Assembly: GCA_035998445.1 (NCBI GenBank)
Contig: DASYHQ010000018.1
Location: forward strand, 124,001 to 188,000
From: Tepidisphaeraceae bacterium
Lineage (GTDB): Bacteria > Planctomycetota > Phycisphaerae > Tepidisphaerales > Tepidisphaeraceae
Reading direction: 5' to 3'
DNA: 64,000 nt
The notes below the pieces were generated by a model. That model was given only the letters and a program-made list of their open reading frames with translations, did not search any database and was not told the origin of the DNA. Numbering within the stretch: position 1 is the stretch's first letter; each line of letters begins with the position of its first letter. A program made the translations under genes and the position numbers. Positions 1 to 64,000 of this stretch are shown one piece after another.

Positions 1-1
1 G

Positions 2-610
2 AACATGCAGGTCATCGGCTGGTCGCTGCTGATCGGTGGCATCGTGATGTGGGTGGTGGACGTCATCTACGGCCGCCGAGAAGAGCGGGCGGCTGCCGCC
101 GTCACCGCGACCGCCACACCGCCTCAAGACGCTGCGCACACCCCTGCCCCGGTCGATGACTCGACAGTGGCAAGCGGGCACGCAGGTCACACGATGGACA
201 CGATGAACTGGTGGCAGGCGATCTTCATCGGCGCCGCCCAAATCCTCGCGGCGGCGTTTCCCGGGGTCAGCCGATCGATGGCCACCATCGCCGCCGGTCA
301 GGTCGCCGGTCTCACGCGTACCTCGGCGCTCGAGTTTTCGTTCTTCCTGTCGATCCCGGTCATGTTCGCTGCCACCGGCTTCAAGCTGCTGCAGGCGATC
401 ATGGGGCGTGGGTCCGACGAGGGAGAAACCCTCATCATGACGGGCCACCGATGGGGCGTGCTGGCGGTTGGGTTCGTCGTCTCCTTCTTCGTCGCCTGGG
501 CGGTTATTGCATGGTTCATGGCGTGGGTGCGCAAACACGGGTTTACGCCGTTCGCGATCTACCGAATCGTCGTGGGCGTTGTAGTGTTGATCTGGGCAAG
601 GGCGCTGTAA
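2..610 (+). CDS. uppP: Undecaprenyl-diphosphatase UppP (BacA), C-terminal part
   Basis: Integral membrane enzyme that dephosphorylates undecaprenyl diphosphate so the lipid carrier of cell-wall precursors can be reused. The frame is open at the left edge, so the N-terminal half lies outside the window. Seen: the family signature AAFPGVSRSMATIAAG, then LEFSFFLSIPVM and two further hydrophobic helices ending in VVGVVVLIWARAL. Odd: about 45 Ala/Pro/Thr/His-rich hydrophilic residues (roughly visible residues 24-67) separate the first visible helix from the catalytic SRS region, where well-known homologues have a short loop. The family call is firm; the role of the insert is unknown. Confidence 0.93.
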   Translation, partial: NMQVIGWSLLIGGIVMWVVDVIYGRREERAAAAVTATATPPQDAAHTPAPVDDSTVASGHAGHTMDTMNWWQAIFIGAAQILAAAFPGVSRSMATIAAGQVAGLTRTSALEFSFFLSIPVMFAATGFKLLQAIMGRGSDEGETLIMTGHRWGVLAVGFVVSFFVAWAVIAWFMAWVRKHGFTPFAIYRIVVGVVVLIWARAL

Positions 611-740
611 GCGTTACAAATTAGCGCCGCCTGCACGACCGGCATCTCCGCGCGGCATACGGGACCGATTCCGAACATAACGTTGGACGCTCACTGCGTT
701 TGCCCATATAGTCATAAGATCATTTCGTGGGGTCTGCAGA

Positions 741-1883
741 ATGGTCTTACATATCCTCCGGGCCTTGTTCATCCTCGTCATTTTTGGCGTGGGCATGTTC
801 TTCCTTCAGCAAACCGGGTTTCGCCTCGGCATTGAAGGCGAGTGGAACTGGCTGATTCCCGCTGCGACGTTGGTTGTGGGCGTCATCGTCGTCTGCATCG
901 ATATCCTCGCGCCGCGCAAGAAGCTGGCGGTCTTTTCCGGCACGTTCCTCGGGCTGGTCGTGGGGTTGGTGCTGGCGTACGCGCTGAGCTTCGTCGTGCA
1001 GTTGCTGGTCGACCAATACCTGCCGCGCGGCCTGATGCAGCATCGCGAAGTGCTGACGCAGTTCTTCAACCTGGTAATCGGCGTGACCGCGTGCTACCTG
1101 TCGATCAGCTTCATCATGCAGACGAAGGACGACTTCCGCTTCATCATCCCCTTCGTCGAGTTCTCCAAGCAAACCAAGGGCGCCCGCCCGATCCTGCTCG
1201 ACACGAGCGTGCTGATCGACGGGCGCATCGGTGACATCTGCGCCACCGGCATCCTCGAGAGCCAGCTGATCGTGCCGCGCTTCGTGCTGCTCGAGTTGCA
1301 CCAGGTTGCCGACAGTGGCGACAAGCTGAAGCGCAACCGTGGCCGGCGCGGGCTGGACGTGCTGGCCAAGCTGCAAGGCAGCAGCCGGGTGTCGGTGGTG
1401 CTTTACGATTCGTCAGTACGGGAAGAGGAAAAGGACGCCCCGGTCGATACGCGACTGCTGAACCTGGCTAAAGACCTGAACGCGCGCGTGCTCACCAACG
1501 ACTTCAACCTGAACAAGGTCGCCCAGCTCCGCGGTGTGGACGTCATCAACATCAACGACCTGGCCAACGCGCTCAAACCCGTGGTGCTGCCGGGCGAGAA
1601 GATGATCCTGCGCCTCGTGAAGCCCGGCGAAGAAGCCGGCCAGGGCGTGGGCTATTTGGAAGACGGCACGATGGTCGTCGTCGAACAGGGCCGCCAGCAC
1701 GTGAACGAAGAGGTGGAGATCACCGTTACCAGCGCGCTGCAGACCAGTGCCGGCAAGATGATCTTCGGCCGATTGAACGAGGGTTACACGAGTGGCGGTG
1801 GCGGCAGCGCAAGCAGCCGCCCGCAACCGCGCTCGCGCGGCCGCGGTGAAGCCGCCGCCAACCCCGGTCCCGCGGCGCGATGA
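741..1883 (+). CDS. Membrane-anchored PIN-TRAM domain protein (YacL-like)
   Basis: 380 aa. Four hydrophobic helices (about 3-22, 38-55, 65-90, 107-126) precede a PIN nuclease-type domain (about 150-275) with acidic residues at LLDTSVLID (D154), LLELHQ (E185) and LTNDFN (D254). A TRAM RNA-binding domain follows (about 282-345), then a Gly/Ser/Arg/Pro-rich tail. This is the order of Bacillus YacL, whose function is poorly known; membrane-tethered RNA cleavage or binding is the usual inference. ATG is preceded by only a weak purine stretch. It stands alone, with no partner antitoxin, unlike VapC-type PIN toxins. Family assignment is strong, substrate unknown. Confidence 0.9.
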   Translation: MVLHILRALFILVIFGVGMFFLQQTGFRLGIEGEWNWLIPAATLVVGVIVVCIDILAPRKKLAVFSGTFLGLVVGLVLAYALSFVVQLLVDQYLPRGLMQHREVLTQFFNLVIGVTACYLSISFIMQTKDDFRFIIPFVEFSKQTKGARPILLDTSVLIDGRIGDICATGILESQLIVPRFVLLELHQVADSGDKLKRNRGRRGLDVLAKLQGSSRVSVVLYDSSVREEEKDAPVDTRLLNLAKDLNARVLTNDFNLNKVAQLRGVDVININDLANALKPVVLPGEKMILRLVKPGEEAGQGVGYLEDGTMVVVEQGRQHVNEEVEITVTSALQTSAGKMIFGRLNEGYTSGGGGSASSRPQPRSRGRGEAAANPGPAAR

Positions 1884-1900
1884 ACGGCAGTTCCTTCCCG

Positions 1901-2032
1901 TTGCATGGCGTCCCGCCCATGCATGTGATGAAGCCGAATAATCCACTTGGTGGCAGGGGCTCGGTCGAAGCTGGCTGCCACCAATTACATCTTCTATTCG
2001 ATCTACACGCATTGGCAGGACGCCATGCCACG
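1901..2032. repeat. Degenerate MITE-like element of the GCATGGGCG/CGCCCATGC family
   Basis: The left end reads TTGCATGGCGTCCCGCCCAT and the right end GGCAGGACGCCATGCCACGG, decayed versions of the two ends seen intact at 28158-28292, 60293-60430 and 62588-62722. An internal inverted pair, GGTGGCAG and CTGCCACC, also occurs. No gene is visible between 1884 and 2114. Confidence 0.55.
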
Positions 2033-2114
2033 GACGCAACGTCCACCCTCTCTCCGCTCGCCGCTGCTTCACCCGTTGCCAACGCCCCACGCGCGACATT
2101 AGCATCACGCACCT

Positions 2115-3515
2115 ATGACCCTCCGCGACAGCCTTTCCGCCATCGGCCAAGATCAGGTGTTCCGCTTTTTCGACTCGCTTGACGCTGCCGGCAAGCAGAA
2201 GCTCACGAGCCAGTTGGAAGCACTTGATCCGCAGTACGTCAAGCACCTGGCCGAGACGCAGGTGAAGACGAAGGCGGCGCTGGATCTGCCGAAGGAGATC
2301 AAGCCGGTCACCGCATATCCGAACAAGCCCGACGCCAAGCACCGCGGCCTGTACGCCGACGCCGAACGACGCGGCCGCGAGCTGCTGCGTGCGGGTAAGG
2401 TCGCCGCGTTCCTGGTCGCCGGCGGCCAAGGCACGCGGCTGGGCTACGACGGGCCCAAGGGCGAGTACCCCGTGACGCCGGTAAAGGACAAGCCGTTGTT
2501 CCAGGTATTCGCCGAGCAGTTGATCGCGCACGGCCGCGAGTTCAGCAAGGCGATCCCTTGGTACATCATGACCAGCGACACCAACGACGCCGCCACGAAG
2601 GCCTTCTTCGAGAAACACGACTACTTCGGCCTTGATCGCGCCAACGTCGTCTTCTTCGTTCAGGGCATGATGCCCGCCTTCGCGTTCGACGGCACGATGC
2701 TGCTGGCCGAGAAGGACTCGCTGGCGCTGTCGGCCGACGGGCACGGTGGCAGCTTGCGGGCGTTGGCCAAGACGGGCGCGCTAGCCGACATGCGCAAGCG
2801 CGGCGTGGAACACCTCTCCTACTTTCAGGTCGACAACCCGCTCGTCCACGTCATCGACCCGCTCTTCATCGGCCTGCACGACCTCACCGGCTCGGAGATG
2901 AGCTCCAAGGCCATCCCCAAGGCCAACGCACTCGAAAAGGTCGGCAACTTCGTCATTGGCGACGGCAAGACGCAGGTGATCGAGTACAGCGACCTGCCTG
3001 AATCGCTGGCGGTGCAGACGAACGCGGACGGTTCGCTGAAGTTCAACACCGGTTCGATCGGCATCCACGCGCTGCGCGTCAGCTTCGTAGAAGCGCTGAA
3101 TGCCGATGGTCAACTGAAGTTGCCATGGCACCGCGCGGAAAAGAAGGTGCCGTTCGTCGACGCCAGCGGCAACGTGGTGAAGCCCGAGAAGCCGAACGCC
3201 GTGAAGCTGGAGCAGTTCGTGTTCGACGCGATCCCGCTGGCGAAGAACGCGATCGTCTACACGACCGAACGTGCCGAGGAATTCAGCCCGGTGAAGAACG
3301 CGGATGGCGTCGACAGCCCCGCCACCAGTCGCCGCGACCAGAGCCGCCGCGCTGCCCGGTGGCTGATCGAATCCGGTGTCGAGGTGCCGCAGAAGTACGG
3401 CGAACCGGACGCCGCGATCGAGATCTCGCCCCTGTTCGCCGCCAACCAGCAACAGTTGGCCCAGAGGGCATCGTCGATCTCGGTGAAGGGGTGGCAGAAC
3501 GTGTATTTGGAATAG
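2115..3515 (+). CDS. UDPGP-family UDP-sugar pyrophosphorylase
   Basis: 466 aa, the size of the family of UTP:hexose-1-phosphate uridylyltransferases and UDP-GlcNAc pyrophosphorylases (eukaryote-like UAP1/QRI1 type). It would make UDP-GlcNAc, UDP-GalNAc or UDP-glucose from UTP and the sugar 1-phosphate. Seen: the nucleotide-binding loop LVAGGQGTRLGYDGPKG at about 100-116, the YFQVDNPL region that holds the metal-binding Asp, and NTGSIGIHAL. The helical N-terminus (1-60) is also typical of UAP1. The bacterial GlmU-type bifunctional enzyme is ruled out by the lack of a left-handed beta helix. There is no clear ribosome binding site before the ATG. The exact sugar cannot be decided from sequence. 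Confidence 0.88.
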   Translation: MTLRDSLSAIGQDQVFRFFDSLDAAGKQKLTSQLEALDPQYVKHLAETQVKTKAALDLPKEIKPVTAYPNKPDAKHRGLYADAERRGRELLRAGKVAAFLVAGGQGTRLGYDGPKGEYPVTPVKDKPLFQVFAEQLIAHGREFSKAIPWYIMTSDTNDAATKAFFEKHDYFGLDRANVVFFVQGMMPAFAFDGTMLLAEKDSLALSADGHGGSLRALAKTGALADMRKRGVEHLSYFQVDNPLVHVIDPLFIGLHDLTGSEMSSKAIPKANALEKVGNFVIGDGKTQVIEYSDLPESLAVQTNADGSLKFNTGSIGIHALRVSFVEALNADGQLKLPWHRAEKKVPFVDASGNVVKPEKPNAVKLEQFVFDAIPLAKNAIVYTTERAEEFSPVKNADGVDSPATSRRDQSRRAARWLIESGVEVPQKYGEPDAAIEISPLFAANQQQLAQRASSISVKGWQNVYLE

Positions 3516-3540
3516 CAGGCGTCCGTGGTCATGCTCTTTC

Positions 3541-3657
3541 CGGTCCCTCTCCCGCATGCTTCGGGAGAGGTTAGGTGAGGGTGATCCGAACTACTGACGA
3601 CTCTCGGAAGAACGAATCACCCCCACCCAGCCTCCCCCGGAGTACCGGGAGAGGAGC
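3541..3657. repeat. Paired-hairpin intergenic element (CTCTCCCGG...CCGGGAGAG family)
   Basis: Two short stem-loops, CTCTCCCGCATGCTTCGGGA and the CCCCCGGAGTACCGGGAGAG type, enclose an inner pair GAGGGTGAT...ATCACCCCCAC. The same design recurs at 5607-5735, 36783-36903, 39405-39529 and 56610-56741, and as half copies at 18116, 30186, 35612, 35805 and 50646. Confidence 0.75.
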
Positions 3658-3718
3658 CGGAGCGCGTCCCATCGGTCTAAGGGTGGGTCGAAGGCCCTCC
3701 GCGGCATACAATGCTTTC

Positions 3719-4075
3719 GTGCACGTGCTGTCGGCCATCTTCGCGTTGCTCGTCGCGATCGCGGGGTGGCACTACCTTTTCTACTCGCGGGCGGCCCACC
3801 GGCTTGGCGAGTTTGAAAACGAACGGCTGAACCAGCGGCGCATCCTTTTGCGGCGCATGGCCGGGCTCTGCATGCTGGCATTGGGCGCCTGCTTCTTCAT
3901 CGGCTTCTGGGGCTTCGATCTCGACAACCTGCGCGGCCGGGCCGACACGTTCGTGCTGGTCTGGCTGGCCGTGGCGCTGTTGATCCTGATCCTCGTCGTC
4001 CTGGCCCTCATCGACCTCACATGGACCGCCCGCCTGCGCCGGCGAGCACGACTGGAACGGGATAAAATACAGTGA
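3719..4075 (+). CDS. Small two-helix membrane protein, unknown function
   Basis: 118 aa from a GTG start. Two or three hydrophobic segments are seen: the N-terminal IFALLVAIAGWHYLF, a central CMLALGACFFIGFW, and LVWLAVALLILILVVLALI near the C-terminus, which ends in an Arg-rich cytoplasmic-looking tail. The frame stays open to 3575, but that upstream part runs through the repeat element at 3541-3657, so I prefer GTG 3719. The stop overlaps the next GTG start (GTGA), which suggests translational coupling with the DUF192 gene. I do not recognise a family. Confidence 0.65.
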   Translation: MHVLSAIFALLVAIAGWHYLFYSRAAHRLGEFENERLNQRRILLRRMAGLCMLALGACFFIGFWGFDLDNLRGRADTFVLVWLAVALLILILVVLALIDLTWTARLRRRARLERDKIQ

Positions 4076-4530
4076 CCGCTCTTTGCAAATTCTGCCTGCC
4101 CGCCTTGCTCTGGCTGCTGCTGCTGACCGGCTGCAACGATGCCGCGCCGACCGCCCTGCCGACCGTGCCGGTGCGCATCGGCCAGCAGACGTTCCAACTC
4201 GAGATCGCCAACGACGACGCCGAGCGGCAACAGGGCCTGATGCATCGCGATTCCATGCCGCCCAACCACGGCATGATCTTCGTCTTCCCCGACGAGCGCG
4301 AACGCGCCTTCTGGATGAAGAACACGAAGATCCCGCTCGACATCCTCTACCTCGACTCCGTCGGCACGATCGTCTCGATCCGCCAACTGAAGCCGTTCGA
4401 TGAAACCTCGATCAGCAGCTGGTTTCCCGCGCGGTTCGCGATCGAACTAAATGAAGGCGCCGCCGACAAGAGCGGCGTGCGCGTCGGGCACGTCGTGAAG
4501 ATTCCCGCGGTGGCGCGCGAGGTGGAGTAA
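4072..4530 (+). CDS. DUF192 family lipoprotein
   Basis: 152 aa. The N-terminus has a lipoprotein signal, a Leu-rich helix then LLTGC, with lipidation expected at Cys21. The rest is a DUF192 domain with the hallmark GLMHRDSMP, HGMIFVF and FWMKNTKIPLDILYLD motifs. Function is unknown; the family is a small beta domain found in secreted or periplasmic bacterial and archaeal proteins. Its GTG start overlaps the stop of the preceding membrane-protein gene. It converges on tsaD across 24 bp. Confidence 0.9.
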   Translation: MTALCKFCLPALLWLLLLTGCNDAAPTALPTVPVRIGQQTFQLEIANDDAERQQGLMHRDSMPPNHGMIFVFPDERERAFWMKNTKIPLDILYLDSVGTIVSIRQLKPFDETSISSWFPARFAIELNEGAADKSGVRVGHVVKIPAVAREVE

Positions 4531-4554
4531 CTTCACTCCGCGCAGGACGGCGGG

Positions 4555-5574
4555 CTACCGCGCGAACCTGCTGTACGTCACCGCGTCCAGGTCCAACCCC
4601 GCCGCGTCCCCATGCTGATGCGCCACCGCGGCCAACCCGGCGGACATGGCGGCGTTGTCGGTGCAGTACTTCAGCAACGGGAAGAAGACCGGCAGTGGGA
4701 ATCGCGCCAGGGCAGCCCGCAGGCCGGCGTTGGCGCTGACGCCACCGCCGACCACGATCGAGCGCGCGCCGACCTGCCGGGCCGCCCGGCGGATCTTCTC
4801 CGTCAGCACCGCGACGCACGCCGCCTGAAAGCCCGCGGCGATGTCGTCGATCTCCTGTTCATCCGGTGGCGACGTTCGCGGGGGTTTGCCCGGCACGCCG
4901 CGCACGTGGTACAGCAGCGCGGTCTTGATGCCGCTGAACGAAAAGTCGAGCGAGTCCCGGCCAAGCGTGGTGCGCGGGAACTGAAAACGCTTCGGGTCCC
5001 CCGCCGCCGCCAGCCGATCCAGAATCGGGCCACCCGGATAGGCCAGCCCGAGCGTCGCGGCGACCTTGTCGTAGGCTTCACCGACGGCGTCGTCGATCGT
5101 CGCGCCGATCAGGCGAACCTCGCGCCAACTGTCGATCGCGTACAACGCCGTGTGCCCACCACTGCAGACCAATCCCACCGCCGGAAACCGCACGTCGACC
5201 GCTTGGTCCAGCAGCACGCTGTACAGGTGCGCGTGGACGTGATCGATCGCGATGAGCGGCTTCCCCGCGGCCCACGCCAGCGTCTTCGCCGCGGTCACAC
5301 CGACCAGCAGCGAGCCCACCAGTCCCGGCCGATGCGCAACCGCGACCGCATCCACCTCCGCCAAGCCACAATTGGCAGCCGCCAGCGCGTCCTGGACCAC
5401 CGGCAGGATGTTCTCGATATGCGCCCGGCTGGCGATCTCCGGCACCACCCCGCGATACCGCGCGTGCAGTTCCACCTGCGTCGCGACCACGTTGCTCAAC
5501 ACGCGCGCGCCGTCCGCCACCACCGCGGCGGCGGTTTCATCGCAAGTGGATTCGATGCCGAGGATCAGGGGCAT
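4555..5574 (-). CDS. tsaD: tRNA N6-threonylcarbamoyladenosine synthase subunit TsaD
   Basis: 339 aa, the normal family length. Together with TsaB and TsaE it transfers the threonylcarbamoyl group to A37 of ANN-decoding tRNAs. Seen: the ASKHA-fold start LGIESTCDETAAA, the SRAHIENI region, the metal-binding His pair in IDHVHAHLYS, the GGHTALY phosphate loop and the C-terminal CTDNAAMSA. TsaB and TsaE are not nearby. Assignment is essentially certain from these motifs. Confidence 0.97.
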   Translation of the reverse strand: MPLILGIESTCDETAAAVVADGARVLSNVVATQVELHARYRGVVPEIASRAHIENILPVVQDALAAANCGLAEVDAVAVAHRPGLVGSLLVGVTAAKTLAWAAGKPLIAIDHVHAHLYSVLLDQAVDVRFPAVGLVCSGGHTALYAIDSWREVRLIGATIDDAVGEAYDKVAATLGLAYPGGPILDRLAAAGDPKRFQFPRTTLGRDSLDFSFSGIKTALLYHVRGVPGKPPRTSPPDEQEIDDIAAGFQAACVAVLTEKIRRAARQVGARSIVVGGGVSANAGLRAALARFPLPVFFPLLKYCTDNAAMSAGLAAVAHQHGDAAGLDLDAVTYSRFAR

Positions 5575-5606
5575 GAGAACCTTTCATGCACAGCGGAACG
5601 CGCTCC

Positions 5607-5735
5607 GGCCCCTCTCCCATGTACTCATGGGAGAGGTTGGGTGAGGGTGATTTGAACTGCTGGCGATTGCCGGAATATAGCAAACCACCCCCACCCAGCC
5701 TCCCCCGGAGTACCGGGAGAGGGGCCAGAGCTGCC
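5607..5735. repeat. Paired-hairpin intergenic element (second copy)
   Basis: CCTCTCCCATGTACTCATGG with its complement, then GAGGGTGATTTGAA, a spacer, CCCCCACCCAGCCTCCCCCG and a terminal hairpin ending CCGGGAGAGG. Same layout as the copy at 3541-3657. It fills the gap between the tsaD start and the protease stop. Confidence 0.75.
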
Positions 5736-5744
5736 GGTCGACGC

Positions 5745-7088
5745 TTATTGGGCCGGTGCGGTCGTCGTGGTCGCGGGCTTCTGATCACGCAGCACCAGTC
5801 GGCCGACGAGCGTTGTCACGGCGGTCTCCAGTTGGGCATCGATCTCCTGCGTGCTGGCCGTCGTGGTCGCGCGCGTCGTCGGTTGTGTGGCGGCTGGGCG
5901 ATGGAACAGCTCGGCATTGGCCAGGCTGCGTTCGACGAAGCGGCTCGTCTCCTCGTCCAGTTCGACCTTAATATGCGGCTCGACGCCCCAATCCGTCGCA
6001 TCCTTCTTGCGATGCACAAGCCGGCCGCTCGGCAGGTAGTAGTACGCGGTCGTCAGCTTCAGCTCGCCGCCGCGCTCGTCGAGGGGGATCAGTTCCTGCA
6101 CGCTCCCCTTGCCGTACGTGCGCGTGCCGATCACCGTCGCGCGCCCGTGATCCTTCAACGCGCCCGCGACAATCTCAGCAGCGCTGGCGCTGTGTTCGTT
6201 CACCAGCACGATCATCGGGAACTCGCCGAGCGTGCCCTCGTCCACCGCGTACAGAACTTCCTCCGTGCGGTTGCGGCCCTTCGTGGAGACGATCGCTCCT
6301 TCCTTCACGAACAAATCGACCACCAGCTTCGCCTGTTCCAGCAGCCCGCCGGGGTTGTAGCGCAAATCGAGGATCAGTCCCTTCGCGCCATCGTTGAGCG
6401 CAGTGGTCACGGCCTTCGTGAAGTCGGCGTAGGTCTCGTTGGTGAACTGCGTGAGACGCACGTACGCGATCTTCGGGTCGTTCGAGACGAAGTAGTCCCA
6501 GCTGTTGTCGCCGGCGCGGCGCTTGTAGCCCTTTACGGTGGGCACGCGGATCTCCTGCCGCGTGATCGTCAGCTCAACCTCTTCGCCGCTCGGATGGCGG
6601 ACGGTCAGCTTCACGTCGGTGCCGACCTTGCCGCCGATGCGCTTGGTCACCTCGTTGACGCGCAGGCCCTGAACGGACTCCCCATCCACCTTCACGATCA
6701 CGTCGCCCGCCTGCACGCCGGCCTTGAACGCCGGGCTGCCCTCGACGGGGCTGACGACCTCGACGGCGCCATCCTCGCGTGCGTCGACGAGGATGCCGAC
6801 GCCGGTGAAGCTGCCCTCGAGCATGCGGTCGAACTGCTCCTGCTGGGCCGGCGGCACGTAGACGCTGTAGGGGTCCAGGTTGGCCAGCATGCCATCGATC
6901 GCCGCCTGGCGGAGTTGGCCTGCGTCAACCGGTTCGACGTAGTTGGCCGCCACCTGCCGTTCGACATCGACCAGCGTGCGCACGAAGGCGTAGTCGTCAT
7001 CCCGCTGTGCGAACGTGCCGGGCAGCCGAAAGGCCAGGGCACAGATGAACAACGCGGCCACCGTCCATGCGAAGCGTTCACGATTCAT
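5745..7088 (-). CDS. C-terminal processing protease, S41 family (CtpA/Prc-like)
   Basis: 447 aa exported serine protease. An N-terminal signal or anchor helix (about 6-25) is followed by a PDZ domain (about 95-170, GVGILVD...GDVIVKVDGESV) and the S41 catalytic domain. The Ser/Lys dyad is visible as LVNEHSASAAEIVAG and TYGKGSVQELIP. Such enzymes clip C-termini of periplasmic or membrane proteins. A longer reading to 7214 would run through the repeat at 7142-7272, so ATG 7088 is chosen. The C-terminal 50 residues are Thr/Ala-rich. Confidence 0.93.
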   Translation of the reverse strand: MNRERFAWTVAALFICALAFRLPGTFAQRDDDYAFVRTLVDVERQVAANYVEPVDAGQLRQAAIDGMLANLDPYSVYVPPAQQEQFDRMLEGSFTGVGILVDAREDGAVEVVSPVEGSPAFKAGVQAGDVIVKVDGESVQGLRVNEVTKRIGGKVGTDVKLTVRHPSGEEVELTITRQEIRVPTVKGYKRRAGDNSWDYFVSNDPKIAYVRLTQFTNETYADFTKAVTTALNDGAKGLILDLRYNPGGLLEQAKLVVDLFVKEGAIVSTKGRNRTEEVLYAVDEGTLGEFPMIVLVNEHSASAAEIVAGALKDHGRATVIGTRTYGKGSVQELIPLDERGGELKLTTAYYYLPSGRLVHRKKDATDWGVEPHIKVELDEETSRFVERSLANAELFHRPAATQPTTRATTTASTQEIDAQLETAVTTLVGRLVLRDQKPATTTTAPAQ

Positions 7089-7141
7089 GCCGGGATTGTA
7101 TGCAGGGAAGGATGACGGGGGAAACGATGCTGCTTTGGGGG

Positions 7142-7272
7142 AAATGACCAATGCCCAAATCCCAATGACCAATGAAGCCTCAATAACCAATGACCAACAG
7201 AAGGCGGTCCTCATTGGTCATTGGTGCTTGGTCATTCATTGGTCATTCGGACTTGGGTGTTGGTCATTCCGA
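7142..7272. repeat. CAATGACCAATG-type inverted repeat element
   Basis: Repeated AATGACCAATG words on the left half face their complement CATTGGTCATTGGTGCTTGG on the right half, forming an imperfect palindrome of about 130 bp. A second copy of the same design lies at 34508-34622, and single arms flank the gene at 32897-33397. No gene is visible here. Confidence 0.7.
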
Positions 7273-7313
7273 AATCACCCTCCGGGCGTACCGACGAGAG
7301 GACCAGGAACTGC

Positions 7314-8102
7314 TCATACAAGCGGGGTAACGAAATCGCGTATCGCGCCGTTCACGTCCTGCGGCGATTCGAACGGCGCCATGTGACCGGCCCCAGCGAC
7401 CTCGTGTGCGCGGGCGCCGGGGATCTTACTCGCCAGCGCGGCGGCGGTGGCGGGTGGGATGATGGCGTCGTGCTGGCCGACGACGATCAGCGTCGGCACC
7501 GCGAGCCGGACGAGGTCGGCGGTGCGGTCGGGGCGCTCGCGCATCGCGGCCAGGGCGTGGGCAATGGTGGCCGGTGGGCAGGCCTCCATCATCTGCCGTA
7601 GTTGCGCGACGGCCGGGCCGTTGGCGTTCAGCGCCTCTGGGGCCAGCATCTTCGGCAGCATCTGTTCCGCGACGGCGGCGCTGCCCTTTTCGTTGGCCAG
7701 CGCGATCATCTTGTCGCGCCCCGCCTTGCCTTCGGGCGTGTCGGCCTCGGTTTTCGTGTCGATCAGGATCAAGCCGCGCAGCGACTGCGGATACCGCACC
7801 GCGAACGCGGCCGCCACGTAACCGCCCATTGAAAGTCCGGCAAGGACGACCTTATCCAGCCCCAGCGAATCGATCAGCCGTTTCACGTCGTCGGCGAGTT
7901 CGTCGAGCGAAAACGGACCTTCATCCGTGTTCTCGCCGAAGCCGCGCAGATCGGGCGCGATGACGCGCATCGAGCCCGATAGCTTCGCCACCTGATGCGA
8001 CCAGATGCGTCGATCCAGCGGAAAACCGTGCAGCAACACCAAGGCGGCACCGCTGCCCACATCGTCGAACGCCCGTGAGATTGCCGGTGTCTGACTGGCC
8101 AT
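7314..8102 (-). CDS. Alpha/beta hydrolase fold protein
   Basis: 262 aa from ATG 8102, which has a strong AGGAGG ribosome binding site. The fold is clear: oxyanion region LLHGFPLDRRIW, nucleophile elbow GLSMGGYVA, an acid residue in VGQHDAIIP and the catalytic His in GAGHMAPFE. This resembles the 3-oxoadipate enol-lactonase/BioH-like esterase group, but substrate cannot be assigned. Tandem array 1 begins 100 bp upstream of the start codon, so its promoter must lie in or next to the array. Confidence 0.9.
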   Translation of the reverse strand: MASQTPAISRAFDDVGSGAALVLLHGFPLDRRIWSHQVAKLSGSMRVIAPDLRGFGENTDEGPFSLDELADDVKRLIDSLGLDKVVLAGLSMGGYVAAAFAVRYPQSLRGLILIDTKTEADTPEGKAGRDKMIALANEKGSAAVAEQMLPKMLAPEALNANGPAVAQLRQMMEACPPATIAHALAAMRERPDRTADLVRLAVPTLIVVGQHDAIIPPATAAALASKIPGARAHEVAGAGHMAPFESPQDVNGAIRDFVTPLV

Positions 8103-8202
8103 GACCTCACCTCCTGAAACCGACTGACGGTCCTGTAATAACACAACTGAACGCTGGAATGCCGAGTGAAGATGCCAACGTTACGCCCGCGAAGTCCATT
8201 CT

Positions 8203-8664
8203 TGCCCGAGCAAAATCGAATTTTGCCCGGGGAAGGTTGCGTTGTACCCGGGGAAGATTCGATTTGCCCCGGGGACAATTGCATTGTACCCGGGGACAAT
8301 GCCGTTGGACCCGGGGACAATTGCATTGTACCCGGGGACAATGCCGTTGGACCCGGGGACAATGCCGTTGGACCCGGGAACAATGCCGTTGGACCCGGGG
8401 ACAATGCCGTTGGACCCGGGGACAATGCCGTTGGACCCGGGGACAATTCCGTTGGACCCGAGGACAATGCCGTTGGACCCGGGGACAATGCCGTTGGACC
8501 CGGGGACAATGCCGTTGGACCCGGGGACAATGCCGTTGGACCCGGGGACAATGCCGTTGGACCCGGGGACAATGCCGTGGGACCCGGGGACAATTCCGTT
8601 GGACCCGGGGACAATTCCGTTGGACCCGGGGACGATCCAACTTTTCTCGGGGAGAACCGGACTT
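8203..8664. repeat. Tandem array 1: 22 units of 21 bp
   Basis: Units share the core CCCGGGGACAAT followed by a more variable GCCGTTGGA-type half. From 8203 to 8664 the period is exactly 21 bp with no insertion or deletion. The central units (about 8340-8640) are nearly identical, while the outer ones drift (GCCCGAGCAAAAT at the left, CTCGGGGAGAACC at the right) but stay in register. It lies between the hydrolase start and the phosphatase gene. The 21-bp period keeps several frames open by default, so the long open frames here are not evidence of coding. Confidence 0.95.
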
Positions 8665-8667
8665 GCC

Positions 8668-8752
8668 GGGTGCCACGGTGGGGTACGCCAGGCCGTGTCT
8701 TTTCAGCCCGAGGAAGGCACGGCCTGGAGTGCCAGACCGTGGCACCCCCGCT
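8668..8752. repeat. Long imperfect palindrome
   Basis: The left arm GGTGCCACGGTGGGG...CAGGCCGTG pairs with the right arm CACGGCCTGGAGTGCCAG...CCGTGGCACC, with an inner loop near 8700-8720. It is MITE-like and directly abuts array 1. From 8753 to 8915 I see no further structure. Confidence 0.65.
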
Positions 8753-8915
8753 GTTGACCGTCCTGCCCAGTCGATCGCCGCTCGCAATCTCACGCAGCGG
8801 GCGCAAGCAAACGTAACTTGAAGATTACCGGTCGTTGCGTTCCGTTGATTGCGCCGCGCCTTCATCTACAATCAGGTCTACCCGGTTTAACACCGAATGG
8901 GCTGGCTGACGACTG

Positions 8916-10640
8916 ATGGGCGAGCAACAACCAGAGCATCTGCATTTGACCGACTTCATGGATCTGCCCACGCTGCAGGAGATCCAGGACAGCTTCGCGG
9001 CCGTCGCGTCGGTGCGCGCCACCATTACGGATGCGGATGGGAAGATCCTGACGTCCCCCACGCCGACGAAGGAGTTCCTGCGCCGCCAGGGCGCGATCGC
9101 CGACGCCGAGGAGCGCGACGTCGCCGACGGTCCGCAGCGCGAGGGGGGCGAGTACGTCGCGCCGATCATCGTCAACAACCAGCGGCTCGGCACGATCCGC
9201 ATGAGCCCCAACGGCACGATCGGTGGGCTGGACGACGAGAAGGCCCGCGCGCTCGGTGAGAAGTTCGGCTTGGACGCCCGCCAGATGAAGGCGCTGATCA
9301 GCCAGCTCACCCGCTCGGCCCGCACGCGGCCGGCGGCCATTCAGTTCATGTTCCTGCTGGCCAACGCGGTGGCGCGCATGTGCTTTCAGGAGTATCAGCT
9401 GCGCCAGCGCATCCACGAGCTGACGGCCGTCTACAACGTGACGATGATGCTCGCCGACGCGCGCGACCTGCAGCGCGTGCTCGACCGCACCGCCAAGATC
9501 GTGTGCGAACTGATGGACGCGAAGGCGTCGTCGATCCGGCTCATCGATCGCGATAAGGACGAGCTGGTCATCAAGGCCGTCTTCAATTTATCGCAGCAGT
9601 ACCTGAACAAGGGCCCGATCCGCATGAGCACCGCCGAGATCGATCGGCTGGCGCTGAGCCCGCAGGGGGCCGAGTACGTGCGCGACATGACCGACGACCC
9701 GCGCGTGCAGTACCCGCAGGAAAGCCGGCGCGAGGGCGTGGTGTCCATGCTGTCGGTCGGCATGCGCTATAAGGGCCGGCCGATCGGCGTGCTGCGCGTC
9801 TACACGGAAAAGGAGCAGTCGTTCAGCCCGCTGAAGATCGATCTGCTGAAGGCCGTCGCCGCCCAGGCCGCGGCGGCGATCGAGAACGCGCGGCTATTGC
9901 AGGAGACGATCGAGGCGGAAGCGCTGGAAAAACAGGTCCAGATGGCGGCCGAAGTGCAGATGCGGATGATCCCGGACAAGCCGCCGATCCTGCCGAACGT
10001 ACAGCTGTCGTGCGTCTACGTCCCCTGCTTCGAGCTGGGCGGCGACTTCTACGACACGATCGAGCTGCCGGACGATAACGTCGGCCTCGTCGTCGCCGAC
10101 GTCAGCGGCAAGGGCGTGCCGGCGTCGCTCATCATGGCCAGCGTGCGCGCGGCGCTGCGGGCACAGGTGGACAACGTCTATTACCTGTACGAGGTCATCC
10201 GCCGGCTGAACCTCATGCTCTACCGCGACACGAAGCCGAGCGAGTTCGTGACGGTCTTCTACGGCGTGCTGGATGCGCGGGCCAGGCGCCTGACCTACTG
10301 CAACGCGGGCCACCCGCCGGCCCTGGTGCTGCGCAACGGTGAGATCATCGAGCTGGCCGGCGAGAACATGGTGCTGGGCGTCGACCCGAACGAGGAGTTC
10401 AAGCAGTCCTTCATGGACCTGCAGAGCGGCGACCTGCTGCTGCTCTACACCGATGGTCTGCCCGACGGCATGAACTTCCAGAACGAAACCTTCGGCCGCC
10501 AACGCGTCATCGACGCCTTCCGCAAAGGCGGCGACACCGCCGAGGTGGTCGCGCAGAACATCCTCTGGGAACTCCGCAAGTTCGTCGGCATGAGCAAACG
10601 CACCGACGACGTGACGATGGTCGTCGCCAAGATCAGCTGA
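8916..10640 (+). CDS. SpoIIE-type PP2C phosphatase with PocR-like and GAF sensor domains
   Basis: 574 aa. An N-terminal domain (about 15-150, starting LPTLQEIQDSFAAVASVRAT) looks like a PocR-type ligand sensor. A GAF domain (about 175-335), a linker coiled coil (QVQMAAEVQMRMIP) and a PPM/SpoIIE phosphatase domain (about 355-574) follow. Metal-binding acidic residues are seen in LGGDFYD, VADVSGKG, LYTDG and RTDDVTMV. Such proteins dephosphorylate STAS-domain anti-anti-sigma factors in partner-switching stress pathways. No STAS or anti-sigma kinase gene is adjacent, so the target must be elsewhere. ATG 8916 has no strong ribosome binding site. Confidence 0.92.
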   Translation: MGEQQPEHLHLTDFMDLPTLQEIQDSFAAVASVRATITDADGKILTSPTPTKEFLRRQGAIADAEERDVADGPQREGGEYVAPIIVNNQRLGTIRMSPNGTIGGLDDEKARALGEKFGLDARQMKALISQLTRSARTRPAAIQFMFLLANAVARMCFQEYQLRQRIHELTAVYNVTMMLADARDLQRVLDRTAKIVCELMDAKASSIRLIDRDKDELVIKAVFNLSQQYLNKGPIRMSTAEIDRLALSPQGAEYVRDMTDDPRVQYPQESRREGVVSMLSVGMRYKGRPIGVLRVYTEKEQSFSPLKIDLLKAVAAQAAAAIENARLLQETIEAEALEKQVQMAAEVQMRMIPDKPPILPNVQLSCVYVPCFELGGDFYDTIELPDDNVGLVVADVSGKGVPASLIMASVRAALRAQVDNVYYLYEVIRRLNLMLYRDTKPSEFVTVFYGVLDARARRLTYCNAGHPPALVLRNGEIIELAGENMVLGVDPNEEFKQSFMDLQSGDLLLLYTDGLPDGMNFQNETFGRQRVIDAFRKGGDTAEVVAQNILWELRKFVGMSKRTDDVTMVVAKIS

Positions 10641-10668
10641 CCCACAGAGACAGGGTGACCTCTTCTCT

Positions 10669-10800
10669 TCTGTAGGACAGGCATTCCTGCCTGTCTCTCC
10701 CCCCGTCTGCTTTTCCCCCGGTATTCGATTGTCTCTCGTCTGTGACACGGTCATTCTTGCCTGTCTTCGCCTTGCCGAGTGGGACGCACATTCTTGTCTG
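10669..10800. repeat. ACAGGCA/TGCCTGT intergenic hairpins
   Basis: Includes TAGGACAGGCATTCCTGCCT followed by CCCCCCGTC, then diverged copies (GACACGGTCATTCTTGCCTG). The same words recur at 11155-11255, 32775-32895 and 48215-48360. Together with the next two entries these fill the gene-free 10641-11277. Confidence 0.7.
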
Positions 10801-10830
10801 TCTCTCTTTGCGTTGCGCATCCATGAATGC

Positions 10831-11095
10831 AGAAGAGACGCGAAGTCGCGAAGGCGCGAAGCCAGACGCGAAGAAAGAGGGAGAGACGAACGCGACCCCG
10901 CTTTGCAACGGCGGTCTGGATAAGGCAAAACGCGAATCTATGCACCATTTTGCACCATTGTGCACCATCGGGTGAGGGTAAAGGGGTCCCCAACCTGTCT
11001 TGCTCGTCGGCTATTCAATTGTCAAAGAGCACACTATCCATCTCTACGCCCGCGCTGCGCGTTAGACGTCGGATTAGCGCAACGCCCTTCCTTTT
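10831..11095. repeat. 265-bp dispersed element, copy 1
   Basis: Aligns end to end with the reverse complement of about 48431-48690. Shared landmarks in order: CGCGAAGTCGCGAAGGCGCG at the left, two tandem TGCACCATT words, CGGCTATTC.(A/G)TTGTCAAAGA.CAC.CTATCCAT, GCGCTGCGCG and GCGCAACGCC.TTC. Identity looks roughly two thirds by eye. No long convincing reading frame is conserved, so it is more likely a non-autonomous mobile element or structured RNA than a gene. Confidence 0.7.
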
Positions 11096-11099
11096 CCTT

Positions 11100-11262
11100 C
11101 GCGTCCGCCTTCGCGCCTTCGCGCCTTCGCGTCTCTTCCTTCCTGATAAGAGAACGAGATACAGGCAAGCATGCCCGTGCCACAGAAGAGAGGCGAACGG
11201 GGGGAGAGAATACGGGGGGAGAGACAGGCAGGAATGCCTGTCCTACAGAAGAGCGGCGCGAA
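11100..11262. repeat. CTTCGCG-rich stretch and ACAGGCA hairpins
   Basis: CGCCTTCGCGCCTTCGCGCC simple repeats are followed by two CAGGCA...TGCC words. Similar CTTCGCG runs occur at 33505-33560, 48390-48420 and 48645-48690. No gene is visible. Confidence 0.6.
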
Positions 11263-11277
11263 CAACGCGGCGGGCCG

Positions 11278-11760
11278 TCATTCGTCGTCGTCCGAATCGT
11301 CGTCGGCCAAGCCGTGTTCCACGATGCCATCCAGATAGGCGTCGAGGTACTTGGTCACGAACAGATCGATCGCCCGCACGGTGTCGACATGGGTCATCCC
11401 CCAGACGGAGGCTTGCAGATGCTCGAATTCCGGGTCCATCTGCACCACGAGCACGTTGTCGACCGCCAGCACGGTGGGCAGTCGCTCGACGAGGGTTCCA
11501 GACAGCATGTTGACGCCGGGGCCGCCGACGCTGATCGCAGGGCGGGACTGCAGTTCCTCGTTGTTCAGGAAGAAAACGTCGCTGACGACCACCGGCGACA
11601 GCCGGGGCGACTGGCCGGGCGCCACGGCGGGCAGACGGGTGCGGAGGCGCTGGCGGACCTCCTCCTCAATGCGGTACGCGAGCGGGCGGTCACCCAGCTC
11701 GGCGGTCAGGCTGACGCCGGTGACGATCCAGAGCAGTGGGTCGGTATCGATGTCAGGCAT
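11278..11760 (-). CDS. Hypothetical protein, acidic C-terminus
   Basis: 160 aa, unrecognised. The start region LLWIVTGVSLTAELGDRPLAY, a proline-rich middle, a predicted beta-rich segment (VLAVDNVLVVQMDPEF) and a very acidic tail (DDDSDDDE) are seen. There is no signal peptide or membrane helix. It starts 22 bp after the stop of the HEAT-repeat gene on the same strand, so the two are probably co-transcribed. An intracellular partner or adaptor of the HEAT protein is possible but unproven. Confidence 0.7.
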   Translation of the reverse strand: MPDIDTDPLLWIVTGVSLTAELGDRPLAYRIEEEVRQRLRTRLPAVAPGQSPRLSPVVVSDVFFLNNEELQSRPAISVGGPGVNMLSGTLVERLPTVLAVDNVLVVQMDPEFEHLQASVWGMTHVDTVRAIDLFVTKYLDAYLDGIVEHGLADDDSDDDE

Positions 11761-11782
11761 GACGGGGTCCGGCCGAGCGAGC

Positions 11783-14086
11783 CTAAGCCATCGTGCGCTG
11801 CTGCACGATCGCGAAGTACTCGCGGTGGTCGGGCACGGTGGCGTTGCCGGAGGGGCGCGTGTTGGTCTTGGCGTTCAGTTCCTGCTGGAGGTCGCGCTCC
11901 ATCTCTTCCAGCCGGTTGTTGTACGGCCCGAGGCGCAGGCCCTTGAACGTCCCCACCAGCCGCAGCGCGCCGGCGAGGTCGCCGTTGGTGCGCAGCGCAT
12001 CGGCCTCGCGGCGGACCTCCTGGAAGACGGTGGGCATGTTGGCGGTGTCGCGGCCGATCGTGTCGGTGGCGAACCGCGCGGCCTCGGGGTACTGCACGCT
12101 CTTCAGCAGCGATTGCAGATACTGGCCGATCAGCGTCTCAACGACCGCGGGCGCCGGCTGATTCTGGGCGACCCAGAAGTCCAGCGCCGCCTTGAACGAT
12201 CCCGCGGCCTCACGGTGCTGGCCGACCTGTGCCTGCACCTCGCCGAGGTTCTGCTGTTCTAGCGCCAGGTCCGAATCGTTGGGTTGGCGGCCTTCCTGCT
12301 GCAGTTTGTCGACGAGCACCTTCAGCACGCTCAGCCGCAGCGCCGGATTTTGGCGGAACTGGTCGGCTAACTGCTTCAGGCCGCGCTTGTCACCGCTGGG
12401 CAACACGCGGTTGACGGACGCGCTGGCCGCGGCACGGATCTCGTCGTCGGGCTCGTCCGCGCGGTTCATGCGTCGCAGCAGCAGCGAGACGTAGTCGAAG
12501 CTGCCGACCGAGCCCATGGTGCGAACGGCCGCCAGCCGCACCTCACGCTCGGTGGTGGCCGGGTCGAACAGGTCTGACAACCGGTCGGCGGCCTTCGGGT
12601 CACCCACGACGGCCATCGCGTTCAGCGCGGCCACGCGGACGGTGCGCGCCTCGCGCGGGTTCAGCAACTGGATAAACGTGGGCGTGAGCGACGCGTCGGC
12701 GATCGGCGCCAGGGCGGTCACGGTGGCGGCCCGCAGCGTCTCGGCGCCGGCCTTGGCGGCGCGGCCGCGCAACACGGCGACCAGTCGAGTGCGCGCCTCG
12801 GTCGCAGCGGCCGGGTCCGTCTCGCGCATCGTAGCGCCCAGTTGCCCCATCGCACGAACGGCCACCAGCGCGATGGCGTCGGATGGGCTATCCAGGAACG
12901 GCAGGATCGACCCTGCCGCCCGCGCGTCGCCCACGAATCCAAGCGTCACCAGCTGCGCCATGAGCGCGTCGACGTGCGTCTCCTGCGCCAGTTGAACGCG
13001 CAGCGGCTCGATCGCCTCGCGGTCGTTCACCGCGCGCAGCGTCAACGCCACCTCGATGCGGACGGCCGGGTCGCTGTCGCCGACCATGGTCCGCATTCGC
13101 TCGCGCGTGGCCGGCGACGGCGCGTTTGCGCCGCGCGCGTCGTCCCCCACCAGCGAGGCGCCCAGCGCCCGCACGGTCGGGCTGTCGTCGGACAGATATT
13201 TGGCCAGAGCTGAATCCTTCTGTGCACGGGGCATGGCCAGGTACTGCTCGCTCATCACCAATCGCAGGCGCGTCGCCAGCGCCTGCTCGCGGCGCGAGAG
13301 CACGTCAGAGCGGTTGGCCCGGGATGCCAACACGGCGGCGCGGAACGCCGTGTCGTTCTGCTGGCCAGCCTCAGCCCACCAGCGCGACCAACGCTGCCCA
13401 TCGCGACCCCAATCGCGATGACCGGTGAGCACCCCGAGCGCCTCGGCGGCGGCGGCGCGGATGGCCTCGGATTCTAGATCGCTCTGCTGAAGTTCCACCA
13501 GCGCCGCGGCGGCACGCTTGTCGGTCAGCAGGCCCAGCGCGCCGATCACGGCGATGCGGGCCGCCTCGCGCTGCCGTGCGTCGGCACCGGCCGGGGCGTT
13601 GCGGGCGAACGTCACGAGGGCACGCAGCGCTTCAGGGTTGTCCTTATACGCAGCGAGCGCGCTGGCGACCGCGCCCGCCAGACGGACATCACCGCCCAGC
13701 AATTTCGTAAGGGGATCGACGAACGACTCGTCGACCGGCGGGTTGTCCGCCAGCGCGGCCGCGACGGCGATCTGGCCACGCACGTTGCTGGTGTCGGTCA
13801 GGACGGCCCGCAACTGAGCCATCGCCGCCGACGTCGCGCGCTCGGTGAGCCGGCGGGCAGCCTCGTCGCGCTGGCCCTGGGTGGCCACGGGGTCGTTGAT
13901 CGTCTGACCCAGCTGTTGAATATCGCTTTGGATTGCCTCGGGCAGCGGGCGGGCCGAGGGCGTGGTGGAGGCCGTAACTGCAGCGCCCGGCGAGGTTTCA
14001 GTGACCGCTTGACCCAGCGACACGATGGGCGTGGCCGCGCAAACCGCGGTTGCCAGCATCATCGCGTTGAGCCAGTCTCGTGCCAT
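11783..14086 (-). CDS. Exported HEAT-repeat protein
   Basis: 767 aa. Signal-like N-terminus (MARDWLNAMMLATAVCAATP) ending near SLGQA, then a long array of HEAT/PBS-type helical repeats (about 70-560), seen as repeated units such as AAALVELQQSDLESEAIRAA, PSDAIALVAVRAMGQLG and RTVRVAALNAMAVVGDPKAA. The C-terminal third has TPR-like helices. These scaffolds bind proteins; no catalytic motif is visible. ATG 14086 is preferred over 14122 because the signal peptide begins there. First gene of a two-gene unit with 11278-11760. Confidence 0.82.
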   Translation of the reverse strand: MARDWLNAMMLATAVCAATPIVSLGQAVTETSPGAAVTASTTPSARPLPEAIQSDIQQLGQTINDPVATQGQRDEAARRLTERATSAAMAQLRAVLTDTSNVRGQIAVAAALADNPPVDESFVDPLTKLLGGDVRLAGAVASALAAYKDNPEALRALVTFARNAPAGADARQREAARIAVIGALGLLTDKRAAAALVELQQSDLESEAIRAAAAEALGVLTGHRDWGRDGQRWSRWWAEAGQQNDTAFRAAVLASRANRSDVLSRREQALATRLRLVMSEQYLAMPRAQKDSALAKYLSDDSPTVRALGASLVGDDARGANAPSPATRERMRTMVGDSDPAVRIEVALTLRAVNDREAIEPLRVQLAQETHVDALMAQLVTLGFVGDARAAGSILPFLDSPSDAIALVAVRAMGQLGATMRETDPAAATEARTRLVAVLRGRAAKAGAETLRAATVTALAPIADASLTPTFIQLLNPREARTVRVAALNAMAVVGDPKAADRLSDLFDPATTEREVRLAAVRTMGSVGSFDYVSLLLRRMNRADEPDDEIRAAASASVNRVLPSGDKRGLKQLADQFRQNPALRLSVLKVLVDKLQQEGRQPNDSDLALEQQNLGEVQAQVGQHREAAGSFKAALDFWVAQNQPAPAVVETLIGQYLQSLLKSVQYPEAARFATDTIGRDTANMPTVFQEVRREADALRTNGDLAGALRLVGTFKGLRLGPYNNRLEEMERDLQQELNAKTNTRPSGNATVPDHREYFAIVQQRTMA

Positions 14087-14379
14087 CGGATCAGATCCAC
14101 CTTTATCGTTATCACGCGTCACGGAGGTGCCTGGGCCGATTATTATCGGCAGAACACCGCGGGTCGGTCCTGCGGAAGGTACCGGATTTCAATCCAATTC
14201 GGAAGATGACCGGCGCTTCCGTCGTCGGTCGACTTTCACTGCGACCCGGCTCCCAGCCGCGCCGCTGGCCGCGGGACCGCCGCACGTCGCAAGCAACGCG
14301 TGCCAATCGAAGCCTCAGGCGACCCAACACCCACTATCCCGGTTTGAGCCATCAGCCACTGATGGCCTTACCCACGAGT
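14087..14379. other. Intergenic stretch, no gene seen
   Basis: 293 bp between the HEAT gene start and the rluB stop. I see no convincing reading frame, hairpin or repeat. It presumably holds the promoter of the HEAT-repeat operon. Confidence 0.5.
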
Positions 14380-15339
14380 TCACATCCTGTTGTTCCGTGG
14401 CCGTCCCGCCCGGGCAGGCCGGCCTGACCGTGGACCGGGCGGTGCAGTCCGTAGACTAGGCGATGCCGAACGCGGACCAGACGGTGCCGACCGCGGCGCT
14501 CGCGGTGGCGCTTTGCGAGTGGTATGCGCTGCGGCCGCGCCAGTCTCAGCCCGCTTGGCGGCCCGTTCGTTGACCTCCTGACCGAACTTCTTCAGTTCCT
14601 TCACTTCGCGCGGCGTTAGCGCCCGCACGTGGCCAACATTCAGGCCTTCCAACGTCAGCGGGCCCATGCGCACGCGCGTCAGGTCTCGCACCTTGTGCCC
14701 CAGCTTGGCCAGCATGCGGCGGACCTGCCGGTTGCGACCTTCACGCAGCGTCACCTCTAGGACACTCGAATCGCGTCCACGTTTGACCACTTTCGCCATC
14801 GTGCGGGCGGTCTTGAAACCCGCCCCGGTTTCGCGGTCGGCCAGCCAGACACCTTTGCCCAGTTCTTCGATGACCTCCCCGGTCACGAACCCGTCGACCA
14901 CCGCCCGGTAGGTTTTCGGAACGCCGTACCGCGGGTGGGTGAGCCGGTTGGTAAGTTCTCCATCGTTGGTGAGGAACAGCAGCCCCTTCGATTCCGCATC
15001 CAGCCGCCCCACCGGATAGACCCGCGGGTGGCCCGGCGGCAGCAGGTCGATCGCGCGCGTCTGCTCGCCCTGGGCGACGTTCGTGCTGACCACGCCCTTT
15101 GGCTTGTTCATCAGCAGGTAGAACCGCTCGGTGGATTCCTTCCCCTCGCGCGAGACCAGCTTCACCGGTTCCTCGTCGACCGTCACCTTATCTTTGGCGG
15201 GATTGATGAGGATCGGCAGCTCGGTCATCGTCGTGCCGTTCACCGCGACGCGACCCTGGCGAATCATCTCTTCGACGCTCCGCCGCGAGGCGACACCGGC
15301 ATTGGCGAGTACTTTTTGAATGCGTTCTTTCACTTCCAC
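14380..15339 (-). CDS. rluB: Ribosomal large subunit pseudouridine synthase RluB-like
   Basis: 319 aa. N-terminal S4 RNA-binding domain (ERIQKVLANAGVASRR), then the RsuA/RluB catalytic domain with the Asp in VGRLDAESKGLLFLTNDGEL, the motif EVTLREGRNRQVRRML and the C-terminal LTRVRMGPL. It should make pseudouridine in helix 89-region 23S rRNA, though RluB, RluE, RluF and RsuA are close relatives. Odd: a 65-residue C-terminal tail rich in Arg, Ala, Pro and Ser, likely disordered and perhaps RNA-binding. Confidence 0.92.
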   Translation of the reverse strand: MEVKERIQKVLANAGVASRRSVEEMIRQGRVAVNGTTMTELPILINPAKDKVTVDEEPVKLVSREGKESTERFYLLMNKPKGVVSTNVAQGEQTRAIDLLPPGHPRVYPVGRLDAESKGLLFLTNDGELTNRLTHPRYGVPKTYRAVVDGFVTGEVIEELGKGVWLADRETGAGFKTARTMAKVVKRGRDSSVLEVTLREGRNRQVRRMLAKLGHKVRDLTRVRMGPLTLEGLNVGHVRALTPREVKELKKFGQEVNERAAKRAETGAAAAHTTRKAPPRAPRSAPSGPRSASPSLRTAPPGPRSGRPARAGRPRNNRM

Positions 15340-15408
15340 ATCTTAGCGGCGAAGGTCCGATAAGGCGAAAATGGATTTGTGAGGAGATACTGACCGTCCA
15401 TTCTCACC

Positions 15409-15690
15409 CTACAACTGCCACAGCAACACGAGGAAGATGCAGACGATCACCGTCACCACCGCCCACCGCGGAAACCGCCGACCCGTTTTGGCCTCTTCGA
15501 TGTAAGTCCCACATCGCGGGCAGCGCTCGGCTTGTTCGTAGACGCTGGCGCCGCAGCGCGGGCACTCCACCGTGTCTACCTCGTCATCGTCGTCGGCAAG
15601 GTCCGCGTCGGCGTCGCCGATGTCCGCATCGTCCGGACCTTCGTCGTCGTCCCAGTCGTCGGTGGTGTCTTCCGTATCCCGGCGGGCCAT
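15409..15690 (-). CDS. Small zinc-ribbon protein with C-terminal membrane anchor
   Basis: 93 aa. A very acidic first 40 residues (runs of Asp), then a double-CxxC zinc ribbon (VECPRCGASVYEQAERCPRC), then one transmembrane helix (AVVTVIVCIFLVLLW) at the extreme C-terminus. Starts 5 bp after the manA stop, so it is translated from the same message. Function unknown; the ribbon probably faces the cytoplasm. Confidence 0.8.
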   Translation of the reverse strand: MARRDTEDTTDDWDDDEGPDDADIGDADADLADDDDEVDTVECPRCGASVYEQAERCPRCGTYIEEAKTGRRFPRWAVVTVIVCIFLVLLWQL

Positions 15691-15695
15691 GACGA

Positions 15696-16727
15696 CTACC
15701 CCTCGCGTGTGGGAAACGTCACTTCCAGCCAGACGCAGTCGGCCAGCGTTTTGATGGTCGGGTTCTTCATCGCCGCCGGCAGCAGGACGGTGTCGCCACG
15801 GGAGATGGTGGTCGGTTCCTTGATGCCATCGACGCGTACCTCGGCCTTCCCTTCCAACATCATCCAGACCACCGGCTCGTCGTACGGCACCGCTTCCTCG
15901 ACGCCCTCGGTCATGCGGACTTTTTCGATCTGAAAGAACGGCGACTTCACCAGCCGGGTGACCGTGGTGAAATAGCCGGCCACGTGCGAGCGCGTCTGCT
16001 GCGTCTTGTCGACACCGCTGAAGTCGATGCACTCCATCGCCTGTTGCACGTGCAACGCCCGCGGCTTGCCGGTGGCGGGTTCGATGCGGTTGAAGTCGAA
16101 CACGCGGAACGTGGTGTCGCTTGGCGTCTGCACCTCGGCTACTAGAATGCCCGCGCCCAGTGCGTGCACCGTGCCGCTGGGCAGGTAGTGGCAATCGCCG
16201 GGCTTGATGGGGATGGCTTGGATCTTCGATTCGACGGTGCCGTCTTGGATCGACTTTTCGAACGCTTCGCGCGTGACGCCAGGCGCCAAGCCCTTCAGCA
16301 GCCGTGAGCCGGGATCGTTCTGCACAACGTACCACGCCTCGGTTTTCAGGTGCGCGCCGGGGTGCGCGTCGGCGTATGCCTGCGGGGGATGGACCTGCAC
16401 CGACAGATCTTCCCGCGCGTCGAGATACTTGATCAAAATCGGAAACTGACCGTGGTCACCCACCAGCGGCACATTGCCGGTGAGCGCAACGCCGTGCGCC
16501 GTCACCAGTTCGTGCAGCGTCTTCCCCGCCAGCGGGCCGTTGATGACAATCGCGCTCACCCAGCGGTCCGATCCGTCCACCACGCCCGGTGGGAAGTCGT
16601 AGATTTCCCAGCTTTCACCGACCTGCTTTTCGCTAGGCAGCGGTTTGCCGAGGACGGTCTCAATTTTTCGCCCGCCCCAGATCTTCTCGACGAAGCGGGG
16701 TTTGAACATCAAGGGGTAGAGGGACAT
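15696..16727 (-). CDS. manA: Mannose-6-phosphate isomerase, type I
   Basis: 343 aa cupin enzyme interconverting mannose 6-phosphate and fructose 6-phosphate. Zinc ligands and active site are recognisable in LSVQVHPPQAYAD (H113) and LKTEAWYV (E130). The start YPLMFKPRFVEKIWGGRKIE is typical of the short bacterial ManA. First gene of a two-gene unit with the zinc-ribbon protein. Confidence 0.95.
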   Translation of the reverse strand: MSLYPLMFKPRFVEKIWGGRKIETVLGKPLPSEKQVGESWEIYDFPPGVVDGSDRWVSAIVINGPLAGKTLHELVTAHGVALTGNVPLVGDHGQFPILIKYLDAREDLSVQVHPPQAYADAHPGAHLKTEAWYVVQNDPGSRLLKGLAPGVTREAFEKSIQDGTVESKIQAIPIKPGDCHYLPSGTVHALGAGILVAEVQTPSDTTFRVFDFNRIEPATGKPRALHVQQAMECIDFSGVDKTQQTRSHVAGYFTTVTRLVKSPFFQIEKVRMTEGVEEAVPYDEPVVWMMLEGKAEVRVDGIKEPTTISRGDTVLLPAAMKNPTIKTLADCVWLEVTFPTREG

Positions 16728-16755
16728 AGTGTTTCCTCGGTACGCCGTAACTCGT

Positions 16756-16832
16756 CATCCTGAGGTACTCCGAAGGATCGTCCCCCGTATTAGGTTACAA
16801 AGAGATCCTTCGGGATACCTCAGGATGACGAT
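16756..16832. repeat. TCATCCTGAGGTACTCCGAA inverted repeat
   Basis: Left arm TCATCCTGAGGTACTCCGAA, right arm ATCCTTCGGGATACCTCAGG; a short gene-free hairpin element. A related copy lies at 39560-39640 and a more distant family at 22911, 43655 and 45458. Confidence 0.7.
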
Positions 16833-16855
16833 CCTCTGGCTTGGTATGAACGATC

Positions 16856-16885
16856 GCGGCCTGGTTGCTCAAGCAACCAGGCCGC
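16856..16885 (-). terminator. Probable terminator of gap
   Basis: A 14-bp perfect stem, GCGGCCTGGTTGCT, with a 2-base loop lies 34 bp past the stop of the glyceraldehyde-3-phosphate dehydrogenase gene. The T-tract is poor, so it may be a processing or stability hairpin instead. Confidence 0.55.
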
Positions 16886-16918
16886 GCATCAATTCATCTT
16901 CCGTAGGCCCAGTCAAAC

Positions 16919-18181
<1,263 letters not shown>

Positions 18182-20140
18182 CTACTTCGTCGCCTTAAAC
18201 GGCACCGCGGGGAAACCAGCGGCGTTCTTCAGGTTCACCTCGGGGTTGTCGCCCCAGGCGTAGCGGACGCTAGTGGGCGACTCGACACCCTCGGCCGACA
18301 GGACCACCGCCTGGCCGTCGATCTTCGCGTCGGCCCAGACGAACTTGCCGTCGTCACCGGCGACCGCGAAACCCTTGGGCGCCGCACCATCGGTCGTTGT
18401 TAAGCCGTCGGCGTGCGAGAAGCGCACGCGCAGTTTGTCGCCCGTGCTTCCCAGGTTCTCGAAGGTCGGACCGGCGTACTCGACGTCCTGCCCGTAGTCC
18501 TTCGCCAGCGCGATGGCGGACAGCCGCTTGCCCACGTCCTGCTTGTTGCGCGGGTGAATGTCCTTCTCGTCACCAATGTCGATCGTGACGGCCAAGCCGC
18601 TGTTGGGCAGCGAGTGCGCTACCTCGGCCTGCGCCTGACGCAGCTTGGCCCAATTGGTGTCGTTCGGTTGCTCGCTGCGCTTCATGAAGTTCGCCAACTG
18701 CACGATGTAGAACGAAAAGTCGCCGCGATCCCAATCCTTGCGCCACCCCTCAACCAGCAGCTTCATCAGGTCTGCGTATTCTGCGGGCCGACCGGCGTTG
18801 CTTTCGCCCTGATACCAGATCGCGCCGCGAATGCCGTAAGGGACGACCGGCGCGATCATGCCGTTGTACAGCACCGCCGGTTGGTTCGGGCTCTTCGTCG
18901 CCGGCTCGGCCGGGCGGGGCGGGATCGTCTTCGGGTCGATCACCCTCTCAACCGTGTACTGCCACGGCCCGGTCAGCGCCTGGTCGCCATTGGCCGTCGT
19001 TAGTTTCATCGCGTCGGCGGGGCCATAAAAGCCACCGTGGCCACCGATGTCGACCACGCGCACCGCGATCACGTTCTTACCCGCCTTCAACGTGCCGACG
19101 GGCAGTTCGTACTTGCGCGGGTGCGACCAGAAGTTCGGCGTGCTCACGCCGGTCTTGCCCACCTCCTTACCATTGACGTAGGTCGTGTCGAAGTCGTCGA
19201 TCGCGCCTAACGCCAACGTCGCGGGCTTGCCGGCGGCGCCGGTGGGCACGTCGATTGTCTTGCGGAACCAGATGATGCCGTTGTGGTTTACGTCCGCCTG
19301 CTGCCAGGGTATCGGCAGCTCCATCGACTTCCAGTCGCTGGTGTCGTGGTCGGCGTTCATCCAGCCGGCTTCCTCGCCCTTGTTGGCACCGGTATCCGCG
19401 TTGCGCCGCTCCCACGCTTCGGTTTCGGCCTTGTACTTGGCCATGGCCTTCTCGGGGTTGGCAGCGGTCTGATTCCGGCGCTCGATCGACGCGTGGTAAC
19501 GCTCGTCGGTCTTCAACTGGGGCTCGCTCGTCCATGCCTCGGCGATCGTGCCGCCCCACGACGAGTTGATCAGCCCCACCGGCTTGCCGGTTTTCTGATG
19601 AACCTCGCGACCAAAGTAGTAACCAACCGCGGTGAAGGACGGGATGCTGCTGGGTGCCGCGGCGACCCAAGTGCCGCTCAACTCCTGCATGGGTTCGTTC
19701 GCGATCACCTTCTTCACACGGAACTGGCGGATCTCCGGAAAGTTGGCAGCCGCGATCTCATTCTTCGCATCGTTGCTGTTGGCCACGCTCCATTCCATGT
19801 TCGACTGACCGGAGCAAAGCCAAACCTCGCCCACCAGCACGTTGCGCACCGTGATCGTGTTCGTGCCGGCGATCGTCAGGTCGAACGGGCCATTGGCGGC
19901 CATCGATTCAAGATCGAGGTTGACGCGCCACTTGCCCTTGTCGTCGGCAACCGTGTCGGCGGTGACGTTGTTAAACGTCACCTTGATCTTCTCGCCCGCA
20001 TCGGCCGTGCCCCAGAGCGGGGTCTTCGCCGACCGCTGCAGGACCATGTTGTCGGAAATGATGGCCGGTAGTTCCACCGCCGCCACTGCCACCGACGACA
20101 ACGCCAATGCCGCCACACTCGCCACGATCGACATGTTCAT
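18182..20140 (-). CDS. Secreted sialate O-acetylesterase-like SGNH hydrolase
   Basis: 652 aa. Signal peptide (VASVAALALSSVAVAAVEL). Catalytic Ser113 in WLCSGQSNMEWS; the acid/base pair is expected at DIGDEKDIHPRNKQD, and IWYQGESNAGRP is also conserved in the family. A jelly-roll insertion (about 290-410, SMELPIPWQQADVNHNG...) resembles the GH2-type sugar-binding domain found inside these enzymes. Removes O-acetyl groups from sialic acids or other acetylated glycans outside the cell. ATG 20140 is chosen for its GAGGG ribosome binding site and signal peptide. Confidence 0.92.
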   Translation of the reverse strand: MNMSIVASVAALALSSVAVAAVELPAIISDNMVLQRSAKTPLWGTADAGEKIKVTFNNVTADTVADDKGKWRVNLDLESMAANGPFDLTIAGTNTITVRNVLVGEVWLCSGQSNMEWSVANSNDAKNEIAAANFPEIRQFRVKKVIANEPMQELSGTWVAAAPSSIPSFTAVGYYFGREVHQKTGKPVGLINSSWGGTIAEAWTSEPQLKTDERYHASIERRNQTAANPEKAMAKYKAETEAWERRNADTGANKGEEAGWMNADHDTSDWKSMELPIPWQQADVNHNGIIWFRKTIDVPTGAAGKPATLALGAIDDFDTTYVNGKEVGKTGVSTPNFWSHPRKYELPVGTLKAGKNVIAVRVVDIGGHGGFYGPADAMKLTTANGDQALTGPWQYTVERVIDPKTIPPRPAEPATKSPNQPAVLYNGMIAPVVPYGIRGAIWYQGESNAGRPAEYADLMKLLVEGWRKDWDRGDFSFYIVQLANFMKRSEQPNDTNWAKLRQAQAEVAHSLPNSGLAVTIDIGDEKDIHPRNKQDVGKRLSAIALAKDYGQDVEYAGPTFENLGSTGDKLRVRFSHADGLTTTDGAAPKGFAVAGDDGKFVWADAKIDGQAVVLSAEGVESPTSVRYAWGDNPEVNLKNAAGFPAVPFKATK

Positions 20141-20229
20141 AAGCAGACCCTCGATTTGACCCACGAGCATCGTGGGGTTAAACGTCATACCACAAATGGG
20201 CGACAAAGTTGAACGAGATACGCAGTTGA

Positions 20230-22803
20230 TTAGTGCTTCGTCGACCGCCCTCTCCGCTCCGCCGGCGCCTTGAGCGGGTCCTCGGGCCAGGCGTGCTTCG
20301 GATACCGCGCCTTCAGGTCTTTTCTCACTTGGAAATACGTGGTCGCCCAGAAATTTTTCAGGTCCTGCGTGACCTGCACCGGGCGATAGTTGGGCCCGAG
20401 TAGATGCAGCACGATCGGCACGCGACCATTGGCGACGCGCGGCGTCTCCGTCCAGCCGAACAATTCCTGCAACCGCACCGCCAATACAGGCGAGGGGCCG
20501 GTTGTGTAGTCCAGTTTCATCCGGCTGCCACTGGGCACCGCGATCGCCTGTGGCGCTTGCTGTTCGAGCAACCGGTCCAACGGAAACGGCAGCCGAGATT
20601 CTAACAACGATACCGGTGACGTCCGACGTACTTCATCGACCGACCGACGACCACTGCACGCCTCAGCGAGCACGTCTCCTAGTTCCGCATCGTCGAACAA
20701 CGGCCAATCATGCTCGGCCATGTGCTGGCGCAACAGCGCAACGCGCGCCAGCACGTTGGCGGCCGCCTCGTCGTCGCTGAACCAAGCGCGGGCACGCGGT
20801 CGCAGCGCCGCGGCGAGGATCGCACCGGCGACAGCGTTGTCGACGGCGGCGTTGTCGTCCTCGGCCAGTGGCAGGTCGAGAAAGCGGGTCGTCGACCGCG
20901 CGACGACCCGCTGCTTTGCATCGTCGAACACGTGCACGCGCTCGCGCACGACCGCCTGCGGAAACATCTCCGCGAGCCACGTCGGATCGATCTCGCTGGC
21001 GATGCGGACGATTGCCTCGCCGGCCCGCGCGCGGTCGTCCGCCCGGGCGTCGACGGCGACGAAGTACTCAGCCGTCTTCACGATCGACTCGTTCGCAAGC
21101 CGTACGCCTGCCCCACCGACCATGACGGCCGCGCTGGCATCCCCACCGCGCCGCCGGCAGACGCGGTCCGGGTAGGCCGACAGCGCCAGGCGCAGCAGCG
21201 CGTCGTCATCAGGAACGGTGGCGTTGCGCACTTCGTTGGCGCCCGGCGCACCACGCCGCAGTTCGTCGCGCACGCGCGCGACTGTACGGGCGGCCTCGGG
21301 GTCGACTCCCGAATCGCGCAGGTGCCCGCCGAAGCGTTCGTGCTCGGCCCGATCCAGCATTTCCAGTCGAACGAGCAGATCGCTTCGACCGTGCGTGCGC
21401 GCGACACGCTCGTGCGGGCGGCCCTCGAACGTCGCGATGTCCTTCTCGCTCAGCAGCGCCGCCATCGTGGCCGCCTGGGGCCAGAGGTTGGCTTGCCGTG
21501 CGTCGACGAGCATGCGCCCGAGCCGTGGATGCACCGGCAACTGCGCCGCCTGCTCGCCACGCTTTGTAATGCGCCCGTTGCGCTCCGCGTCGGTCAGTCC
21601 CAACAGAAACAACAATCGCTCGGCGGCGGCCAGCGTGCGCTCGTCGGGCGCCTCGTACCACTCGAACGCCCGCACGTCCGCCCGCCCCCACGCGTGTAGC
21701 GTGAGCACTGTGGCGGCCAGATCGACCCGGCGAATCTCGGGCAACTCGAACGGTTCGAGCTCGTTTTGCTCCCGCTGCGTCCACAGCCGAATGCACCGCC
21801 CCGGCGCCGTTCGCCCCGCACGGCCAGCGCGTTGCGTGGCGGATGCGTTGCTGATCCGGCGGACTTCCAACCGGTCAAGCCCCCGCCGCACGTCGTAACC
21901 GGCCACGCGGGCGAGGCCGCTATCGATGACGGTGCGTACCCCGTTGATCGTGAGCGACGTCTCGGCGATGTTCGTCGCCAGAATCACCTTCCGGCGGTTC
22001 GCCGGTCGCAACGCGAGCGACTGTTGATCGGGCGGCAGGCTGCCGTGCAATGGCAGGACGAGCAGATCGTTCCGCGACGCCAACGGCGACAGCGCCCGGG
22101 CCGCCCGATTGATCTCGCCCGCGCCGGGGAGAAAGACGAGCACGTCACCCGCATCGTCCCGCGTCGGGTCGCTCAGCAACTCATCCAATGCAGCTGCGAT
22201 GCGCGTTTCGATCGGGTTGCCACTGGGCGGTGTGTAGGCGACGTCGATCGGGTACGTACGCCCTTCCACCGTCACGATCGGCGCATCGTCCAGGAAGCGC
22301 GCCACTGGCTGCGCATCCAGCGTCGCGGACATCACGATGATGATCAGTTCCGGCCGGGCCGCGCACACTTCTTTCAACAGGGCGGCCGCCAGATCGGTGT
22401 GGATGCTGCGCTCGTGGAACTCGTCCAGAATCACGCAGCCGACGCCGTCCAGCAGTGGGTCGTCGAGCAGTTGGCGGGTGAGGATGCCCTCGGTCATCAC
22501 GCGCAGCCGGGTATCGCGGCCGATCTTGCGATCGAACCGAACGTGGTACCCGACCTCGCCACCGACGCGCCATCCGTTTTCATCCGCGATCCGCTCCGCC
22601 GCCGCCCGCGCCGCCACGCGACGTGGCTGGAGCATCACGATGTTCGGATGCTCTTGCCCCAGCAGCCCCGCCCGCAAAATCGCCGGTGGCACGCGCGTCG
22701 TCTTGCCGGCACCCGGTGAAGCAACGAGCACGAGCCGCCTTGCCTCGCGCACGTGCGCGACGATCTGCGGCAGTTGGTTGTCGATGGGCAGTGGAACGGG
22801 CAT
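20230..22803 (-). CDS. hrpB: ATP-dependent DExH-box helicase HrpB
   Basis: 857 aa, the usual HrpB length. Walker A ASPGAGKTTRVP (about 28-39), DEFHERS box (motif II), MSATLDAQPVA (III), ATNIAETSLTI (V) and QRAGRAGRTAPG (VI), then the HA2 and HrpB-specific C-terminal domains. RNA helicase-like protein of unclear physiological role; HrpA is a close relative but much longer. Reads away from nagZ; the intervening region holds an inverted repeat. Confidence 0.95.
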   Translation of the reverse strand: MPVPLPIDNQLPQIVAHVREARRLVLVASPGAGKTTRVPPAILRAGLLGQEHPNIVMLQPRRVAARAAAERIADENGWRVGGEVGYHVRFDRKIGRDTRLRVMTEGILTRQLLDDPLLDGVGCVILDEFHERSIHTDLAAALLKEVCAARPELIIIVMSATLDAQPVARFLDDAPIVTVEGRTYPIDVAYTPPSGNPIETRIAAALDELLSDPTRDDAGDVLVFLPGAGEINRAARALSPLASRNDLLVLPLHGSLPPDQQSLALRPANRRKVILATNIAETSLTINGVRTVIDSGLARVAGYDVRRGLDRLEVRRISNASATQRAGRAGRTAPGRCIRLWTQREQNELEPFELPEIRRVDLAATVLTLHAWGRADVRAFEWYEAPDERTLAAAERLLFLLGLTDAERNGRITKRGEQAAQLPVHPRLGRMLVDARQANLWPQAATMAALLSEKDIATFEGRPHERVARTHGRSDLLVRLEMLDRAEHERFGGHLRDSGVDPEAARTVARVRDELRRGAPGANEVRNATVPDDDALLRLALSAYPDRVCRRRGGDASAAVMVGGAGVRLANESIVKTAEYFVAVDARADDRARAGEAIVRIASEIDPTWLAEMFPQAVVRERVHVFDDAKQRVVARSTTRFLDLPLAEDDNAAVDNAVAGAILAAALRPRARAWFSDDEAAANVLARVALLRQHMAEHDWPLFDDAELGDVLAEACSGRRSVDEVRRTSPVSLLESRLPFPLDRLLEQQAPQAIAVPSGSRMKLDYTTGPSPVLAVRLQELFGWTETPRVANGRVPIVLHLLGPNYRPVQVTQDLKNFWATTYFQVRKDLKARYPKHAWPEDPLKAPAERRGRSTKH

Positions 22804-22910
22804 ACGCGGATAGTTTTAACCACGAAGCGGCGTAGACGCGACGACCTGAGGATTCGAGCACGAAGGCGTGGCAACGCAGCGTACTGAGTTCGTGGGCAGA
22901 CGGACCCACT

Positions 22911-23013
22911 GTCATCCCGAGGGAGCGGTAGCGACCTGAGGGATCTCCCGGTGCCGCACGCGTACCGGTCATTCGAGATCCCTCGGGTCGATACCGCTTC
23001 CCTCGGGATGACA
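22911..23013. repeat. GTCATCCCGAGGGAGCGGTA inverted repeat
   Basis: Left arm GTCATCCCGAGGGAGCGGTA then GACCTGAGGGATCTC; right arm GAGATCCCTCGGGTCGATAC then CTTCCCTCGGGATGAC. About 100 bp, nearly palindromic. Same family at 43655-43765 and 45458-45565. Confidence 0.8.
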
Positions 23014-23043
23014 GGTGGAACACACCAGCATATAACGCGTATT

Positions 23044-24150
23044 ATGGACGTTAACACCGCGATCGCACGCATGTTCGTTGTGGGGTTCGACGGTCACCAC
23101 ATTACCGATGACGTCCGCCGGCTAATCGACCGCGGCATCGGGGGCGTCATCCTGTTCACGCGGAACGTCGAATCGCCGGTACGACTGAACGCACTGTGCG
23201 CCGAGTTGAAGGGCCTGGCGAACGGTCGACCGCTGTTCATCGCGATTGATCAGGAAGGTGGCCGGGTCGCACGACTGCGCGACGGCTTCACCCCAATCCC
23301 TTCGATGCGGCAACTGGGCGCAACCGGCGACGCCACGCTCGCGCGGCGGGCGGGTGAAGTGCTCGGCCGCGAGCTGCGGGCGGTGAACATCGACGTGAAC
23401 TTTGCGCCGGTGCTCGACGTCGACACGAACCCGGCCAACCCCGTCATCGGCAGCCGATCGTTCGGTGCCACGGCGGCGCTAGTGAGCGAGATGGGCACCG
23501 CGCTCATCGCCGGCCTGCAATCCGCGGGCGTGGCGGCCAGTGCCAAACATTTCCCGGGGCATGGAGACACGTCGCAGGACAGCCACCTCGACTTGCCGCG
23601 CCTGCCGCACGATTTGGAACGACTGGAGGCCGTCGAACTCGCCCCGTTCGCCGCTGCGGTGCGGGCGGGCGTGGCGTCAATCATGTCGGCACACGTGCTG
23701 TTCGAGGCGATCGACCCAGAATATCCCGCAACGATGAGCGCGCCCGTGCTGCAGGGCATCCTGCGCGACCGCTTCGGCTACGACGGCGTCGTCTTCAGCG
23801 ACTGCCTGCAGATGAACGCGATCGCCGAGCACTACGGCGTCGAACAAGCCGTCATCCGCGGTATGAACGCGGGTGTCGACTCCTTCCTCATCTGCCACCA
23901 TGCGAACGTGCAGATCGAGGGCATTGAAGCGCTGGTGAAGGCGGTAAAGGACGGCCGCGTAAGCCAGGCGAGAATTGCACAGGCGAATCGGCGTATCGAC
24001 GCAATGTGCGAGCGTTTCGTCAGGCCGGCGGTGCCGTTCGACGCGACGCAGCTTCGCGCCGAAGCGAGCTTGCGCCTCGTCGACGACATCGAGCGCCGAA
24101 GCGTGATGGCGCCCGACACGTCCGCCGATCCGACCGCCCGCGTGCCGTAG
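23044..24150 (+). CDS. nagZ: Beta-N-acetylhexosaminidase NagZ (GH3)
   Basis: 368 aa, no signal peptide, so cytoplasmic. Catalytic nucleophile expected at Asp253 in VVFSDCLQMNAI, and the loop acid/base dyad in KHFPGHGDTSQDSH (168-181). AIDQEGGRVARL is also diagnostic. It removes GlcNAc from anhydro-muropeptides during peptidoglycan recycling. ATG 23044 follows the inverted repeat; an upstream extension has no similarity. No other recycling gene is adjacent. Confidence 0.94.
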   Translation: MDVNTAIARMFVVGFDGHHITDDVRRLIDRGIGGVILFTRNVESPVRLNALCAELKGLANGRPLFIAIDQEGGRVARLRDGFTPIPSMRQLGATGDATLARRAGEVLGRELRAVNIDVNFAPVLDVDTNPANPVIGSRSFGATAALVSEMGTALIAGLQSAGVAASAKHFPGHGDTSQDSHLDLPRLPHDLERLEAVELAPFAAAVRAGVASIMSAHVLFEAIDPEYPATMSAPVLQGILRDRFGYDGVVFSDCLQMNAIAEHYGVEQAVIRGMNAGVDSFLICHHANVQIEGIEALVKAVKDGRVSQARIAQANRRIDAMCERFVRPAVPFDATQLRAEASLRLVDDIERRSVMAPDTSADPTARVP

Positions 24151-24237
24151 CAGCAGCAGCGCGCGGCTCAGCCGTTCGATTTTGACGATAAGTTTATAGT
24201 CGGCCGAACGAACGGGTTCTGCGAACGTTTATTTCTT

Positions 24238-24612
24238 ATGCAGAGCGCAACCATTAACATCAACAGCGTGCTTAGCAGCGACCTCGACACCGATCTTCGC
24301 CGTGCGCGGACGCTGGCCGTCCTGCTGGACAGCCAGTTCGAAATCGCCGGCATCAAGTTCGGGCTGGACGGCCTGGCGGGCTTGGTCCCGGTCGTGGGCG
24401 ACACCGTCACGGCCGTCGCGGCGCTGTACCCGATCTACGTTGCCCGCAAACACAATCTCGGGCAGGACGTCGTCGCCCGCATGATGGTCAACGTGGCGCT
24501 CGACTACGTGACCGGCCTGATCCCGCTCATCGGCGATCTGGCCGACGTGGCGTTCAGGGCCAATCTGAAGAACCTGGCCCTTCTGGAAAAGGCCGCCGAG
24601 CGCCGGCGGTAG
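24238..24612 (+). CDS. DUF4112 membrane protein
   Basis: 124 aa. Matches the DUF4112 layout: RTLAVLLDSQFEIAGIKFGLDGLAGLVPVVGDTVTA, then a helix over ALYPIYVARKH, then DYVTGLIPLIGDLADVAFRAN. The two P-x-x-GD repeats suggest two re-entrant or membrane helices. Function unknown. It ends 47 bp before the convergent stop at 24660, with a weak GGACGCC/GGCGTCC stem (24628-24658) between. Confidence 0.88.
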   Translation: MQSATININSVLSSDLDTDLRRARTLAVLLDSQFEIAGIKFGLDGLAGLVPVVGDTVTAVAALYPIYVARKHNLGQDVVARMMVNVALDYVTGLIPLIGDLADVAFRANLKNLALLEKAAERRR

Positions 24613-24659
24613 AATCAGCGAAAGTCGGGACGCCACCTTCGATGACAACGGCGGCGTCC

Positions 24660-26174
24660 TCAGAACGCCTCGGCGTACCGCTCGATGATCCCCACCAGCC
24701 GCGTCTGCGACTGAATCCCGTAGAACAACTCGCGGTCGAACAGCGTGCGCTGCAGGACGGCTGTCTGCTCGGCGGTGGCCATGCGGTGTTGCCAGTCTTC
24801 GATGGAAGGGGCGTGGGCGTGCGCCTTCATCTCGCGGTGCATCTTGGCGAACAACGCGGCGCGTTCGAGCGATTTGCGCGGGGCCTCGGCGATGGCCGTG
24901 ACCAGTTCCCGTTTTGCCTCGCCGAGCACGCGGTGCTTGATCTGGTGCCCCTCCAGCCGCAGGCAGGGCAGGCAGGCCCGCTCCTGGCCGACGGCGCCGG
25001 GGAAGTAGAGCGTGGCGGTCGCGACGCTGAAGCGCGGTGGGTCGATCGCGAAGTATCGCGCGATCAGCTTGTCCAGCACCTGGTCGTAGCGCCCGCCGCC
25101 AATGCCGTGGATGAACTGGTCGACCAGCAGCAGCCGGAAGAACATGGTCAGCGTGAGCGCTCGTGGCGCCAGCCGCAGGTTGTGCCGGCGGAGCCATGCC
25201 CCCAGCGCGGCGGCGGCGTCCCAGGCGTTTAGCGCGCGGTCGAAGACGAACGCATCATCCGCCAGCACCAGCGACCACTGCCCGTCCACCTCCACCAGCA
25301 CCGCGCGCTGTCGCGAGCCGTCGGTAAGGTTGTCGAACCACAACGGCACTTCGCACGCGCCACTGCCCACCTTCAGGTCGGGCATGGGCCGGCCTGGATT
25401 GTCGATCGCGTTCTCATCCCGGTACTCATGCAATGCCGCGTTGTAGGCGGCCGCGAACTCGCCGGCGTTGGCGCAGACATGGTGCGCGAGCGCCAGGAAC
25501 GGCTCGGCGAAAAAGATCGGCGACGCCAACATCGCGTGGTGCCGCAGGCCGAGCGACCAGTCGAGCGCGTGCGTCGCGTTCGTCAACGCGTTCGACAGCG
25601 TTACATCCTCCAGCGCCAGCTTCGTCATCGACGCAAAGAACGGCTCGGCCGCGGGCTTGAAGTCCCAACTGCCGGCGGCCGCGTGAAGGTCGTGTTGCAG
25701 CTGCGCCAGGTGCGCCGGCGTGGGCTGCGCCAGTCGGCCGCTCCAGTCGGCCTTGGTGATGTCCGGGTCGTCGGTGATCGGCGCCCCACCGCCGGGCCAG
25801 CGCAGCTGCAGGTGCTTAGGCGCGTCCGTATCCACGGCGAAGAAGTAGCCGTCGCCACCGGCGATGCGCGACAGCGCATCCATCATTGCGTGCTTGGCCC
25901 ACACGCCGGGATGATATAGTTCGGTCTGGTGCCCCGTGGCGATCAATGGCTTATCGGCGTCTGTGTGGCCGATCCACTCCCGCATGCGCGTGCGCAGTTC
26001 GGGCAGCGGCACGTTCTGGATGCGCACCTGCGTTGCGTGACCCAGATGTTTGGCATTGTCGCGCGTCTGCTGAAGTAGCGCAGCGGGCTCGGGCCAGATC
26101 AGCGTTTGACCGTCGCCGGTCGGCGCCTTCCAGTCGGCGTAGCGGGCGGTGGAAAGGGACGTGGTGGCCGGCAT
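24660..26174 (-). CDS. Conserved hypothetical protein with BshC-like features
   Basis: 504 aa, no signal peptide. The segment LIATGHQTELYHPGVWAK near residue 78 resembles the nucleotide-fold entry motif of BshC (TGQQ-x-GLF), the cysteine-adding enzyme of bacillithiol synthesis. VDQFIHGIGGGRYDQVLDK parallels BshC's YVGGPGEIAYW. The C-terminus is predicted helical (KRELVTAIAEAPRKSLERAA) as in BshC. The similarity is faint and seen by eye only, so a BshC role is a hypothesis. Lies 41 bp downstream of the GT2 gene on the same strand, so an operon is possible. Confidence 0.6.
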   Translation of the reverse strand: MPATTSLSTARYADWKAPTGDGQTLIWPEPAALLQQTRDNAKHLGHATQVRIQNVPLPELRTRMREWIGHTDADKPLIATGHQTELYHPGVWAKHAMMDALSRIAGGDGYFFAVDTDAPKHLQLRWPGGGAPITDDPDITKADWSGRLAQPTPAHLAQLQHDLHAAAGSWDFKPAAEPFFASMTKLALEDVTLSNALTNATHALDWSLGLRHHAMLASPIFFAEPFLALAHHVCANAGEFAAAYNAALHEYRDENAIDNPGRPMPDLKVGSGACEVPLWFDNLTDGSRQRAVLVEVDGQWSLVLADDAFVFDRALNAWDAAAALGAWLRRHNLRLAPRALTLTMFFRLLLVDQFIHGIGGGRYDQVLDKLIARYFAIDPPRFSVATATLYFPGAVGQERACLPCLRLEGHQIKHRVLGEAKRELVTAIAEAPRKSLERAALFAKMHREMKAHAHAPSIEDWQHRMATAEQTAVLQRTLFDRELFYGIQSQTRLVGIIERYAEAF

Positions 26175-26215
26175 CGCTTAACGCCTCGTGGAATCAGTCA
26201 GACGCGCGGCGGCGT

Positions 26216-26980
26216 TCATTTGGAACAACAACACGACGACGCCTCGCACGCCGCATCGGCGGTGTTCGCGTCGCTGTCGACATCGTTCATCAGCGCGATC
26301 TCGCGATCGAGCACGGCGGTATAATGCTTCAAGCGGTTCGTCGGATCATCCAACTGCCCGCCGAAGTGCCGCGAGGGGTCGTTGTAGATCAACCGGACCG
26401 GGATCTCCTTCAGCCGCAGGTTGTGCTTCACCACGCGCGGCCAGAGCTGCATGGGAAACGCATAGCCCGGCTCGGTCAGTCCCAGCTTAACCGTCGCGCT
26501 CACGCGGTGCGCCTTGTAGCCGCAAAATGCATCCGTGATATTCAGCTTAAACAAATCGTTCAGGCGAGCGGTCAGGCTGGCGTTGATCGATCGGCGGTCG
26601 ACCGGGGGCAAATCGTCTCCATCTTCCTGTGTCAAATAGCGCGACCCACTGACGACGTCCCACTGGTCGGTCGCGATCTCAGCCAGAAAGTCGGGGATGC
26701 GGGCCGGTTCGTGCTGCTCGTCGCAGTCCATGGTGATGACCCAGTCGTACCCGTGGGCGTCGGCGTAGCAGAAGGCGTCGATCAGGCTCCGGCCGTACCC
26801 TTGGTTGGGGCGATGCGTTAGAACCTGTATATCCCTCCTGGCCGCCAGGATTCGGGGGGTGTCGTCGTTACTGCCGTCATCGATTACCAGCACATCGCGA
26901 TGATATCGTGCTACCTTATCTAAGACGTCGTCGGCGTACTTCTGCTCGTTGTGGACCGGGATCGCAATCAATGTTCGCAC
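26216..26980 (-). CDS. Family 2 glycosyltransferase
   Basis: 254 aa from GTG 26980, which has a GGAG site upstream and begins RTLIAIPVHNEQKY, the typical GT2 start; a TTG 93 bp further up is less likely. GT-A fold motifs: VLVIDDGSNDDTP, NQGYGRSLIDAF and the DxD-like TMDCDEQHE. Resembles dolichyl/polyprenyl-phosphate sugar transferases but has no C-terminal membrane helices. The last 15 residues are Cys/Ser-rich (ACEASSCCCSK), which is unusual. Confidence 0.87.
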   Translation of the reverse strand: MRTLIAIPVHNEQKYADDVLDKVARYHRDVLVIDDGSNDDTPRILAARRDIQVLTHRPNQGYGRSLIDAFCYADAHGYDWVITMDCDEQHEPARIPDFLAEIATDQWDVVSGSRYLTQEDGDDLPPVDRRSINASLTARLNDLFKLNITDAFCGYKAHRVSATVKLGLTEPGYAFPMQLWPRVVKHNLRLKEIPVRLIYNDPSRHFGGQLDDPTNRLKHYTAVLDREIALMNDVDSDANTADAACEASSCCCSK

Positions 26981-27154
26981 GGTGAAAAGACTCCGAGTTA
27001 ACCGTCCCAGTCGCGACAAAAGACGCAGACGCGACCGATCGTAGAAGCGCCAGTGGAGTGGGTCAACCGCCAAACACCGTCGCAGGCAAGCGGTCGGTTT
27101 GCCCCGCGCACTGGCGACGCGGTATAGTGCCGAAGAGGCGAGGAAACAAAATCG

Positions 27155-28150
27155 ATGCCGAAACAGAACACGATCGTAGTGGCCCTTTTATCGACCGCGG
27201 TGGCGACTGCCACGTTGTTGGTTGGCTGTAAGTCGTCCGGGCGGCAGCAGGGTTCGCTGGAGGCCATCGACCTCTACGTCGCCGGCGTGCGCGCTTACCA
27301 AAGCGGTGACCAGGACGCCGCCATCACCAACCTACGCGCCGCCACCGAGGCCAACACGCGCCTGATCATGGCGGCCACGCTACTGGGCAACCTGTACAAG
27401 AGCCAGGGCGAATACGACAAGGCACGCGAGGTCTACGAGCGCGTGGCCCAGCTCGATCCCTACACGCCGGACAACCACTACAGCTTAGGCCTGACTTACC
27501 AGTTGCTGGACCAGTTGGAACAGGCCACCTCGAGCTATCAGCGCCTGCTGCAGCTGGAGCCGGACCACTTCGAAGGCAACATGAACCTGGGTTCCGTTCG
27601 TCTGGCGATGAACGATCCCGACGAGGCCCTGCGCACGCTGCGCAAGGCGACCGAGATCAACCCGAAGAACGCCGCCGCCTGGGCCAACCTTGGCGTGGCG
27701 CTGGACGCCAAGGGCGACTTCCCCGAGGCCGAGAAGGCCTATCGCACGTCGATCGACTTGCGCAGCGATCAGCGGTCGACGTTGATGAACCTGGGCGCCA
27801 ACCTCGTGCGCCAGAAGAAGGCCAGCGAAGCCATCCCGGTGCTCGAACAAGCGCTGTCGCAAAGCGACGACCCCTTCGCCCGCAAGTTGTATGGCGACGC
27901 GCTGGCGCAGGCGGGCCGGCTCGATGAAGCCCTGAAGCAGTACGACGCCGCCCTGAAGCAGAACGGCCGCTACGCCAACGCGCTGGCCGAGAAGGGCAAC
28001 ACGCTGATCGCCAAGTACAAGAAGGGGTTGGAACTCGACGAAACGTTGAAGACCGCCGCGGTGGACGCGTGGAATAAGAGCCTGGAGATCAACCCGCAAC
28101 AGGCCCGCGTGCGCGAATCGCTTGAGCAGTGGAACAAGCAGGGAATGTAG
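27155..28150 (+). CDS. TPR-repeat lipoprotein
   Basis: 331 aa. Signal peptide with lipobox LLVGCKSS, then about seven tetratricopeptide repeats (about 40-325), for example NPKNAAAWANLGVALDAKGD and DEALKQYDAALKQNGRYANA. A periplasmic or surface-anchored protein-protein scaffold. Divergent from the GT2 gene. A GAGG site lies ahead of the ATG. Confidence 0.88.
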   Translation: MPKQNTIVVALLSTAVATATLLVGCKSSGRQQGSLEAIDLYVAGVRAYQSGDQDAAITNLRAATEANTRLIMAATLLGNLYKSQGEYDKAREVYERVAQLDPYTPDNHYSLGLTYQLLDQLEQATSSYQRLLQLEPDHFEGNMNLGSVRLAMNDPDEALRTLRKATEINPKNAAAWANLGVALDAKGDFPEAEKAYRTSIDLRSDQRSTLMNLGANLVRQKKASEAIPVLEQALSQSDDPFARKLYGDALAQAGRLDEALKQYDAALKQNGRYANALAEKGNTLIAKYKKGLELDETLKTAAVDAWNKSLEINPQQARVRESLEQWNKQGM

Positions 28151-28157
28151 TCCGACC

Positions 28158-28292
28158 GTGGCATGGGCGTCTCGCCCATGCGTGTGAATGGAACAAGAAA
28201 TGCTATTGATGGCGGGCCACTTCGATTGAGCTGTTGCAACAAATCAGATTGCATGACCTCATCAAGTGCATGGGCGAGACGCCCATGCCACG
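28158..28292. repeat. MITE-like element, GCATGGGCG/CGCCCATGC family
   Basis: Both ends are 25-bp arms: GTGGCATGGGCG-TCT-CGCCCATGC on the left and its reverse complement GCATGGGCG-AGA-CGCCCATGCCAC on the right, and each arm is itself a palindrome. The interior of about 85 bp has no coding potential. Reading through the right arm gives the spurious peptide MGETPMPR. Confidence 0.85.
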
Positions 28293-28317
28293 TCGAAGAG
28301 GCCAACGCCCAGGCGCA

Positions 28318-29088
28318 ATGAAACCCAAGTCCTCCACCACCCTCACGATCCTCCTCGACACGCCCGACTTCGTGGCCATCAACAAGCCCGCGGGGCTGGC
28401 GACGATTCCCGGGCGCGCCGAGACCGATAGCGTCCTCGAACGGCTCGGCCGGCAATTGAACCTGCCCTCCACCGGCACCGCCGACCCGCGGTTGCGCGTC
28501 GTGCATCGCCTGGACAAGGAAACCAGCGGCGTGCTGCTCTTCGCCAAGCACACCGAAGCGCAGCGGCACCTGTCGCACCAGTTTCAGAACAACACGATCG
28601 AGAAGGAGTACCTCGCCCTGATCGCCGGCCGACCCGATTCCGACCACGGCGACATCAAGGCCCCGCTGGCCGTCCACCCGACCGACAAGAAGCGCATGGC
28701 CGTCGTGAAACACGGCGGCCGCCCCGCGCGCACCGAGTGGCGCGTCGAGAAAGCCTTCCGCGGCTTCGCGCTGCTGCGCGTCTTCCCCAAGACCGGCAAG
28801 ACCCACCAGATCCGCGTGCACCTGAAGCACATCGGCCTGCCGCTGGCGATCGACCCGCTCTACAACCGCCGGGCGACAGGCGTACCGGACGACCTCTTCC
28901 TCAGCAGTTTCAAGAAGGACTACCGCCCCCCGCGCGGCCACTACGAACGCGCCCTCATCTGCCGCCTGACTTTGCACGCCGAGAAGCTTCGCGTGGTCGG
29001 CATGAACGGCGAACCGATCGAGGTTGTCGCCCCGCTGCCGAAGGATTTTGGCGCCACGATCAACCAGATGTCCCGCCACGCCGTGTGA
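28318..29088 (+). CDS. RluA-family pseudouridine synthase
   Basis: 256 aa. Catalytic Asp in VVHRLDKETSGVLLFAKH, with INKPAGLATIPG ahead and KTGKTHQIRVHLKHIGLPL behind, the three diagnostic blocks. There is no S4 domain. Modifies uridines in rRNA or tRNA; RluA, RluC, RluD or TruC cannot be separated by eye. ATG 28318 is preferred because the upstream frame runs through the MITE-like element. Confidence 0.93.
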   Translation: MKPKSSTTLTILLDTPDFVAINKPAGLATIPGRAETDSVLERLGRQLNLPSTGTADPRLRVVHRLDKETSGVLLFAKHTEAQRHLSHQFQNNTIEKEYLALIAGRPDSDHGDIKAPLAVHPTDKKRMAVVKHGGRPARTEWRVEKAFRGFALLRVFPKTGKTHQIRVHLKHIGLPLAIDPLYNRRATGVPDDLFLSSFKKDYRPPRGHYERALICRLTLHAEKLRVVGMNGEPIEVVAPLPKDFGATINQMSRHAV

Positions 29089-29173
29089 CGCGTAGCGATG
29101 CAATTTTTGACGATCAACACGTCGCCTGCACAATAGTGCGAGCGACCGAATACCTGCTCTTGGGGAGAATCTC

Positions 29174-30160
29174 GTGACCAACTCAACTGTTTCCACTGGC
29201 ACCACGGCGCCCGCAACGCCCGCACCGCGTAAGCCGATGCTGTTCATCCTGCAGAGCGGCATCATCACGTCGGCGATCGCCCTGGCGGCGGTCTACTTCC
29301 TGAACAAGCACGCCCAGGACGTGAACATCATGGGTTGGTACGCCAACTATGTGATTCCGCTGGGCGCGATCCTGGTCGGGCTGATCGCCGGCAGCGGCTA
29401 CGGCATCGCATCGTGGTTCACGGGCGCCAAGATCAGCCGCGGGCTATTGGGCGCGGTGGTGCTGCTGCAGACGACCGCCTACTTCGCCGCCGAGTACGTC
29501 GAGTACCGCGAGTTCCGCGGCATGCTCGAGCAGTTCCGCAACGTAATCGTGACCGAGACCGGCGAGTCGTTCGAGATCCCCGGCTTCGTCGAGTACTACC
29601 AGGACAAGGCCGAGAGCTTCGCCTGGCAGCCGAAGAACGGTGAGGGGGAAGGCGAACCGATGGGCGGGTGGGGTTACCTCTTCGTCGGCCTCGGCGCAAT
29701 CGGCTTCATCGCCGGCGGGCTGATCGTGCCTGCCGCTCTGATGGCCAAGCCCTACTGCGACGCCTGCCAGACCTACAAGAAGACCAGGAACCTCGGCCTG
29801 CTGCCCGCCAGCGTTGCCCATCGCAAGGTGAAGAAGTCCGACACCGAAGGCCAGGCCGCCTACGTGGCCGAGCAGGCCAAGGCCGCCGAGCAGGGCAGCG
29901 AACAGCTCGCCCGCCTGAACGAGCTGACGACCGCCGACGACAGCGCCGGCTATCTCGCGGAACTGAACGAGTACAAGGGCAACCAGAGCGACGTGAAGAA
30001 ACTGCCGCGCCGCATCGACATCAGCCTGCAGTACTGCGACACCTGCCACGGCGGGCAGCTGCTCTACAACGTCGTCACCGGCACCGGCGACAAGGCCACG
30101 ATCGAAGTGCTGGCCGCCGTGCCCGTCAGTGCCGCGTTCACGCGTGCGCTAACGACCTGA
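29174..30160 (+). CDS. Membrane protein with two CxxC pairs, unknown function
   Basis: 328 aa from GTG 29174 with a GGGGAGAA site. Four hydrophobic helices (about 18-38, 55-80, 94-112, 168-193) are followed by a soluble domain carrying KPYCDACQTYKKTR and LQYCDTCHGGQL, two CxxC pairs that could form a zinc site or a redox centre. No family recognised. The two CxxC pairs lie about 95 residues apart, unlike ordinary rubredoxin-type knuckles. Confidence 0.75.
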   Translation: MTNSTVSTGTTAPATPAPRKPMLFILQSGIITSAIALAAVYFLNKHAQDVNIMGWYANYVIPLGAILVGLIAGSGYGIASWFTGAKISRGLLGAVVLLQTTAYFAAEYVEYREFRGMLEQFRNVIVTETGESFEIPGFVEYYQDKAESFAWQPKNGEGEGEPMGGWGYLFVGLGAIGFIAGGLIVPAALMAKPYCDACQTYKKTRNLGLLPASVAHRKVKKSDTEGQAAYVAEQAKAAEQGSEQLARLNELTTADDSAGYLAELNEYKGNQSDVKKLPRRIDISLQYCDTCHGGQLLYNVVTGTGDKATIEVLAAVPVSAAFTRALTT

Positions 30161-30182
30161 TCTGCCGTCCGACCGCCGCCTT

Positions 30183-30232
30183 CTTATCCCCTCTCCCGGT
30201 ACCCCGGGGGAGGGCTAGGGAGGGGGCCTCCC
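30183..30232. repeat. Half paired-hairpin element
   Basis: CCCCTCTCCCGGTACCCCGG followed by a GGAGGG-rich tail; one arm of the element family described at 3541. It lies between two convergent genes. Confidence 0.6.
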
Positions 30233-30263
30233 TCTACCCCCCAACAACGTTCACCCCCGCGCG

Positions 30264-30938
30264 CTACGCCGCGATCGTCCGCGTCTGCGCCGCAATCAGC
30301 TTCGCCATCCCCGGCGTCACGCCGAAGCTGACGTTGTGCTGCACCCAGTCGCCGGCCTTGCGCGACCGCACCGCCCGCACGTGGTACGTCACGCTCGCCA
30401 CCCCCGCCGGCAGCGTGGTGTCGTGGAACCGCTTGGTCCCCACCACGCCCAGGAAGACGCGCTCGGTGCCGAACCCACCGCTGCGCCATACCTCGTACAT
30501 GGTGCCACGCGCCCCGCGCGGGTTGTCGCACGCCCACTTTAATAGTCCCGTTCCGATGCCGTTGAGGACGAACGTGAAGCGAACTGGTATCCCCGGCGGC
30601 GGCAACGGCGATGCGGCATCGCGGACGCTTAGTCCCAGTTTGATCCGCGTGGAGTCGCTTACGGCTGCGTTGCCCGCGATCACCTTCGCCAGCGCCGATG
30701 CCATCTGCCGGACGAACTTTTCCGCGCTGTTCTTCGTCGTCACCTCAGCAACAGTGCGGTTGTTCCGATTGCTCGTCGCCTGATACGCCGCCTGCCACTC
30801 TGCATCGGCCGCCACGTAAGCCGCCGCTGCTGCTTCGGGTAAACCGTACTCGGCCCACGACGCGCTGATCTTCTCCGCAAACGCCCGCGAGCCAATCGCC
30901 AACTCCGCTTCCGTGCCCGTGAAAAAGCTCTTGCTCAT
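30264..30938 (-). CDS. Helical plus FN3-like protein P1, preceded by tandem array 2
   Basis: 224 aa. The N-terminal half is helical (FFTGTEAELAIGSRAF ... EYGLPEAAAA ... NRTVAEVTTKNSAEKFVRQM ... NAAVSDSTRIKLGLSVRD). After a proline linker (ASPLPPPG) comes a fibronectin-III-like beta domain (GTMYEVWRSGGFG, TTLPAGVASVTYHVRAVRS). Same order and spacing as the protein at 55831-56520. There is no signal peptide. I have seen similar hypothetical proteins in planctomycetes and other phyla but know no function. The ATG is 138 bp from array 2. Confidence 0.8.
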   Translation of the reverse strand: MSKSFFTGTEAELAIGSRAFAEKISASWAEYGLPEAAAAAYVAADAEWQAAYQATSNRNNRTVAEVTTKNSAEKFVRQMASALAKVIAGNAAVSDSTRIKLGLSVRDAASPLPPPGIPVRFTFVLNGIGTGLLKWACDNPRGARGTMYEVWRSGGFGTERVFLGVVGTKRFHDTTLPAGVASVTYHVRAVRSRKAGDWVQHNVSFGVTPGMAKLIAAQTRTIAA

Positions 30939-31075
30939 ATGAATTCCCTTTATCCGCCCGCGGCCTTAGCCGCCCATGCCCGCTTCCCCGTCTCTATCGA
31001 CGCGCCCGCCCGCCCAGTTCACCCGCAGAGGCGTTTTCATGCCAAAATCATCGTTATCGGTCGCACATCCGCCTC

Positions 31076-31285
31076 AAACGGTCGACGTTTCGCGCCAAAC
31101 GGTCGACGTTTTGCCACAAACGGTCGACGTTTCAGGCCAAACGGTCGACCGTTCACGTCAAACGGTCGACGCTCCGTCTTGAACGGTCGACGTTCCGCCC
31201 TGAACGGTCGACCGTTCGACTCGGACGGTCGACGTGTCACCTCAAACGGTCGACCGTCCCACCCAAACGGTCGACCGCCCGCCCC
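31076..31285. repeat. Tandem array 2: 10 units of 21 bp with a GGTCGAC core
   Basis: Every unit begins (A)AACGGTCGAC or close to it, then 11 variable bases; the period is 21 bp with no indel through ten units. Most units contain the palindrome GGTCGACC or GTCGAC flanked by AAC/GTT. One weaker unit (CGGTCGCAC) precedes it. In the rest of 30939-31534 I see no gene; this stretch contains the promoter regions of P1 (leftward) and of the gene at 31535. Confidence 0.95.
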
Positions 31286-31534
31286 GGGAACGGCTCCGAT
31301 CCCCTAAGCACAAGCGGCGTAACCCCCATCGCGTCCATCAATCATGCTATTGTGCGCCGCGCGCCGATCATCATCCCCACTCGCCCGACCGCCCCATCGC
31401 TGCAACTGGCGGTCAACCCCGCTCTTGCGTGCACTTTCATGATCTACTACGGGAATGCTATGATGCGCACTGCGCCAATCAACGTGAATCGGCCGGTCAG
31501 GTCAATCACTAGTTATGCGTTGAGGAGATGCAGC

Positions 31535-32197
31535 ATGAACGTTCCTCCACTGATCCGGTCCGTATTGGCGGTCGTCATCGTGTGTGCGACCGCGTTCGAA
31601 GGTCGGGGCCAGGACGTTCCCGCCACGCAACCAACAGTAACACGCGATGCGTTCGTGAAAGAGATCAACGCCATGGGTATGGCGTTACTCGATGTGATGC
31701 CAGCGGACGAAGCCGCGTTGAAAGATCCCGTCAAACGTGCTGAGGTTGGACAATTGGCCATACCGATCGTGAAGAAGGCCTTGGCAGCCATCGATCGGGC
31801 GCCGCTCACCTGCGGCGGCGGAAACATGTCGCCGATGAAGGCGGAATGGGAGCCAATGCTCATCTTCTTCGGAGACGAGGAGTTCACACGGCTCGTCCAA
31901 CGACAAGCCGCGGGCAACGATGAGGCGGCCTTCAATGCTCAGCTCAACTTGGCATTAGCCAATGCCGCCTTGGCAATGGATGATAAAGAAAAGACCGAGT
32001 CGTTCGTAAAGAAGATAGTCGACCTGGCCAGACAGAAGCCAGAATCGGAGCGCGCGACGTTGGCACTGATCCGCATGAAAGATGACGAACGGCTGGGCGA
32101 CACAAGTCGGCAGGGCGTGCAGTCGGCACTGGATCAGGCCACAAGCCCCACCGCAATCTCCCTGCGGCCATACCTCACGACGAAGCCCGCTCCCTAA
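31535..32197 (+). CDS. Secreted hypothetical protein
   Basis: 220 aa from an ATG with a GAGGAG site. Signal peptide (SVLAVVIVCATAFEG, cleavage near GRGQD), then mostly helical sequence. A GGG-containing stretch, LTCGGGNMSPMKAEWEPM, occurs at about 95-112; otherwise low hydrophobicity. No domain recognised. The region following the signal (DVPATQPTVTRD) resembles exported planctomycete proteins, which often have a Thr/Pro-rich linker there. Confidence 0.75.
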   Translation: MNVPPLIRSVLAVVIVCATAFEGRGQDVPATQPTVTRDAFVKEINAMGMALLDVMPADEAALKDPVKRAEVGQLAIPIVKKALAAIDRAPLTCGGGNMSPMKAEWEPMLIFFGDEEFTRLVQRQAAGNDEAAFNAQLNLALANAALAMDDKEKTESFVKKIVDLARQKPESERATLALIRMKDDERLGDTSRQGVQSALDQATSPTAISLRPYLTTKPAP

Positions 32198-32343
32198 ACT
32201 TCGGCTTGATCGCCGGTGCGGCCAACGCATAACCAAACGCTGCAATGGACCGGCCCCGCGTTGAGCATTCTGGTAAACTCGATTCTCGGTCGGCGCGGTG
32301 CCGGCCATTGAACGTTGATCCGTTATCTGTAGAAGCAATCCCC

Positions 32344-32682
32344 ATGTACCACACGAACCTCGACACGTCCGCCGTCCAATGGTCGCCGATGGACGCGCGG
32401 GGCATCTCGATGAAGATGCTGTACCGCGACGCCGCGAGCGGCGCGATGACGGCGATGACGCGGATGGCGGCGGGCAGCGCGTTGCCGGCGCATCGCCACT
32501 CGGCGGCGGACCAGACCGTGTTCGTGCTGGAGGGCGACCTGATCGACGCGGGCGCCACCTACGGCCCCGGCAGCTTCCTCGTCGCCAAAGCCGGCTCGCC
32601 GCACGGGCCGCACGGCACCGCGGGTGGCTGCGTGCTGCTGACGACCTACTCGGCGACGCCGGACTTTGTGATGGTGGAGTGA
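32344..32682 (+). CDS. Cupin-domain protein
   Basis: 112 aa single-domain cupin. Metal-binding motif 1 is seen as LPAHRHSAADQTVFVLEGDL and motif 2 as YGPGSFLVAKAGSPHGPHG. Similar to ChrR-type or quercetinase-like small cupins; function not assignable. ATG 32344 is preferred since the family begins close to it. Confidence 0.85.
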   Translation: MYHTNLDTSAVQWSPMDARGISMKMLYRDAASGAMTAMTRMAAGSALPAHRHSAADQTVFVLEGDLIDAGATYGPGSFLVAKAGSPHGPHGTAGGCVLLTTYSATPDFVMVE

Positions 32683-32721
32683 ACGGGGGTTTATGCGGGA
32701 CGCGCTGTTGGGGTTTGGGGC

Positions 32722-32895
32722 TTGGTCATTTGTTTGGCATTGGGGCTTGGGATTTTGGCTGTGAGAAATCCGGGGGAGACACAGACAAGAATGTCCGTGC
32801 CACAGAAGACGGGGGGAGATCGGGGGGAGAGACAGGCAGGAATGACTGTCCTACAGAAGAGGAAGAGAGACAGACAAGAATGTCCGTCCCACCGC
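32722..32895. repeat. Left inverted arm and ACAGGCA hairpins
   Basis: 32722-32750 (starting TTGGTCATTTGTTTGGCATT) is an exact inverted match of 33453-33481 on the other side of the gene at 32897-33397. From 32775 several ACAGGCA/AGACAAGAATGTCCGT words follow, of the family seen at 10669 and 48215. Confidence 0.75.
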
Positions 32896-32896
32896 C

Positions 32897-33397
32897 CTAC
32901 TGCTTGCCTAAGAGCTTGGCATTCAGTCGGGGCGCCAGCAGTTCCAGCGGGGTCACGTGCTTTACGCGGGCGATCCAGATTGTCCACCCGAGCAACAGGA
33001 TGGCCGTGAGGTAGTTTTGCCAGCTGCTCAGTTCCCACGCGTGCTGCGTGAGGTAGCCGCGGTCGTCGAACGGCCACCAGTAGTGGATCTTCCACAATGG
33101 CCCGGACCCGAAGAAGTCCATCAGCAGATGCAGGTGAAACAGGCCGAGGTAGAGCAGGAAGCACTTCAGCTTGTGCGCCGAGATCGCCGCGGCCGCGAGG
33201 CTGTAGAGTAGCCCGACCAGCAGGTTGTGGCCGACGATGTGGTGAAAGCGCCAGTACGCCTCTTCGCCGAAGAAGAAGCCGAGCCCGTCGAGGTCGTGCA
33301 CGCTGGCCGCCACCATCGCCAGCAGCCGTTCGCGCGGCGACAGGTTGAAGCAGTTGGCGACGCACCAGCCGGACAGGATGTGCGTGGGAATGTGCAT
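32897..33397 (-). CDS. YdjM/DUF457-like membrane protein, putative metal-dependent hydrolase
   Basis: 166 aa. His/Asp pattern typical of the LexA-regulated membrane-bound hydrolase group: HIPTHILSGW at the N-terminus, VHDLDGLGFFFG, RFHHIVGHNLLVG and FHLHLLMDFFG, with three or four hydrophobic helices. Catalysis is not proven for the family. The gene is flanked by inverted copies of a 29-bp sequence (32722-32750 and 33453-33481), so it may have moved as a cassette. Confidence 0.8.
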   Translation of the reverse strand: MHIPTHILSGWCVANCFNLSPRERLLAMVAASVHDLDGLGFFFGEEAYWRFHHIVGHNLLVGLLYSLAAAAISAHKLKCFLLYLGLFHLHLLMDFFGSGPLWKIHYWWPFDDRGYLTQHAWELSSWQNYLTAILLLGWTIWIARVKHVTPLELLAPRLNAKLLGKQ

Positions 33398-33452
33398 GCG
33401 GGATCGACTCGGTTTGTCTCAGTTGGGGCAACCGGGACGAAAATCAAAATGA

Positions 33453-33565
33453 CCAAGCCCCAATGCCAAACAAATGACCAATGACCAAATCCCAGTAGGA
33501 GAGCCGCTTCGCGCTTCCTTCGCGACTTCGCGTCTTCGCGTCTCTGCCTGAAGACGGCGGGAGAG
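33453..33565. repeat. Right inverted arm and CTTCGCG simple repeat
   Basis: 33453-33481 (CCAAGCCCCAATGCCAAACA...) mirrors 32722-32750. It is followed by AATGACCAAAT words and, at 33505-33560, by a CTTCGCGACTTCGCGTCTTC run like those at 10840 and 48645. Confidence 0.75.
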
Positions 33566-33581
33566 ACGGGCGCGGCCCGCC

Positions 33582-34502
33582 CTATTGGCCGGCCATCAGC
33601 ACCGCGATGATCCCCTTCTGCGCGTGCAGCCGATTCTCGGCCTGCGGGAAGATCAGCGACTGCGGGCCCTCCATCACGGCGTCGCTGATCTCCAGGCCGC
33701 GGTAGGCGGGCAGGCAGTGCAGGACGACGGCTTGCTTGGGGGCGTTGCTGAGCAGTTGTTCGTCGATGCAGAAGCCGGCGAAGTCTTTGATCCGGCGGGC
33801 CTTCTCGGCCTCCTGGCCCATGCTGACCCAGGTGTCGGTGTAGACGGCGTCGGCCTCCTGCACGGCTTCGGCCGGGTCGTTCGTGACGATGTATTCCATG
33901 TCCGGCACGAGCGACATCACGCGGTCGACGTCCTCGTTCGGCAGCATGTAGCCGGCGGGCGTGGCGCACACGAACCGCATGCCCAGCTTGCCGCAGGCGA
34001 TCGCCAGCGAGCGCGTGACGTTGTTGCCATCACCCACGTAGGCGAGCGTGCGGCCCTTCAGGTCGCCGAAGTGTTCCTCGAGCGTGAGCATGTCCGCCAT
34101 CGCCTGGCAGGGATGGTTGTAGTCGGTCAGACCGTTGATGACGGGGACGGTGGCGTACTTGGCCAAGTCGGTGATCTTCGCGTGCTCGAACGTGCGGGCC
34201 ATGATGCCGTCGCACATGCCGCTGAGCACGCGGGCGACGTCCTGCACCGGCTCGCGCTTGCCAAGGCCCACCTCTTCGTCGCGCAGCAGCAGGCCGTTGC
34301 CGCCGAGGTGCGTCATGGCGACCGCGAAGCTCACGCGCGTGCGCAGCGAGGGCTTTTCGAAGACCATTGCCAGCGTCTTGCCCGCCAGCAGCGCGTCGTT
34401 CTTCCCCGTGGATTTGTACTGTTGCTTCAGCCGCTTGGCGACGTCCAGAAAGTGCCGGATTTGATCGGGCGTGAAGTCGGCGATGGAGATGAAGTCTTTC
34501 AT
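33582..34502 (-). CDS. argF: Ornithine carbamoyltransferase
   Basis: 306 aa. Makes citrulline from ornithine and carbamoyl phosphate. Carbamoyl-phosphate loop KPSLRTRVSF (about 50-59), ornithine/carbamoyl motif HPCQAMADM and the catalytic HCLPAYRG near the C-terminus. ATG 34502 matches the family start (KDFISIADFTPDQI). Downstream of argB on the same strand, separated by the repeat at 34508-34622. Confidence 0.96.
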   Translation of the reverse strand: MKDFISIADFTPDQIRHFLDVAKRLKQQYKSTGKNDALLAGKTLAMVFEKPSLRTRVSFAVAMTHLGGNGLLLRDEEVGLGKREPVQDVARVLSGMCDGIMARTFEHAKITDLAKYATVPVINGLTDYNHPCQAMADMLTLEEHFGDLKGRTLAYVGDGNNVTRSLAIACGKLGMRFVCATPAGYMLPNEDVDRVMSLVPDMEYIVTNDPAEAVQEADAVYTDTWVSMGQEAEKARRIKDFAGFCIDEQLLSNAPKQAVVLHCLPAYRGLEISDAVMEGPQSLIFPQAENRLHAQKGIIAVLMAGQ

Positions 34503-34507
34503 GGCAA

Positions 34508-34622
34508 GCCTCAATGACCAAACCAGAATGACCAATCAATGACCAATGCCCATGTCCCAATCTCGACCCCATTGGTCATTGGTGCTTGGACATTATTTGG
34601 TCATTCGGGTTTGGTCATTGGT
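34508..34622. repeat. CAATGACCAATG inverted repeat between argF and argB
   Basis: Left words AATGACCAATCAATGACCAA face right words CATTGGTCATTGGTGCTTGG. It occupies the whole argB-argF gap and would form a long hairpin in an argB-argF transcript. Confidence 0.75.
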
Positions 34623-34624
34623 GA

Positions 34625-35506
34625 TTACAGAACAATCTCCGTCCCGATCCCCGCCTCGGTGTAGATCTCCAGCAGCAGCGCATGGGGAATGCGGCCATCG
34701 ATGATGTGCGTCTTGGTCACGCCGCCCTTGAGCGCGGCGATGCAGGCCTCCACCTTGGGCAACATGCCGGCGCCGATCGCGCCGCTCTTGACCATCTCGT
34801 CGATCTGCGGAACGGTCAGGCTGCGCACGAGGCTGTCGGGGTCTTTGGGGTCGGTGCGGATGCCGTGAGTGTCGCTGATGACGACCAGTTTCTCGGCCTT
34901 CATCGCGGCAGCAACCGCGCCGGCGGCGGTGTCGGCGTTCACGTTCAGCTTACCGCCGGCCTTGTCGCGGGCGATCGTGGCGATGCAGGGGATGCTGTCG
35001 GCCTGCACCAGCAGCCGAAGCAGGCGGGCGTTGACGTCCGTCACGTCGCCGACGAAGCCCAAGTCGATCCGCCGGCCGTCGTCACCCTTCAGGTAGGTCT
35101 TCTCGGCGAACAGCACCACGCTCGCCAGCGAGTGCAGGCCCATCGCCTCGCACCCCTGGCTCTGGATGAAGTTCACGATGAACCGGTTGACCTGATTGCA
35201 CAGCACGTGCTCGGCGATCGCCAGCGTGCGCTCGTCGGTATACCGGCGGCCCATCACCATCTGCGGCTGCAGGCCGGCCTTGGTCATCGCGTCGTTGATC
35301 GCCTTGCCGCCGCCGTGCACGAGCACGGGCTGCATGCCGACGTAGTTCATGAAGACGATGTCGACCAGCAGGTTGGTGAGCGCGGTCTCGTCGTCCATGA
35401 TCGACCCGCCGACCTTCACGACGATCACCTTGTCGTTGAACCGCTGGATGTAGCCCAGCGCCTCGATCAGTGCGCTGGCCTTATCGATCGCTTCGTTCAT
35501 CACCAT
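34625..35506 (-). CDS. argB: Acetylglutamate kinase
   Basis: 293 aa from ATG 35506 (GAGG site 10 bp upstream; ATG 35500 is the alternative). Second step of arginine synthesis: ATP-dependent phosphorylation of N-acetylglutamate. Motifs: VVKVGGSIMDD, LVHGGGKAIND, GRRYTDERTL and NVNADTAAGAVAAAM. The C-terminal ITEA-like EIYTEAGIGTEIV is typical. Pairs with argF in arginine synthesis; the other arg genes are not in the window. Confidence 0.95.
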   Translation of the reverse strand: MVMNEAIDKASALIEALGYIQRFNDKVIVVKVGGSIMDDETALTNLLVDIVFMNYVGMQPVLVHGGGKAINDAMTKAGLQPQMVMGRRYTDERTLAIAEHVLCNQVNRFIVNFIQSQGCEAMGLHSLASVVLFAEKTYLKGDDGRRIDLGFVGDVTDVNARLLRLLVQADSIPCIATIARDKAGGKLNVNADTAAGAVAAAMKAEKLVVISDTHGIRTDPKDPDSLVRSLTVPQIDEMVKSGAIGAGMLPKVEACIAALKGGVTKTHIIDGRIPHALLLEIYTEAGIGTEIVL

Positions 35507-35610
35507 CTGATTACGGCCTCCCACAGGGACGAAACGGCAGAGGATACGGACGTTGGCGCGGGGTGTCAAAATGGTTGGGTACGTCAGAAGCGAAGTGGTC
35601 GGGATCGCGC

Positions 35611-35840
35611 TCTGGCCCCTCTCCCGGTACCCCGGGGGAGGCTGGGAGGGGGCGATTCAAATTGCAGACGGCCCACGAACGAGCACGAAGGAGCACGAAG
35701 TTTCGCGCGCAGCTAAACTGCTTCTCTTATTCGTGTTCCTTCGTGCCCATTCGTGGGCAGATCCCCGAGCAACCCGACTAAGGCAATTCGAATCACCCCC
35801 ACCTAGCCTCCCCCGGAGTACCGGGAGAGGGACCGGAGTG
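35611..35840. repeat. Compound intergenic repeats
   Basis: CCTCTCCCGGTACCCCGGGG at 35618, a CACGAAGGAGCACGAAG...CTTCGTGCCCATTCGTG inverted pair at 35680-35760, and a second hairpin CCTCCCCCGGAGTACCGGGA near 35810. These fill most of 35507-35902; no gene is seen there. Confidence 0.65.
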
Positions 35841-35902
35841 GCGTGGTCAGACGTCCCGACTTCCCTTGACTCCGCCCGCCATCGACCGGACCATGCCGAA
35901 CC

Positions 35903-36766
35903 ATGTCAACCAACAACAACGAAGCGCTCCGCCTCTCCGGCTTTACCGATGAAATTTCGCCGCAACTGGACGATCAGATCAGCGCGGCCAAGGAACTGGG
36001 CCTGACCCATGTTGAGCTGCGCGGCGTGTACGGGAAGAACGTCCTCGATTTCGATTCGGCCCTGCGCACCGAGATCAAGACGAAGCTGACGGCTGCGGGC
36101 ATGGGCGTGATCTCGATTGGCTCGCCGATTGGCAAGGTGAAGATCAGCGATAGCTGGGACGAGCACTTCGAGCGGTTCAAGGTCGCGGTCGACGCGGCCG
36201 AGTTCTTCGGGGCGCCGTTCATCCGCGTCTTCAGCTACTACCCCGCCGACAACGAATCGCACGCCGACCTGGTGAGCAGGCACAAGGACGAGGTCGTGCG
36301 TCGGTTCAAGCAGAAGGTCGAGTACATCAAGGAACGGCCGGTCGTGATGGTTCACGAGAACGAGGGCAAGATTTACGGCGAGAAGGGCCGCGAGTGCCGC
36401 ATCCTGATGCAAGAGGTGAACTCGCCGAAGCTGCGCAGCGCGTTCGACTTTGCCAACTTTGTGCAGGCCGGCGAGCACCCGATCAACAATTGGCCGATGC
36501 TGAAGGAATACACCGTCCACATCCACATCAAGGATGCGCTGCTGGCCGGTGGCAAGGTCGTGCCCGCGGGCCAGGGTGATGGCGACATCGAACCGATCCT
36601 GCGCGACGCGTACGCCAGCGGCTATCGCGGTTTCCTGAGCCTCGAGCCCCACCTGGCCGCCCATGGTCAGTTCAGCGGCTTCAGTGGCCCGGCGCTGTTC
36701 AAGACGGCGGTCGAGGCGCTCCGCACGCTGGCAGCGAAGATCAACGTGCCGTTGGCGGGGAAGTAG
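35903..36766 (+). CDS. Sugar-phosphate isomerase/epimerase-like TIM-barrel protein
   Basis: 287 aa, AP-endonuclease-2-like TIM barrel. Seen: LSGFTDEISPQLDDQISAAK start, LTHVELRGVYGKN strand 1-2, IRVFSYYPADN, VVMVHENEGKIYGEKGREC (metal-ligand Glu region), SAFDFANFVQAG, VHIHIKDALLAGGKVVP and FLSLEPHL. Divalent-metal sugar isomerase or epimerase of the IolE/IolI group; substrate unknown. There is no signal peptide. Single gene bounded by repeats. Confidence 0.9.
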   Translation: MSTNNNEALRLSGFTDEISPQLDDQISAAKELGLTHVELRGVYGKNVLDFDSALRTEIKTKLTAAGMGVISIGSPIGKVKISDSWDEHFERFKVAVDAAEFFGAPFIRVFSYYPADNESHADLVSRHKDEVVRRFKQKVEYIKERPVVMVHENEGKIYGEKGRECRILMQEVNSPKLRSAFDFANFVQAGEHPINNWPMLKEYTVHIHIKDALLAGGKVVPAGQGDGDIEPILRDAYASGYRGFLSLEPHLAAHGQFSGFSGPALFKTAVEALRTLAAKINVPLAGK

Positions 36767-36782
36767 GGACGGGCGTAAGTCT

Positions 36783-36903
36783 TGTCCCTCTCCCATGTAT
36801 TCATGGGAGAGGTTAGGTGAGGGTGATTTCGAAATGCCGACGGTTCGGGCAGAACAAATCACCCTCACCTAGCCTCTCCCGGAATACCGGGAGAGGGACC
36901 GGA
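36783..36903. repeat. Paired-hairpin intergenic element (third full copy)
   Basis: CCCTCTCCCATGTATTCATG, GTGAGGGTGATTTCG, then AATCACCCTCACCTAGCCTC and the closing hairpin ending CCGGGAGAGG. Confidence 0.75.
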
Positions 36904-36977
36904 GACACCACCTCTCAATGCCCTTCCCGTCCATCCTGTGAATTTCCCCCGCCGGTGGCGTACGATGGGCACGTCGT

Positions 36978-38255
36978 ATGACCGAAGCCATTCCACCCGT
37001 CTCCAGCATTGCCACGCCCGGTTCGTGGATTCGCGTGCGCCCGTCGCGCATCGATATCGACCTCATCCAGCACGGCGTGCAAGGGAAGCCCGCGACCATC
37101 GGTGACGCCGTCCGTCTCGGTGACCGCATCAGCGGGCTTGATGGGGGGTCGATCATCGCGCCCGTGGATGGTGTGATCGTCGACGGTCGGCCCGGTGGCG
37201 TTACGATCGAGGTGTCGCCCGACTACAAGGTGGTGCCCGAGCCGCCGCACCACGACTACCTGGACCAGGACACCGTGGCGGCCAAGCTTTCCGCGGCGCG
37301 GGAGGCGGACCGTGGGCAGTGGATCGACCGCATTCGGGCCGCCGGCATCGTCGCCGACCGGCACGGCTGCCCGAATCTGTTCGAGCAGCTGCGGCAGTCG
37401 TTGAACCGCCCGATCGACGCGGTCGTCTGCTGCGCGCTGGATTCCGAGTCGTCACTGCCTTATGCGTCAACGCTCGTCGAGCAGTTCGCCGCCGAGATGA
37501 TGATGGGCGTCGCGCTGCTGGCGAAGCTCACCGGCGCCGCCACCGCGATTGCGGCGGTCGATGAACACCTGAAAACGCTGGCGCTCGCGCCCGCACGACA
37601 CTGGGCGACGCTTGGCAAAATTCGACTCGATCGGCTGTCGAACCCCTACCCGCAAAGCGACCCCACGCTGCTGCTGTACACGCTGCTGGAACGGCGACTG
37701 CGTCCGGGGCGATTGCCGACCGAGGTGGGCGTGATCCTGCTGGACGCGCCGGCGGCCGTCGCGATCGGCGCGCTGCTGTTGGGTGATCGGCCGATGACCG
37801 ACGTCTTCATCGCGGCCCGCGACGTAATGACACGACAGGTCCGCCGGGCCTACGTACCGGTGGGCACCGACTTAACCACCGCGCTGCTGGCAATGGGCTT
37901 CAATCCCACTGGCGCCACCCTGCGATCGGGCGAGCTGCTGCGCGACCTGCGTGTGGACCCGAAGCGGTCCATCGGCTTCGACGAGTTGACGTTCCACATC
38001 GCCCCACCCGAACCGCCGCTGAATCCAGACCCCTGCGTCCGCTGTGGTTGGTGCGTCGAGATCTGCCCGCCCCGCATCCACCCCGCCGGCCTGCTGGATG
38101 CCGCCCAGCGGACCAATCTAGCGCTCGCCGACCGCCACGGCCTGCACGCCTGCATCGAGTGCGGCCTCTGCACCTACGTTTGCCCCAGCAAACTGCCCAT
38201 CCTGCGTTCGATCCGGGAACTGAAAAACCTAGCGCGGCGTGAGGCGGGCGAATGA
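36978..38255 (+). CDS. Orphan RnfC-like Fe-S flavoprotein subunit
   Basis: 425 aa. N-terminal barrel-sandwich domain (IDLIQHGVQGKPATIGDAVR ... APVDGVIVD), then an NADH-dehydrogenase-51-kDa-like central part, then two 4Fe-4S motifs: CVRCGWCVEICPPRIHPAG (from about 353) and CIECGLCTYVCPSKLP (from about 392). In Rnf complexes RnfC passes electrons from NADH to RnfB. No rnfA, B, D, E or G gene is next to it, and the length is close to the core RnfC (about 440). It could serve a different membrane partner. Confidence 0.85.
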   Translation: MTEAIPPVSSIATPGSWIRVRPSRIDIDLIQHGVQGKPATIGDAVRLGDRISGLDGGSIIAPVDGVIVDGRPGGVTIEVSPDYKVVPEPPHHDYLDQDTVAAKLSAAREADRGQWIDRIRAAGIVADRHGCPNLFEQLRQSLNRPIDAVVCCALDSESSLPYASTLVEQFAAEMMMGVALLAKLTGAATAIAAVDEHLKTLALAPARHWATLGKIRLDRLSNPYPQSDPTLLLYTLLERRLRPGRLPTEVGVILLDAPAAVAIGALLLGDRPMTDVFIAARDVMTRQVRRAYVPVGTDLTTALLAMGFNPTGATLRSGELLRDLRVDPKRSIGFDELTFHIAPPEPPLNPDPCVRCGWCVEICPPRIHPAGLLDAAQRTNLALADRHGLHACIECGLCTYVCPSKLPILRSIRELKNLARREAGE

Positions 38256-38414
38256 CGATGGCGGATTTTGCCTAACCTTTCTATCGTGGATGTGTCTGCC
38301 CCAGCGGTGGCCGGGAAAACCCGTATTTGGCGCAGTGCTTGCTACGGGTCGACAGGCTACAATTGAATGTAACGAGTCGCTCCAGGACCAAGCTTGGTGA
38401 CCAGGGAGGTCAAG

Positions 38415-39257
38415 ATGAAGACGTACAACAAATGGGTTCTCTCGGGTGTCGCGATGATGGCGTCGGTCGCCATGTGCACGCCGTCGGCAATGGCGCAGAA
38501 CCAACCCGTTGCACCACCGGCCTACAACCTTCCGGACACGCCTGGCTTCCCCCAGACGCTCGCGGGTCAGATTCCGGAAGCGTCGTCCCAGCGGGCGCGG
38601 TCCCGCATGGTCCTGCTGCGCACGAAGTCCGACATGGCCGGCACGTTCCGCAAGATGCGGTTCATGTTCGACCGCTCGCCCGAGTTTCGCGCGATTGCCG
38701 CTGAGGAACGCACCGCGTACGAAGAGTACGAGTCTGCCCGCCTGGCGGCGCTGGCGAAGCTGGTTGACAACGAAGACTACAAGGCCGTCGTCAAATTGCG
38801 CGACGAGCTGGGCGAGCAAATCATTCAACTGCAAAGCGTGAAGGACATCCCGGCGTCGTCGATCGTGCCACTGGCCGAGGAAAAGCTGAACTACGCCCGC
38901 ACGGCCAGCGCGATGGAGGCGCAGGCGCTGGCGGAAGACCCGGCAGTGCGGCAGGCGCGCGACCAGTTCGTGGCCGCCGGTTCGAAGCTGGCCGACACGA
39001 AGCTGGCCTTCGACGATTCGATGCGCTATCACCCGGACATTGAGGCGGCCCGCGTGAAGGTGGAGGACGCCCGCATCGAGAAGGTGGCCGACGCCGCCTA
39101 CTCGCGTGCGCTGAACCGCGTGACCGCCGCCGCGCTGGACTACGCCTACTTCATCAACCGCAGCAATCGCCCCACCGTGGGCTATCCCGCAAGCTATCCC
39201 GGTTACGGCGACGACTACGGGTACAACGATTACTACGGGTACGGGTACCGCCGGTAA
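38415..39257 (+). CDS. Secreted coiled-coil protein, Tyr/Gly-rich C-terminus
   Basis: 280 aa with a strong GGGAGG site before ATG 38415. Signal peptide (WVLSGVAMMASVAMCTPSAMA). Long helical region (about 60-235) rich in Ala, Glu, Arg and Lys, for example AAEERTAYEEYESARLAALA. C-terminal 35 residues are Tyr/Gly-rich (GYGDDYGYNDYYGYGYRR), reminiscent of surface or biofilm matrix proteins. Family not recognised. A strong stem-loop follows at 39286. Confidence 0.82.
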   Translation: MKTYNKWVLSGVAMMASVAMCTPSAMAQNQPVAPPAYNLPDTPGFPQTLAGQIPEASSQRARSRMVLLRTKSDMAGTFRKMRFMFDRSPEFRAIAAEERTAYEEYESARLAALAKLVDNEDYKAVVKLRDELGEQIIQLQSVKDIPASSIVPLAEEKLNYARTASAMEAQALAEDPAVRQARDQFVAAGSKLADTKLAFDDSMRYHPDIEAARVKVEDARIEKVADAAYSRALNRVTAAALDYAYFINRSNRPTVGYPASYPGYGDDYGYNDYYGYGYRR

Positions 39258-39285
39258 GGCGTATTCAGTCATCCGAACGCATACC

Positions 39286-39320
39286 AGCGTCCGCAACCGC
39301 CCACCGCGGTTGCGGACGCT
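39286..39320 (+). terminator. Stem-loop after the secreted coiled-coil gene
   Basis: 15-bp perfect stem AGCGTCCGCAACCGC with a 5-base loop, 28 bp beyond the stop codon. Only TT follows, so intrinsic termination is likely but not certain. Confidence 0.65.
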
Positions 39321-39404
39321 TTGCATTGGCGAAGCGACGGAGCGGAATGTGCGCGCACGTATTGAAGCGCAACACCGTGATCCTGCGAGCGTGTTTATCA
39401 GGTC

Positions 39405-39640
39405 CGGTCCCCTCTCCCGGTACTCCGGGAGAGGCTTAAGGTGAGGGTGATTTCGATACACGGAAATCGCCAGCAGTTCGAAAGGCACCCTCGCCTAGCC
39501 TCTCCCGGCGTACCGGGAGAGGGACCGGAGCCAGCTCCGTTGCCTTCAATGACGACCCTCTGAGGTATTCCGTAGAACCTCTCCCCGTATCCGTATTGAG
39601 GAAGGAAGAGATCCTTCGGAGTACCTCAGGATGACGAGTC
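39405..39640. repeat. Two intergenic repeat elements side by side
   Basis: 39405-39529 is a paired-hairpin element (CCCTCTCCCGGTACTCCGGG ... CTCCCGGCGTACCGGGAGAG). 39560-39640 is a GAGGTATTCCG...CGGAGTACCTCAGG inverted repeat related to 16756-16832. No gene is visible in 39258-39694. Confidence 0.7.
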
Positions 39641-39694
39641 AAAGTGCCGTTGCGCAAGGTCTCAAAGCGGTGATCGGAAAGTTCCACCCGCAGC

Positions 39695-40078
39695 ATGGGC
39701 GTAGCTAGCCGGCAATTTGCCGCGCTTCCTCAAGTCATCGTTCCGATGACCGATGATGTTCGTATGAGCGCTGTGCCGTCCGCCGTATTTCCCGCGCCCG
39801 ACCACGAGAACCGCCGCCGCAGTGTGCGCCGGCCGTACGCGATGGAGGCTTGGATCTCGTCCCCCACCGCGACCGACGAGGCCGAAATTCTCGAGGCGAA
39901 CGCGGTGAACCTGTCCCGCCATGGCGTGCGGTTCGAGATGAACCAGACCCTGCCGGTCGGGTGCTTCTACCGCATCGAACTGGGCATGGGCGACCAGAAG
40001 TTGAACACCGAGATCCGCATCGTCTCGTCCCGCCAGACCGGCACGGGCCGGTTCAGCATCGGCGCGGCGTTCTGCTAG
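39695..40078 (+). CDS. PilZ-domain protein
   Basis: 127 aa at most; ATG 39746 or 39764 are plausible later starts. PilZ c-di-GMP-binding hallmark: NRRRSVRRPY (R-x-x-x-R) followed by AVNLSRHGVRFE, in the position of the D/NxSxxG motif. Here the second motif reads N-L-S-R-H-G, which fits NxSxxG. Expected cytoplasmic c-di-GMP effector. Ends 13 bp before the zinc-peptidase gene. Confidence 0.85.
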   Translation: MGVASRQFAALPQVIVPMTDDVRMSAVPSAVFPAPDHENRRRSVRRPYAMEAWISSPTATDEAEILEANAVNLSRHGVRFEMNQTLPVGCFYRIELGMGDQKLNTEIRIVSSRQTGTGRFSIGAAFC

Positions 40079-40091
40079 TCAGACTGCGTCT

Positions 40092-41180
40092 TTGGCTGCT
40101 TCGTCGGTGCAAAACGGGCGTGCCATCGCTATGGTGGCACAACCTCCCATGCCCGCCCGCACCACCCAACGATTTCCCTGGTCCCGCTACACCGACCGCC
40201 GGCTGCTTGATCTTCGCCTCTGCGACCTCGGTCTGACTTTAGAAGGCAGCGCCGTCGAGCTGTTCGTGGACGCGCTCAGCAGTGAACTACAGCAGAAGGG
40301 CCTGACCTTTCAGCCGCACGCGTGGCTGAGCAACGAGTGGTTCACGCCCGACCACGTGCCGGGCATCGCGATCCCGTTCTACCTCGCCCACCCGCGGCTC
40401 ATCGAACTCGAACGCAGCCAGATGCTGGAGGTGGAAGGTGGCACGCGCGACTGGTGCATGCGCATCCTGCGTCACGAGGCGGGCCACGCGATCGACAACG
40501 CGTTTGTCTTGAATCGCCGCACGGGCTACCGGCGACTGTTCGGTGACTACGGGGACCCGTACCCGGAGTCCTATCGCCCCAAGCCGTACTCGAAGCAGTT
40601 CGTGGTTCACCTCGACATGTGGTACGCGCAAGCGCACCCCGCCGAGGATTTCGCCGAGACGTTCGCCGTCTGGCTGAACCCGCGTTCGCACTGGCTGCAG
40701 CACTACGAGAAGTGGCCCGCGATCAAGAAGTTGTACTACGTCGACGCACTGATGACCCGCATCGGACCGCTGAAGCCGACGGTGCGCTCGCGCCGCCGCA
40801 CGCATCCCCTGCACACGCTGCGCATGACGCTCGGCGAACACTATGCCGCCAAGCGCGCCCACTACTGCCGCGACCATCCTCGCTTCTACGATCGCGACTT
40901 GCGCCGGCTGTTCTCCGACGACCCGCAGTTCGCGCGCAATCGAACCGCGGCCGCGTTCCTGGAATCGATTCGCGCCGAGGCGCGCATGATGATTTCCCGC
41001 TGGACCGGCGAATCGCAGTGCACGATTGACCGCACGATCGCCGATATGATTGATCGGGTGGCTATCATGAAGCTGCGTCTGGCCAAGCCCGCCAGCGGCG
41101 CGAAGGTCGACGTGATGATGATGCTGGCCGTTCAGACCATGAACTTCCTGAACGACGGCCGCCATCGTGTAGTGCTTTAG
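40092..41180 (+). CDS. Putative gluzincin-type zinc metallopeptidase
   Basis: Up to 362 aa; internal starts at 40134 and 40149 are possible. Zinc motif RHEAGHAIDN (H128, H132) inside an HExxH-type HEAGH, with the third ligand region AHPAEDFAETFAVWL (181-195), as in zincins that take a Glu ligand. There is no signal peptide, so cytoplasmic. It sits 13 bp after one PilZ gene and 118 bp before an ATP-grasp gene; the same strand and order suggest one unit. Cleavage of a small peptide or peptidoglycan-like bond is an inference. Confidence 0.8.
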   Translation: MAASSVQNGRAIAMVAQPPMPARTTQRFPWSRYTDRRLLDLRLCDLGLTLEGSAVELFVDALSSELQQKGLTFQPHAWLSNEWFTPDHVPGIAIPFYLAHPRLIELERSQMLEVEGGTRDWCMRILRHEAGHAIDNAFVLNRRTGYRRLFGDYGDPYPESYRPKPYSKQFVVHLDMWYAQAHPAEDFAETFAVWLNPRSHWLQHYEKWPAIKKLYYVDALMTRIGPLKPTVRSRRRTHPLHTLRMTLGEHYAAKRAHYCRDHPRFYDRDLRRLFSDDPQFARNRTAAAFLESIRAEARMMISRWTGESQCTIDRTIADMIDRVAIMKLRLAKPASGAKVDVMMMLAVQTMNFLNDGRHRVVL

Positions 41181-41298
41181 TAGAGAATCCGACGTGCGAT
41201 GGAAGCCGTTGTATGCCACTCTTAGGCGAATGCCTTGATCGAAGAGAGAAGCACACCGAGTCGCATCCCTACAATCGAGCGACGAGCGCGATTCTTGA

Positions 41299-42387
41299 GT
41301 GTTCATGCGTGCTCATCTGTGGCACAATGTCCTGCGAATGTTTCGGAAGCCCAAACGAATGCGAAAGTTACGCGTGCTGGTCATGATGGATGAGCTGCTC
41401 GTCCCACCGGACTCGGTGGAGGGATTGAGCGTCGCCACGACCACGCGGTTCCGCACGGAATACGATGTATTGTCGACGTTGCGCGCCATGGGCCACATCG
41501 CCGAACCGTGCGGCGTGAAGAGCGACCTTGGCGTAATTGTGCCGGCAATCGAAGAGTTCCAACCGCACGTCTGCTTCAACCTCATTGAAGATTTCGACGG
41601 CGTCGCCACGCACGATCAGCATGTCGTTTCGTACCTCGAACTTCTCAAGCAACCCTACACCGGCTGCAACCCACGCGGGCTGACCATCGCGCGCGACAAG
41701 GCGATCGCCAAGAAGATCCTGGCCTATCACGGCATCAACGTGCCGCAGTTCCAGGTGTTCCACCAGGGCCGCGCCATTCGGCCGGTGGAGGACATGATCT
41801 TCCCCGCGATCGTGAAGTCGCTGACCGAGGAAGGCTCGACCGGCATCTCGCAGGCGTCGATCGTGAACTCGCACGACGAGATGGCCGAGCGCGTCACGTT
41901 CATCCACGAGAAGCTCAACACCGCCGCCATCGTCGAGCAGTACATCGATGGCCGCGAGCTGTACGTGGGCGTCATCGGCAACGCAAAGGTGACCGCCCTG
42001 CCGATCTGGGAACTGAACCTCGCCAACCTGCCCGACGACTCGGCCCGCATCGCGACGTCGAAGGTAAAGTGGGACGTGGCTTACCAAGAACGCTACGACA
42101 TTCACAGCGGACTCGCCAAGGACCTGTCGGCGGAACAGGAAGATGCCATCGTTGACGACTGCAAGCACATTTACCGCCTGCTTGGCCTCAGCGGTTACGC
42201 CCGGCTCGACCTTCGGCTGACCGCCGACGGGCAGGTTTACTTCCTGGAAGCCAACCCCAACCCGCAGATCGCGTGCGGCGAAGATTTCGCGGACTCGGCC
42301 CAGCAGGCGGGCCTGTCGTACGAGCTGCTGCTGCACAAGATCATCACACTCGGCATGAGTTATCACCCGATGCAGTTGGCCGCGTGA
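41299..42387 (+). CDS. ATP-grasp ligase, D-Ala-D-Ala ligase-like
   Basis: 362 aa from GTG, or shorter from ATG 41338. ATP-grasp blocks: RDKAIAKKILAYHGINVPQF, FPAIVKSLTEEGSTGISQ (glycine loop), VEQYIDGRELYVGVIG and ARLDLRLTADGQVYFLEANP with metal-binding D and E/N. The fold is that of D-alanine ligases, but the N-terminal part (VMMDELLVPPDSVEGLSV) is not Ddl-like. It would form an amide or peptide bond between a carboxylate and an amine. Its link to an adjacent metallopeptidase suggests make-and-trim of a peptide. Confidence 0.85.
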   Translation: MFMRAHLWHNVLRMFRKPKRMRKLRVLVMMDELLVPPDSVEGLSVATTTRFRTEYDVLSTLRAMGHIAEPCGVKSDLGVIVPAIEEFQPHVCFNLIEDFDGVATHDQHVVSYLELLKQPYTGCNPRGLTIARDKAIAKKILAYHGINVPQFQVFHQGRAIRPVEDMIFPAIVKSLTEEGSTGISQASIVNSHDEMAERVTFIHEKLNTAAIVEQYIDGRELYVGVIGNAKVTALPIWELNLANLPDDSARIATSKVKWDVAYQERYDIHSGLAKDLSAEQEDAIVDDCKHIYRLLGLSGYARLDLRLTADGQVYFLEANPNPQIACGEDFADSAQQAGLSYELLLHKIITLGMSYHPMQLAA

Positions 42388-42455
42388 TTTTCCCGTTCAT
42401 CTGCTAACCACGGCGGCATCGCTGGTCGATGTGTTGAACATCAGCCAGGAGATGT

Positions 42456-42992
42456 ATGTCCGTACCAACCACCGCCACCAACGTCCGAGAATCCCGCCGC
42501 GCCGTTCGTAGCCCGCGCGTGCGCGACATCGTCATCTACCCCGACGCGCGCCCATCGACCGGCGGCTACAGCGCGCAGCTACAGGACGTCAGCACGTTCG
42601 GCCTTGGCTTCGTGCAAAGCCGGCCGATGACGATCGGTACGGAGTTCGTGCTACGGCTGGAACTGGAAGACGACCAGACCATGCCCCTGCTGTTCCGCGT
42701 CGCCTATTGTCGGCCTGAGGCCGCCAACCAGTTCCGCATCGGCGCGCAGCTGCTGCGCGTGATCAACGGCAACGAATCGATCGACATCAACGCCGACCAA
42801 GGCGTGGAGTTCGGCGAAGCCATGGTCGACATGATGGTCGGCCAACCTCTCGGCATGATCGGCCGTGCCGCCGACGTGGAGGCGGATGACCTGTCGTGGG
42901 CGATCCTCGTCGATAGCGAGGAATGCGCCGAGCTGCTTGCGATCAGCGAACGCAAGGAAGCCGAACGCAGCCGCCTGACGATTGCGGCGTAG
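42456..42992 (+). CDS. PilZ-like domain protein
   Basis: 178 aa. RESRRAVRSPRVRDIV and DVSTFGLGFVQSRPMTIGTE correspond to the R-rich and DxSxxG signatures of PilZ domains. A C-terminal extension (about 115-178, SIDINADQGVEFGEAMVDMM) is not part of PilZ. Starts 68 bp after the ATP-grasp gene; a strong terminator follows its stop, so the peptidase, ligase and PilZ genes may be one transcript. Confidence 0.85.
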   Translation: MSVPTTATNVRESRRAVRSPRVRDIVIYPDARPSTGGYSAQLQDVSTFGLGFVQSRPMTIGTEFVLRLELEDDQTMPLLFRVAYCRPEAANQFRIGAQLLRVINGNESIDINADQGVEFGEAMVDMMVGQPLGMIGRAADVEADDLSWAILVDSEECAELLAISERKEAERSRLTIAA

Positions 42993-43017
42993 AGACGAAA
43001 TACTCAACTATTCGCAA

Positions 43018-43044
43018 GGGCAGGCCTCCGTGCCTGCCCTTTTT
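43018..43044 (+). terminator. Intrinsic terminator after the second PilZ gene
   Basis: GGGCAGGC stem with a 6-base loop and TTTTT immediately after, 25 bp beyond the stop codon. A good Rho-independent terminator. Confidence 0.85.
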
Positions 43045-43192
43045 CGATTGCAAGCATTAGAACGCAAGATAGCAGGCACGAAGGCCTGCCTCTACGTCGA
43101 TCCGCGCGCTGAATGGCCGTCATTCGCACTTTCCCCGTTCCCACCCTCTGGCGGCACCCTTAGGATGAGTTCGTCAACTAGAGGAGCACCGA

Positions 43193-43543
43193 ATGGCCGA
43201 AGAGAATCGTCCCGCGTCGCCGCAGCAGGCCCCCGATCCCACGAACAACTACGAGCGGTCGCACCCGGAGAACGAGGCCGGTCAAGGTCGGCTGACGAAC
43301 AACAACGCCACGCCCGAGCAGCAGCCCTCTGGCACGAAGGCGGCCGTCCCAAACGCCCACCCCGCCGGCCGGCAGATCAACGCCCACGAGACCGATCAAC
43401 CCGAACAGGAACCGCTGCCCAACCAGCCCGACCACAGCATGAAGGACGAGGAACCGCTGGGCTGGGACCAAGCCCCCGCCGACATTAAAGACCCCCGTCA
43501 GCAACGCCATCCTCGCACCGAAGGCAAGGGAGGGATGGAGTAG
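43193..43543 (+). CDS. Hydrophilic low-complexity small protein
   Basis: 116 aa with a GAGGAG site before the ATG. Rich in Pro, Gln, Asn, Glu and His, without hydrophobic segments, so probably disordered. EENRPASPQQAPDP and HPENEAGQGRLTNNN are typical stretches. Similar Gln/Pro/Asn-rich small proteins occur in stress-related loci of other bacteria, but I recognise no family. Confidence rests on the ribosome binding site and the absence of repeats. Confidence 0.65.
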   Translation: MAEENRPASPQQAPDPTNNYERSHPENEAGQGRLTNNNATPEQQPSGTKAAVPNAHPAGRQINAHETDQPEQEPLPNQPDHSMKDEEPLGWDQAPADIKDPRQQRHPRTEGKGGME

Positions 43544-43654
43544 CGCGATACTCGACACTGTCTGTCGGATCAAATTCGGTGGCCAAAATGCTCGACTTGT
43601 CATCGCGAGCGAAGCCTAAAGGCTGGCTGACATAACCCTGTTGCCTCGCGCGCT

Positions 43655-43765
43655 TGTCCTCCCGAAGGGAGCCTAAGGCGACCTGAGGGATCTCAAGCCA
43701 CGGACGGCTCTCGGCCATGGGAGATCCCTCCGATCGCCAAGGCTCAAGGCTCCCATCGGGATGAC
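43655..43765. repeat. GGGATCTC inverted repeat element
   Basis: TCCCGAAGGGAGCCTAAGGC then GAGGGATCTCA on the left; GGGAGATCCCTCCGATCG, GGCTCCCATCGGGATGACAC on the right. Same family as 22911-23013. The remaining 43544-43654 holds a partial related arm. Confidence 0.75.
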
Positions 43766-43863
43766 ACTCTCGACCTCTGGCTACATACCCAGAACGCGAA
43801 CGGCCGTTCGGCCACCACGTCCAATAATCAAGCCGCTGCCCCCTCTTGGCCGATGATCGATTC

Positions 43864-45408
43864 GTGCCCAAGAACAAAACACTGGTTGAACTGTTGAGCG
43901 CTCGCACGGCCGCCCGTTTTGCGGGCAAGACTGTCGTGCATTGCCACGGCTGCTTCGACATCGTTCACCCCGGGCACATCAAGCACCTGCAGTACGCGAA
44001 AAGCCTCGGCGACGTGCTGGTCGTGTCGATCAGTGCCGACTCCCACGTCAACAAGGGCGTCGCCCGGCCGCTCATTCCCGACGACCTCCGGGCCGCCAGC
44101 GTCGCCGCGTTGGAATGTGTCGACCTCGTCTACATCAACCCCGAACCCACCGCCGTCGGGCTGCTGGAACAGCTTCAGCCGGACGTGTACGTGAAGGGGA
44201 AGGAGTACGAGACGAACAGCGACCCCCGCTTCCTGCGCGAGCGCGACACCGTCACCGGGCACGGCGGGCGCGTCGTCTTCTCCAGTGGCGACGTCGTCTA
44301 CTCATCCACCGCCCTCATCGGCACGCTCGGCGGCGCCGAAGTGTTCAACGACGAGAAGATCCTGCGCCTGCGCGACCGCTACGAGCTTGGCGACGCCAAC
44401 CTGCACAACCTCGTCCAGCGGTTCCGCGGGCAGAAGGTCGTGGTGATCGGCGACTACATCCTCGACCGCTACCACTTCTGCGACGCCACCGGCATCGCCA
44501 GCGAAGGTCCGATGATGACGCTGCGGGCGCTTCAGCAGAAGGACTACGACGGCGGCGCCGCCGTCATCGCGCTGCATTTGGCCGGGCTGGGCGCCAACCC
44601 CACGCTCATCACCGCCATGGCCGACGATGAAACCTCGCGGCAGATCGGATTGCGGCTGGCCGGTGAAGGGGTCGACGTGCGCAGCCTGAACGTGCGTAAG
44701 TCGATCGTTGCCAAGCACCGCTTCCTGGTCGAGGCCCAGAAGATGTTCAAGGTAGACGACGGCGGACCGTCGCCGTTGGATTCGGTGAATGAGGCGGCGC
44801 TGGCCGAGACGATCCTGTCCGCCGCCGAGGGCGCCGCCGCCGTCATCTTCGCCGACTTCGGTTACGGCCTGATCTCTGCGGGCCTGCTCGATCGCGTGCT
44901 GGAAACGCTACGGGCGACGGTGCGCACGATCGCCGCCGACGTCAGCGGGAAACAGACGAACCTGCTGAAGTTCCGCGACGTCGACCTCGTCTGCCCCACC
45001 GAGCGCGAGGTGCGCGAGACGCTCCAAGACTTCACTAGCGGGCTCGGCGCCGTCGTCTGGAATCTGATGAACAGCACGGGCGTACGGCAGGCGCTCATCA
45101 CCATGGGCAAACAGGGGCTAGTCACCTTCGACCACCCCGACAGTGACAACGTCGCCGTCGACGCCCGCCTGCGCAGCGAGTACGTTCCCGCGTTGGCCGC
45201 CCATACCGTCGACCCCCTTGGCTGCGGCGACGCCCTGCTCGCCACCGCCACCCTCACCCTCGCCGTCGGCGGCAGTTTACAGGCCGCGGCGCTACTGGGT
45301 TCCGTCGCCGCGGCGATTGAAGTGGGATCGATCGGTAATCGGCCGATCGATGCCGAAGCGTTGCTCGGTCGCCTGTCGCACCGCGCGCAGCACAGCGAAG
45401 CGGCTTAA
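43864..45408 (+). CDS. HldE-like bifunctional protein with domain order reversed
   Basis: 514 aa from GTG 43864 (TTG 43846 is an alternative). An N-terminal cytidylyltransferase-fold domain comes first (VHCHGCFDIVHPGHIKHLQ with the HPGH motif, then VYVKGKEYETN). A PfkB-type sugar kinase follows from about 185 (VVVIGDYILDRYHF; catalytic DPLGCGDALLA near the C-terminus). In enterobacterial HldE the kinase is first. The pair would phosphorylate heptose 7-phosphate and nucleotidylate heptose 1-phosphate for surface polysaccharide; the exact heptose or sugar is inferred. Confidence 0.87.
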   Translation: MPKNKTLVELLSARTAARFAGKTVVHCHGCFDIVHPGHIKHLQYAKSLGDVLVVSISADSHVNKGVARPLIPDDLRAASVAALECVDLVYINPEPTAVGLLEQLQPDVYVKGKEYETNSDPRFLRERDTVTGHGGRVVFSSGDVVYSSTALIGTLGGAEVFNDEKILRLRDRYELGDANLHNLVQRFRGQKVVVIGDYILDRYHFCDATGIASEGPMMTLRALQQKDYDGGAAVIALHLAGLGANPTLITAMADDETSRQIGLRLAGEGVDVRSLNVRKSIVAKHRFLVEAQKMFKVDDGGPSPLDSVNEAALAETILSAAEGAAAVIFADFGYGLISAGLLDRVLETLRATVRTIAADVSGKQTNLLKFRDVDLVCPTEREVRETLQDFTSGLGAVVWNLMNSTGVRQALITMGKQGLVTFDHPDSDNVAVDARLRSEYVPALAAHTVDPLGCGDALLATATLTLAVGGSLQAAALLGSVAAAIEVGSIGNRPIDAEALLGRLSHRAQHSEAA

Positions 45409-45457
45409 GCTTCGCCGACAGGTCCCTACGCGCCCCCTACGCGCCTCCTCCCGAACG

Positions 45458-45565
45458 TGTGTCATCCCGAAGGGAGCGGTAGCGACCTGCGGGATCTCGG
45501 CTTGTTAAGCGACCCTCGTCGGTGAGAGATCCCTCGAGTCGCTACCGCTCCGCTCGGGATGACAA
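45458..45565. repeat. GTCATCCCGAAGGGAGCGGT inverted repeat
   Basis: Third full copy of the family at 22911: left arm GTCATCCCGAAGGGAGCGGT then AGCGACCTGCGGGATCTC, right arm GAGATCCCTCGAGTCGCTAC then CGCTCGGGATGAC. Confidence 0.8.
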
Positions 45566-45626
45566 CTTCGCAGCCATTGCACTTCATCACCCGCTCACGG
45601 TCACCCGCTTAGCGCCAAAAGGAAAA

Positions 45627-45660
45627 GGCGTGCTGCGCAACCGCGCAACACGCCTCTTTA
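45627..45660. terminator. Bidirectional terminator between convergent genes
   Basis: Stem GGCGTG(C)TGCGC / GCGCA(A)CACGCC with an AACC loop. T-rich runs follow on the plus strand (CTTTATTTTT) and also on the minus strand (TTTTCCTTTT), fitting the HldE-like gene on one side and the DUF3467 gene on the other. Confidence 0.8.
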
Positions 45661-45688
45661 TTTTTCACTGCCCGCTTCCGCGTCCAGC

Positions 45689-46018
45689 TTACTTGCGCGG
45701 CTGGCCGGGCTGCGTCGGCAGTTCGCCGAACTGCTGCTCGTAGCGCTTCACGAGTTGGCCGAGCGACATCGCCAGGCGCTTCGTGTTGGCGTAGCTCATG
45801 ATCACGCGCTCGTTCACCTTGAACAGCAGCGACTGACCACCGCCGGCCGGGTTGGGGTTGGGCATGTTGAAGCCCAGGTCCAGCACCACTTCTTCCGCCG
45901 TCGTGTGGATACGGTAGGCGTTGGCGAACACGGTGCGCAGGTCGCGCTCGTCGAGGTTCACCTGAATGTTCTGGGCGTCGGGGGTGCCGCCAGCGTTCGT
46001 CGTCGTTTCTTCAGCCAT
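45689..46018 (-). CDS. DUF3467 protein
   Basis: 109 aa. Matches the DUF3467 pattern: IQVNLDERDLRTVFANAYRI, TTAEEVVLDLGFNMPNPN, VNERVIMSYANTKRLAMSLG. Small cytoplasmic protein of unknown function, common in planctomycetes and a few other groups. Divergent from the DUF485 gene. Confidence 0.92.
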   Translation of the reverse strand: MAEETTTNAGGTPDAQNIQVNLDERDLRTVFANAYRIHTTAEEVVLDLGFNMPNPNPAGGGQSLLFKVNERVIMSYANTKRLAMSLGQLVKRYEQQFGELPTQPGQPRK

Positions 46019-46137
46019 TGCGAATTCCTTTCGTTAGGGGGAGGGCGCATTGTGCGGAAAACGATTCATTTGTCCATCGCGCGCCGGACTTGTGGTAAAG
46101 TCGAGTTCGGCACTTCAACGGACGGAAAGGACGCACC

Positions 46138-46422
46138 GTGGATTCACCGCACGCTCGGCCGCATTCTGAATTACCCATTACCCAGCAGGACCCCTCAATC
46201 CGCCACAACGCGCGCCTGGGGCTGGCGCTGTTCTTCCTGTACCTGGCGTTCTACGCGCTGTTCGTCTACCTGGTCGCGTTCCAGCTCGACCTGATGAAGC
46301 AGACGCTGGCCGGCGTGAACTACGCGATCGTCTACGGCATGGCCCTCATCATCGCCGCCATCGTGTTGGCGGTGGTTTACGTGATGCTCTGCAAAACGCC
46401 GACGGACGAATCGGCTGGATGA
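46138..46422 (+). CDS. DUF485 inner-membrane protein
   Basis: 94 aa from GTG with a GGAAAGGA site. Two transmembrane helices (ALFFLYLAFYALFVYLVAFQ; VYGMALIIAAIVLAVVYVML). DUF485 proteins (YjcH type) almost always precede an SSS-family acetate or solute symporter, as here with a 103-bp gap. Role in the transporter is unclear. Confidence 0.9.
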   Translation: MDSPHARPHSELPITQQDPSIRHNARLGLALFFLYLAFYALFVYLVAFQLDLMKQTLAGVNYAIVYGMALIIAAIVLAVVYVMLCKTPTDESAG

Positions 46423-46525
46423 TCCGCAGCCCATTTTTTGTCGAACCGTCCACCGCACTCCCGGCCTGTTCGCCTAAGCGACAACGCCCGCGCGACCCTC
46501 AAACGCACCGAGCCTCACTCCCATC

Positions 46526-48172
46526 ATGACCTACGAAACCTCCCCCATCGCGATCGGCGTGTTCGTCGGCTTCGTCGTGTTCGTGCTGACCTTGAGCTTC
46601 TGGCTCGGCCGCAAGGCCACCAGCGCCAAGGGCTACTACGCCGCGCACGGCACCATTCCCTGGTTCGTCAACGGCGTGGCGTTCGCCGGCGACTACCTCA
46701 GCGCCGCGTCGTTCCTCGGCATCTGCGGCATGATCGCGTTCTACGGGTTCGATGGCTTCCTGTACTCCATCGGCTTCCTCGCCGGCTGGGTGGTGGCGCT
46801 GTTCGTGATCGCCGAGCCAATCAAGCGGCTGGGCAAGTTCACCTTCGCCGACGCGCTCGACAGCCGCTTCAACAGCCGCGGCATCAAGCTATCGGCCGCC
46901 ATCAGCACGCTGGTGGTCAGCATCTTTTACCTTATCCCGCAGATGGTGGGCGCCGGGGCGCTCATCACGCCGCTGCTGGGTTTCAGCCACGTCGTGGGCG
47001 TGCTGATGGTGGGCACGGTGGTCACGCTGATCGTGGTGACGGCCGGCATGGTCAGCACGACGTGGGTGCAGTTCATCAAGGGTTCGATGCTCGTCGTGTT
47101 CTGCCTGATGCTGACGGTGATGATCCTCGGCCGTGGGTTCCTGCGATCGCCCGCACCCACCGCCGGCGCCACCCCCGCCGCGGCCAGCACGATGGAAAGC
47201 ACCGGCCCGCTCGGCCCGGTCGCCTACATTCGCGAACTGAATCAGTCCACCATTGCTGTGAATTCAACGACCGTGAACCCGGCCGGAACGAGCAACGAGG
47301 ACCGCTACGAGAAGAAGCTCATCAATGGCAGCGACATGCTCACGCCCGGTGGCTCGCCCACGTTCAAGGGCATTCGCAGCGAGAACCTCGCCGACAAGCT
47401 CGATTTCATCTCGCTGATGATGGCCCTGTTCGCCGGCACCGCCAGCCTGCCGCACATCCTCATTCGCTACTACACCGTGAAGGACGCCGCCGCCGCGCGC
47501 AAGAGCACCGTGGTGGGCATCATCAGCATCGGCTTCTTTTACGTGCTGACGCTCTACATCGGCTTGGGCGCGCTCACCAGCGGCGCGCTCGATCCCTCCA
47601 ACAGCAACATGGCAGCCCCGCTGCTCGCCAAAACGTTCGGCAAACTGCCGTTCGCGATCATCAGCGCCATCGCGTTCACCACCGTGCTGGGCACGGTCAG
47701 CGGGTTGATCATTGCTGCCAGTGGCGCGGTGGCGCACGATTTGATGACCAACTTCCTGAAGATGGACCTGTCCGACCACGGCAAGGTGCGGGCGGGCAAG
47801 ATCGCGTCGGTCGTCGTCGGCGTGATCGCGATGATCCTCGGCATCGTCTTCCAGAAGATGAACGTCGGCTTCCTGGTCGGCTGGGCCTTCAACGTCGCCG
47901 CCAGCGCCAACCTGCCGGCGTTGATCATGCTGCTGTTCTGGGGCCGCACGACCAAGCAGGGCATCTCCGCCGGCATCGTCGTCGGCCTCGCCAGTTCGCT
48001 CCTCTGGCTGCTGCTGTCCGGCCCCGCGTACAAAGACGTCTACGGCTGGAACCCCGCCGACGCCCCAATGCCCTTCAGCCAACCGGGCCTCGTCACCATC
48101 CCGCTGGGCTTCATCACGCTGATCGCCGTCTCCCTTATCACCCAACCCAAGGCTGCCCCCACCACCCGCTAG
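46526..48172 (+). CDS. Sodium/solute symporter (SSS), ActP-like
   Basis: 548 aa, about 13 predicted transmembrane helices. SSS marks: FVVFVLTLSFWLGRKATSAK start, SAASFLGICGMIAFYG, LPHILIRYYTV and TVLGTVSGLIIAASGAVAHD. The helical core is close to acetate/glycolate permease ActP, and the upstream DUF485 gene supports that. An insertion of about 85 mainly polar residues (about 205-290, including TAGATPAAASTMESTGPL) lies in an outer loop and is unusual. Substrate not proven. Confidence 0.92.
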   Translation: MTYETSPIAIGVFVGFVVFVLTLSFWLGRKATSAKGYYAAHGTIPWFVNGVAFAGDYLSAASFLGICGMIAFYGFDGFLYSIGFLAGWVVALFVIAEPIKRLGKFTFADALDSRFNSRGIKLSAAISTLVVSIFYLIPQMVGAGALITPLLGFSHVVGVLMVGTVVTLIVVTAGMVSTTWVQFIKGSMLVVFCLMLTVMILGRGFLRSPAPTAGATPAAASTMESTGPLGPVAYIRELNQSTIAVNSTTVNPAGTSNEDRYEKKLINGSDMLTPGGSPTFKGIRSENLADKLDFISLMMALFAGTASLPHILIRYYTVKDAAAARKSTVVGIISIGFFYVLTLYIGLGALTSGALDPSNSNMAAPLLAKTFGKLPFAIISAIAFTTVLGTVSGLIIAASGAVAHDLMTNFLKMDLSDHGKVRAGKIASVVVGVIAMILGIVFQKMNVGFLVGWAFNVAASANLPALIMLLFWGRTTKQGISAGIVVGLASSLLWLLLSGPAYKDVYGWNPADAPMPFSQPGLVTIPLGFITLIAVSLITQPKAAPTTR

Positions 48173-48214
48173 TCCCTCTCGGCGCGGCGACAATCGTGTC
48201 GCCGCGCTCCCTCT

Positions 48215-48370
48215 TCTGTAGGACAGGCATTCCTGCCTGTCTCTCCCCCCGTCTTATCTCCCCCCGTATTTCTGTCTGCTTCTCTTCTGTGGCACAGGCA
48301 TTCTTGCCTGTGTCTCTTCTGCCTCTGGCATTGGGTGGGACGAACATTCTTGTCTGTCTCTCTGCGCTTG
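48215..48370. repeat. ACAGGCA hairpin cluster
   Basis: TAGGACAGGCATTCCTGCCT, GGCACAGGCATTCTTGCCTG and a third TTCTTGTCTG copy; same family as 10669 and 32775. Confidence 0.7.
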
Positions 48371-48430
48371 CCACAATCGGAACAGGGAGCCACGAAGGCG
48401 CGGAGACACGAAGGAAGCCACGAAGAAAAC

Positions 48431-48690
48431 GAACGGCGTTGCGCCAAATCAACCTGACTCGCGCAGCGCCAACGTAGAAATGGATAGCGTGTTCTTTGAC
48501 AACCGAATAGCCGGCACCTGCGACAGCGCAGCCCAGATCCCCATCATCGATGTTGCACAATGGTGCATAATGGTGCACGAATTCCTGGTTTGATTTACCC
48601 AGTCCGCCGCCGCGAGCGTGGTCGCCTTCCGTCTTTCCTCTGCCTTCGCGTCCTGCTTCGCGCCTTCGCGACTTCGCGTCTCTTTCCCAT
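48431..48690. repeat. 265-bp dispersed element, copy 2 (inverted)
   Basis: Reverse complement aligns with 10831-11095 over its full length, with the tandem TGCACCATT words and the TTGTCAAAGAACACGCTATC block at matching positions. With neighbouring CGCGAAG runs and hairpins it fills 48173-48849; no gene is seen. Confidence 0.7.
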
Positions 48691-48849
48691 CTAAGTAGGC
48701 GCAACGGTCACCAATAGAGACAGACAAGAATCTCCGTCCCACCGACGTCCATTACCTCCACATGCTGGAATTCTCACAGCCGATCCGGTACACCATCACA
48801 ACTTTATATGATCGAATCCGATCATTTAACCAACTCGAAGGAACCCCTC

Positions 48850-50517
48850 GTGAGCGCATACACCACCCCCGTTTTGACCGGTTCGCCGAAGCTCGGCAAG
48901 AAGCAGATCCAACTCGTCGCCAACGGCGACTTACGCCAGTCGGCCAACCAGAAGTGCTGGCCCGAACAGAAGAAGATGGAGGAGGCGCTCGAGCAGGTCG
49001 TCAACGAGTTCGGCTACGAGATCGTCCGCATGCACGACTACCGCAAGGACGTCGGTCACGGCTTCATCAGCAGTCAGAAGGAGGGGATGAAGGTCTTCGC
49101 GACCGTCGACCCCAACGCGCCGATCATCGTCGCAGAGGCCGTCTGGCAATACTCGCACCACCTGCTGCACGGGTTGATCACCCACCGCGGCCCCATCATC
49201 ACCGTCGCCAACTGGTCGGGCACCTGGCCGGGCCTGGTGGGCATGTTGAACCTGAACGGTTCGCTGACCAAGGCGGGCGTGAAGTACAGCACGATCTGGT
49301 CGGAAGATTTTTCAGACGACTATTTCCGCGACTACCTCAAAACCTGGCTGAAGGAAGGCCACGCCAAGCACAAGACCGCCCACGTCAACAAGTTCAAGAA
49401 CATCACCGTCGGCGGCGCCGAGAAGAAGCTCGCCGCCTCGCTCGCGCAGCAGCTGAAGCGCGAGAAGGCGATCATGGGCATCTTCGACGAGGGGTGCATG
49501 GGCATGTACAACGCCATCATCCCCGACGAACTCCTTCACCCCACCGGCGTCTACAAGGAACGCCTCAGCCAGTCGCACCTGTACTACGAAAGCACCCAGG
49601 TCACCGCCGACGAGGCTCGGGCCGTCAAGAAGTGGTATGAGGACAAGGGCCTGAAGTTCGTCACCGGCAAGAACGAGGAGACCGACCTCACCGAGCGGCA
49701 GATCCTGCTGCAGGCCAAGATGTACATTGCCGCCGTCCGCATCGCCGACGACTTCGGCTGTCACACGATCGGCATCCAGTACCAACAGGGCCTCAAGGAT
49801 CTCTTGCCCGCCTCCGACCTCGTCGAAGGCACGCTGAACAACGCCGACCGCCCACCCGTGAAGTCGCGCGACGGCAAGCGCACGCTGTACAACAAGGAAC
49901 CGCTGCCCCACTTCAACGAGGTCGACGAGTGCGCCGGCCTCGATGGCCTGCTGACCTACCGCCTGCACAAGGCCATGGGCCAGCCCGTCGAGAACACGCT
50001 GCACGATCTGCGCTGGGGCGACGTCGACAAGAGCGGCACGGTCGCCGACTACGTCTGGGTCTTCCTGATCAGCGGCAGCGCCCCGCCGGCCCACTTCATC
50101 GACGGCTGGAAGGGCGCCAGCAGCGAGCGCCAGCCCGCGATGTACTTCCGTCTGGGCGGCGGCACGCTCAAGGGCATCAGCAAGCCGGGCGAGATCGTCT
50201 GGAGCCGCATCTACATCGCCGACGGCAAGCTGAAGATGGACCTCGGCCGCGCCGGCGTCGTCACCCTGCCGCAAGCCGAAACCCAGCGCCGCTGGGACGC
50301 CACCACCCCGCAATGGCCGATCATGCACGCCGTCACCTACGGCGTCACCCGCGACCAGATGATGGCCCGCCACCAGGCCAACCACATCCAGGTCGCCTAC
50401 GCCAACACCGCCGAAGACGCCGACAAAGCCATGCTCGCCAAGGCCGCTTTAGCCGCCGAACTGGGCATGGAGGTCGCCATCTGCGGCACGCGGAAGAACG
50501 GCAAGGGATGGAAGTAG
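48850..50517 (+). CDS. L-fucose/L-arabinose isomerase-like protein
   Basis: 555 aa from GTG 48850 (AAGGAA site). Resembles the FucI/AraA fold family: [35 protein letters not shown] for the metal-binding acidic loop, and a C-terminal [20 protein letters not shown] with the expected catalytic His. Length is close to FucI (about 590). An aldose-ketose isomerase for a deoxysugar is the best guess. Lies in the region with a solute symporter and an alpha-L-rhamnosidase. A hairpin terminator follows at 50608. Confidence 0.82.
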
Positions 50518-50535
50518 GGAAGTGTGGGTTGTGGA

Positions 50536-50574
50536 TTGCGGACTGCGGACTGCGGACTGCGGACTGCGGACTGA
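50536..50574. repeat. Heptanucleotide microsatellite (TGCGGAC)n
   Basis: About five tandem TGCGGAC units just beyond the isomerase gene. The 7-base period is not a multiple of three, so it is a noncoding slippage-prone repeat. Confidence 0.9.
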
Positions 50575-50607
50575 AAAATGAAACCTAACTAACCACGCCC
50601 ACCCAAG

Positions 50608-50634
50608 GGGCGGACCTCCGGGTCCGCCCTTTCG
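50608..50634 (+). terminator. Intrinsic terminator of the isomerase-like gene
   Basis: GGGCGGACC stem, TCCG loop, then TTTCG; about 90 bp past the stop codon. A half paired-hairpin element follows at 50646 and a CACGGCACGG inverted pair at 50698-50762. Confidence 0.75.
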
Positions 50635-50792
50635 CATTTCGCCTCCTGCCCCTCTCCCGGTACCCCGGGGGAGGCTGGGAGGGGGCGCCCGGCCAAGTGC
50701 CACGGCACGGTCCCCCAAGCCGTGCCGTCCGTTCGCAGGGAAGCGCACGGCACGGGGAAGTATCGTACCGCATGCGCCTTGGTGCGGTGGGT

Positions 50793-51185
50793 TCACCGCG
50801 GAATGCGGGCGATCACTTTGATCTCGAAATCGAAACCCGCCAGCCAGGTCACGCCCACCGCCGTCCAGTTCGGGTAAGGCGCTTCGGGGAAGACCTCGCT
50901 CTTGACCGCCATGAACATGCCGAACTGCTTCTCCGGATCGGTGTGAAACGTCGTCACGTCCACGATGTCGTCCAACCCGCACCCGGCCGCCCGCAGCGTG
51001 GCTTCCAGGTTGGCGAACGCCAGGCGAACCTGCGCCGCGTAGTCCGGCTCGGGCGAGCCGTCCCCGCGGCTGCCGACCTGCCCGGCAACGAACAACAGAT
51101 CGCCGGACCGGATCGCTGCGGAATACGCGTACGTCGCGTAAAGGTCTTGCCGACCCGCCGGGAAGACCGCGTCACGCTTGGCCAT
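50793..51185 (-). CDS. Rid-family protein without the canonical arginine
   Basis: 130 aa of the YjgF/YER057c/UK114 fold: LLFVAGQVGSRGDGSPEPD, AFANLEATLRAAGCGLDDIV, VTTFHTDPE. RidA proper deaminates reactive imines using an Arg near residue 105 (in PARS-type contexts); here that segment reads PNWTAVGVTWLAGFDFEIKV with Trp/Val in its place. So it probably belongs to a Rid subfamily (RidA-like 4-7) without that activity. ATG 51185. Confidence 0.88.
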   Translation of the reverse strand: MAKRDAVFPAGRQDLYATYAYSAAIRSGDLLFVAGQVGSRGDGSPEPDYAAQVRLAFANLEATLRAAGCGLDDIVDVTTFHTDPEKQFGMFMAVKSEVFPEAPYPNWTAVGVTWLAGFDFEIKVIARIPR

Positions 51186-51281
51186 ATAAATCCTCCAACT
51201 GTAATTCGCCGCACCGCGACCCGACGAACCCACACCGGTCGCATCGCGCCCCACGACGCGACACACATGATAGGCAGCCCG

Positions 51282-51358
51282 TAGGGTCCGCTGGTACGCC
51301 TGCGGACCATTCCCTCGGCCAGCCAAAGCGGTCCGCAGGCGTACCAGCGGACCCTACA
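51282..51358. repeat. GTAGGGTCCGCTGGTACGCC inverted repeat
   Basis: The left arm GTAGGGTCCGCTGGTACGCC is mirrored by GGCGTACCAGCGGACCCTAC at the right, about 77 bp in all. Confidence 0.8.
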
Positions 51359-51430
51359 ACACTTGCCCGCGATGGACGCAACCGTCCATCGCGGGCAAGC
51401 CTGCGTATTGGATCAGGCCGTCGGACGCCA

Positions 51431-54127
51431 TCATCGGCCGCCGGCGGATGGGTCGACGGTGAAGCCGTAGCGGCCCGAGCCGACGCGGTAACGGACGCGA
51501 TCCCCCTCCACGCCGACCAGCGACACGCCCGGCGCCAACGACGCAGGGCGGTGGTCGCCCTCGCTCACGTGGCCGTCGGCGTCGGCGGGAACGAGCACGT
51601 CGGCTGTCGTGTTGGGCGGCACGGTCACGTCGAGCCGCAGCACGCCTGGGCCGCGGTGCCACGACGACTCGGCGGGGCCGTGGGGCGTCTCGAGCGTGGC
51701 GCGGGCGCGGGTGAGGTCGCCGACGGGGTGGGGCTCGACCTCGATCGCCCTGAAGCCGGGCGCTGCGGGCCGCAGGCCGGCGAGGTGGGAGAAGAACCAC
51801 TCGTCGATCGAGCCGAACATGTGATGGTTGCGCGAGCGGTTGCCGTCGCGCTCCCACACCTCGAACAGCGCGGTCGCGCCGCCGTGCTCGATCCAGTGGC
51901 CCCAGCTCGGGTAGTCGGTCGCGGTCGCGATCTTGAACGCGGCGTCGCCCGCGCCGGCGTCGGTCAGCAGCGGGCAAAGGTAGCGCGTGCCGTGGATGCC
52001 GGTTTGCAGGCGGTCGACGTGGGCGATCAGGCCCGCGTTCACGTCGCCAGCCCGGCCGGCGGGCACGAGGCCGAAGGCGAGCGGGAGCAGGTTGGCGGTC
52101 TGGTAGTACGCGTCGTCGCCGGGCACGCGGTAGAGGCCGCGGGCGGCGTCGAAGAAGCGGGCGTTGAAGTCGGTGGCGACCCGCGCGGCCTCGGCGGCGT
52201 AGTGGGCGGCGTCACCGTCGCGGCCGAACCGGCGGGCGACGTCGGCCATCAGCCACACGACGCGGCAGGCGTAGGCGGTGCCGCACAAGCCGGGGATCGG
52301 CTTCACGCCATCCGGCGCGAGCCAGTCGCCCCAGAAGCTGGCGTTGACGCCCTCGACGAACCGCCCAAGCTCGTAGTCGGTGTGTCGCTTGAGCGCATCG
52401 TAGTGCTCGATCAGCGGGCGGTCGTCGCCGGTGAACAGGGCCGCCTCCCAGGGCATCTGCAGCAGCGCGCCCTCCCAGTCGGCCCCCCACCGCGTGAGCG
52501 GGTCGCCCGCCTGCCCGCCCTCGCCCTTGGGCGCCTGCGGACCGAGGTGGCCGTCGGCGCGGACCTGTTCGGCCATGTCGCGGAACCACTTGTCGTAAAA
52601 CGCGGCGACGTCGAAGTTGTAGAGCGTCGTGACGCCCGTCAGCAGCGCGTCGCCGAGCCACGGGGCCTTCTCGTAGACGGGCGTGTCGGTCAGGAAGCCG
52701 TGGGCGTTGCTCAGGATCGACTTGCGGGTCAGGTCGTGGATCGTGTTCAGCAGCGGGTTGGAGCAGTCGAACGTGCCGACGCTCCGCAGGTCGTTGTGGA
52801 CGACACGGGCCTCGACGCTGTCGAGCGTCGGGGTGCCGGGGAAGCCGCGGACCTCGACGAACTGGAAGCCGTGGTAGGTGAAGCGGGGTTCCCACTCCTC
52901 CGCGCCGCCGCCCTTGAGGACGTAGGCGTTGGTTTGGAACGACTTGGCCTCGCCGTCGAGGCCGACGGTGTCGCCCGCGAACCAGCGGGTGTCGATGCGG
53001 CCGGTGCCGTCGGGGGCGAGTCGCTCGCTGTGCTGCAACTTCACCACGGTGCCGGCGGGACCGGCGACGCGCAGGCGCGTCCAGCCGGCGACGTTGCGGG
53101 GGAAGTGGAAGACGTGGACGCCGGGCGCGGGCGAGGTGACGCGCTCGGCGCGGATCGTCTCGACGACGCGCATCGGCGGCATGACCTGCGGCCGCAGCCG
53201 CCCACCGGGAGCGTCGACCTCGTCGGCGGCCGACCACGCCGCGTCGTCGAAGCCCGGCGACGCCCAGCCGGGCGTCTCGCGGCGGGCGTCGTAGGTGTCG
53301 CCGTAGAAGTGGCAGTCGTCGACGGTCGGGCTCGGGGCGAGCCGCCATTGCCCGTCGGAGACGACCGTCGTGATCGAGCCGTCATCGTGATCGAGCCGCA
53401 GGCGGACCAGGGCCTTGGGGAAGCCGTGGGCGGGGCTGCCGTGCCAGCCGTGGAGGAACCAGCCGATGCCGCGCTTGGGGGCGACGCGCGGGCACGCCCC
53501 CCAAGCGTGGCCAAGCACGACGCCGACGACGTTGTCGCCCTCGGCCACCGCGTCGGTCACGTCGTAGACGGAGTAGAGGACTGTCTTGTGGTAGAGCGTC
53601 GTCGCCGGCTCGAGCACGCGGTCGCCGACCTTCCGGCCGTTCAGATACAGCTCGCCGCACCCGACGGCCGCGACGTAGGCCCGCGCCCGGGCGACGGGAC
53701 GAGGGACGGTGAACGCCCGCCGCAGTTGCACTGAACCGAACGCCGCGCGGCCGACCCACGCCGCACCGCCCCAGTCGACCGGGTTGGTCAGGCCCATCTC
53801 GAAGTGCGCCGGCGCGGCCCAGCCCGACGGCAGGTCGTCACCGTCCCAGACGCGAACCGTCCAAGCGTACCGCTTCGCCGCCGCGAGCGGCGGGCCACCG
53901 TAGGCCACGCCGTCGGACGTGCCAGACGCCACCTTGCCCGAGTCCCAGACGTCGGCCTCGCCTCGCGCGAGCGCCGCGGCGTCGGACGCGACGCGGACTT
54001 GGTACGCCGTCTGCACGGCCCCGCGTCCGTCGGCCCGCAGCCACCAACTCAGCCGCGGCCGGCCGTCGGGCGGGTCGATCCCGATCGGGTCGACGAGGTG
54101 TTCGGTTTTCAGTGAGAACGCCTCCAC
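51431..54127 (-). CDS. Alpha-L-rhamnosidase (GH78)
   Basis: 898 aa. N-terminal GH78 concanavalin-like domains (RLSWWLRADGRGAVQTAYQV, QLRRAFTVPRPVARARAYVA, LYLNGRKVGDRVLEPATTLY), followed by an alpha/alpha-barrel catalytic domain. Typical acidic residues are seen near LTDTPVYEKAPWLGDALL and WGDWLAPDG, and CxxxE-type regions around HMFGSIDEWFFSHL. Releases terminal L-rhamnose from plant or microbial polysaccharides. There is no clear signal peptide at the chosen start, so export is uncertain. Confidence 0.92.
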   Translation of the reverse strand: MEAFSLKTEHLVDPIGIDPPDGRPRLSWWLRADGRGAVQTAYQVRVASDAAALARGEADVWDSGKVASGTSDGVAYGGPPLAAAKRYAWTVRVWDGDDLPSGWAAPAHFEMGLTNPVDWGGAAWVGRAAFGSVQLRRAFTVPRPVARARAYVAAVGCGELYLNGRKVGDRVLEPATTLYHKTVLYSVYDVTDAVAEGDNVVGVVLGHAWGACPRVAPKRGIGWFLHGWHGSPAHGFPKALVRLRLDHDDGSITTVVSDGQWRLAPSPTVDDCHFYGDTYDARRETPGWASPGFDDAAWSAADEVDAPGGRLRPQVMPPMRVVETIRAERVTSPAPGVHVFHFPRNVAGWTRLRVAGPAGTVVKLQHSERLAPDGTGRIDTRWFAGDTVGLDGEAKSFQTNAYVLKGGGAEEWEPRFTYHGFQFVEVRGFPGTPTLDSVEARVVHNDLRSVGTFDCSNPLLNTIHDLTRKSILSNAHGFLTDTPVYEKAPWLGDALLTGVTTLYNFDVAAFYDKWFRDMAEQVRADGHLGPQAPKGEGGQAGDPLTRWGADWEGALLQMPWEAALFTGDDRPLIEHYDALKRHTDYELGRFVEGVNASFWGDWLAPDGVKPIPGLCGTAYACRVVWLMADVARRFGRDGDAAHYAAEAARVATDFNARFFDAARGLYRVPGDDAYYQTANLLPLAFGLVPAGRAGDVNAGLIAHVDRLQTGIHGTRYLCPLLTDAGAGDAAFKIATATDYPSWGHWIEHGGATALFEVWERDGNRSRNHHMFGSIDEWFFSHLAGLRPAAPGFRAIEVEPHPVGDLTRARATLETPHGPAESSWHRGPGVLRLDVTVPPNTTADVLVPADADGHVSEGDHRPASLAPGVSLVGVEGDRVRYRVGSGRYGFTVDPSAGGR

Positions 54128-54378
54128 AATCCTCCCAGGCCGAAGCAGGATGCGTCGTCATCACGGAAGGGAGTTCCGACGGCGACGCGGGCGACTGGCG
54201 TGATGGGTTTCATGACACTTCCGTCCGAGCGTTCGCGTTCGCGCTCCCGTAATCCACGCTCGCCAACAATCTTCCGTCGCGAACGAACCCTTCGGGCGCG
54301 TACACGATCGTCTCGATCAACCGGCCGCGCCACATCGTTAGTTCACCCGCCCGCGACGGATCTGCCGCGGAGAAGAAT
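54128..54378. other. Gene-poor stretch upstream of the rhamnosidase
   Basis: 251 bp without a convincing reading frame. It should hold the rhamnosidase promoter. No clear repeat is seen in this part. Confidence 0.5.
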
Positions 54379-54470
54379 AAAGGGGTCGGGAGTCTTTAAT
54401 GAGAACAAAGACTCCCGACCCCTTATCTTTCGCCGACCCCTTATCTTTCGACCCCTTATCTTTCTCCCAC
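54379..54470. repeat. REP-like hairpin and AGGGGTCG repeats
   Basis: A perfect 18-bp stem, AAGGGGTCGGGAGTCTTT with its complement after an 11-base loop, is followed by two further CGACCCCTTATCTTTC words. Similar AAGGGGTCGGGAGTC-type hairpins are known as substrates of REP-associated Y1 transposases; no such transposase is in the window. A related AAAAGGGGGACATCACTG word is at 54590. Confidence 0.7.
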
Positions 54471-54620
54471 AGGCATTATCTAGAATGGCTTCGCCCATCA
54501 GCGGTTTAGAAGAGGCGCTGTCCCAAATCACCACAAGCGATTCTGGTACCCCATTGTAGTCGATGCCGGCGGAGCAGAAAAGGGAGCAGAAAAGGGGGAC
54601 ATCACTGATTAAACTGTGGC

Positions 54621-54958
54621 GGGTGGCATGGCCTTCGGATGTGGGTGCCATGGCCACGCGGGGGGCCGGTGCCGGAGCGTCGGATGGGTGTCCCGCGTGG
54701 CCATGTCGTCGGGCCTTATCGCAGACATGGCCACGCTCGAACCGCCCCGGTGGGTGGACGCGATTCGTCGGCGTGGCCATGGCACCCGCGCGGGTGGCAT
54801 GGCCTTCGGGTGTGGGTGTCATGGCCACGCGGGGGGCCGGGGCGGGAGCATCTGATGGGCGCTCCGCGTGGCCATGTCGTCGGGCCTTATCGCAGACATG
54901 GCCACGCTCGAACCGCCCCGGGGGGATGGACGCGATTCGTCGGCGTGGCCATGGCACC
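54621..54958. repeat. Two-copy tandem duplication of 169 bp
   Basis: 54621-54789 and 54790-54958 match over most of their length (GTGGCATGGCCTTCGG...ATGGCCACGC, GCGTGGCCATGTCGTCGG, TGGACGCGATTCGTCGGCGT). Each copy also contains many CATGGCCA half-palindromes. The two-copy state and small differences show a fairly recent duplication. No coding frame is shared and conserved. Confidence 0.85.
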
Positions 54959-55117
54959 CGCGCCACATCGTCGTTGGCCCGCTCGGTGCCAGGGGTCGCG
55001 GGACGCCGGGACCTGTGATTGCGGTAGTGCCGAAAGCACAGGTCTGCGAACACGCCGACCCGTGGCACCCGGCATCCAGAAAATCAAAGATGGATGCGAG
55101 CAAACAAAGGTCGACGC

Positions 55118-55777
55118 GGCGGATCAGGGCGGGACGAACCGGATATAGGACGAGCGGTCCGGAGAAGCGCTCCACGTGCCGAATAGGAACCGGGCGCGCC
55201 GAACGAGATTCGGACCTGCGGGATAAACGCAGGACGCGGCGGATGAGATCCGGCCGCGTCGTGTAATAGCCGGGCGCGCCGGATGATATTTGGACATGCC
55301 GGAAGATATTTGCGGCCGCCGGAAGATATTTGGCCGCGCCGGAAGATATTTGCGCCCGCCGGAAGATATTTGGTCGCGCCGGAAGATATCTGCGCCCGCC
55401 GGAAGATATTTGGACGCGCCGGAAGATATCTGCGCCCGCCGGATGATATTTGGCCGCGCCGGAAGATATCTGCGGCCGTCGGAAGATATTTGGTCGCGCC
55501 GGATGATATTTGCGCCCGCCGGATGATATTTGGTCGCGCCGGACGATATCTCCGCTCGCCGGAAGATCTTTGGACGCGCCGGAAGATACTCGGACGCGGC
55601 GGATAATAACGGGCCGCGCCGGATGAAATACGGAGGTGGCGGATAATAACGGGGCGGGCCGGGTGATCGTTGGGCGCGGCGGGTGAGATTGGAGGGGGCG
55701 GGATGATTTTCGCAGCGGTCGGGATCAAGTCGGCGCGGTGGCGGGTCGATAGGACGCGTGGAGCCGGGCGTTTGAGC
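55118..55777. repeat. Tandem array 3: 33 units of 20 bp
   Basis: Core unit GCCGGAAGATATTTGGCCGC; 16 units at 55278-55597 are close to it (GCCGGA(A/T)GATAT(T/C)T(G/C)...), and outer units are degenerate but stay on a strict 20-bp grid without indels from 55118 to 55777. Unit ends alternate between TGG-type and TGC-type, hinting at a 40-bp super-period in the centre. The array ends 54 bp before the start of P2. Confidence 0.95.
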
Positions 55778-55830
55778 GGCACGGGGAACGTGGGCGAGCG
55801 GCCGCGATAATCGCGGCGAAAAGGCTTTTT

Positions 55831-56520
55831 ATGCAGATGATCTTCAGGTTCCCGCGGCGCGATGGTGATCTGTTGCCGTTTCTACTGCACTTTCATCAGC
55901 AGGTCGCGGCGGAGCGCGAGGCGCTAGGGGTATCTGAGGCAGAGGTGGCTGAGTTGGCGGCCCGTGTCGCGCGGTTCGAGGCGGCCCTGCTGAAGTGCGA
56001 GCCGGCGGTCCGCAGCAAGGCCGCGGTCATCAACAAGGAAGAGGCCGGCGCGGCGGCCAGGACGTTCGCACATTCTGTGGCGATATCGATCGCCATGCGG
56101 AACTATGTTTCAGCACCGCAAAAGCAGGCGCTGAACATCCGGCCGCGCAAGCCGCACACGCGCAGCCACCGCCCCACCGAGCGTCCCGTTGTGACCATCG
56201 CGGCTTGCGCGGAGCGCTCGATCGAGCTGCGCCTTGGCGCCGGCCCTTCGACCGTGGCTGGCGCTGCATCGGTGCTCGTCTTCACGTTCGTGGGCAAAAA
56301 CTATCCCGCCGACGCGTCGCTCTGGCAGTTTTGCAAAGGGCTGCGCCGCCCGCGATGCCGCATCGACTTTCCCGACAATCTGCCGCCCGGCGTGCAGGTG
56401 TGGGTGTGCGCGGCCTACTGCTCACGCCGCGGCGAGCGGGGCGAGATGAGCTTGCCGGTGACGACGAACCTGCAGATGGGCGGCGTGGGCCGCGCGACGA
56501 CGTACCTCTCGGCGGCGTGA
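55831..56520 (+). CDS. Helical plus FN3-like protein P2, preceded by tandem array 3
   Basis: 229 aa. The same architecture as the protein at 30264-30938: an N-terminal FPRRDGDLLPFLLHFHQQVA and helical half with EALGVSEAEVAEL, AVINKEEAGAAARTFAHS and MRNYVSAPQKQALNIRPR. After a Pro/Arg linker comes a beta domain with SVLVFTFVGKNYP and NLPPGVQVWVCAAYCSRRGERG. There is no signal peptide. Identity to P1 looks low, but order, spacing and several words correspond. Function unknown; the shared upstream array architecture is the main clue. Confidence 0.8.
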   Translation: MQMIFRFPRRDGDLLPFLLHFHQQVAAEREALGVSEAEVAELAARVARFEAALLKCEPAVRSKAAVINKEEAGAAARTFAHSVAISIAMRNYVSAPQKQALNIRPRKPHTRSHRPTERPVVTIAACAERSIELRLGAGPSTVAGAASVLVFTFVGKNYPADASLWQFCKGLRRPRCRIDFPDNLPPGVQVWVCAAYCSRRGERGEMSLPVTTNLQMGGVGRATTYLSAA

Positions 56521-56609
56521 CGCTGGTCGCGCGGCGATGCCCTACCCGCGACGGGCCGCGTGCGACGGGTCGTGCACGACCCGAGTCTGGTTGATGACGT
56601 GGAACATCT

Positions 56610-56741
56610 TGCATGTCCCCCTCTCCCGCCTGCGCCGGGGGAGGGCTGGGGAGGGGGATTCCGGCAGAAGCCGACGATCGAGTGGCAAGTGCAAACGGCC
56701 CCCACCCCCACCCTCCCCCGGCGCAGGCGGGAGAGGGGGCA
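56610..56741. repeat. Paired-hairpin intergenic element, variant copy
   Basis: CCCCTCTCCCGCCTGCGCCG, then a spacer, then CACCCTCCCCCGGCGCAGGC closing in GAGAGGGGG. No gene is seen in 56521-56934. Confidence 0.7.
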
Positions 56742-56934
56742 GACGCGCAATCACAGACTTCGAACGCACCCATTCCCACCTGGTTGACGTAGCTCCCCTT
56801 CGATACGAAACAGCGCACTGATGAGCCGCGTTCCACCCGCCTGTTTCCGTTCCGCGATCACAATCGTCAACCGGCTGAAATAATAGCGGCGGCCCGGCGT
56901 TTGGCTGAGGTCTCGTTCATTGGGAGAGGTTTCC

Positions 56935-57525
56935 ATGCGCTACCGTCTCATCGCCGCCGCCGCGGTTGTCGTTGTCGTTGTCTTCTCGCTTTCGTTGCTC
57001 GTGTTCGCCCAAGAGGCGGCCACGCAGCCGGCGGGTAGCGTGCCGCTGACGATCATCGGTGGTCACGAGCTGAACCCCGAGGACCGGGGCCGGCCGGTGA
57101 TTTTGATCGCGGCGGCATTGGGCGTACCGGAGCAGGTCTTCCGCGACGTGTTCAAGGGCGTGCGCCCGTCCCGCGACGGGAAGCCCAGCGGCGAGGAGGC
57201 ACGGGCGAACAAGAAGGTGCTGCTCGACGGGTTGGCGAAGTACGGCGTCACCAATGAGCGGCTCGACGAAGTCTCCAATTACTATCGCTATAAGCCGCAG
57301 GACGGTGGCCTGTGGCGGCACGCGCCGGCGGCGGGTTTTGCGACCGTGAAGGATGGCGTGGTGACGTCCGTCACCATCACCGATGCGGGCCGTGGGTATT
57401 CGTCGCAGCCGGCGGTGTCGGTCGAGGGCGCGACGACGCCACTGAAGGCGTCGATCGCGTTCGGAAAAGACCTGGCGACGAACGGCTCGGTGCAGGGCGT
57501 TGAGATTATCGAGATCACCGAATAG
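56935..57525 (+). CDS. Secreted hypothetical protein
   Basis: 196 aa, ATG 56935 with a GGGAGAGG site. Signal peptide (LIAAAAVVVVVVFSLSLLVFAQ) then AATQPAGSVPLTIIGGHELN. The middle shows PEQVFRDVFKGVRPSRDGKP, which by itself is not diagnostic. The C-terminal half has SVTITDAGRGYSSQPAVSVEG, similar to a repeat seen in many extracellular proteins of planctomycetes. Family not recognised with confidence. Confidence 0.72.
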   Translation: MRYRLIAAAAVVVVVVFSLSLLVFAQEAATQPAGSVPLTIIGGHELNPEDRGRPVILIAAALGVPEQVFRDVFKGVRPSRDGKPSGEEARANKKVLLDGLAKYGVTNERLDEVSNYYRYKPQDGGLWRHAPAAGFATVKDGVVTSVTITDAGRGYSSQPAVSVEGATTPLKASIAFGKDLATNGSVQGVEIIEITE

Positions 57526-57572
57526 GTGGCGCCTGCGGTCCTCGGGCAAACGCGTCGGCGAGCGCAGGCGTG

Positions 57573-57647
57573 TAGTGTCGTAGGGTGTGCTTCAGCACAC
57601 GGCCCTTCCGACGCAACGCTTAGACGTGTGCTGAAGCACACCCTACG
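57573..57647. repeat. TCGTAGGGTGTGCTTCAGCA inverted repeat
   Basis: TCGTAGGGTGTGCTTCAGCA and its reverse complement near 57628-57647; a short, nearly perfect palindromic element with no gene. Confidence 0.8.
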
Positions 57648-57712
57648 AGACCGAGCGCGACCGACGGCACGGGCGGCGGGAGGGTCATCCACTCTTCCGA
57701 TACGCGGGGCAG

Positions 57713-58486
57713 TCACTTGTCGTCGGCGATCTCGGTGCGGTCGGGGTCGGCCTTGAGGATCGAGCGCAGCATGAGCGGGTGGCGGTTGATGAAGTCGCGG
57801 TAGATGCGGAACGGCTCGGTCCGCTCGTACTCGACTCGCTCGGGGCCCTTCGGGCCCAGCTCGTAGATCCAGGCGCGCGGGTAGGCGAGCAGGATCGGGG
57901 AATGCGTGGCGATGATGAACTGCGAGCAGTCGTTGACGTGGTCGTCGAGGATGCGAAGCATCGCCAGCTGGCGCATCGGCGACAGGGCGGACTCGGGCTC
58001 GTCGAGCAGGTAAAGGCCCTGCCCGCGGAAGCGCTCGCGGAAGAGCGCGAAGAACGACTCGCCGTGCGACAGCTCGTGCAGCGGGCGATCGCCGTACGCC
58101 GTGGCCGCCCCACCGCCGATTTGCTCGACGTAGGACGCGACGTTGTAGAACGTTTCGGCGCGGAGGAAGAAGGTGTCCCACGGCCGCGTCCAGCCGCGCA
58201 CCGTTACGAGGTGCCGGTACAGTTCCGAATGTGTGGCCCGCGTGGCGAAGTTGTAGTTCTTGTTGCCCCCCTCGGCGTTCAGCCCCAGCGCGACGGCGAT
58301 CGCCTCGACGAGCGTGGATTTGCCGCTGCCGTTCTCGCCGACGAGGAACGTAACGTTCGGATGGAAGGCAAGGCGGTCGAGCGTGCGGATCGCGGACAGA
58401 TTGAACGGGTACTCGTCAAACGACGGCACGGTGGCCCGGTTAAGCCGAACCTCACGAAGGAAGTGCGTAGCCGGCAGCTTGGCCAT
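57713..58486 (-). CDS. AAA-family ATPase, RecF/OLD-like
   Basis: 257 aa. Walker A FLVGENGSGKSTLVEAIAV (about 48-66), ABC-type signature LSHGESFFALF, Walker B LYLLDEPESALSP and a switch His in FIIATHSPILLAYPR. This is the architecture of stand-alone ABC-ATPase-like proteins in defence, DNA repair or unknown processes. No nuclease is fused or adjacent. Well-formed and probably functional; pathway not assignable. Confidence 0.85.
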   Translation of the reverse strand: MAKLPATHFLREVRLNRATVPSFDEYPFNLSAIRTLDRLAFHPNVTFLVGENGSGKSTLVEAIAVALGLNAEGGNKNYNFATRATHSELYRHLVTVRGWTRPWDTFFLRAETFYNVASYVEQIGGGAATAYGDRPLHELSHGESFFALFRERFRGQGLYLLDEPESALSPMRQLAMLRILDDHVNDCSQFIIATHSPILLAYPRAWIYELGPKGPERVEYERTEPFRIYRDFINRHPLMLRSILKADPDRTEIADDK

Positions 58487-58496
58487 TCTGCGCGAA

Positions 58497-58622
58497 TCAT
58501 ACGCGAAAACGTGACGGGCGTCGTTCGGGCGTATGGCGAGCCGGGTGCGATCGCCCCGTGTTTTCGTGGTGTCGCAACAGCACGGGCGGAGTACCGCCCG
58601 TCTCGTCGAGCAACAGCTTCAT
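58497..58622 (-). pseudogene. Remnant start of a DUF5615-like toxin gene
   Basis: ATG 58622 overlaps the stop of the DUF433 gene (ATGA), the usual DUF433-DUF5615 arrangement. The first seven residues, MKLLLDE, match the DUF5615 PIN-like toxin start, but the reading frame then runs into ACGGGCGGTACTCCGCCCGT, a palindromic intergenic sequence. It ends after 41 codons with no further similarity (TGGTPPVLLRHHENTG...). Normal toxins are about 110 aa. I read this as a truncated toxin gene. Confidence 0.55.
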
Positions 58623-58849
58623 GCAGCCGACGCACCCTTGGCCGATCGTTCGATCAACGTGCGTGCCTGACCGAGGACGGCCCGCGCTTGGGCGGGTGTG
58701 ACCGACGGGAACTGCCGCAGGAACTCGTCGAGCGATCGGCCGTGGTCGATGGCGTCGAACAGCGATTTCACCGGGACGCGCGTGCCGGTGAAGCATGGCG
58801 TGCCGGCTTGAATGTCGGGGTCGACGGTGAGGGGGGAAACGTCGGACAT
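58619..58849 (-). CDS. DUF433 antitoxin-like protein
   Basis: 76 aa, ATG 58849. DUF433 hallmark VDPDIQAGTPCFTGTRVPVKSLFDAID and LDEFLRQFPSVTPAQARAVL. DUF433 proteins are DNA-binding antitoxins paired with DUF5615 PIN-like toxins (VapB45/VapC45 type). The downstream toxin is missing apart from the remnant starting at 58622. The gene itself is intact, so it may be free of its partner or act as an orphan regulator. Confidence 0.88.
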   Translation of the reverse strand: MSDVSPLTVDPDIQAGTPCFTGTRVPVKSLFDAIDHGRSLDEFLRQFPSVTPAQARAVLGQARTLIERSAKGASAA

Positions 58850-58865
58850 CGCGGTCAGTATACTA

Positions 58866-60179
58866 TCAACCGATGCGTTTATAGCCGGCCATGTACGGCA
58901 CCAAGACATCGGGGATGGTGATGGTGCCGTCCGCCTGCTGATAGGCTTCCATGATCGCGATCAACACCCGCGGGCAGGCAATGGCGGTGTTGTTGAGGGT
59001 GTAGGCGAACAAGGGGGCGGCCTTCTTGTCGCCACCGGCTGGGCGGTATTTCAAGTTAAGGCGGCGGGCCTGGAAGTCGCGGAGGGCGCTGCCGCTGTGG
59101 GTTTCGCCGTAGCTGTTGCGGCTGGGCATCCAGGTCTCGATGTCGTACATGCGCCACTTGCCCTGGCCCATGTCGCCGGTGCAGTTCTGGACGACGCGGT
59201 ACGGCAGCTTCAGTTGCTGCAGGATGTATTCGCTGTTGGCGATGATCTCCTCGTGCAGCGCGATGTGCTCGTCGGCGTCGGCCTTGTGGACGATCACCTG
59301 CTCGACCTTGTCGAACTGGTGGACGCGGTACAGGCCGGCGGTGTCCTTGCCGGCGGCGCCGGCCTCGCGGCGGAAGCAGGTGCTGGTGGCGACCATCTTG
59401 CGCGGCAGGTCCTTCTCATCCAGAATCTCGTTGCCGAAGAAGCTGGCGAGCGGCACCTCGCTCGTGCCGACGAGGACGCTGCTGTCCTGCGTGACGTACG
59501 CCTGATCGCGGCCGGCCGGGAAGTAGCCAGTGCCGGTCATGCATTGTTCCGTCACCAGCACGGGGACGACGAACGGCTCGTAGCCGCGGCTGATGAGCAC
59601 GTCCTGCGCGTATCGCAGGACGGCGGTGTAGAGCTGGGCGCCAAGGCCGCGCAACACGTAGCTGCGGCTGCCGGCGATCTTCACGCCACGATCGAAGTCG
59701 AGGATGCCGAGCGCCTGGCCAAGGGCGACGTGATCCTTACGGCCGTTGTCGAGCTTGGACGGCGGCATGGCGGGATCGGCCCACTGGCGGACGACGACGT
59801 TGTCGGCATCGTCCTTCCCTACGGGCCAGGTGGGATCGGGGATGGCGGGCAGTTGCAGCATGATGCCGGCGGCGGTGGCCTCGGCGGCGGTTTGGGCGTC
59901 GGCGGCGGCCTGCTGTTGCGTTTTGAACTCGTTGCTGCGGGCGAGCAAGGCTTCCACTTCGGCGTTGGTGCCCCCCTTCAACTCGCGCTTGAACTTGGCG
60001 ATCTCGGGGCCGAGCTTGTTCTGCTCGTTCTTGAAGTGGTCGGCCTGCTGCTGGGCGGCGCGACGCGCCTCGTCGGCGGCGAGCCAGGCATCGACCAGTT
60101 CCGGCGAGCCCACCCGCTTCACACGCGTGGCGGCCTTGATGGCGTCGGGATTCTCTCGCAGCAGTTTCGGATCGAGCAT
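58866..60179 (-). CDS. serS: Serine--tRNA ligase
   Basis: 437 aa. N-terminal coiled-coil arm (ADEARRAAQQQADHFKNEQN...) that binds the tRNA-Ser long variable arm, then a class II core with motif 2 TCFRREAGAAGKDTAGLYRV and motif 3 near the end (VLIAIMEAYQQADGTITIP). Charges tRNA-Ser and tRNA-Sec. ATG 60179 is chosen because the family starts MLDPKLLRENPD. Assignment is firm. Confidence 0.97.
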   Translation of the reverse strand: MLDPKLLRENPDAIKAATRVKRVGSPELVDAWLAADEARRAAQQQADHFKNEQNKLGPEIAKFKRELKGGTNAEVEALLARSNEFKTQQQAAADAQTAAEATAAGIMLQLPAIPDPTWPVGKDDADNVVVRQWADPAMPPSKLDNGRKDHVALGQALGILDFDRGVKIAGSRSYVLRGLGAQLYTAVLRYAQDVLISRGYEPFVVPVLVTEQCMTGTGYFPAGRDQAYVTQDSSVLVGTSEVPLASFFGNEILDEKDLPRKMVATSTCFRREAGAAGKDTAGLYRVHQFDKVEQVIVHKADADEHIALHEEIIANSEYILQQLKLPYRVVQNCTGDMGQGKWRMYDIETWMPSRNSYGETHSGSALRDFQARRLNLKYRPAGGDKKAAPLFAYTLNNTAIACPRVLIAIMEAYQQADGTITIPDVLVPYMAGYKRIG

Positions 60180-60292
60180 GGCGGGAGTATACGGAGCGGA
60201 ATGACGGATGGAAGATCGACGGAGTCGCGGGGGCGGGTTGCAAGCGCAGTGGGTGGCGAGGTTGCAGCAAGGGTACCGAGCATGCTTCGAAC

Positions 60293-60430
60293 GTGGCATG
60301 GGCGTCTCGCCCATGCTTGTAGTAGGGACCAAAAGTCCAATTTCCTACGGCCCGCTGGGTCGAAGCCGTCTGCCAAAAATAATCGTTCCCATTCCAATCC
60401 ACAGGCATGGGCGAGACGCCCATGCCACGG
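60293..60430. repeat. MITE-like element, GCATGGGCG/CGCCCATGC family
   Basis: Ends GTGGCATGGGCG-TCT-CGCCCATGC and its mirrored copy; interior of about 85 bp unlike that of the copy at 28158. No gene is seen in the rest of 60180-60587. Confidence 0.85.
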
Positions 60431-60587
60431 GTAAGGCCGTACGCCACCGGGCAGTCTGCCCCCCACCGTCAGATCTTCGCTGAGTCACAGCCCACAACAT
60501 TATCGGCTGTCGCTAAAACGGGGTTTGTCTGTTGTTCGGGCTGGCGGTTTAGTACGCTCGCGGTGGCTTGTGATGAAAGGAGCCTCT

Positions 60588-60731
60588 ATGGCACGAACCG
60601 TGTTCAAGACGATCGCCCCACGCCATTCCGCGGTGCCGCGGAAGCGGGCGGGCTCGTCGGCCTCGTTTTCCAGCATGCTGCTGAAACTGTCGGCGGCTAG
60701 CGCAAAGCTTGAGAAGTCCAGGCGCCGGTAA
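60588..60731 (+). CDS. 47-aa basic small protein
   Basis: Starts with a textbook AAAGGAG site 6 bp before ATG and codes for MARTVFKTIAPRHSAVPRKR and a Ser/Lys-rich helical tail (LLKLSAASAKLEKSRRR). Ends 19 bp before a strong hairpin. No hydrophobic segment. Very basic, so it may bind nucleic acid; family not recognised. Too short for ordinary gene calling, so easy to miss. Confidence 0.6.
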   Translation: MARTVFKTIAPRHSAVPRKRAGSSASFSSMLLKLSAASAKLEKSRRR

Positions 60732-60750
60732 CCGGCGTTCGATCTCTCAC

Positions 60751-60792
60751 GGCCGCTTGCGGATTGGCTTAAAGGGCTAGTCCGCAAGCGGC
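60751..60792. terminator. Probable shared terminator
   Basis: GCCGCTTGCGGA pairs with TCCGCAAGCGGC around a 17-base loop between the small ORF and the convergent YbjQ gene. T-tracts are weak on both sides. Confidence 0.55.
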
Positions 60793-61155
60793 TTATTCAT
60801 GCGCGGGTTCGACGACGACGGCAGACCCGTAGGCCAGCACTTCCGTGACGCCGGCGGCCACTTCGTTGGCGTCGTAGCGCACGGCGATCACCGCGTTGCC
60901 CCCCTGCTCCTGGGCGTGGCGGACCATGATGTCGTAGGCCTCCTGGCGGGCCTGTTCGCACATCTTCGTCCAGACGGTGATGTTGCCACCGACGATCGTC
61001 TGTAAGCCCGCGGCGAAGGTGCCGACGAAGCTTCGGCTGCGCACGACCACGCCGCGCACGATGCCGACGTTGCGCGCGATGCGATAGCCGGGCAGTTCGA
61101 ACATCGTGGTGACCTGCTCGGCGGGGATGTGGGAGCCGTGGTATTGGATGGACAT
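60793..61155 (-). CDS. YbjQ/DUF74 family protein
   Basis: 120 aa. The conserved YbjQ core: TTMFELPGYRIARNVGIVRG then VRSRSFVGTFAAGLQTIVGG, EQARQEAYDIMVRHAQEQGG and NAVIAVRYDAN. Members are often called putative heavy-metal-binding proteins but lack a proven role. Reads away from metK; the 133-bp gap holds both promoters. Confidence 0.9.
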   Translation of the reverse strand: MSIQYHGSHIPAEQVTTMFELPGYRIARNVGIVRGVVVRSRSFVGTFAAGLQTIVGGNITVWTKMCEQARQEAYDIMVRHAQEQGGNAVIAVRYDANEVAAGVTEVLAYGSAVVVEPAHE

Positions 61156-61288
61156 TCGAACACTGTAATGAAGGTTGGGCCGTTGTGCCCGCGCTCCGCA
61201 ATTCTTGCCGATGGGCATACCGGTCTGTACAGTGTCGCCTCGATTTCCTGTAGGTAATCCGCCTTTTCTGACTTTTAGAGGAGCACGC

Positions 61289-62515
61289 GTGTCGCCAGAA
61301 TTCCGCCGTTCGACCCACCTGTTTACCAGTGAATCCGTCTCGATGGGCCATCCCGATAAGGTGGCCGACCAGATCTCCGACGGCATTCTGGACGCCATTC
61401 TTGCCCAGGACCCCAAGGCCCGCGTGGCCTGCGAGACGCTGGTGACGACCGGGCAGGTCGTGCTGGCCGGCGAGGTGACCACCACCGCCTACGTCGACGC
61501 CGCCCAGATCGCGCGCGACGTGATCAAGGAGATCGGCTACGTCCACGCCGACATCGGCTTCGACTACCACAGCTGCGGCGTGCTGAGCGCCATCCACAGC
61601 CAATCGCCCGACATCGCCCGCGGCGTCGACCACGCTGCCGACGACGAGAAGGAGACCGGCGCCGGCGACCAGGGCCTGATGTTCGGCTACGCCACCAATG
61701 AGACCGACACGCTGATGCCGCTTCCCATTCACCTGGCGCACCGCATCGTCGAGCGCCTGGCCCAGCTGCGCCAGAACGGCAAGCTGCCGTGGCTGCGTCC
61801 GGACGGCAAGAGCCAGGTGACGATCGCCTACGAGAACGAGCGCCCGGTGGCGGTGCACACGGTCGTCGTCAGCACGCAGCACGATGAGTCGGTGCTGGAC
61901 AAGAACGACGAGTTCAGCAAGAAGGCCAAGCAGATGATCATCGAGCAGGTGATCAAGCCGGTCATTCCGAAGAAGCTCTGGAACGATGAGATCATCTTCC
62001 ACATCAACCCCACGGGTAAATTCGTGGTGGGCGGCCCACACGGCGACACCGGCCTGACCGGGCGGAAGATCATCGTCGACAGCTACGGTGGTCGCGGGGC
62101 GCACGGTGGTGGCGCGTTCAGCGGTAAGGACCCGTCGAAGGTCGACCGCAGCGCATGCTATATGGGCCGTTACATCGCCAAGAACATCGTCGCCGCCGGC
62201 CTGGCGACCGCCGCCGAGGTGCAGCTGGCGTACGCGATCGGCGTGGCCAACCCGGTGAGCGTGACGGTGAGCACCGAGGGCACGGCCGTGATGAGCGAGG
62301 ACGACATCGCCGAGCTGGTGAAGGAGATGTTCCCGCTGACGCCCAAGGGCATCATCAAGCACCTGAACCTGCTGCGTCCCATCTACAAGCAGACCGCCCG
62401 CCACGGCCACTTCGGCCGGCTGCCGGGTGCCGATGGTGGCTTCACGTGGGAGCGCACCGACAAGGCCGCCGCGCTCGCCAAGGCGGCGGGGATCAGTGGC
62501 AAGGCGAAGAAGTAA
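61289..62515 (+). CDS. metK: S-adenosylmethionine synthetase
   Basis: 408 aa from GTG 61289 with an AGAGGAG site. Makes S-adenosylmethionine from methionine and ATP. Motifs: [29 protein letters not shown] and [20 protein letters not shown]. Frames extending up to 61175 have no similarity. I looked for a SAM riboswitch in the 130 bp before the gene and saw none. Ends in a strong terminator. Confidence 0.97.
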
Positions 62516-62546
62516 GTTCGCCGCTGCCTGAATCGCAATGCAGAGA

Positions 62547-62582
62547 GGCCCCGGACGTTTCGAAACGTCCGGGGCCTTTTCT
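62547..62582 (+). terminator. Intrinsic terminator of metK
   Basis: Perfect 15-bp stem, GGCCCCGGACGTTTC, with no separate loop sequence beyond its centre, followed by TTTTCTTTT. One of the clearest terminators in the window. Confidence 0.92.
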
Positions 62583-62587
62583 TTTCG

Positions 62588-62722
62588 TAGCATGGGCGTC
62601 TCGCCCATGCATGTGGATTTATCGGCGACTAAGATTTGTGGCAGGCTGCTCCGATCGCGCAGCGGCCACAAATCTGATTAACTGGCCCTACTACAAGCAT
62701 GGGCGAGACGCCCATGCTACGG
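62588..62722. repeat. MITE-like element, GCATGGGCG/CGCCCATGC family
   Basis: GTAGCATGGGCG-TCT-CGCCCATGC and its mirrored end; interior contains its own inverted pair AGATTTGTGGC...GCCACAAATCT. Directly follows the metK terminator. Confidence 0.85.
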
Positions 62723-62726
62723 TTGG

Positions 62727-64000
62727 TCAGAGCACGTTCTGCCCCGCTCGCAGCGATTGTTGCTTCGCCGTGTGAAGCGTGCCGCTGAGGCCCGCGGGCA
62801 AGTCGATCGTGCCCGTCAGCTTGCCGTTGGACTGCTTCAGGTCGACCTGGATCAATCCCTTCGGGTGCGGCATTGCGCCGCGGGCCCAGGTGAGTGCGCC
62901 CAGCTGCGGGCGAATGTCGACCGACTGGAAGCCGGCGGCGCCGGGACGGATGCCGAGGATGCTGGCGAAGTAATGGTAGATCGGGTGGGCACCCCACGCG
63001 TGGCAATCGGATCGCGTGGGTTCGGGCATTTCCACAGTCGTCTTCAGGCCCAGCATCTTGTGGTTGAACCACAGGTCCAGGCGGTCGAACAGGCGGTCGA
63101 TCCGGTTGATCTTGCGGTACGTCTCGAACAGGTAGTGGTCAAAGTAGATCGTGGTCCGCTGAAGGTCAGCCGCAGTCAGCAGGTTGTCGGCCGTGCGGGT
63201 CGCTTGCTTGCCGGTGACGAGGTCGCCCAGCAGCGCGATGCACTGCGAATGTTCCGAGAAATTCTTGTGAGCCAAATCGTCGGCCAGCAGCCCGCGCGAT
63301 TCGTCCCAGAACCCGTTCAGGCACGCGGCCGTCAGTTCCGCGCTGCGGCGGTCGTGCAGTTCGGCCAGTTCGGGCTCGCCGGCGTAGCGCTCGAGGTCGG
63401 CGGCCTGCTTCATGATCCAAGCAAGCTTCAGGTTCAGCGGCGCGCTGATGCCGTAGTTGCCCTCGGGCGGCATGCCGTTCGTCCAGGCGGGCACCCAGTC
63501 GATGAAGTTCCAACCCATCGGCCCGCTGATCAAACCGTCGCTCGTGCGCCACTTCTGGAACGCATCCAGAATTCCGCGCATGCCGGGCAACAGCGAGACG
63601 ACGAACGCCCGGTCGTCGCGCCAGTACGCGTAGTCGTGCAGCATGCCGATCCACCACGCGCTGAACGGTGGGATGGTCTGCTGAACGCGGCTCGGGTAGC
63701 GCGACTGCGTGAACCCCGGGGCCTTGCGCGATTCGTCAAACATGCGCAGCGCCTTGCGCGGCAGGCGGTCGTCGGGCGTCCACGTGTAGGTTGTCAGCAC
63801 CTCCAACCGCGTGTCGCCCACGTACATCAGCTGCTCGTAGTACGGGCAGTCCATGTAGGTCTCGTGGCTGCACATCTCCATCACGCGCTTGGCGATCGGG
63901 ATGACGTCGCTTAGCCGCTCGTCGCTGCCCGCGAACTGGGCGGTCCAGTCGTACGGGTAGTGCGTCTCGCGCAGTGAGAATCGCTCGATCGTCAGTGGGT
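62727..64000 (-). CDS. GH78-like alpha-L-rhamnosidase-type protein, 5' end outside the window
   Basis: The frame is open through the right edge, so the N-terminal part is missing; ATG 63884 is internal, since similar sequence (RFSLRETHYPYDWTAQFAGS) continues upstream. Visible: ETYMDCPYYEQLMYVGDTRL, which matches the catalytic-domain motif of GH78, then an alpha/alpha barrel (GYSAWWIGMLHDYAYW-like, FIDWVPAWTNGMPPEGN) and a C-terminal beta domain. A second rhamnosidase-type gene in the window, only distantly similar to the one at 51431-54127. Confidence 0.85.
   Translation of the reverse strand, partial: PLTIERFSLRETHYPYDWTAQFAGSDERLSDVIPIAKRVMEMCSHETYMDCPYYEQLMYVGDTRLEVLTTYTWTPDDRLPRKALRMFDESRKAPGFTQSRYPSRVQQTIPPFSAWWIGMLHDYAYWRDDRAFVVSLLPGMRGILDAFQKWRTSDGLISGPMGWNFIDWVPAWTNGMPPEGNYGISAPLNLKLAWIMKQAADLERYAGEPELAELHDRRSAELTAACLNGFWDESRGLLADDLAHKNFSEHSQCIALLGDLVTGKQATRTADNLLTAADLQRTTIYFDHYLFETYRKINRIDRLFDRLDLWFNHKMLGLKTTVEMPEPTRSDCHAWGAHPIYHYFASILGIRPGAAGFQSVDIRPQLGALTWARGAMPHPKGLIQVDLKQSNGKLTGTIDLPAGLSGTLHTAKQQSLRAGQNVL

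Follow-up and report, generated by a model that had tools for sequence, protein, structure and literature searches.

The window analyzed here, a 64,000-nucleotide stretch of a Tepidisphaeraceae bacterium genome, carries on its reverse strand (positions 30264 to 30938) the gene for a 224-amino acid protein that we call P1. This open reading frame begins with an ATG at 30938 and encodes a protein with a pI of 10.0 that combines a helical N-domain with an FN3-like C-domain and ends in -TIAA. A leader on the same strand (30939 to 31075), which contains GTCGATAGAGACGGGG and, before the ATG, the RBS-like sequence AAAGGGAA, separates the gene from Array 2 (31076 to 31285). Sequence inspection and TRF agree that this array consists of exactly ten contiguous 21-bp units without indels, located 138 bp from the ATG, as stated in the original prediction. 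Each unit comprises the core RRACGGTCGAC followed by a variable 10-bp spacer, and ACGGTCGAC is invariant in 10 of 10 units. The proposed layout of a constant core and a variable spacer is therefore borne out across the P1 units. The unit is also dyad-symmetric, a feature absent from the prediction, and some units carry the dyad AACGGTCGACCGTT.

The pattern is not the result of chance, in that ACGGTCGAC-N12-ACGGTCGAC has 24 matches in the 5.84-Mb genome, confined to four tight clusters, whereas the reversed control pattern has 0. The array had been described as belonging to P1. It does sit upstream of the gene, but its unit also recurs in three arrays without a P1-family gene nearby (C17:241497, C35:57079, and C52:168082), which we refer to as orphan arrays. 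An ATG-started open reading frame on the opposite strand (30939-31307) reads Array 2 as heptapeptides. This coding reading was rejected and the array judged to be non-coding because sister arrays either have a period of 20 or carry stops. P1 is a real gene: counting P1 itself, BLAST-level comparison recovers 17 family loci in the same genome, where 28 profile matches reach E<=0.01.

A second P1-family gene (55831 to 56520, forward strand; 229 amino acids, ending in -LSAA; E 1.4e-63) lies downstream of Array 3 (55209 to 55667), which has ~23 units of 20 bp (CGCGCCGGAAGATATTTGG; TRF span 55272-55662). Between them, at 55745 to 55762 on the forward strand, is a promoter-like motif, GTCGATAGGACGCGTGGA, which represents the family motif TTTTATCGGRCGGGG and has p=0.064 at this single locus. 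The Array 3 unit recurs as an orphan at C18:80875-81334, and the motif was duplicated together with it. By eye, GTCGATAGAGACGGGG in the P1 leader resembles the motif at 55745, but the family motif scan gives no significant TTTTATCGGRCGGGG score at the P1 locus. Array 1 (8171 to 8688) is an orphan 21-bp array of ~20 clean units (CGTTGGACCCGGGGACAATGC) whose unit is that of the array at the family gene C28:12654. It is flanked by an alpha/beta-hydrolase-like gene and a GAF-type sensor-like gene.

The P1 family and its upstream arrays

P1-family proteins are ~225 amino acids long, lack an obvious signal peptide by eye, and have no match that stands in Pfam, NCBIfam, PHROGs, or PADLOC, the last of which leaves the family without a defense-system identity in that library. 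An AF2 model built from 10 sequences (pLDDT 76) has its N-terminal part folded as a bundle of helices and its C-terminal part as an FN3 sandwich, and the best Foldseek matches are FN3 domains (E 2e-4) with the corresponding beta-sandwich. Together with a weak FN3 domain profile match, the model backs the helical/FN3-like description of the original prediction. Only FN3 was matched by Foldseek, and no HTH or other DNA-binding fold was found in the model. FN3 hypothetical proteins similar to P1 presumably occur in other phyla.

The pI is at least 9.1 in 16 of 16 aligned members (genome median, 6.7), and all 16 end in -AA compared with 4.4% of called genes, a family trait rather than a set of independent draws. 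This ending is absent from the homologues of two genomes outside the class. Invariant columns are limited to P115, P177, G196, and A224, and because these are only two prolines, a glycine, and the terminal alanine, an enzymatic function appears unlikely. A transposase was considered and rejected for lack of conserved catalytic residues. A conserved terminator-like hairpin, GGCGCGGCCTGTGTGGCGCGCC, lies just past the stop codon of many family genes in this genome (L004, L005, L006, and L008-L011).

The association between family genes and arrays is very strong. By TRF, all 17 family loci have an upstream array of 20 or 21 bp, or of 42 bp in the case of the frameshifted L013. We also examined a 1.95-Mb sample of the genome picked partly around family genes (most of C18, C17, C61, C41, C5, C28, and C59). 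Of the 60 tandem arrays in it with a period of 14-30, 47 repeat every 20 or 21 bp, and array density is ~24 per Mb. Within this sample, a 20/21-bp array lies <=1.2 kb upstream of 17 of 21 family genes (at one of these positives, C11, another gene intervenes), and the other four lack a strong array. When only confidently called genes are counted, an array lies no more than 700 bp upstream of 10 of 12 family genes compared with 24 of 992 others (Fisher p=3e-14). The P1 family alone recurs beside arrays, and no second gene family common to their neighbors was found. At L017 (C5:135657-136289), the family gene is disrupted close to its 3' end, in a stretch that contains a 30-bp tandem repeat, and the array is intact. 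Its close paralogue L015 keeps the gene and near leader and has a different array.

Of the 61 genomes in the relatives set, 19 have homologues (the own genome is one of them), as do 8 of 199 sampled across the phylum. This distribution is patchy and the copy number is high, with ~25 copies in the own genome and 44, 41, and 21 in three genomes of one genus. One of the three, G054, is a single contig, and therefore the high copy number is not an assembly artifact. When the 31 lags from 10 to 40 were compared upstream of homologues, lag 21 was best in 54 of 67 cases, or 47 of 60 after removal of duplicate loci, with two genomes outside the class among those covered. As background, 279 stretches of 1 kb were taken from G054; lag 21 came out best with an identity of >=0.5 in 15 of them and of >=0.6 in 6. 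Most homologues thus have an upstream array, contrary to the outcome (homologues mostly lacking one) that had been named as counting against the gene-array pairing. Arrays are present at all three loci named, one from a Humisphaera sp. MAG and two from a Phycisphaerales MAG, and in two genomes outside the class they are non-coding and stand in front of clear ribosome-binding sites.

Phage or plasmid origin of P1 was rejected, with no matches in INPHARED or PLSDB; a few IMG/VR contigs carry homologues. Some homologues reside on viral-type contigs without an array, and a weak 21-bp array is present at one IMG/VR homologue (L263:731). The viral-classified contigs L262 and L263 each carry two P1 homologues beside methyltransferase/restriction-like genes, and on L262 a tape-measure-like gene adjoins them as well. 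An empty-site comparison turned up a single weak relative of the neighbor gene within the family.

Unit anatomy and orphan arrays

Family arrays consist of 10-20 units of conserved core and variable spacer. Their period is exactly 21 bp, as in the P1 array, or 20 bp, which agrees with the spacing of two helical turns noted earlier for P1. Period 20 is confined to one protein subclade, a distribution that would be compatible with a single origin. Dyad symmetry reaches p<0.05 in 16 of 27 own-genome arrays (combined p~1e-18) and again in 8 of 18 arrays of G054 (p~1e-6), where the p values come from column shuffles that treat arrays as independent, although clusters with shared units are not fully so.

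Palindromic units would also suit an array that acts as RNA, through repeated hairpins in a leader or small RNA. However, compensatory changes within arrays do not exceed chance (118 observed versus 136 expected), several dyads are loopless, and the array would not be transcribed, given that the promoter-like motif is situated between it and the gene. We consider a role as RNA to be highly improbable. Because there is no covariation within arrays, the symmetry looks like that of dimer sites in DNA rather than hairpins.

Unit sequences are wholly different between paralogues; what persists family-wide is the period, the position, and the dyad-symmetric core. No unit is common to several of the 26 arrays of G054, and unit similarity is uncorrelated with protein similarity (Mantel r=-0.03), such that L005 and L008 have proteins that are 66% identical and unrelated units. 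This complete turnover could be explained if geometry rather than sequence were at work. Phased two-turn satellites at the promoter would then act by bending or wrapping the DNA or by recruiting a general nucleoid protein, and P1 would be only the regulated product, for instance a structural protein, as FN3 proteins often are; the homologue that adjoins a phage tape-measure-like gene would fit this role. The difficulty is that the core AACGGTCGAC is ~82-100% conserved within and between four P1-unit loci, whereas spacer columns fall to 22% between loci, and a core that is kept while its spacer diverges implies sequence recognition. Moreover, the units that orphans share each belong to a single family locus. 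An explanation by geometry is rather unlikely.

VNTR/contingency promoters contain tandem repeats whose unit number changes, and unit number also varies among the family loci, with higher-order periods of 42 and 63 bp that indicate recent duplication of unit blocks. If the array were a variable-number promoter of this kind, then unit number would tune or switch P1 expression. We judge this to be very unlikely, given that the uniform length of the units and their conserved cores point to recognition and that the proteins lack an obvious signal peptide. Furthermore, unlike contingency promoters, P1 arrays keep their period and layout across classes, have a conserved core, and are associated with a whole gene family.

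Eight clusters in the own-genome sample bring together arrays with a common unit; each is composed of exactly one family-gene locus and one to three orphans, and ~15 orphans match no other array. Orphans are intergenic in 27 of 29 cases, have no preference for promoters, and exhibit no orientation bias of the kind expected of drivers of neighboring genes. Many family arrays have the motif TTTTATCGGRCGGGG on the side that faces the gene (13.0 bits versus ~10.1 in shuffles), and several orphans retain it within ~100-140 bp of gene-proximal flank but lack the gene. Unit sharing by orphans could be plain descent. One unit searched in each of three other genomes gave no orphans, and therefore the system does not always include them. 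At C18:612278-612811, outside the window and 148 bp from an orphan array, is a gene that by eye resembles an IS200-like Y1 transposase (TTYGTWLHG).

The intergenic location of orphans, their retained flank without a gene, their indifference to neighboring genes, and the high and patchy copy number are all features that a dispersing satellite-like or mobile element could produce. In that case, the array and flank would be the element, the genes would be carried along or would stabilize it, and orphans would be non-autonomous copies. Yet the proteins have neither conserved catalytic residues nor a transposase-like fold, constant ends and target duplications were not found, and flanks are mostly not common to arrays of different loci, apart from unrelated intergenic repeats. 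A mobile element seems distinctly unlikely.

Comparison with known repeat systems

The iterons of theta-type plasmid replicons are in-phase tandem repeats of ~20-22 bp beside the gene for their binder, which is under autogenous control (cf. PMC3155836). The P1 family likewise has in-phase direct repeats of ~20-22 bp upstream of a cognate gene, but it has no Rep protein (no Pfam or NCBIfam match) and an FN3 fold instead, and it is chromosomal, with 20-40 differing copies per genome and no replicon. A plasmid location for the P1 locus is not indicated, as the window lies in a 671-kb contig, no plasmid homologue was found, and copies occur throughout the single contig of G054. In type II par systems (parC/ParR), short repeats form an array that lies upstream of the cognate gene and overlaps its control. 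In contrast, the P1 arrays share no neighbor family besides P1 and hence no ParM-like NTPase partner, and the family is chromosomal and multi-copy.

REP/BIME repeats are not known to form long single-orientation arrays of constant 20/21-bp period. In the REP-RAYT literature, these repeats are described as palindromic and intergenic, with a gene-bearing locus, dispersed copies, and unit families that differ by gene (PMC2817692, PMC3116915). The P1 family shares the arrangement of one gene-bearing locus plus dispersed copies; it differs in having no Y1/HUH transposase match, no conserved catalytic residues, and no second shared neighbor family. CRISPR arrays differ as well, in that P1 units are contiguous 21-bp repeats with related spacers rather than ~30-bp unique ones, and, in place of cas genes, only the P1 family is shared among neighbors.

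The P1 arrangement appears most like iteron or par-type arrays beside a cognate gene, which would be nearest in workings; the other defining features compared are absent. No description of this gene-array layout was found in the searched libraries or in open-license PMC papers, in accord with the earlier statement that no such system had been described. The consulted part of an anammox genome paper counts 260 short tandem repeats without analyzing them (PMC5854607).

A candidate multi-site operator

Our confidence in a mechanism behind the gene-array pairing is at most moderate, and we tentatively propose that the P1 promoter contains a multi-site operator, namely the array, to which P1 or a partner would bind as dimers in phase. 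A one-gene module would consist of an array of 10-20 units (20 or 21 bp), a short leader, often with TTTTATCGGRCGGGG, and a gene that encodes a small basic protein. Within such a module, the array would lie in the promoter region of the gene, with each dyad core a candidate binding site and all sites on the same face of the helix. We infer that the sites are filled by dimers, most probably of the linked protein but possibly of a partner, and that occupancy of the array would set expression of the linked gene autogenously. In some families, copies of the array would have reached further intergenic sites, at which the protein could have trans effects. The C-terminal -AA may render the protein short-lived in an ssrA-like manner.

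An operator is favored by the association with arrays, the persistent period, the conserved cores, the dyads, the single family locus in each unit cluster, and the basic pI of these non-catalytic-looking proteins. Against it are units that do not track proteins, the lack of a DNA-binding fold, orphans unbiased toward promoters, the three genomes without orphans, and family genes without arrays. Because unit sequence does not follow protein similarity, binding specificity would have to switch abruptly. This mismatch, together with the array change between L015 and L017, indicates that either such a switch occurs or the binder is not P1. We hold it doubtful that the dozens of paralogues in one chromosome, each with a private dyad array of 20 or 21 bp at its own promoter, form mutually orthogonal pairs that arise by wholesale array replacement at fixed geometry, with the helical-plus-FN3 architecture as a new putative type of array binder.

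With up to 44 gene copies per genome, the module is common; it is also old, being retained in different classes of the phylum, and it falls outside Pfam, NCBIfam, PHROGs, and PADLOC. If the proteins bind the arrays, then a single genome would naturally contain many orthogonal protein-DNA pairs whose specificity switches rapidly, and thus a route to studying how recognition evolves. If they do not, then promoters retain a DNA geometry of exactly two turns even though the sequence is not conserved, which would be equally unexplained.

Other repeats also occur in this genome. Inverted-repeat elements of ~165 bp (97% identity) flank several arrays outside the window. Within it, a 7-bp tandem repeat, GGACTGC, is present at 50533-50573 (5.9 copies, 97% matches), and other dispersed intergenic repeat families are located at 7120-7300, 32740-32900, 34500-34620, and 54600-54970 (TTGGTCATT..., GACAGACAAGAATGTCCGTCC..., and the 171-bp pair GGTGGCATGGCC).

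Follow-up and report, generated by a model that had tools for sequence, protein, structure and literature searches.

Genes of an unnamed protein family, here called P, are associated across phyla with upstream tandem DNA arrays whose unit sequence is private to each gene, whose units are spaced 20 to 22 bp apart, most of which consist of dyadic units, and some of which recur as satellites at distant loci. The explanation that we favor, while placing it somewhat short of even, is that these are orthogonal modules in which each P dimer binds its own phased sites, autoregulates, and acts at its satellites, the binding itself being inferred. The broader claim, that they form an undescribed cross-phylum class of modules, in which one cell has tens of mutually orthogonal proteins and each of these reads its own two-turn-phased array, links home locus and satellites, and co-diversifies with its site, is a possibility that we put forward only tentatively.

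The relevant features of the window (the whole 64,000-nucleotide stretch of DNA that was analyzed) are as follows:

8240 to 8633, forward strand: array 1, a nearly homogeneous satellite of the 21-bp unit GGACAATGCCGTTGGACCCGG with no P gene nearby
30264 to 30938, reverse strand: P1, 224 amino acids, a paralogue with a type B, FN3-like C-terminal domain, ending in -TIAA
31070 to 31275, reverse strand: array 2, the P1 home array, about 10 units of 21 bp with core AAACGGTCGACCGTTT
55158 to 55717, forward strand: array 3, the P2 home array, about 28 in-register 20-bp units with core CCGGAWGATATYTGG
55718 to 55830, forward strand: leader from array 3 to the P2 start, the part to about 55804 being common to a satellite at C18:81 kb
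55831 to 56520, forward strand: P2, 229 amino acids, with a helical bundle (residues 11 to 100), an FN3 domain (112 to 217), and a disordered C-terminal tail, ending in -SAA

The P2 locus and its product

Array 3 runs on a 20-bp grid without indels, and TRF reports a period of 20 over 55272 to 55603 together with higher orders of 40 and 80 bp. A unit-by-unit register test with a matrix of the core identified an unbroken run of 28 units (55158 to 55717), each at p < 0.01 and each scoring best in register. The test is circular for the central units because the matrix was derived from them, and its independent part consists of the flanking units at 55158 to 55277 and 55598 to 55717. Units at 55098 to 55157 are marginal, and those beyond 55718 are not significant. 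The middle of the array is homogeneous (CCGGAAGATATTTGG core), and the edges have diverged (e.g., CGGATGAGATCCG). The first-pass annotation had placed 33 units at 55118 to 55777, ending 54 bp before P2; the 20-bp register and the upstream position stand, but the count falls to about 28 to 30 units and the gap to the P2 ATG (55831) is about 113 bp, the earlier figures having been slightly overstated because the left units are marginal and those past 55718 are not significant. That annotation had also described arrays 2 and 3 as unrelated in sequence and alike in geometry. Comparison bears out the former, and the common upstream placement holds, but array 2 consists of 21-bp units and array 3 of 20-bp units, and the two therefore differ in period as well as in sequence.

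Other repeats surround the locus. Directly left of array 3, positions 54619 to 54963 hold a two-copy 171-bp direct repeat (GGTGGCATGGCC...GCCATGGCCACGCG), pieces related to which adjoin orphan arrays elsewhere; it is a dispersed element in its own right. Short CGACCCCTTATCTTT repeats occupy 54413 to 54464, and resembling GACCCCTTATC repeats adjoin the P loci L009 and L012.

P2 had been described as a helical plus FN3 protein, which an AlphaFold2 model and a structure search corroborate. The model (mean pLDDT of 89 from a 19-row alignment) has helices at residues 11 to 27, 36 to 55, 63 to 89, and 95 to 100, a beta domain at 121 to 213, and a disordered tail with pLDDT < 50, and residues 111 to 218 match FN3 domains with Z of about 11 to 12 and rmsd of 2.0 to 2.7 over 91 to 106 aligned residues among the top matches. 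The N-domain modeled alone gave a confident helical bundle, for which the structure search recovered no convincing relative (best Z of 8.4, to de novo bundles); this missing match is no proof of a new fold, and a Rep winged-helix fold is not excluded. No known DNA-binding fold was recognized in P by the N-domain structure search, the remainder of the protein being FN3. C-terminal domains of the host copies are of type A (P2-like) or type B (P1-like, FN3-like), and P proteins are only mildly positive in charge (median pI of 9.2), with some acidic copies.

P2 has no match in Pfam, NCBIfam, or PHROGs, P0001 and P0003 have none in Pfam, and a scan of 43 members returned a single weak DUF5583 match; across Pfam, NCBIfam, PHROGs, and PADLOC there was no relevant match to the family, only isolated weak matches to single members. 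Transketolase and ABC-transporter identities were rejected as resting on single weak or spurious matches, and literature searches found no description of the family.

The C terminus is distinctive in the host, where 22 of 23 P copies end in -AA, compared to 3.7% of the genes predicted; the longer motif [KR][IVLM]AA terminates 10 of 23 copies, compared to 4 of 1280 genes. The host tmRNA tag, ANNDVAGRVGFAAPVRMAA, ends in -VRMAA, and the tags of twelve relatives end in -RMAA, -RLAA, -ALAA, -AIAA, or -AMAA, with one in -MAV. ClpXP degrons have Ala-Ala at the C terminus as their key element (PMC7652416), and the motif renders at least one regulator unstable (PMC7142297); host P copies have the sequence feature expected of an ssrA-like ClpXP substrate, with Ala-Ala on a disordered, accessible tail (pLDDT < 50). 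P is like sigma-AntA and the ssrA tag in its conserved C-terminal Ala-Ala, but its degradation is only inferred, and the Bacteroidota copies have no -AA tail, many of them ending in -SPV (G461) or in -IIP or -IVP (G298). The degron reading is thus confined to Planctomycetota. Most full-length P proteins of G461 (L341 to L350) end in -SPV, as if this were a lineage-specific C-terminal motif.

Arrays upstream of P genes

Protein and profile searches of the 5.84-Mb host genome (64 contigs; Phycisphaerales in our analysis) recovered 22 P genes that are intact, along with fragments and pseudogenes, and nearly every P gene has a private array of 20-, 21-, or 22-bp units upstream. An autocorrelation test (z ≥ 7, periods of 19 to 23, 1 kb upstream) detected a 20- to 22-bp array within 1 kb upstream of 19 of 23 P copies but of only 22 of 1196 other host genes (Fisher p = 7e-27; odds ratio of about 250). 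The control genes were predicted over about 2 Mb of the same genome by a GC3-based ORF picker, not taken from curated annotation, and most of the 22 positives among them adjoin orphan arrays. Arrays end a median of 213 bp before the ATG. The first-pass annotation had proposed an array-plus-protein module, not chance, and had named as refutation a genome-wide lack of upstream enrichment at P genes over other genes; this survey supports the module and found strong enrichment instead.

Nine host P genes (L041, L042, L044, L046, L049, L050, L055, L056, and L057 in G000) have in common a 3' hairpin, GGCGCGGCC-N4-GGCGCGCC, located 34 to 57 bp past the stop codon; in the 2 Mb read, well-formed copies of it are restricted to P modules, apart from one at a gene-less satellite. 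At L060 (G000 C5:135.8 kb), a P pseudogene retains its 20-bp upstream array and has a 30-bp tandem repeat coding for (RPVHRSPSLT)n in place of the C-terminal domain.

P genes were present in 15 of 41 genomes in a search of relatives and in 81 of the 298 class genomes sampled; one 3.4-Mb genome has 40 copies, the maximum. Related loci occur in Phycisphaerales MAGs, a Prevotellaceae MAG, viral contigs, and a MAG labeled Vicinamibacteraceae that is possibly misbinned. Upstream sequence was usable for 136 copies, of which 70 have an array there at z ≥ 7, compared to 3 of 400 background tiles, and downstream flanks have one at any period in only 5 of 136 (z ≥ 7). Of the 70 arrays, 64 have a period of 21 bp, 4 of 20 bp, and 1 each of 22 and 27 bp. 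Outside the host genome, in other Phycisphaerae, 50 of 113 copies are array positive; no array is detectable at roughly half of the copies in genomes other than the host's, and this absence clusters on the protein tree.

Bacteroidota genomes chosen by protein homology only provided an independent check. In G461, the best period is 21 bp (z ≥ 6) in 9 of 11 P copies; the z threshold was not calibrated on AT-rich background, and the recovery of 21 as the best of 17 periods tested in 9 of 11 copies is informative in itself. G473 has a 21-bp array of 13 copies, and G298 has units such as CAAGATTTCATGAAATGAGAC. Copies on phage contigs have diverged arrays, with GGA-N6-TCC dyads every 21 bp and unconserved spacers in L108. 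P modules on the IMG/VR contigs L108 (9 to 870) and L109 (4700 to 4990) are placed like morons on phage-like contigs, one beside a truncated helicase ORF and one directly after a capsid-type ORF. No P homologue was found in a public phage collection queried with a phage-contig copy or in a plasmid collection queried with the Prevotellaceae copy.

Dyad symmetry exceeds column-shuffled controls at p < 0.05 in 48 of 69 arrays and at p < 0.01 in 36 of 69, and conservation along the unit is uneven (median dispersion of 1.5; p = 3e-9 for the P2 array). The 16-bp dyad of the P1 core is near perfect; the P2 array is not significantly dyadic overall (p = 0.17), and edge units such as the one given above are dyadic. 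From a period of about two B-DNA turns across unrelated units and phyla, we infer that the arrays are double-stranded DNA sites read in phase. A coding-frame effect (21 = 3 × 7) was rejected because arrays of 20 and 22 bp exist.

We placed these periods on a quick maximum-likelihood tree of P with SH-aLRT support only. The 20-bp copies L043 (P2), L040, and L060 form one clade (support of 99) despite mutually unrelated units, the 22-bp copy L044 falls near that clade, and L051 represents a second origin of the 20-bp period. Period and array presence both cluster on the tree beyond all shuffles (0 of 500 as tight), and array spacing tracks protein phylogeny, not unit sequence. Units are unrelated even between proteins with 64 to 66% identity (L042/L046 and L071/L082), and at 75 to 88% identity the unit is conserved in only 3 of 6 pairs; the geometry is therefore old and the turnover of sequence quick. 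Pairs with changed units revealed no single hot domain as the seat of specificity, and the idea of domain-restricted divergence was dropped.

Satellite arrays and the reading of the modules

Genome-wide pattern searches placed the P2 unit in three arrays (home, C18:80.9-81.3 kb, and C26:247.1-247.6 kb) and the P1 unit in four (home and three satellites), and the unit of array 1 is that of two arrays upstream of a P gene at C28:12.65-13.33 kb, a third paralogue on another contig. The first-pass annotation was right about home arrays but missed such satellites with the same units elsewhere. In the stretches read, 15 of 22 orphan arrays match one home unit (p ≤ 0.0066), or about 10 of 17 if orphans found by unit search are left out, and the four orphans with a 20-bp period all match P genes of that period. 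The remaining orphans have no match, in what is a draft assembly. Orphan arrays are intergenic, with varied neighbors (Rrf2, DnaJ, AAA, MatE, Y1_Tnp, and others), and satellites are not restricted to promoters, one lying between convergent genes. The neighbors of array 1 are an alpha/beta-hydrolase gene on one side and, on the other, a divergent PocR/GAF/SpoIIE-domain gene. L278 (G000 C18:611863-612130), an orphan 21-bp array by a Y1_Tnp (IS200-like) gene, is the sole such case seen.

At C18:81 kb, the satellite array aligns at its right end with the P2 leader to about 55804 (86% over 81 bp), and 280 bp further on lies the 3' hairpin, with no gene between; this satellite, at least, therefore looks like a module minus its gene. 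Most satellites have only the array in common, without shared ends or an insertion signature. Module duplication through long homologous flanks was discarded, as these flanks were mostly dispersed-repeat noise and the leader was common to the C18:81 kb satellite alone.

If P proteins bind these sites, a module would comprise one P gene and a private upstream array of mostly dyadic sites two B-DNA turns apart, recognized by its own P protein as a dimer, an inference for which there are no binding data. Dimers lined up on a single face of the DNA would control their own expression, and P would act in trans at the satellites, where it would serve as a regulator or else clamp those loci into a cluster. 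The protein would probably be short-lived through ClpXP and its -AA tail (degradation likewise being inferred), and protein and unit, by changing quickly together, would keep the many modules of one cell free of cross-talk. Comparisons at the sequence level lend binding by P indirect support, in that the period tracks P phylogeny and satellites match the units of individual P genes. Its main weakness is the lack of a recognized DNA-binding fold, followed by the absence of arrays at half of the copies in other genomes. Also counting against the model are the only mildly positive charge, the unrelated units of closely similar proteins with no single hot domain, the satellites outside promoters, the P2 array's lack of significant overall dyad symmetry, and the missing -AA tail in Bacteroidota.

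The missing fold favors an alternative in which another dimeric protein or host machinery binds the arrays and sets P expression, while P does not bind DNA and perhaps has a structural role or is an FN3 protein resembling adhesins or virion proteins. FN3 domains are typical of extracellular or virion proteins, and the modules on phage-like contigs are consistent with such a role, and we consider this alternative unlikely but worth keeping in view: if one host factor served all arrays, it would read a single sequence, yet units are private to each paralogue, the period and presence of arrays track P phylogeny, and satellites match the units of individual P genes. We also regard as unlikely a selfish system of the REP/RAYT kind, in which modules and arrays spread and duplicate, P helps arrays to replicate or spread, and orphans are copies, or relics of modules that have lost their gene. 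Dispersed intergenic satellites, the leader and hairpin kept without a gene at C18:81 kb, a patchy distribution (81 of 298 genomes) reaching 40 copies in a genome, the presence of modules on phage-like contigs, including one by a truncated helicase ORF, and the orphan array beside a Y1_Tnp gene would all fit, but the P members scanned match no transposase or nuclease family, each unit has few arrays and not hundreds, and most satellites have neither common ends nor an insertion signature.

Transcribed arrays might instead work as RNA, with a long 5' leader that folds into hairpins in tandem and regulates P or other transcripts, as palindromic units able to fold and the median of 213 bp to the ATG would permit; hairpins, however, give no cause for a cross-phylum period of 20 to 22 bp, equal to two B-DNA turns, and the dyads often have no loop, making this improbable. 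Least credible, to the point of being nearly negligible, are neutral slippage minisatellites that lie upstream by coincidence. A homogeneous center with diverged edges is typical of slippage and unequal exchange, but the enrichment at P genes, the fixed period, the dyads, the phylogenetic tracking, and the recurrence across phyla all speak against neutrality, and the enrichment, period, and dyad tests rule out chance or generic minisatellites.

A large unnamed family, present in 81 of the 298 sampled genomes of its class as well as in Bacteroidota and on phage-like contigs, is thus tied to private, helically phased arrays. If P proteins read these arrays, one bacterium would contain dozens of orthogonal protein/site pairs made by nature, its array-binding proteins being mutually orthogonal and possibly resting on an FN3/helical scaffold unknown for DNA binding, and the family would be a natural experiment in which specificity changes while spacing stays. 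If they do not, some other maker of dyadic 21-bp repeats beside one family must exist, which is equally unexplained. The satellites allow a role in regulation, chromosome organization, or genomic conflict to be tested directly.

Relation to known systems

In the RAYT/REP system, each gene has short palindromes private to it, one genome contains several such pairs that are mutually orthogonal, gene and palindromes diverge fast together, and the palindromes are dispersed between genes (PMC2817692). P likewise has private palindromes dispersed in the genome, 15 of 22 orphans matching a home unit. The differences are that RAYTs are HUH transposases whereas the P members scanned have no Y1_Tnp match, although a true Y1_Tnp neighbor gene is easily found; that REPs flank the RAYT gene on both sides whereas P arrays lie upstream (70 of 136) and seldom downstream (5 of 136); and that REPs occur singly or in pairs, by tens to hundreds, whereas P sites form strict 20- to 22-bp tandem arrays. 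Identity of P with a RAYT or transposase was rejected for want of an HUH (Y1_Tnp) domain and of two-sided flanks.

Iteron plasmid origins have iterons of about 17 to 22 bp, private in sequence and in helical phase, beside the gene for the presumed binding protein. P arrays resemble them as direct repeats of about two turns (20 to 22 bp) within 1 kb of the gene, but iterons belong to replicon origins, while P modules are chromosomal, number up to 40 per genome, and have distant satellites; the P members scanned have no Rep winged-helix or other Pfam Rep match. In the parS/ParB and ParR/parC systems, palindromic sites at several chromosomal loci are read by one protein with possible bridging. 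The palindromic sites of P also lie at several chromosomal loci, but its arrays are tandem and phased, with one private set per paralogue, and P has no ParA/ParB Pfam match. By analogy, then, RAYT/REP pairs appear closest to the P modules in logic and iteron modules closest in array geometry, with P seemingly a member of neither.
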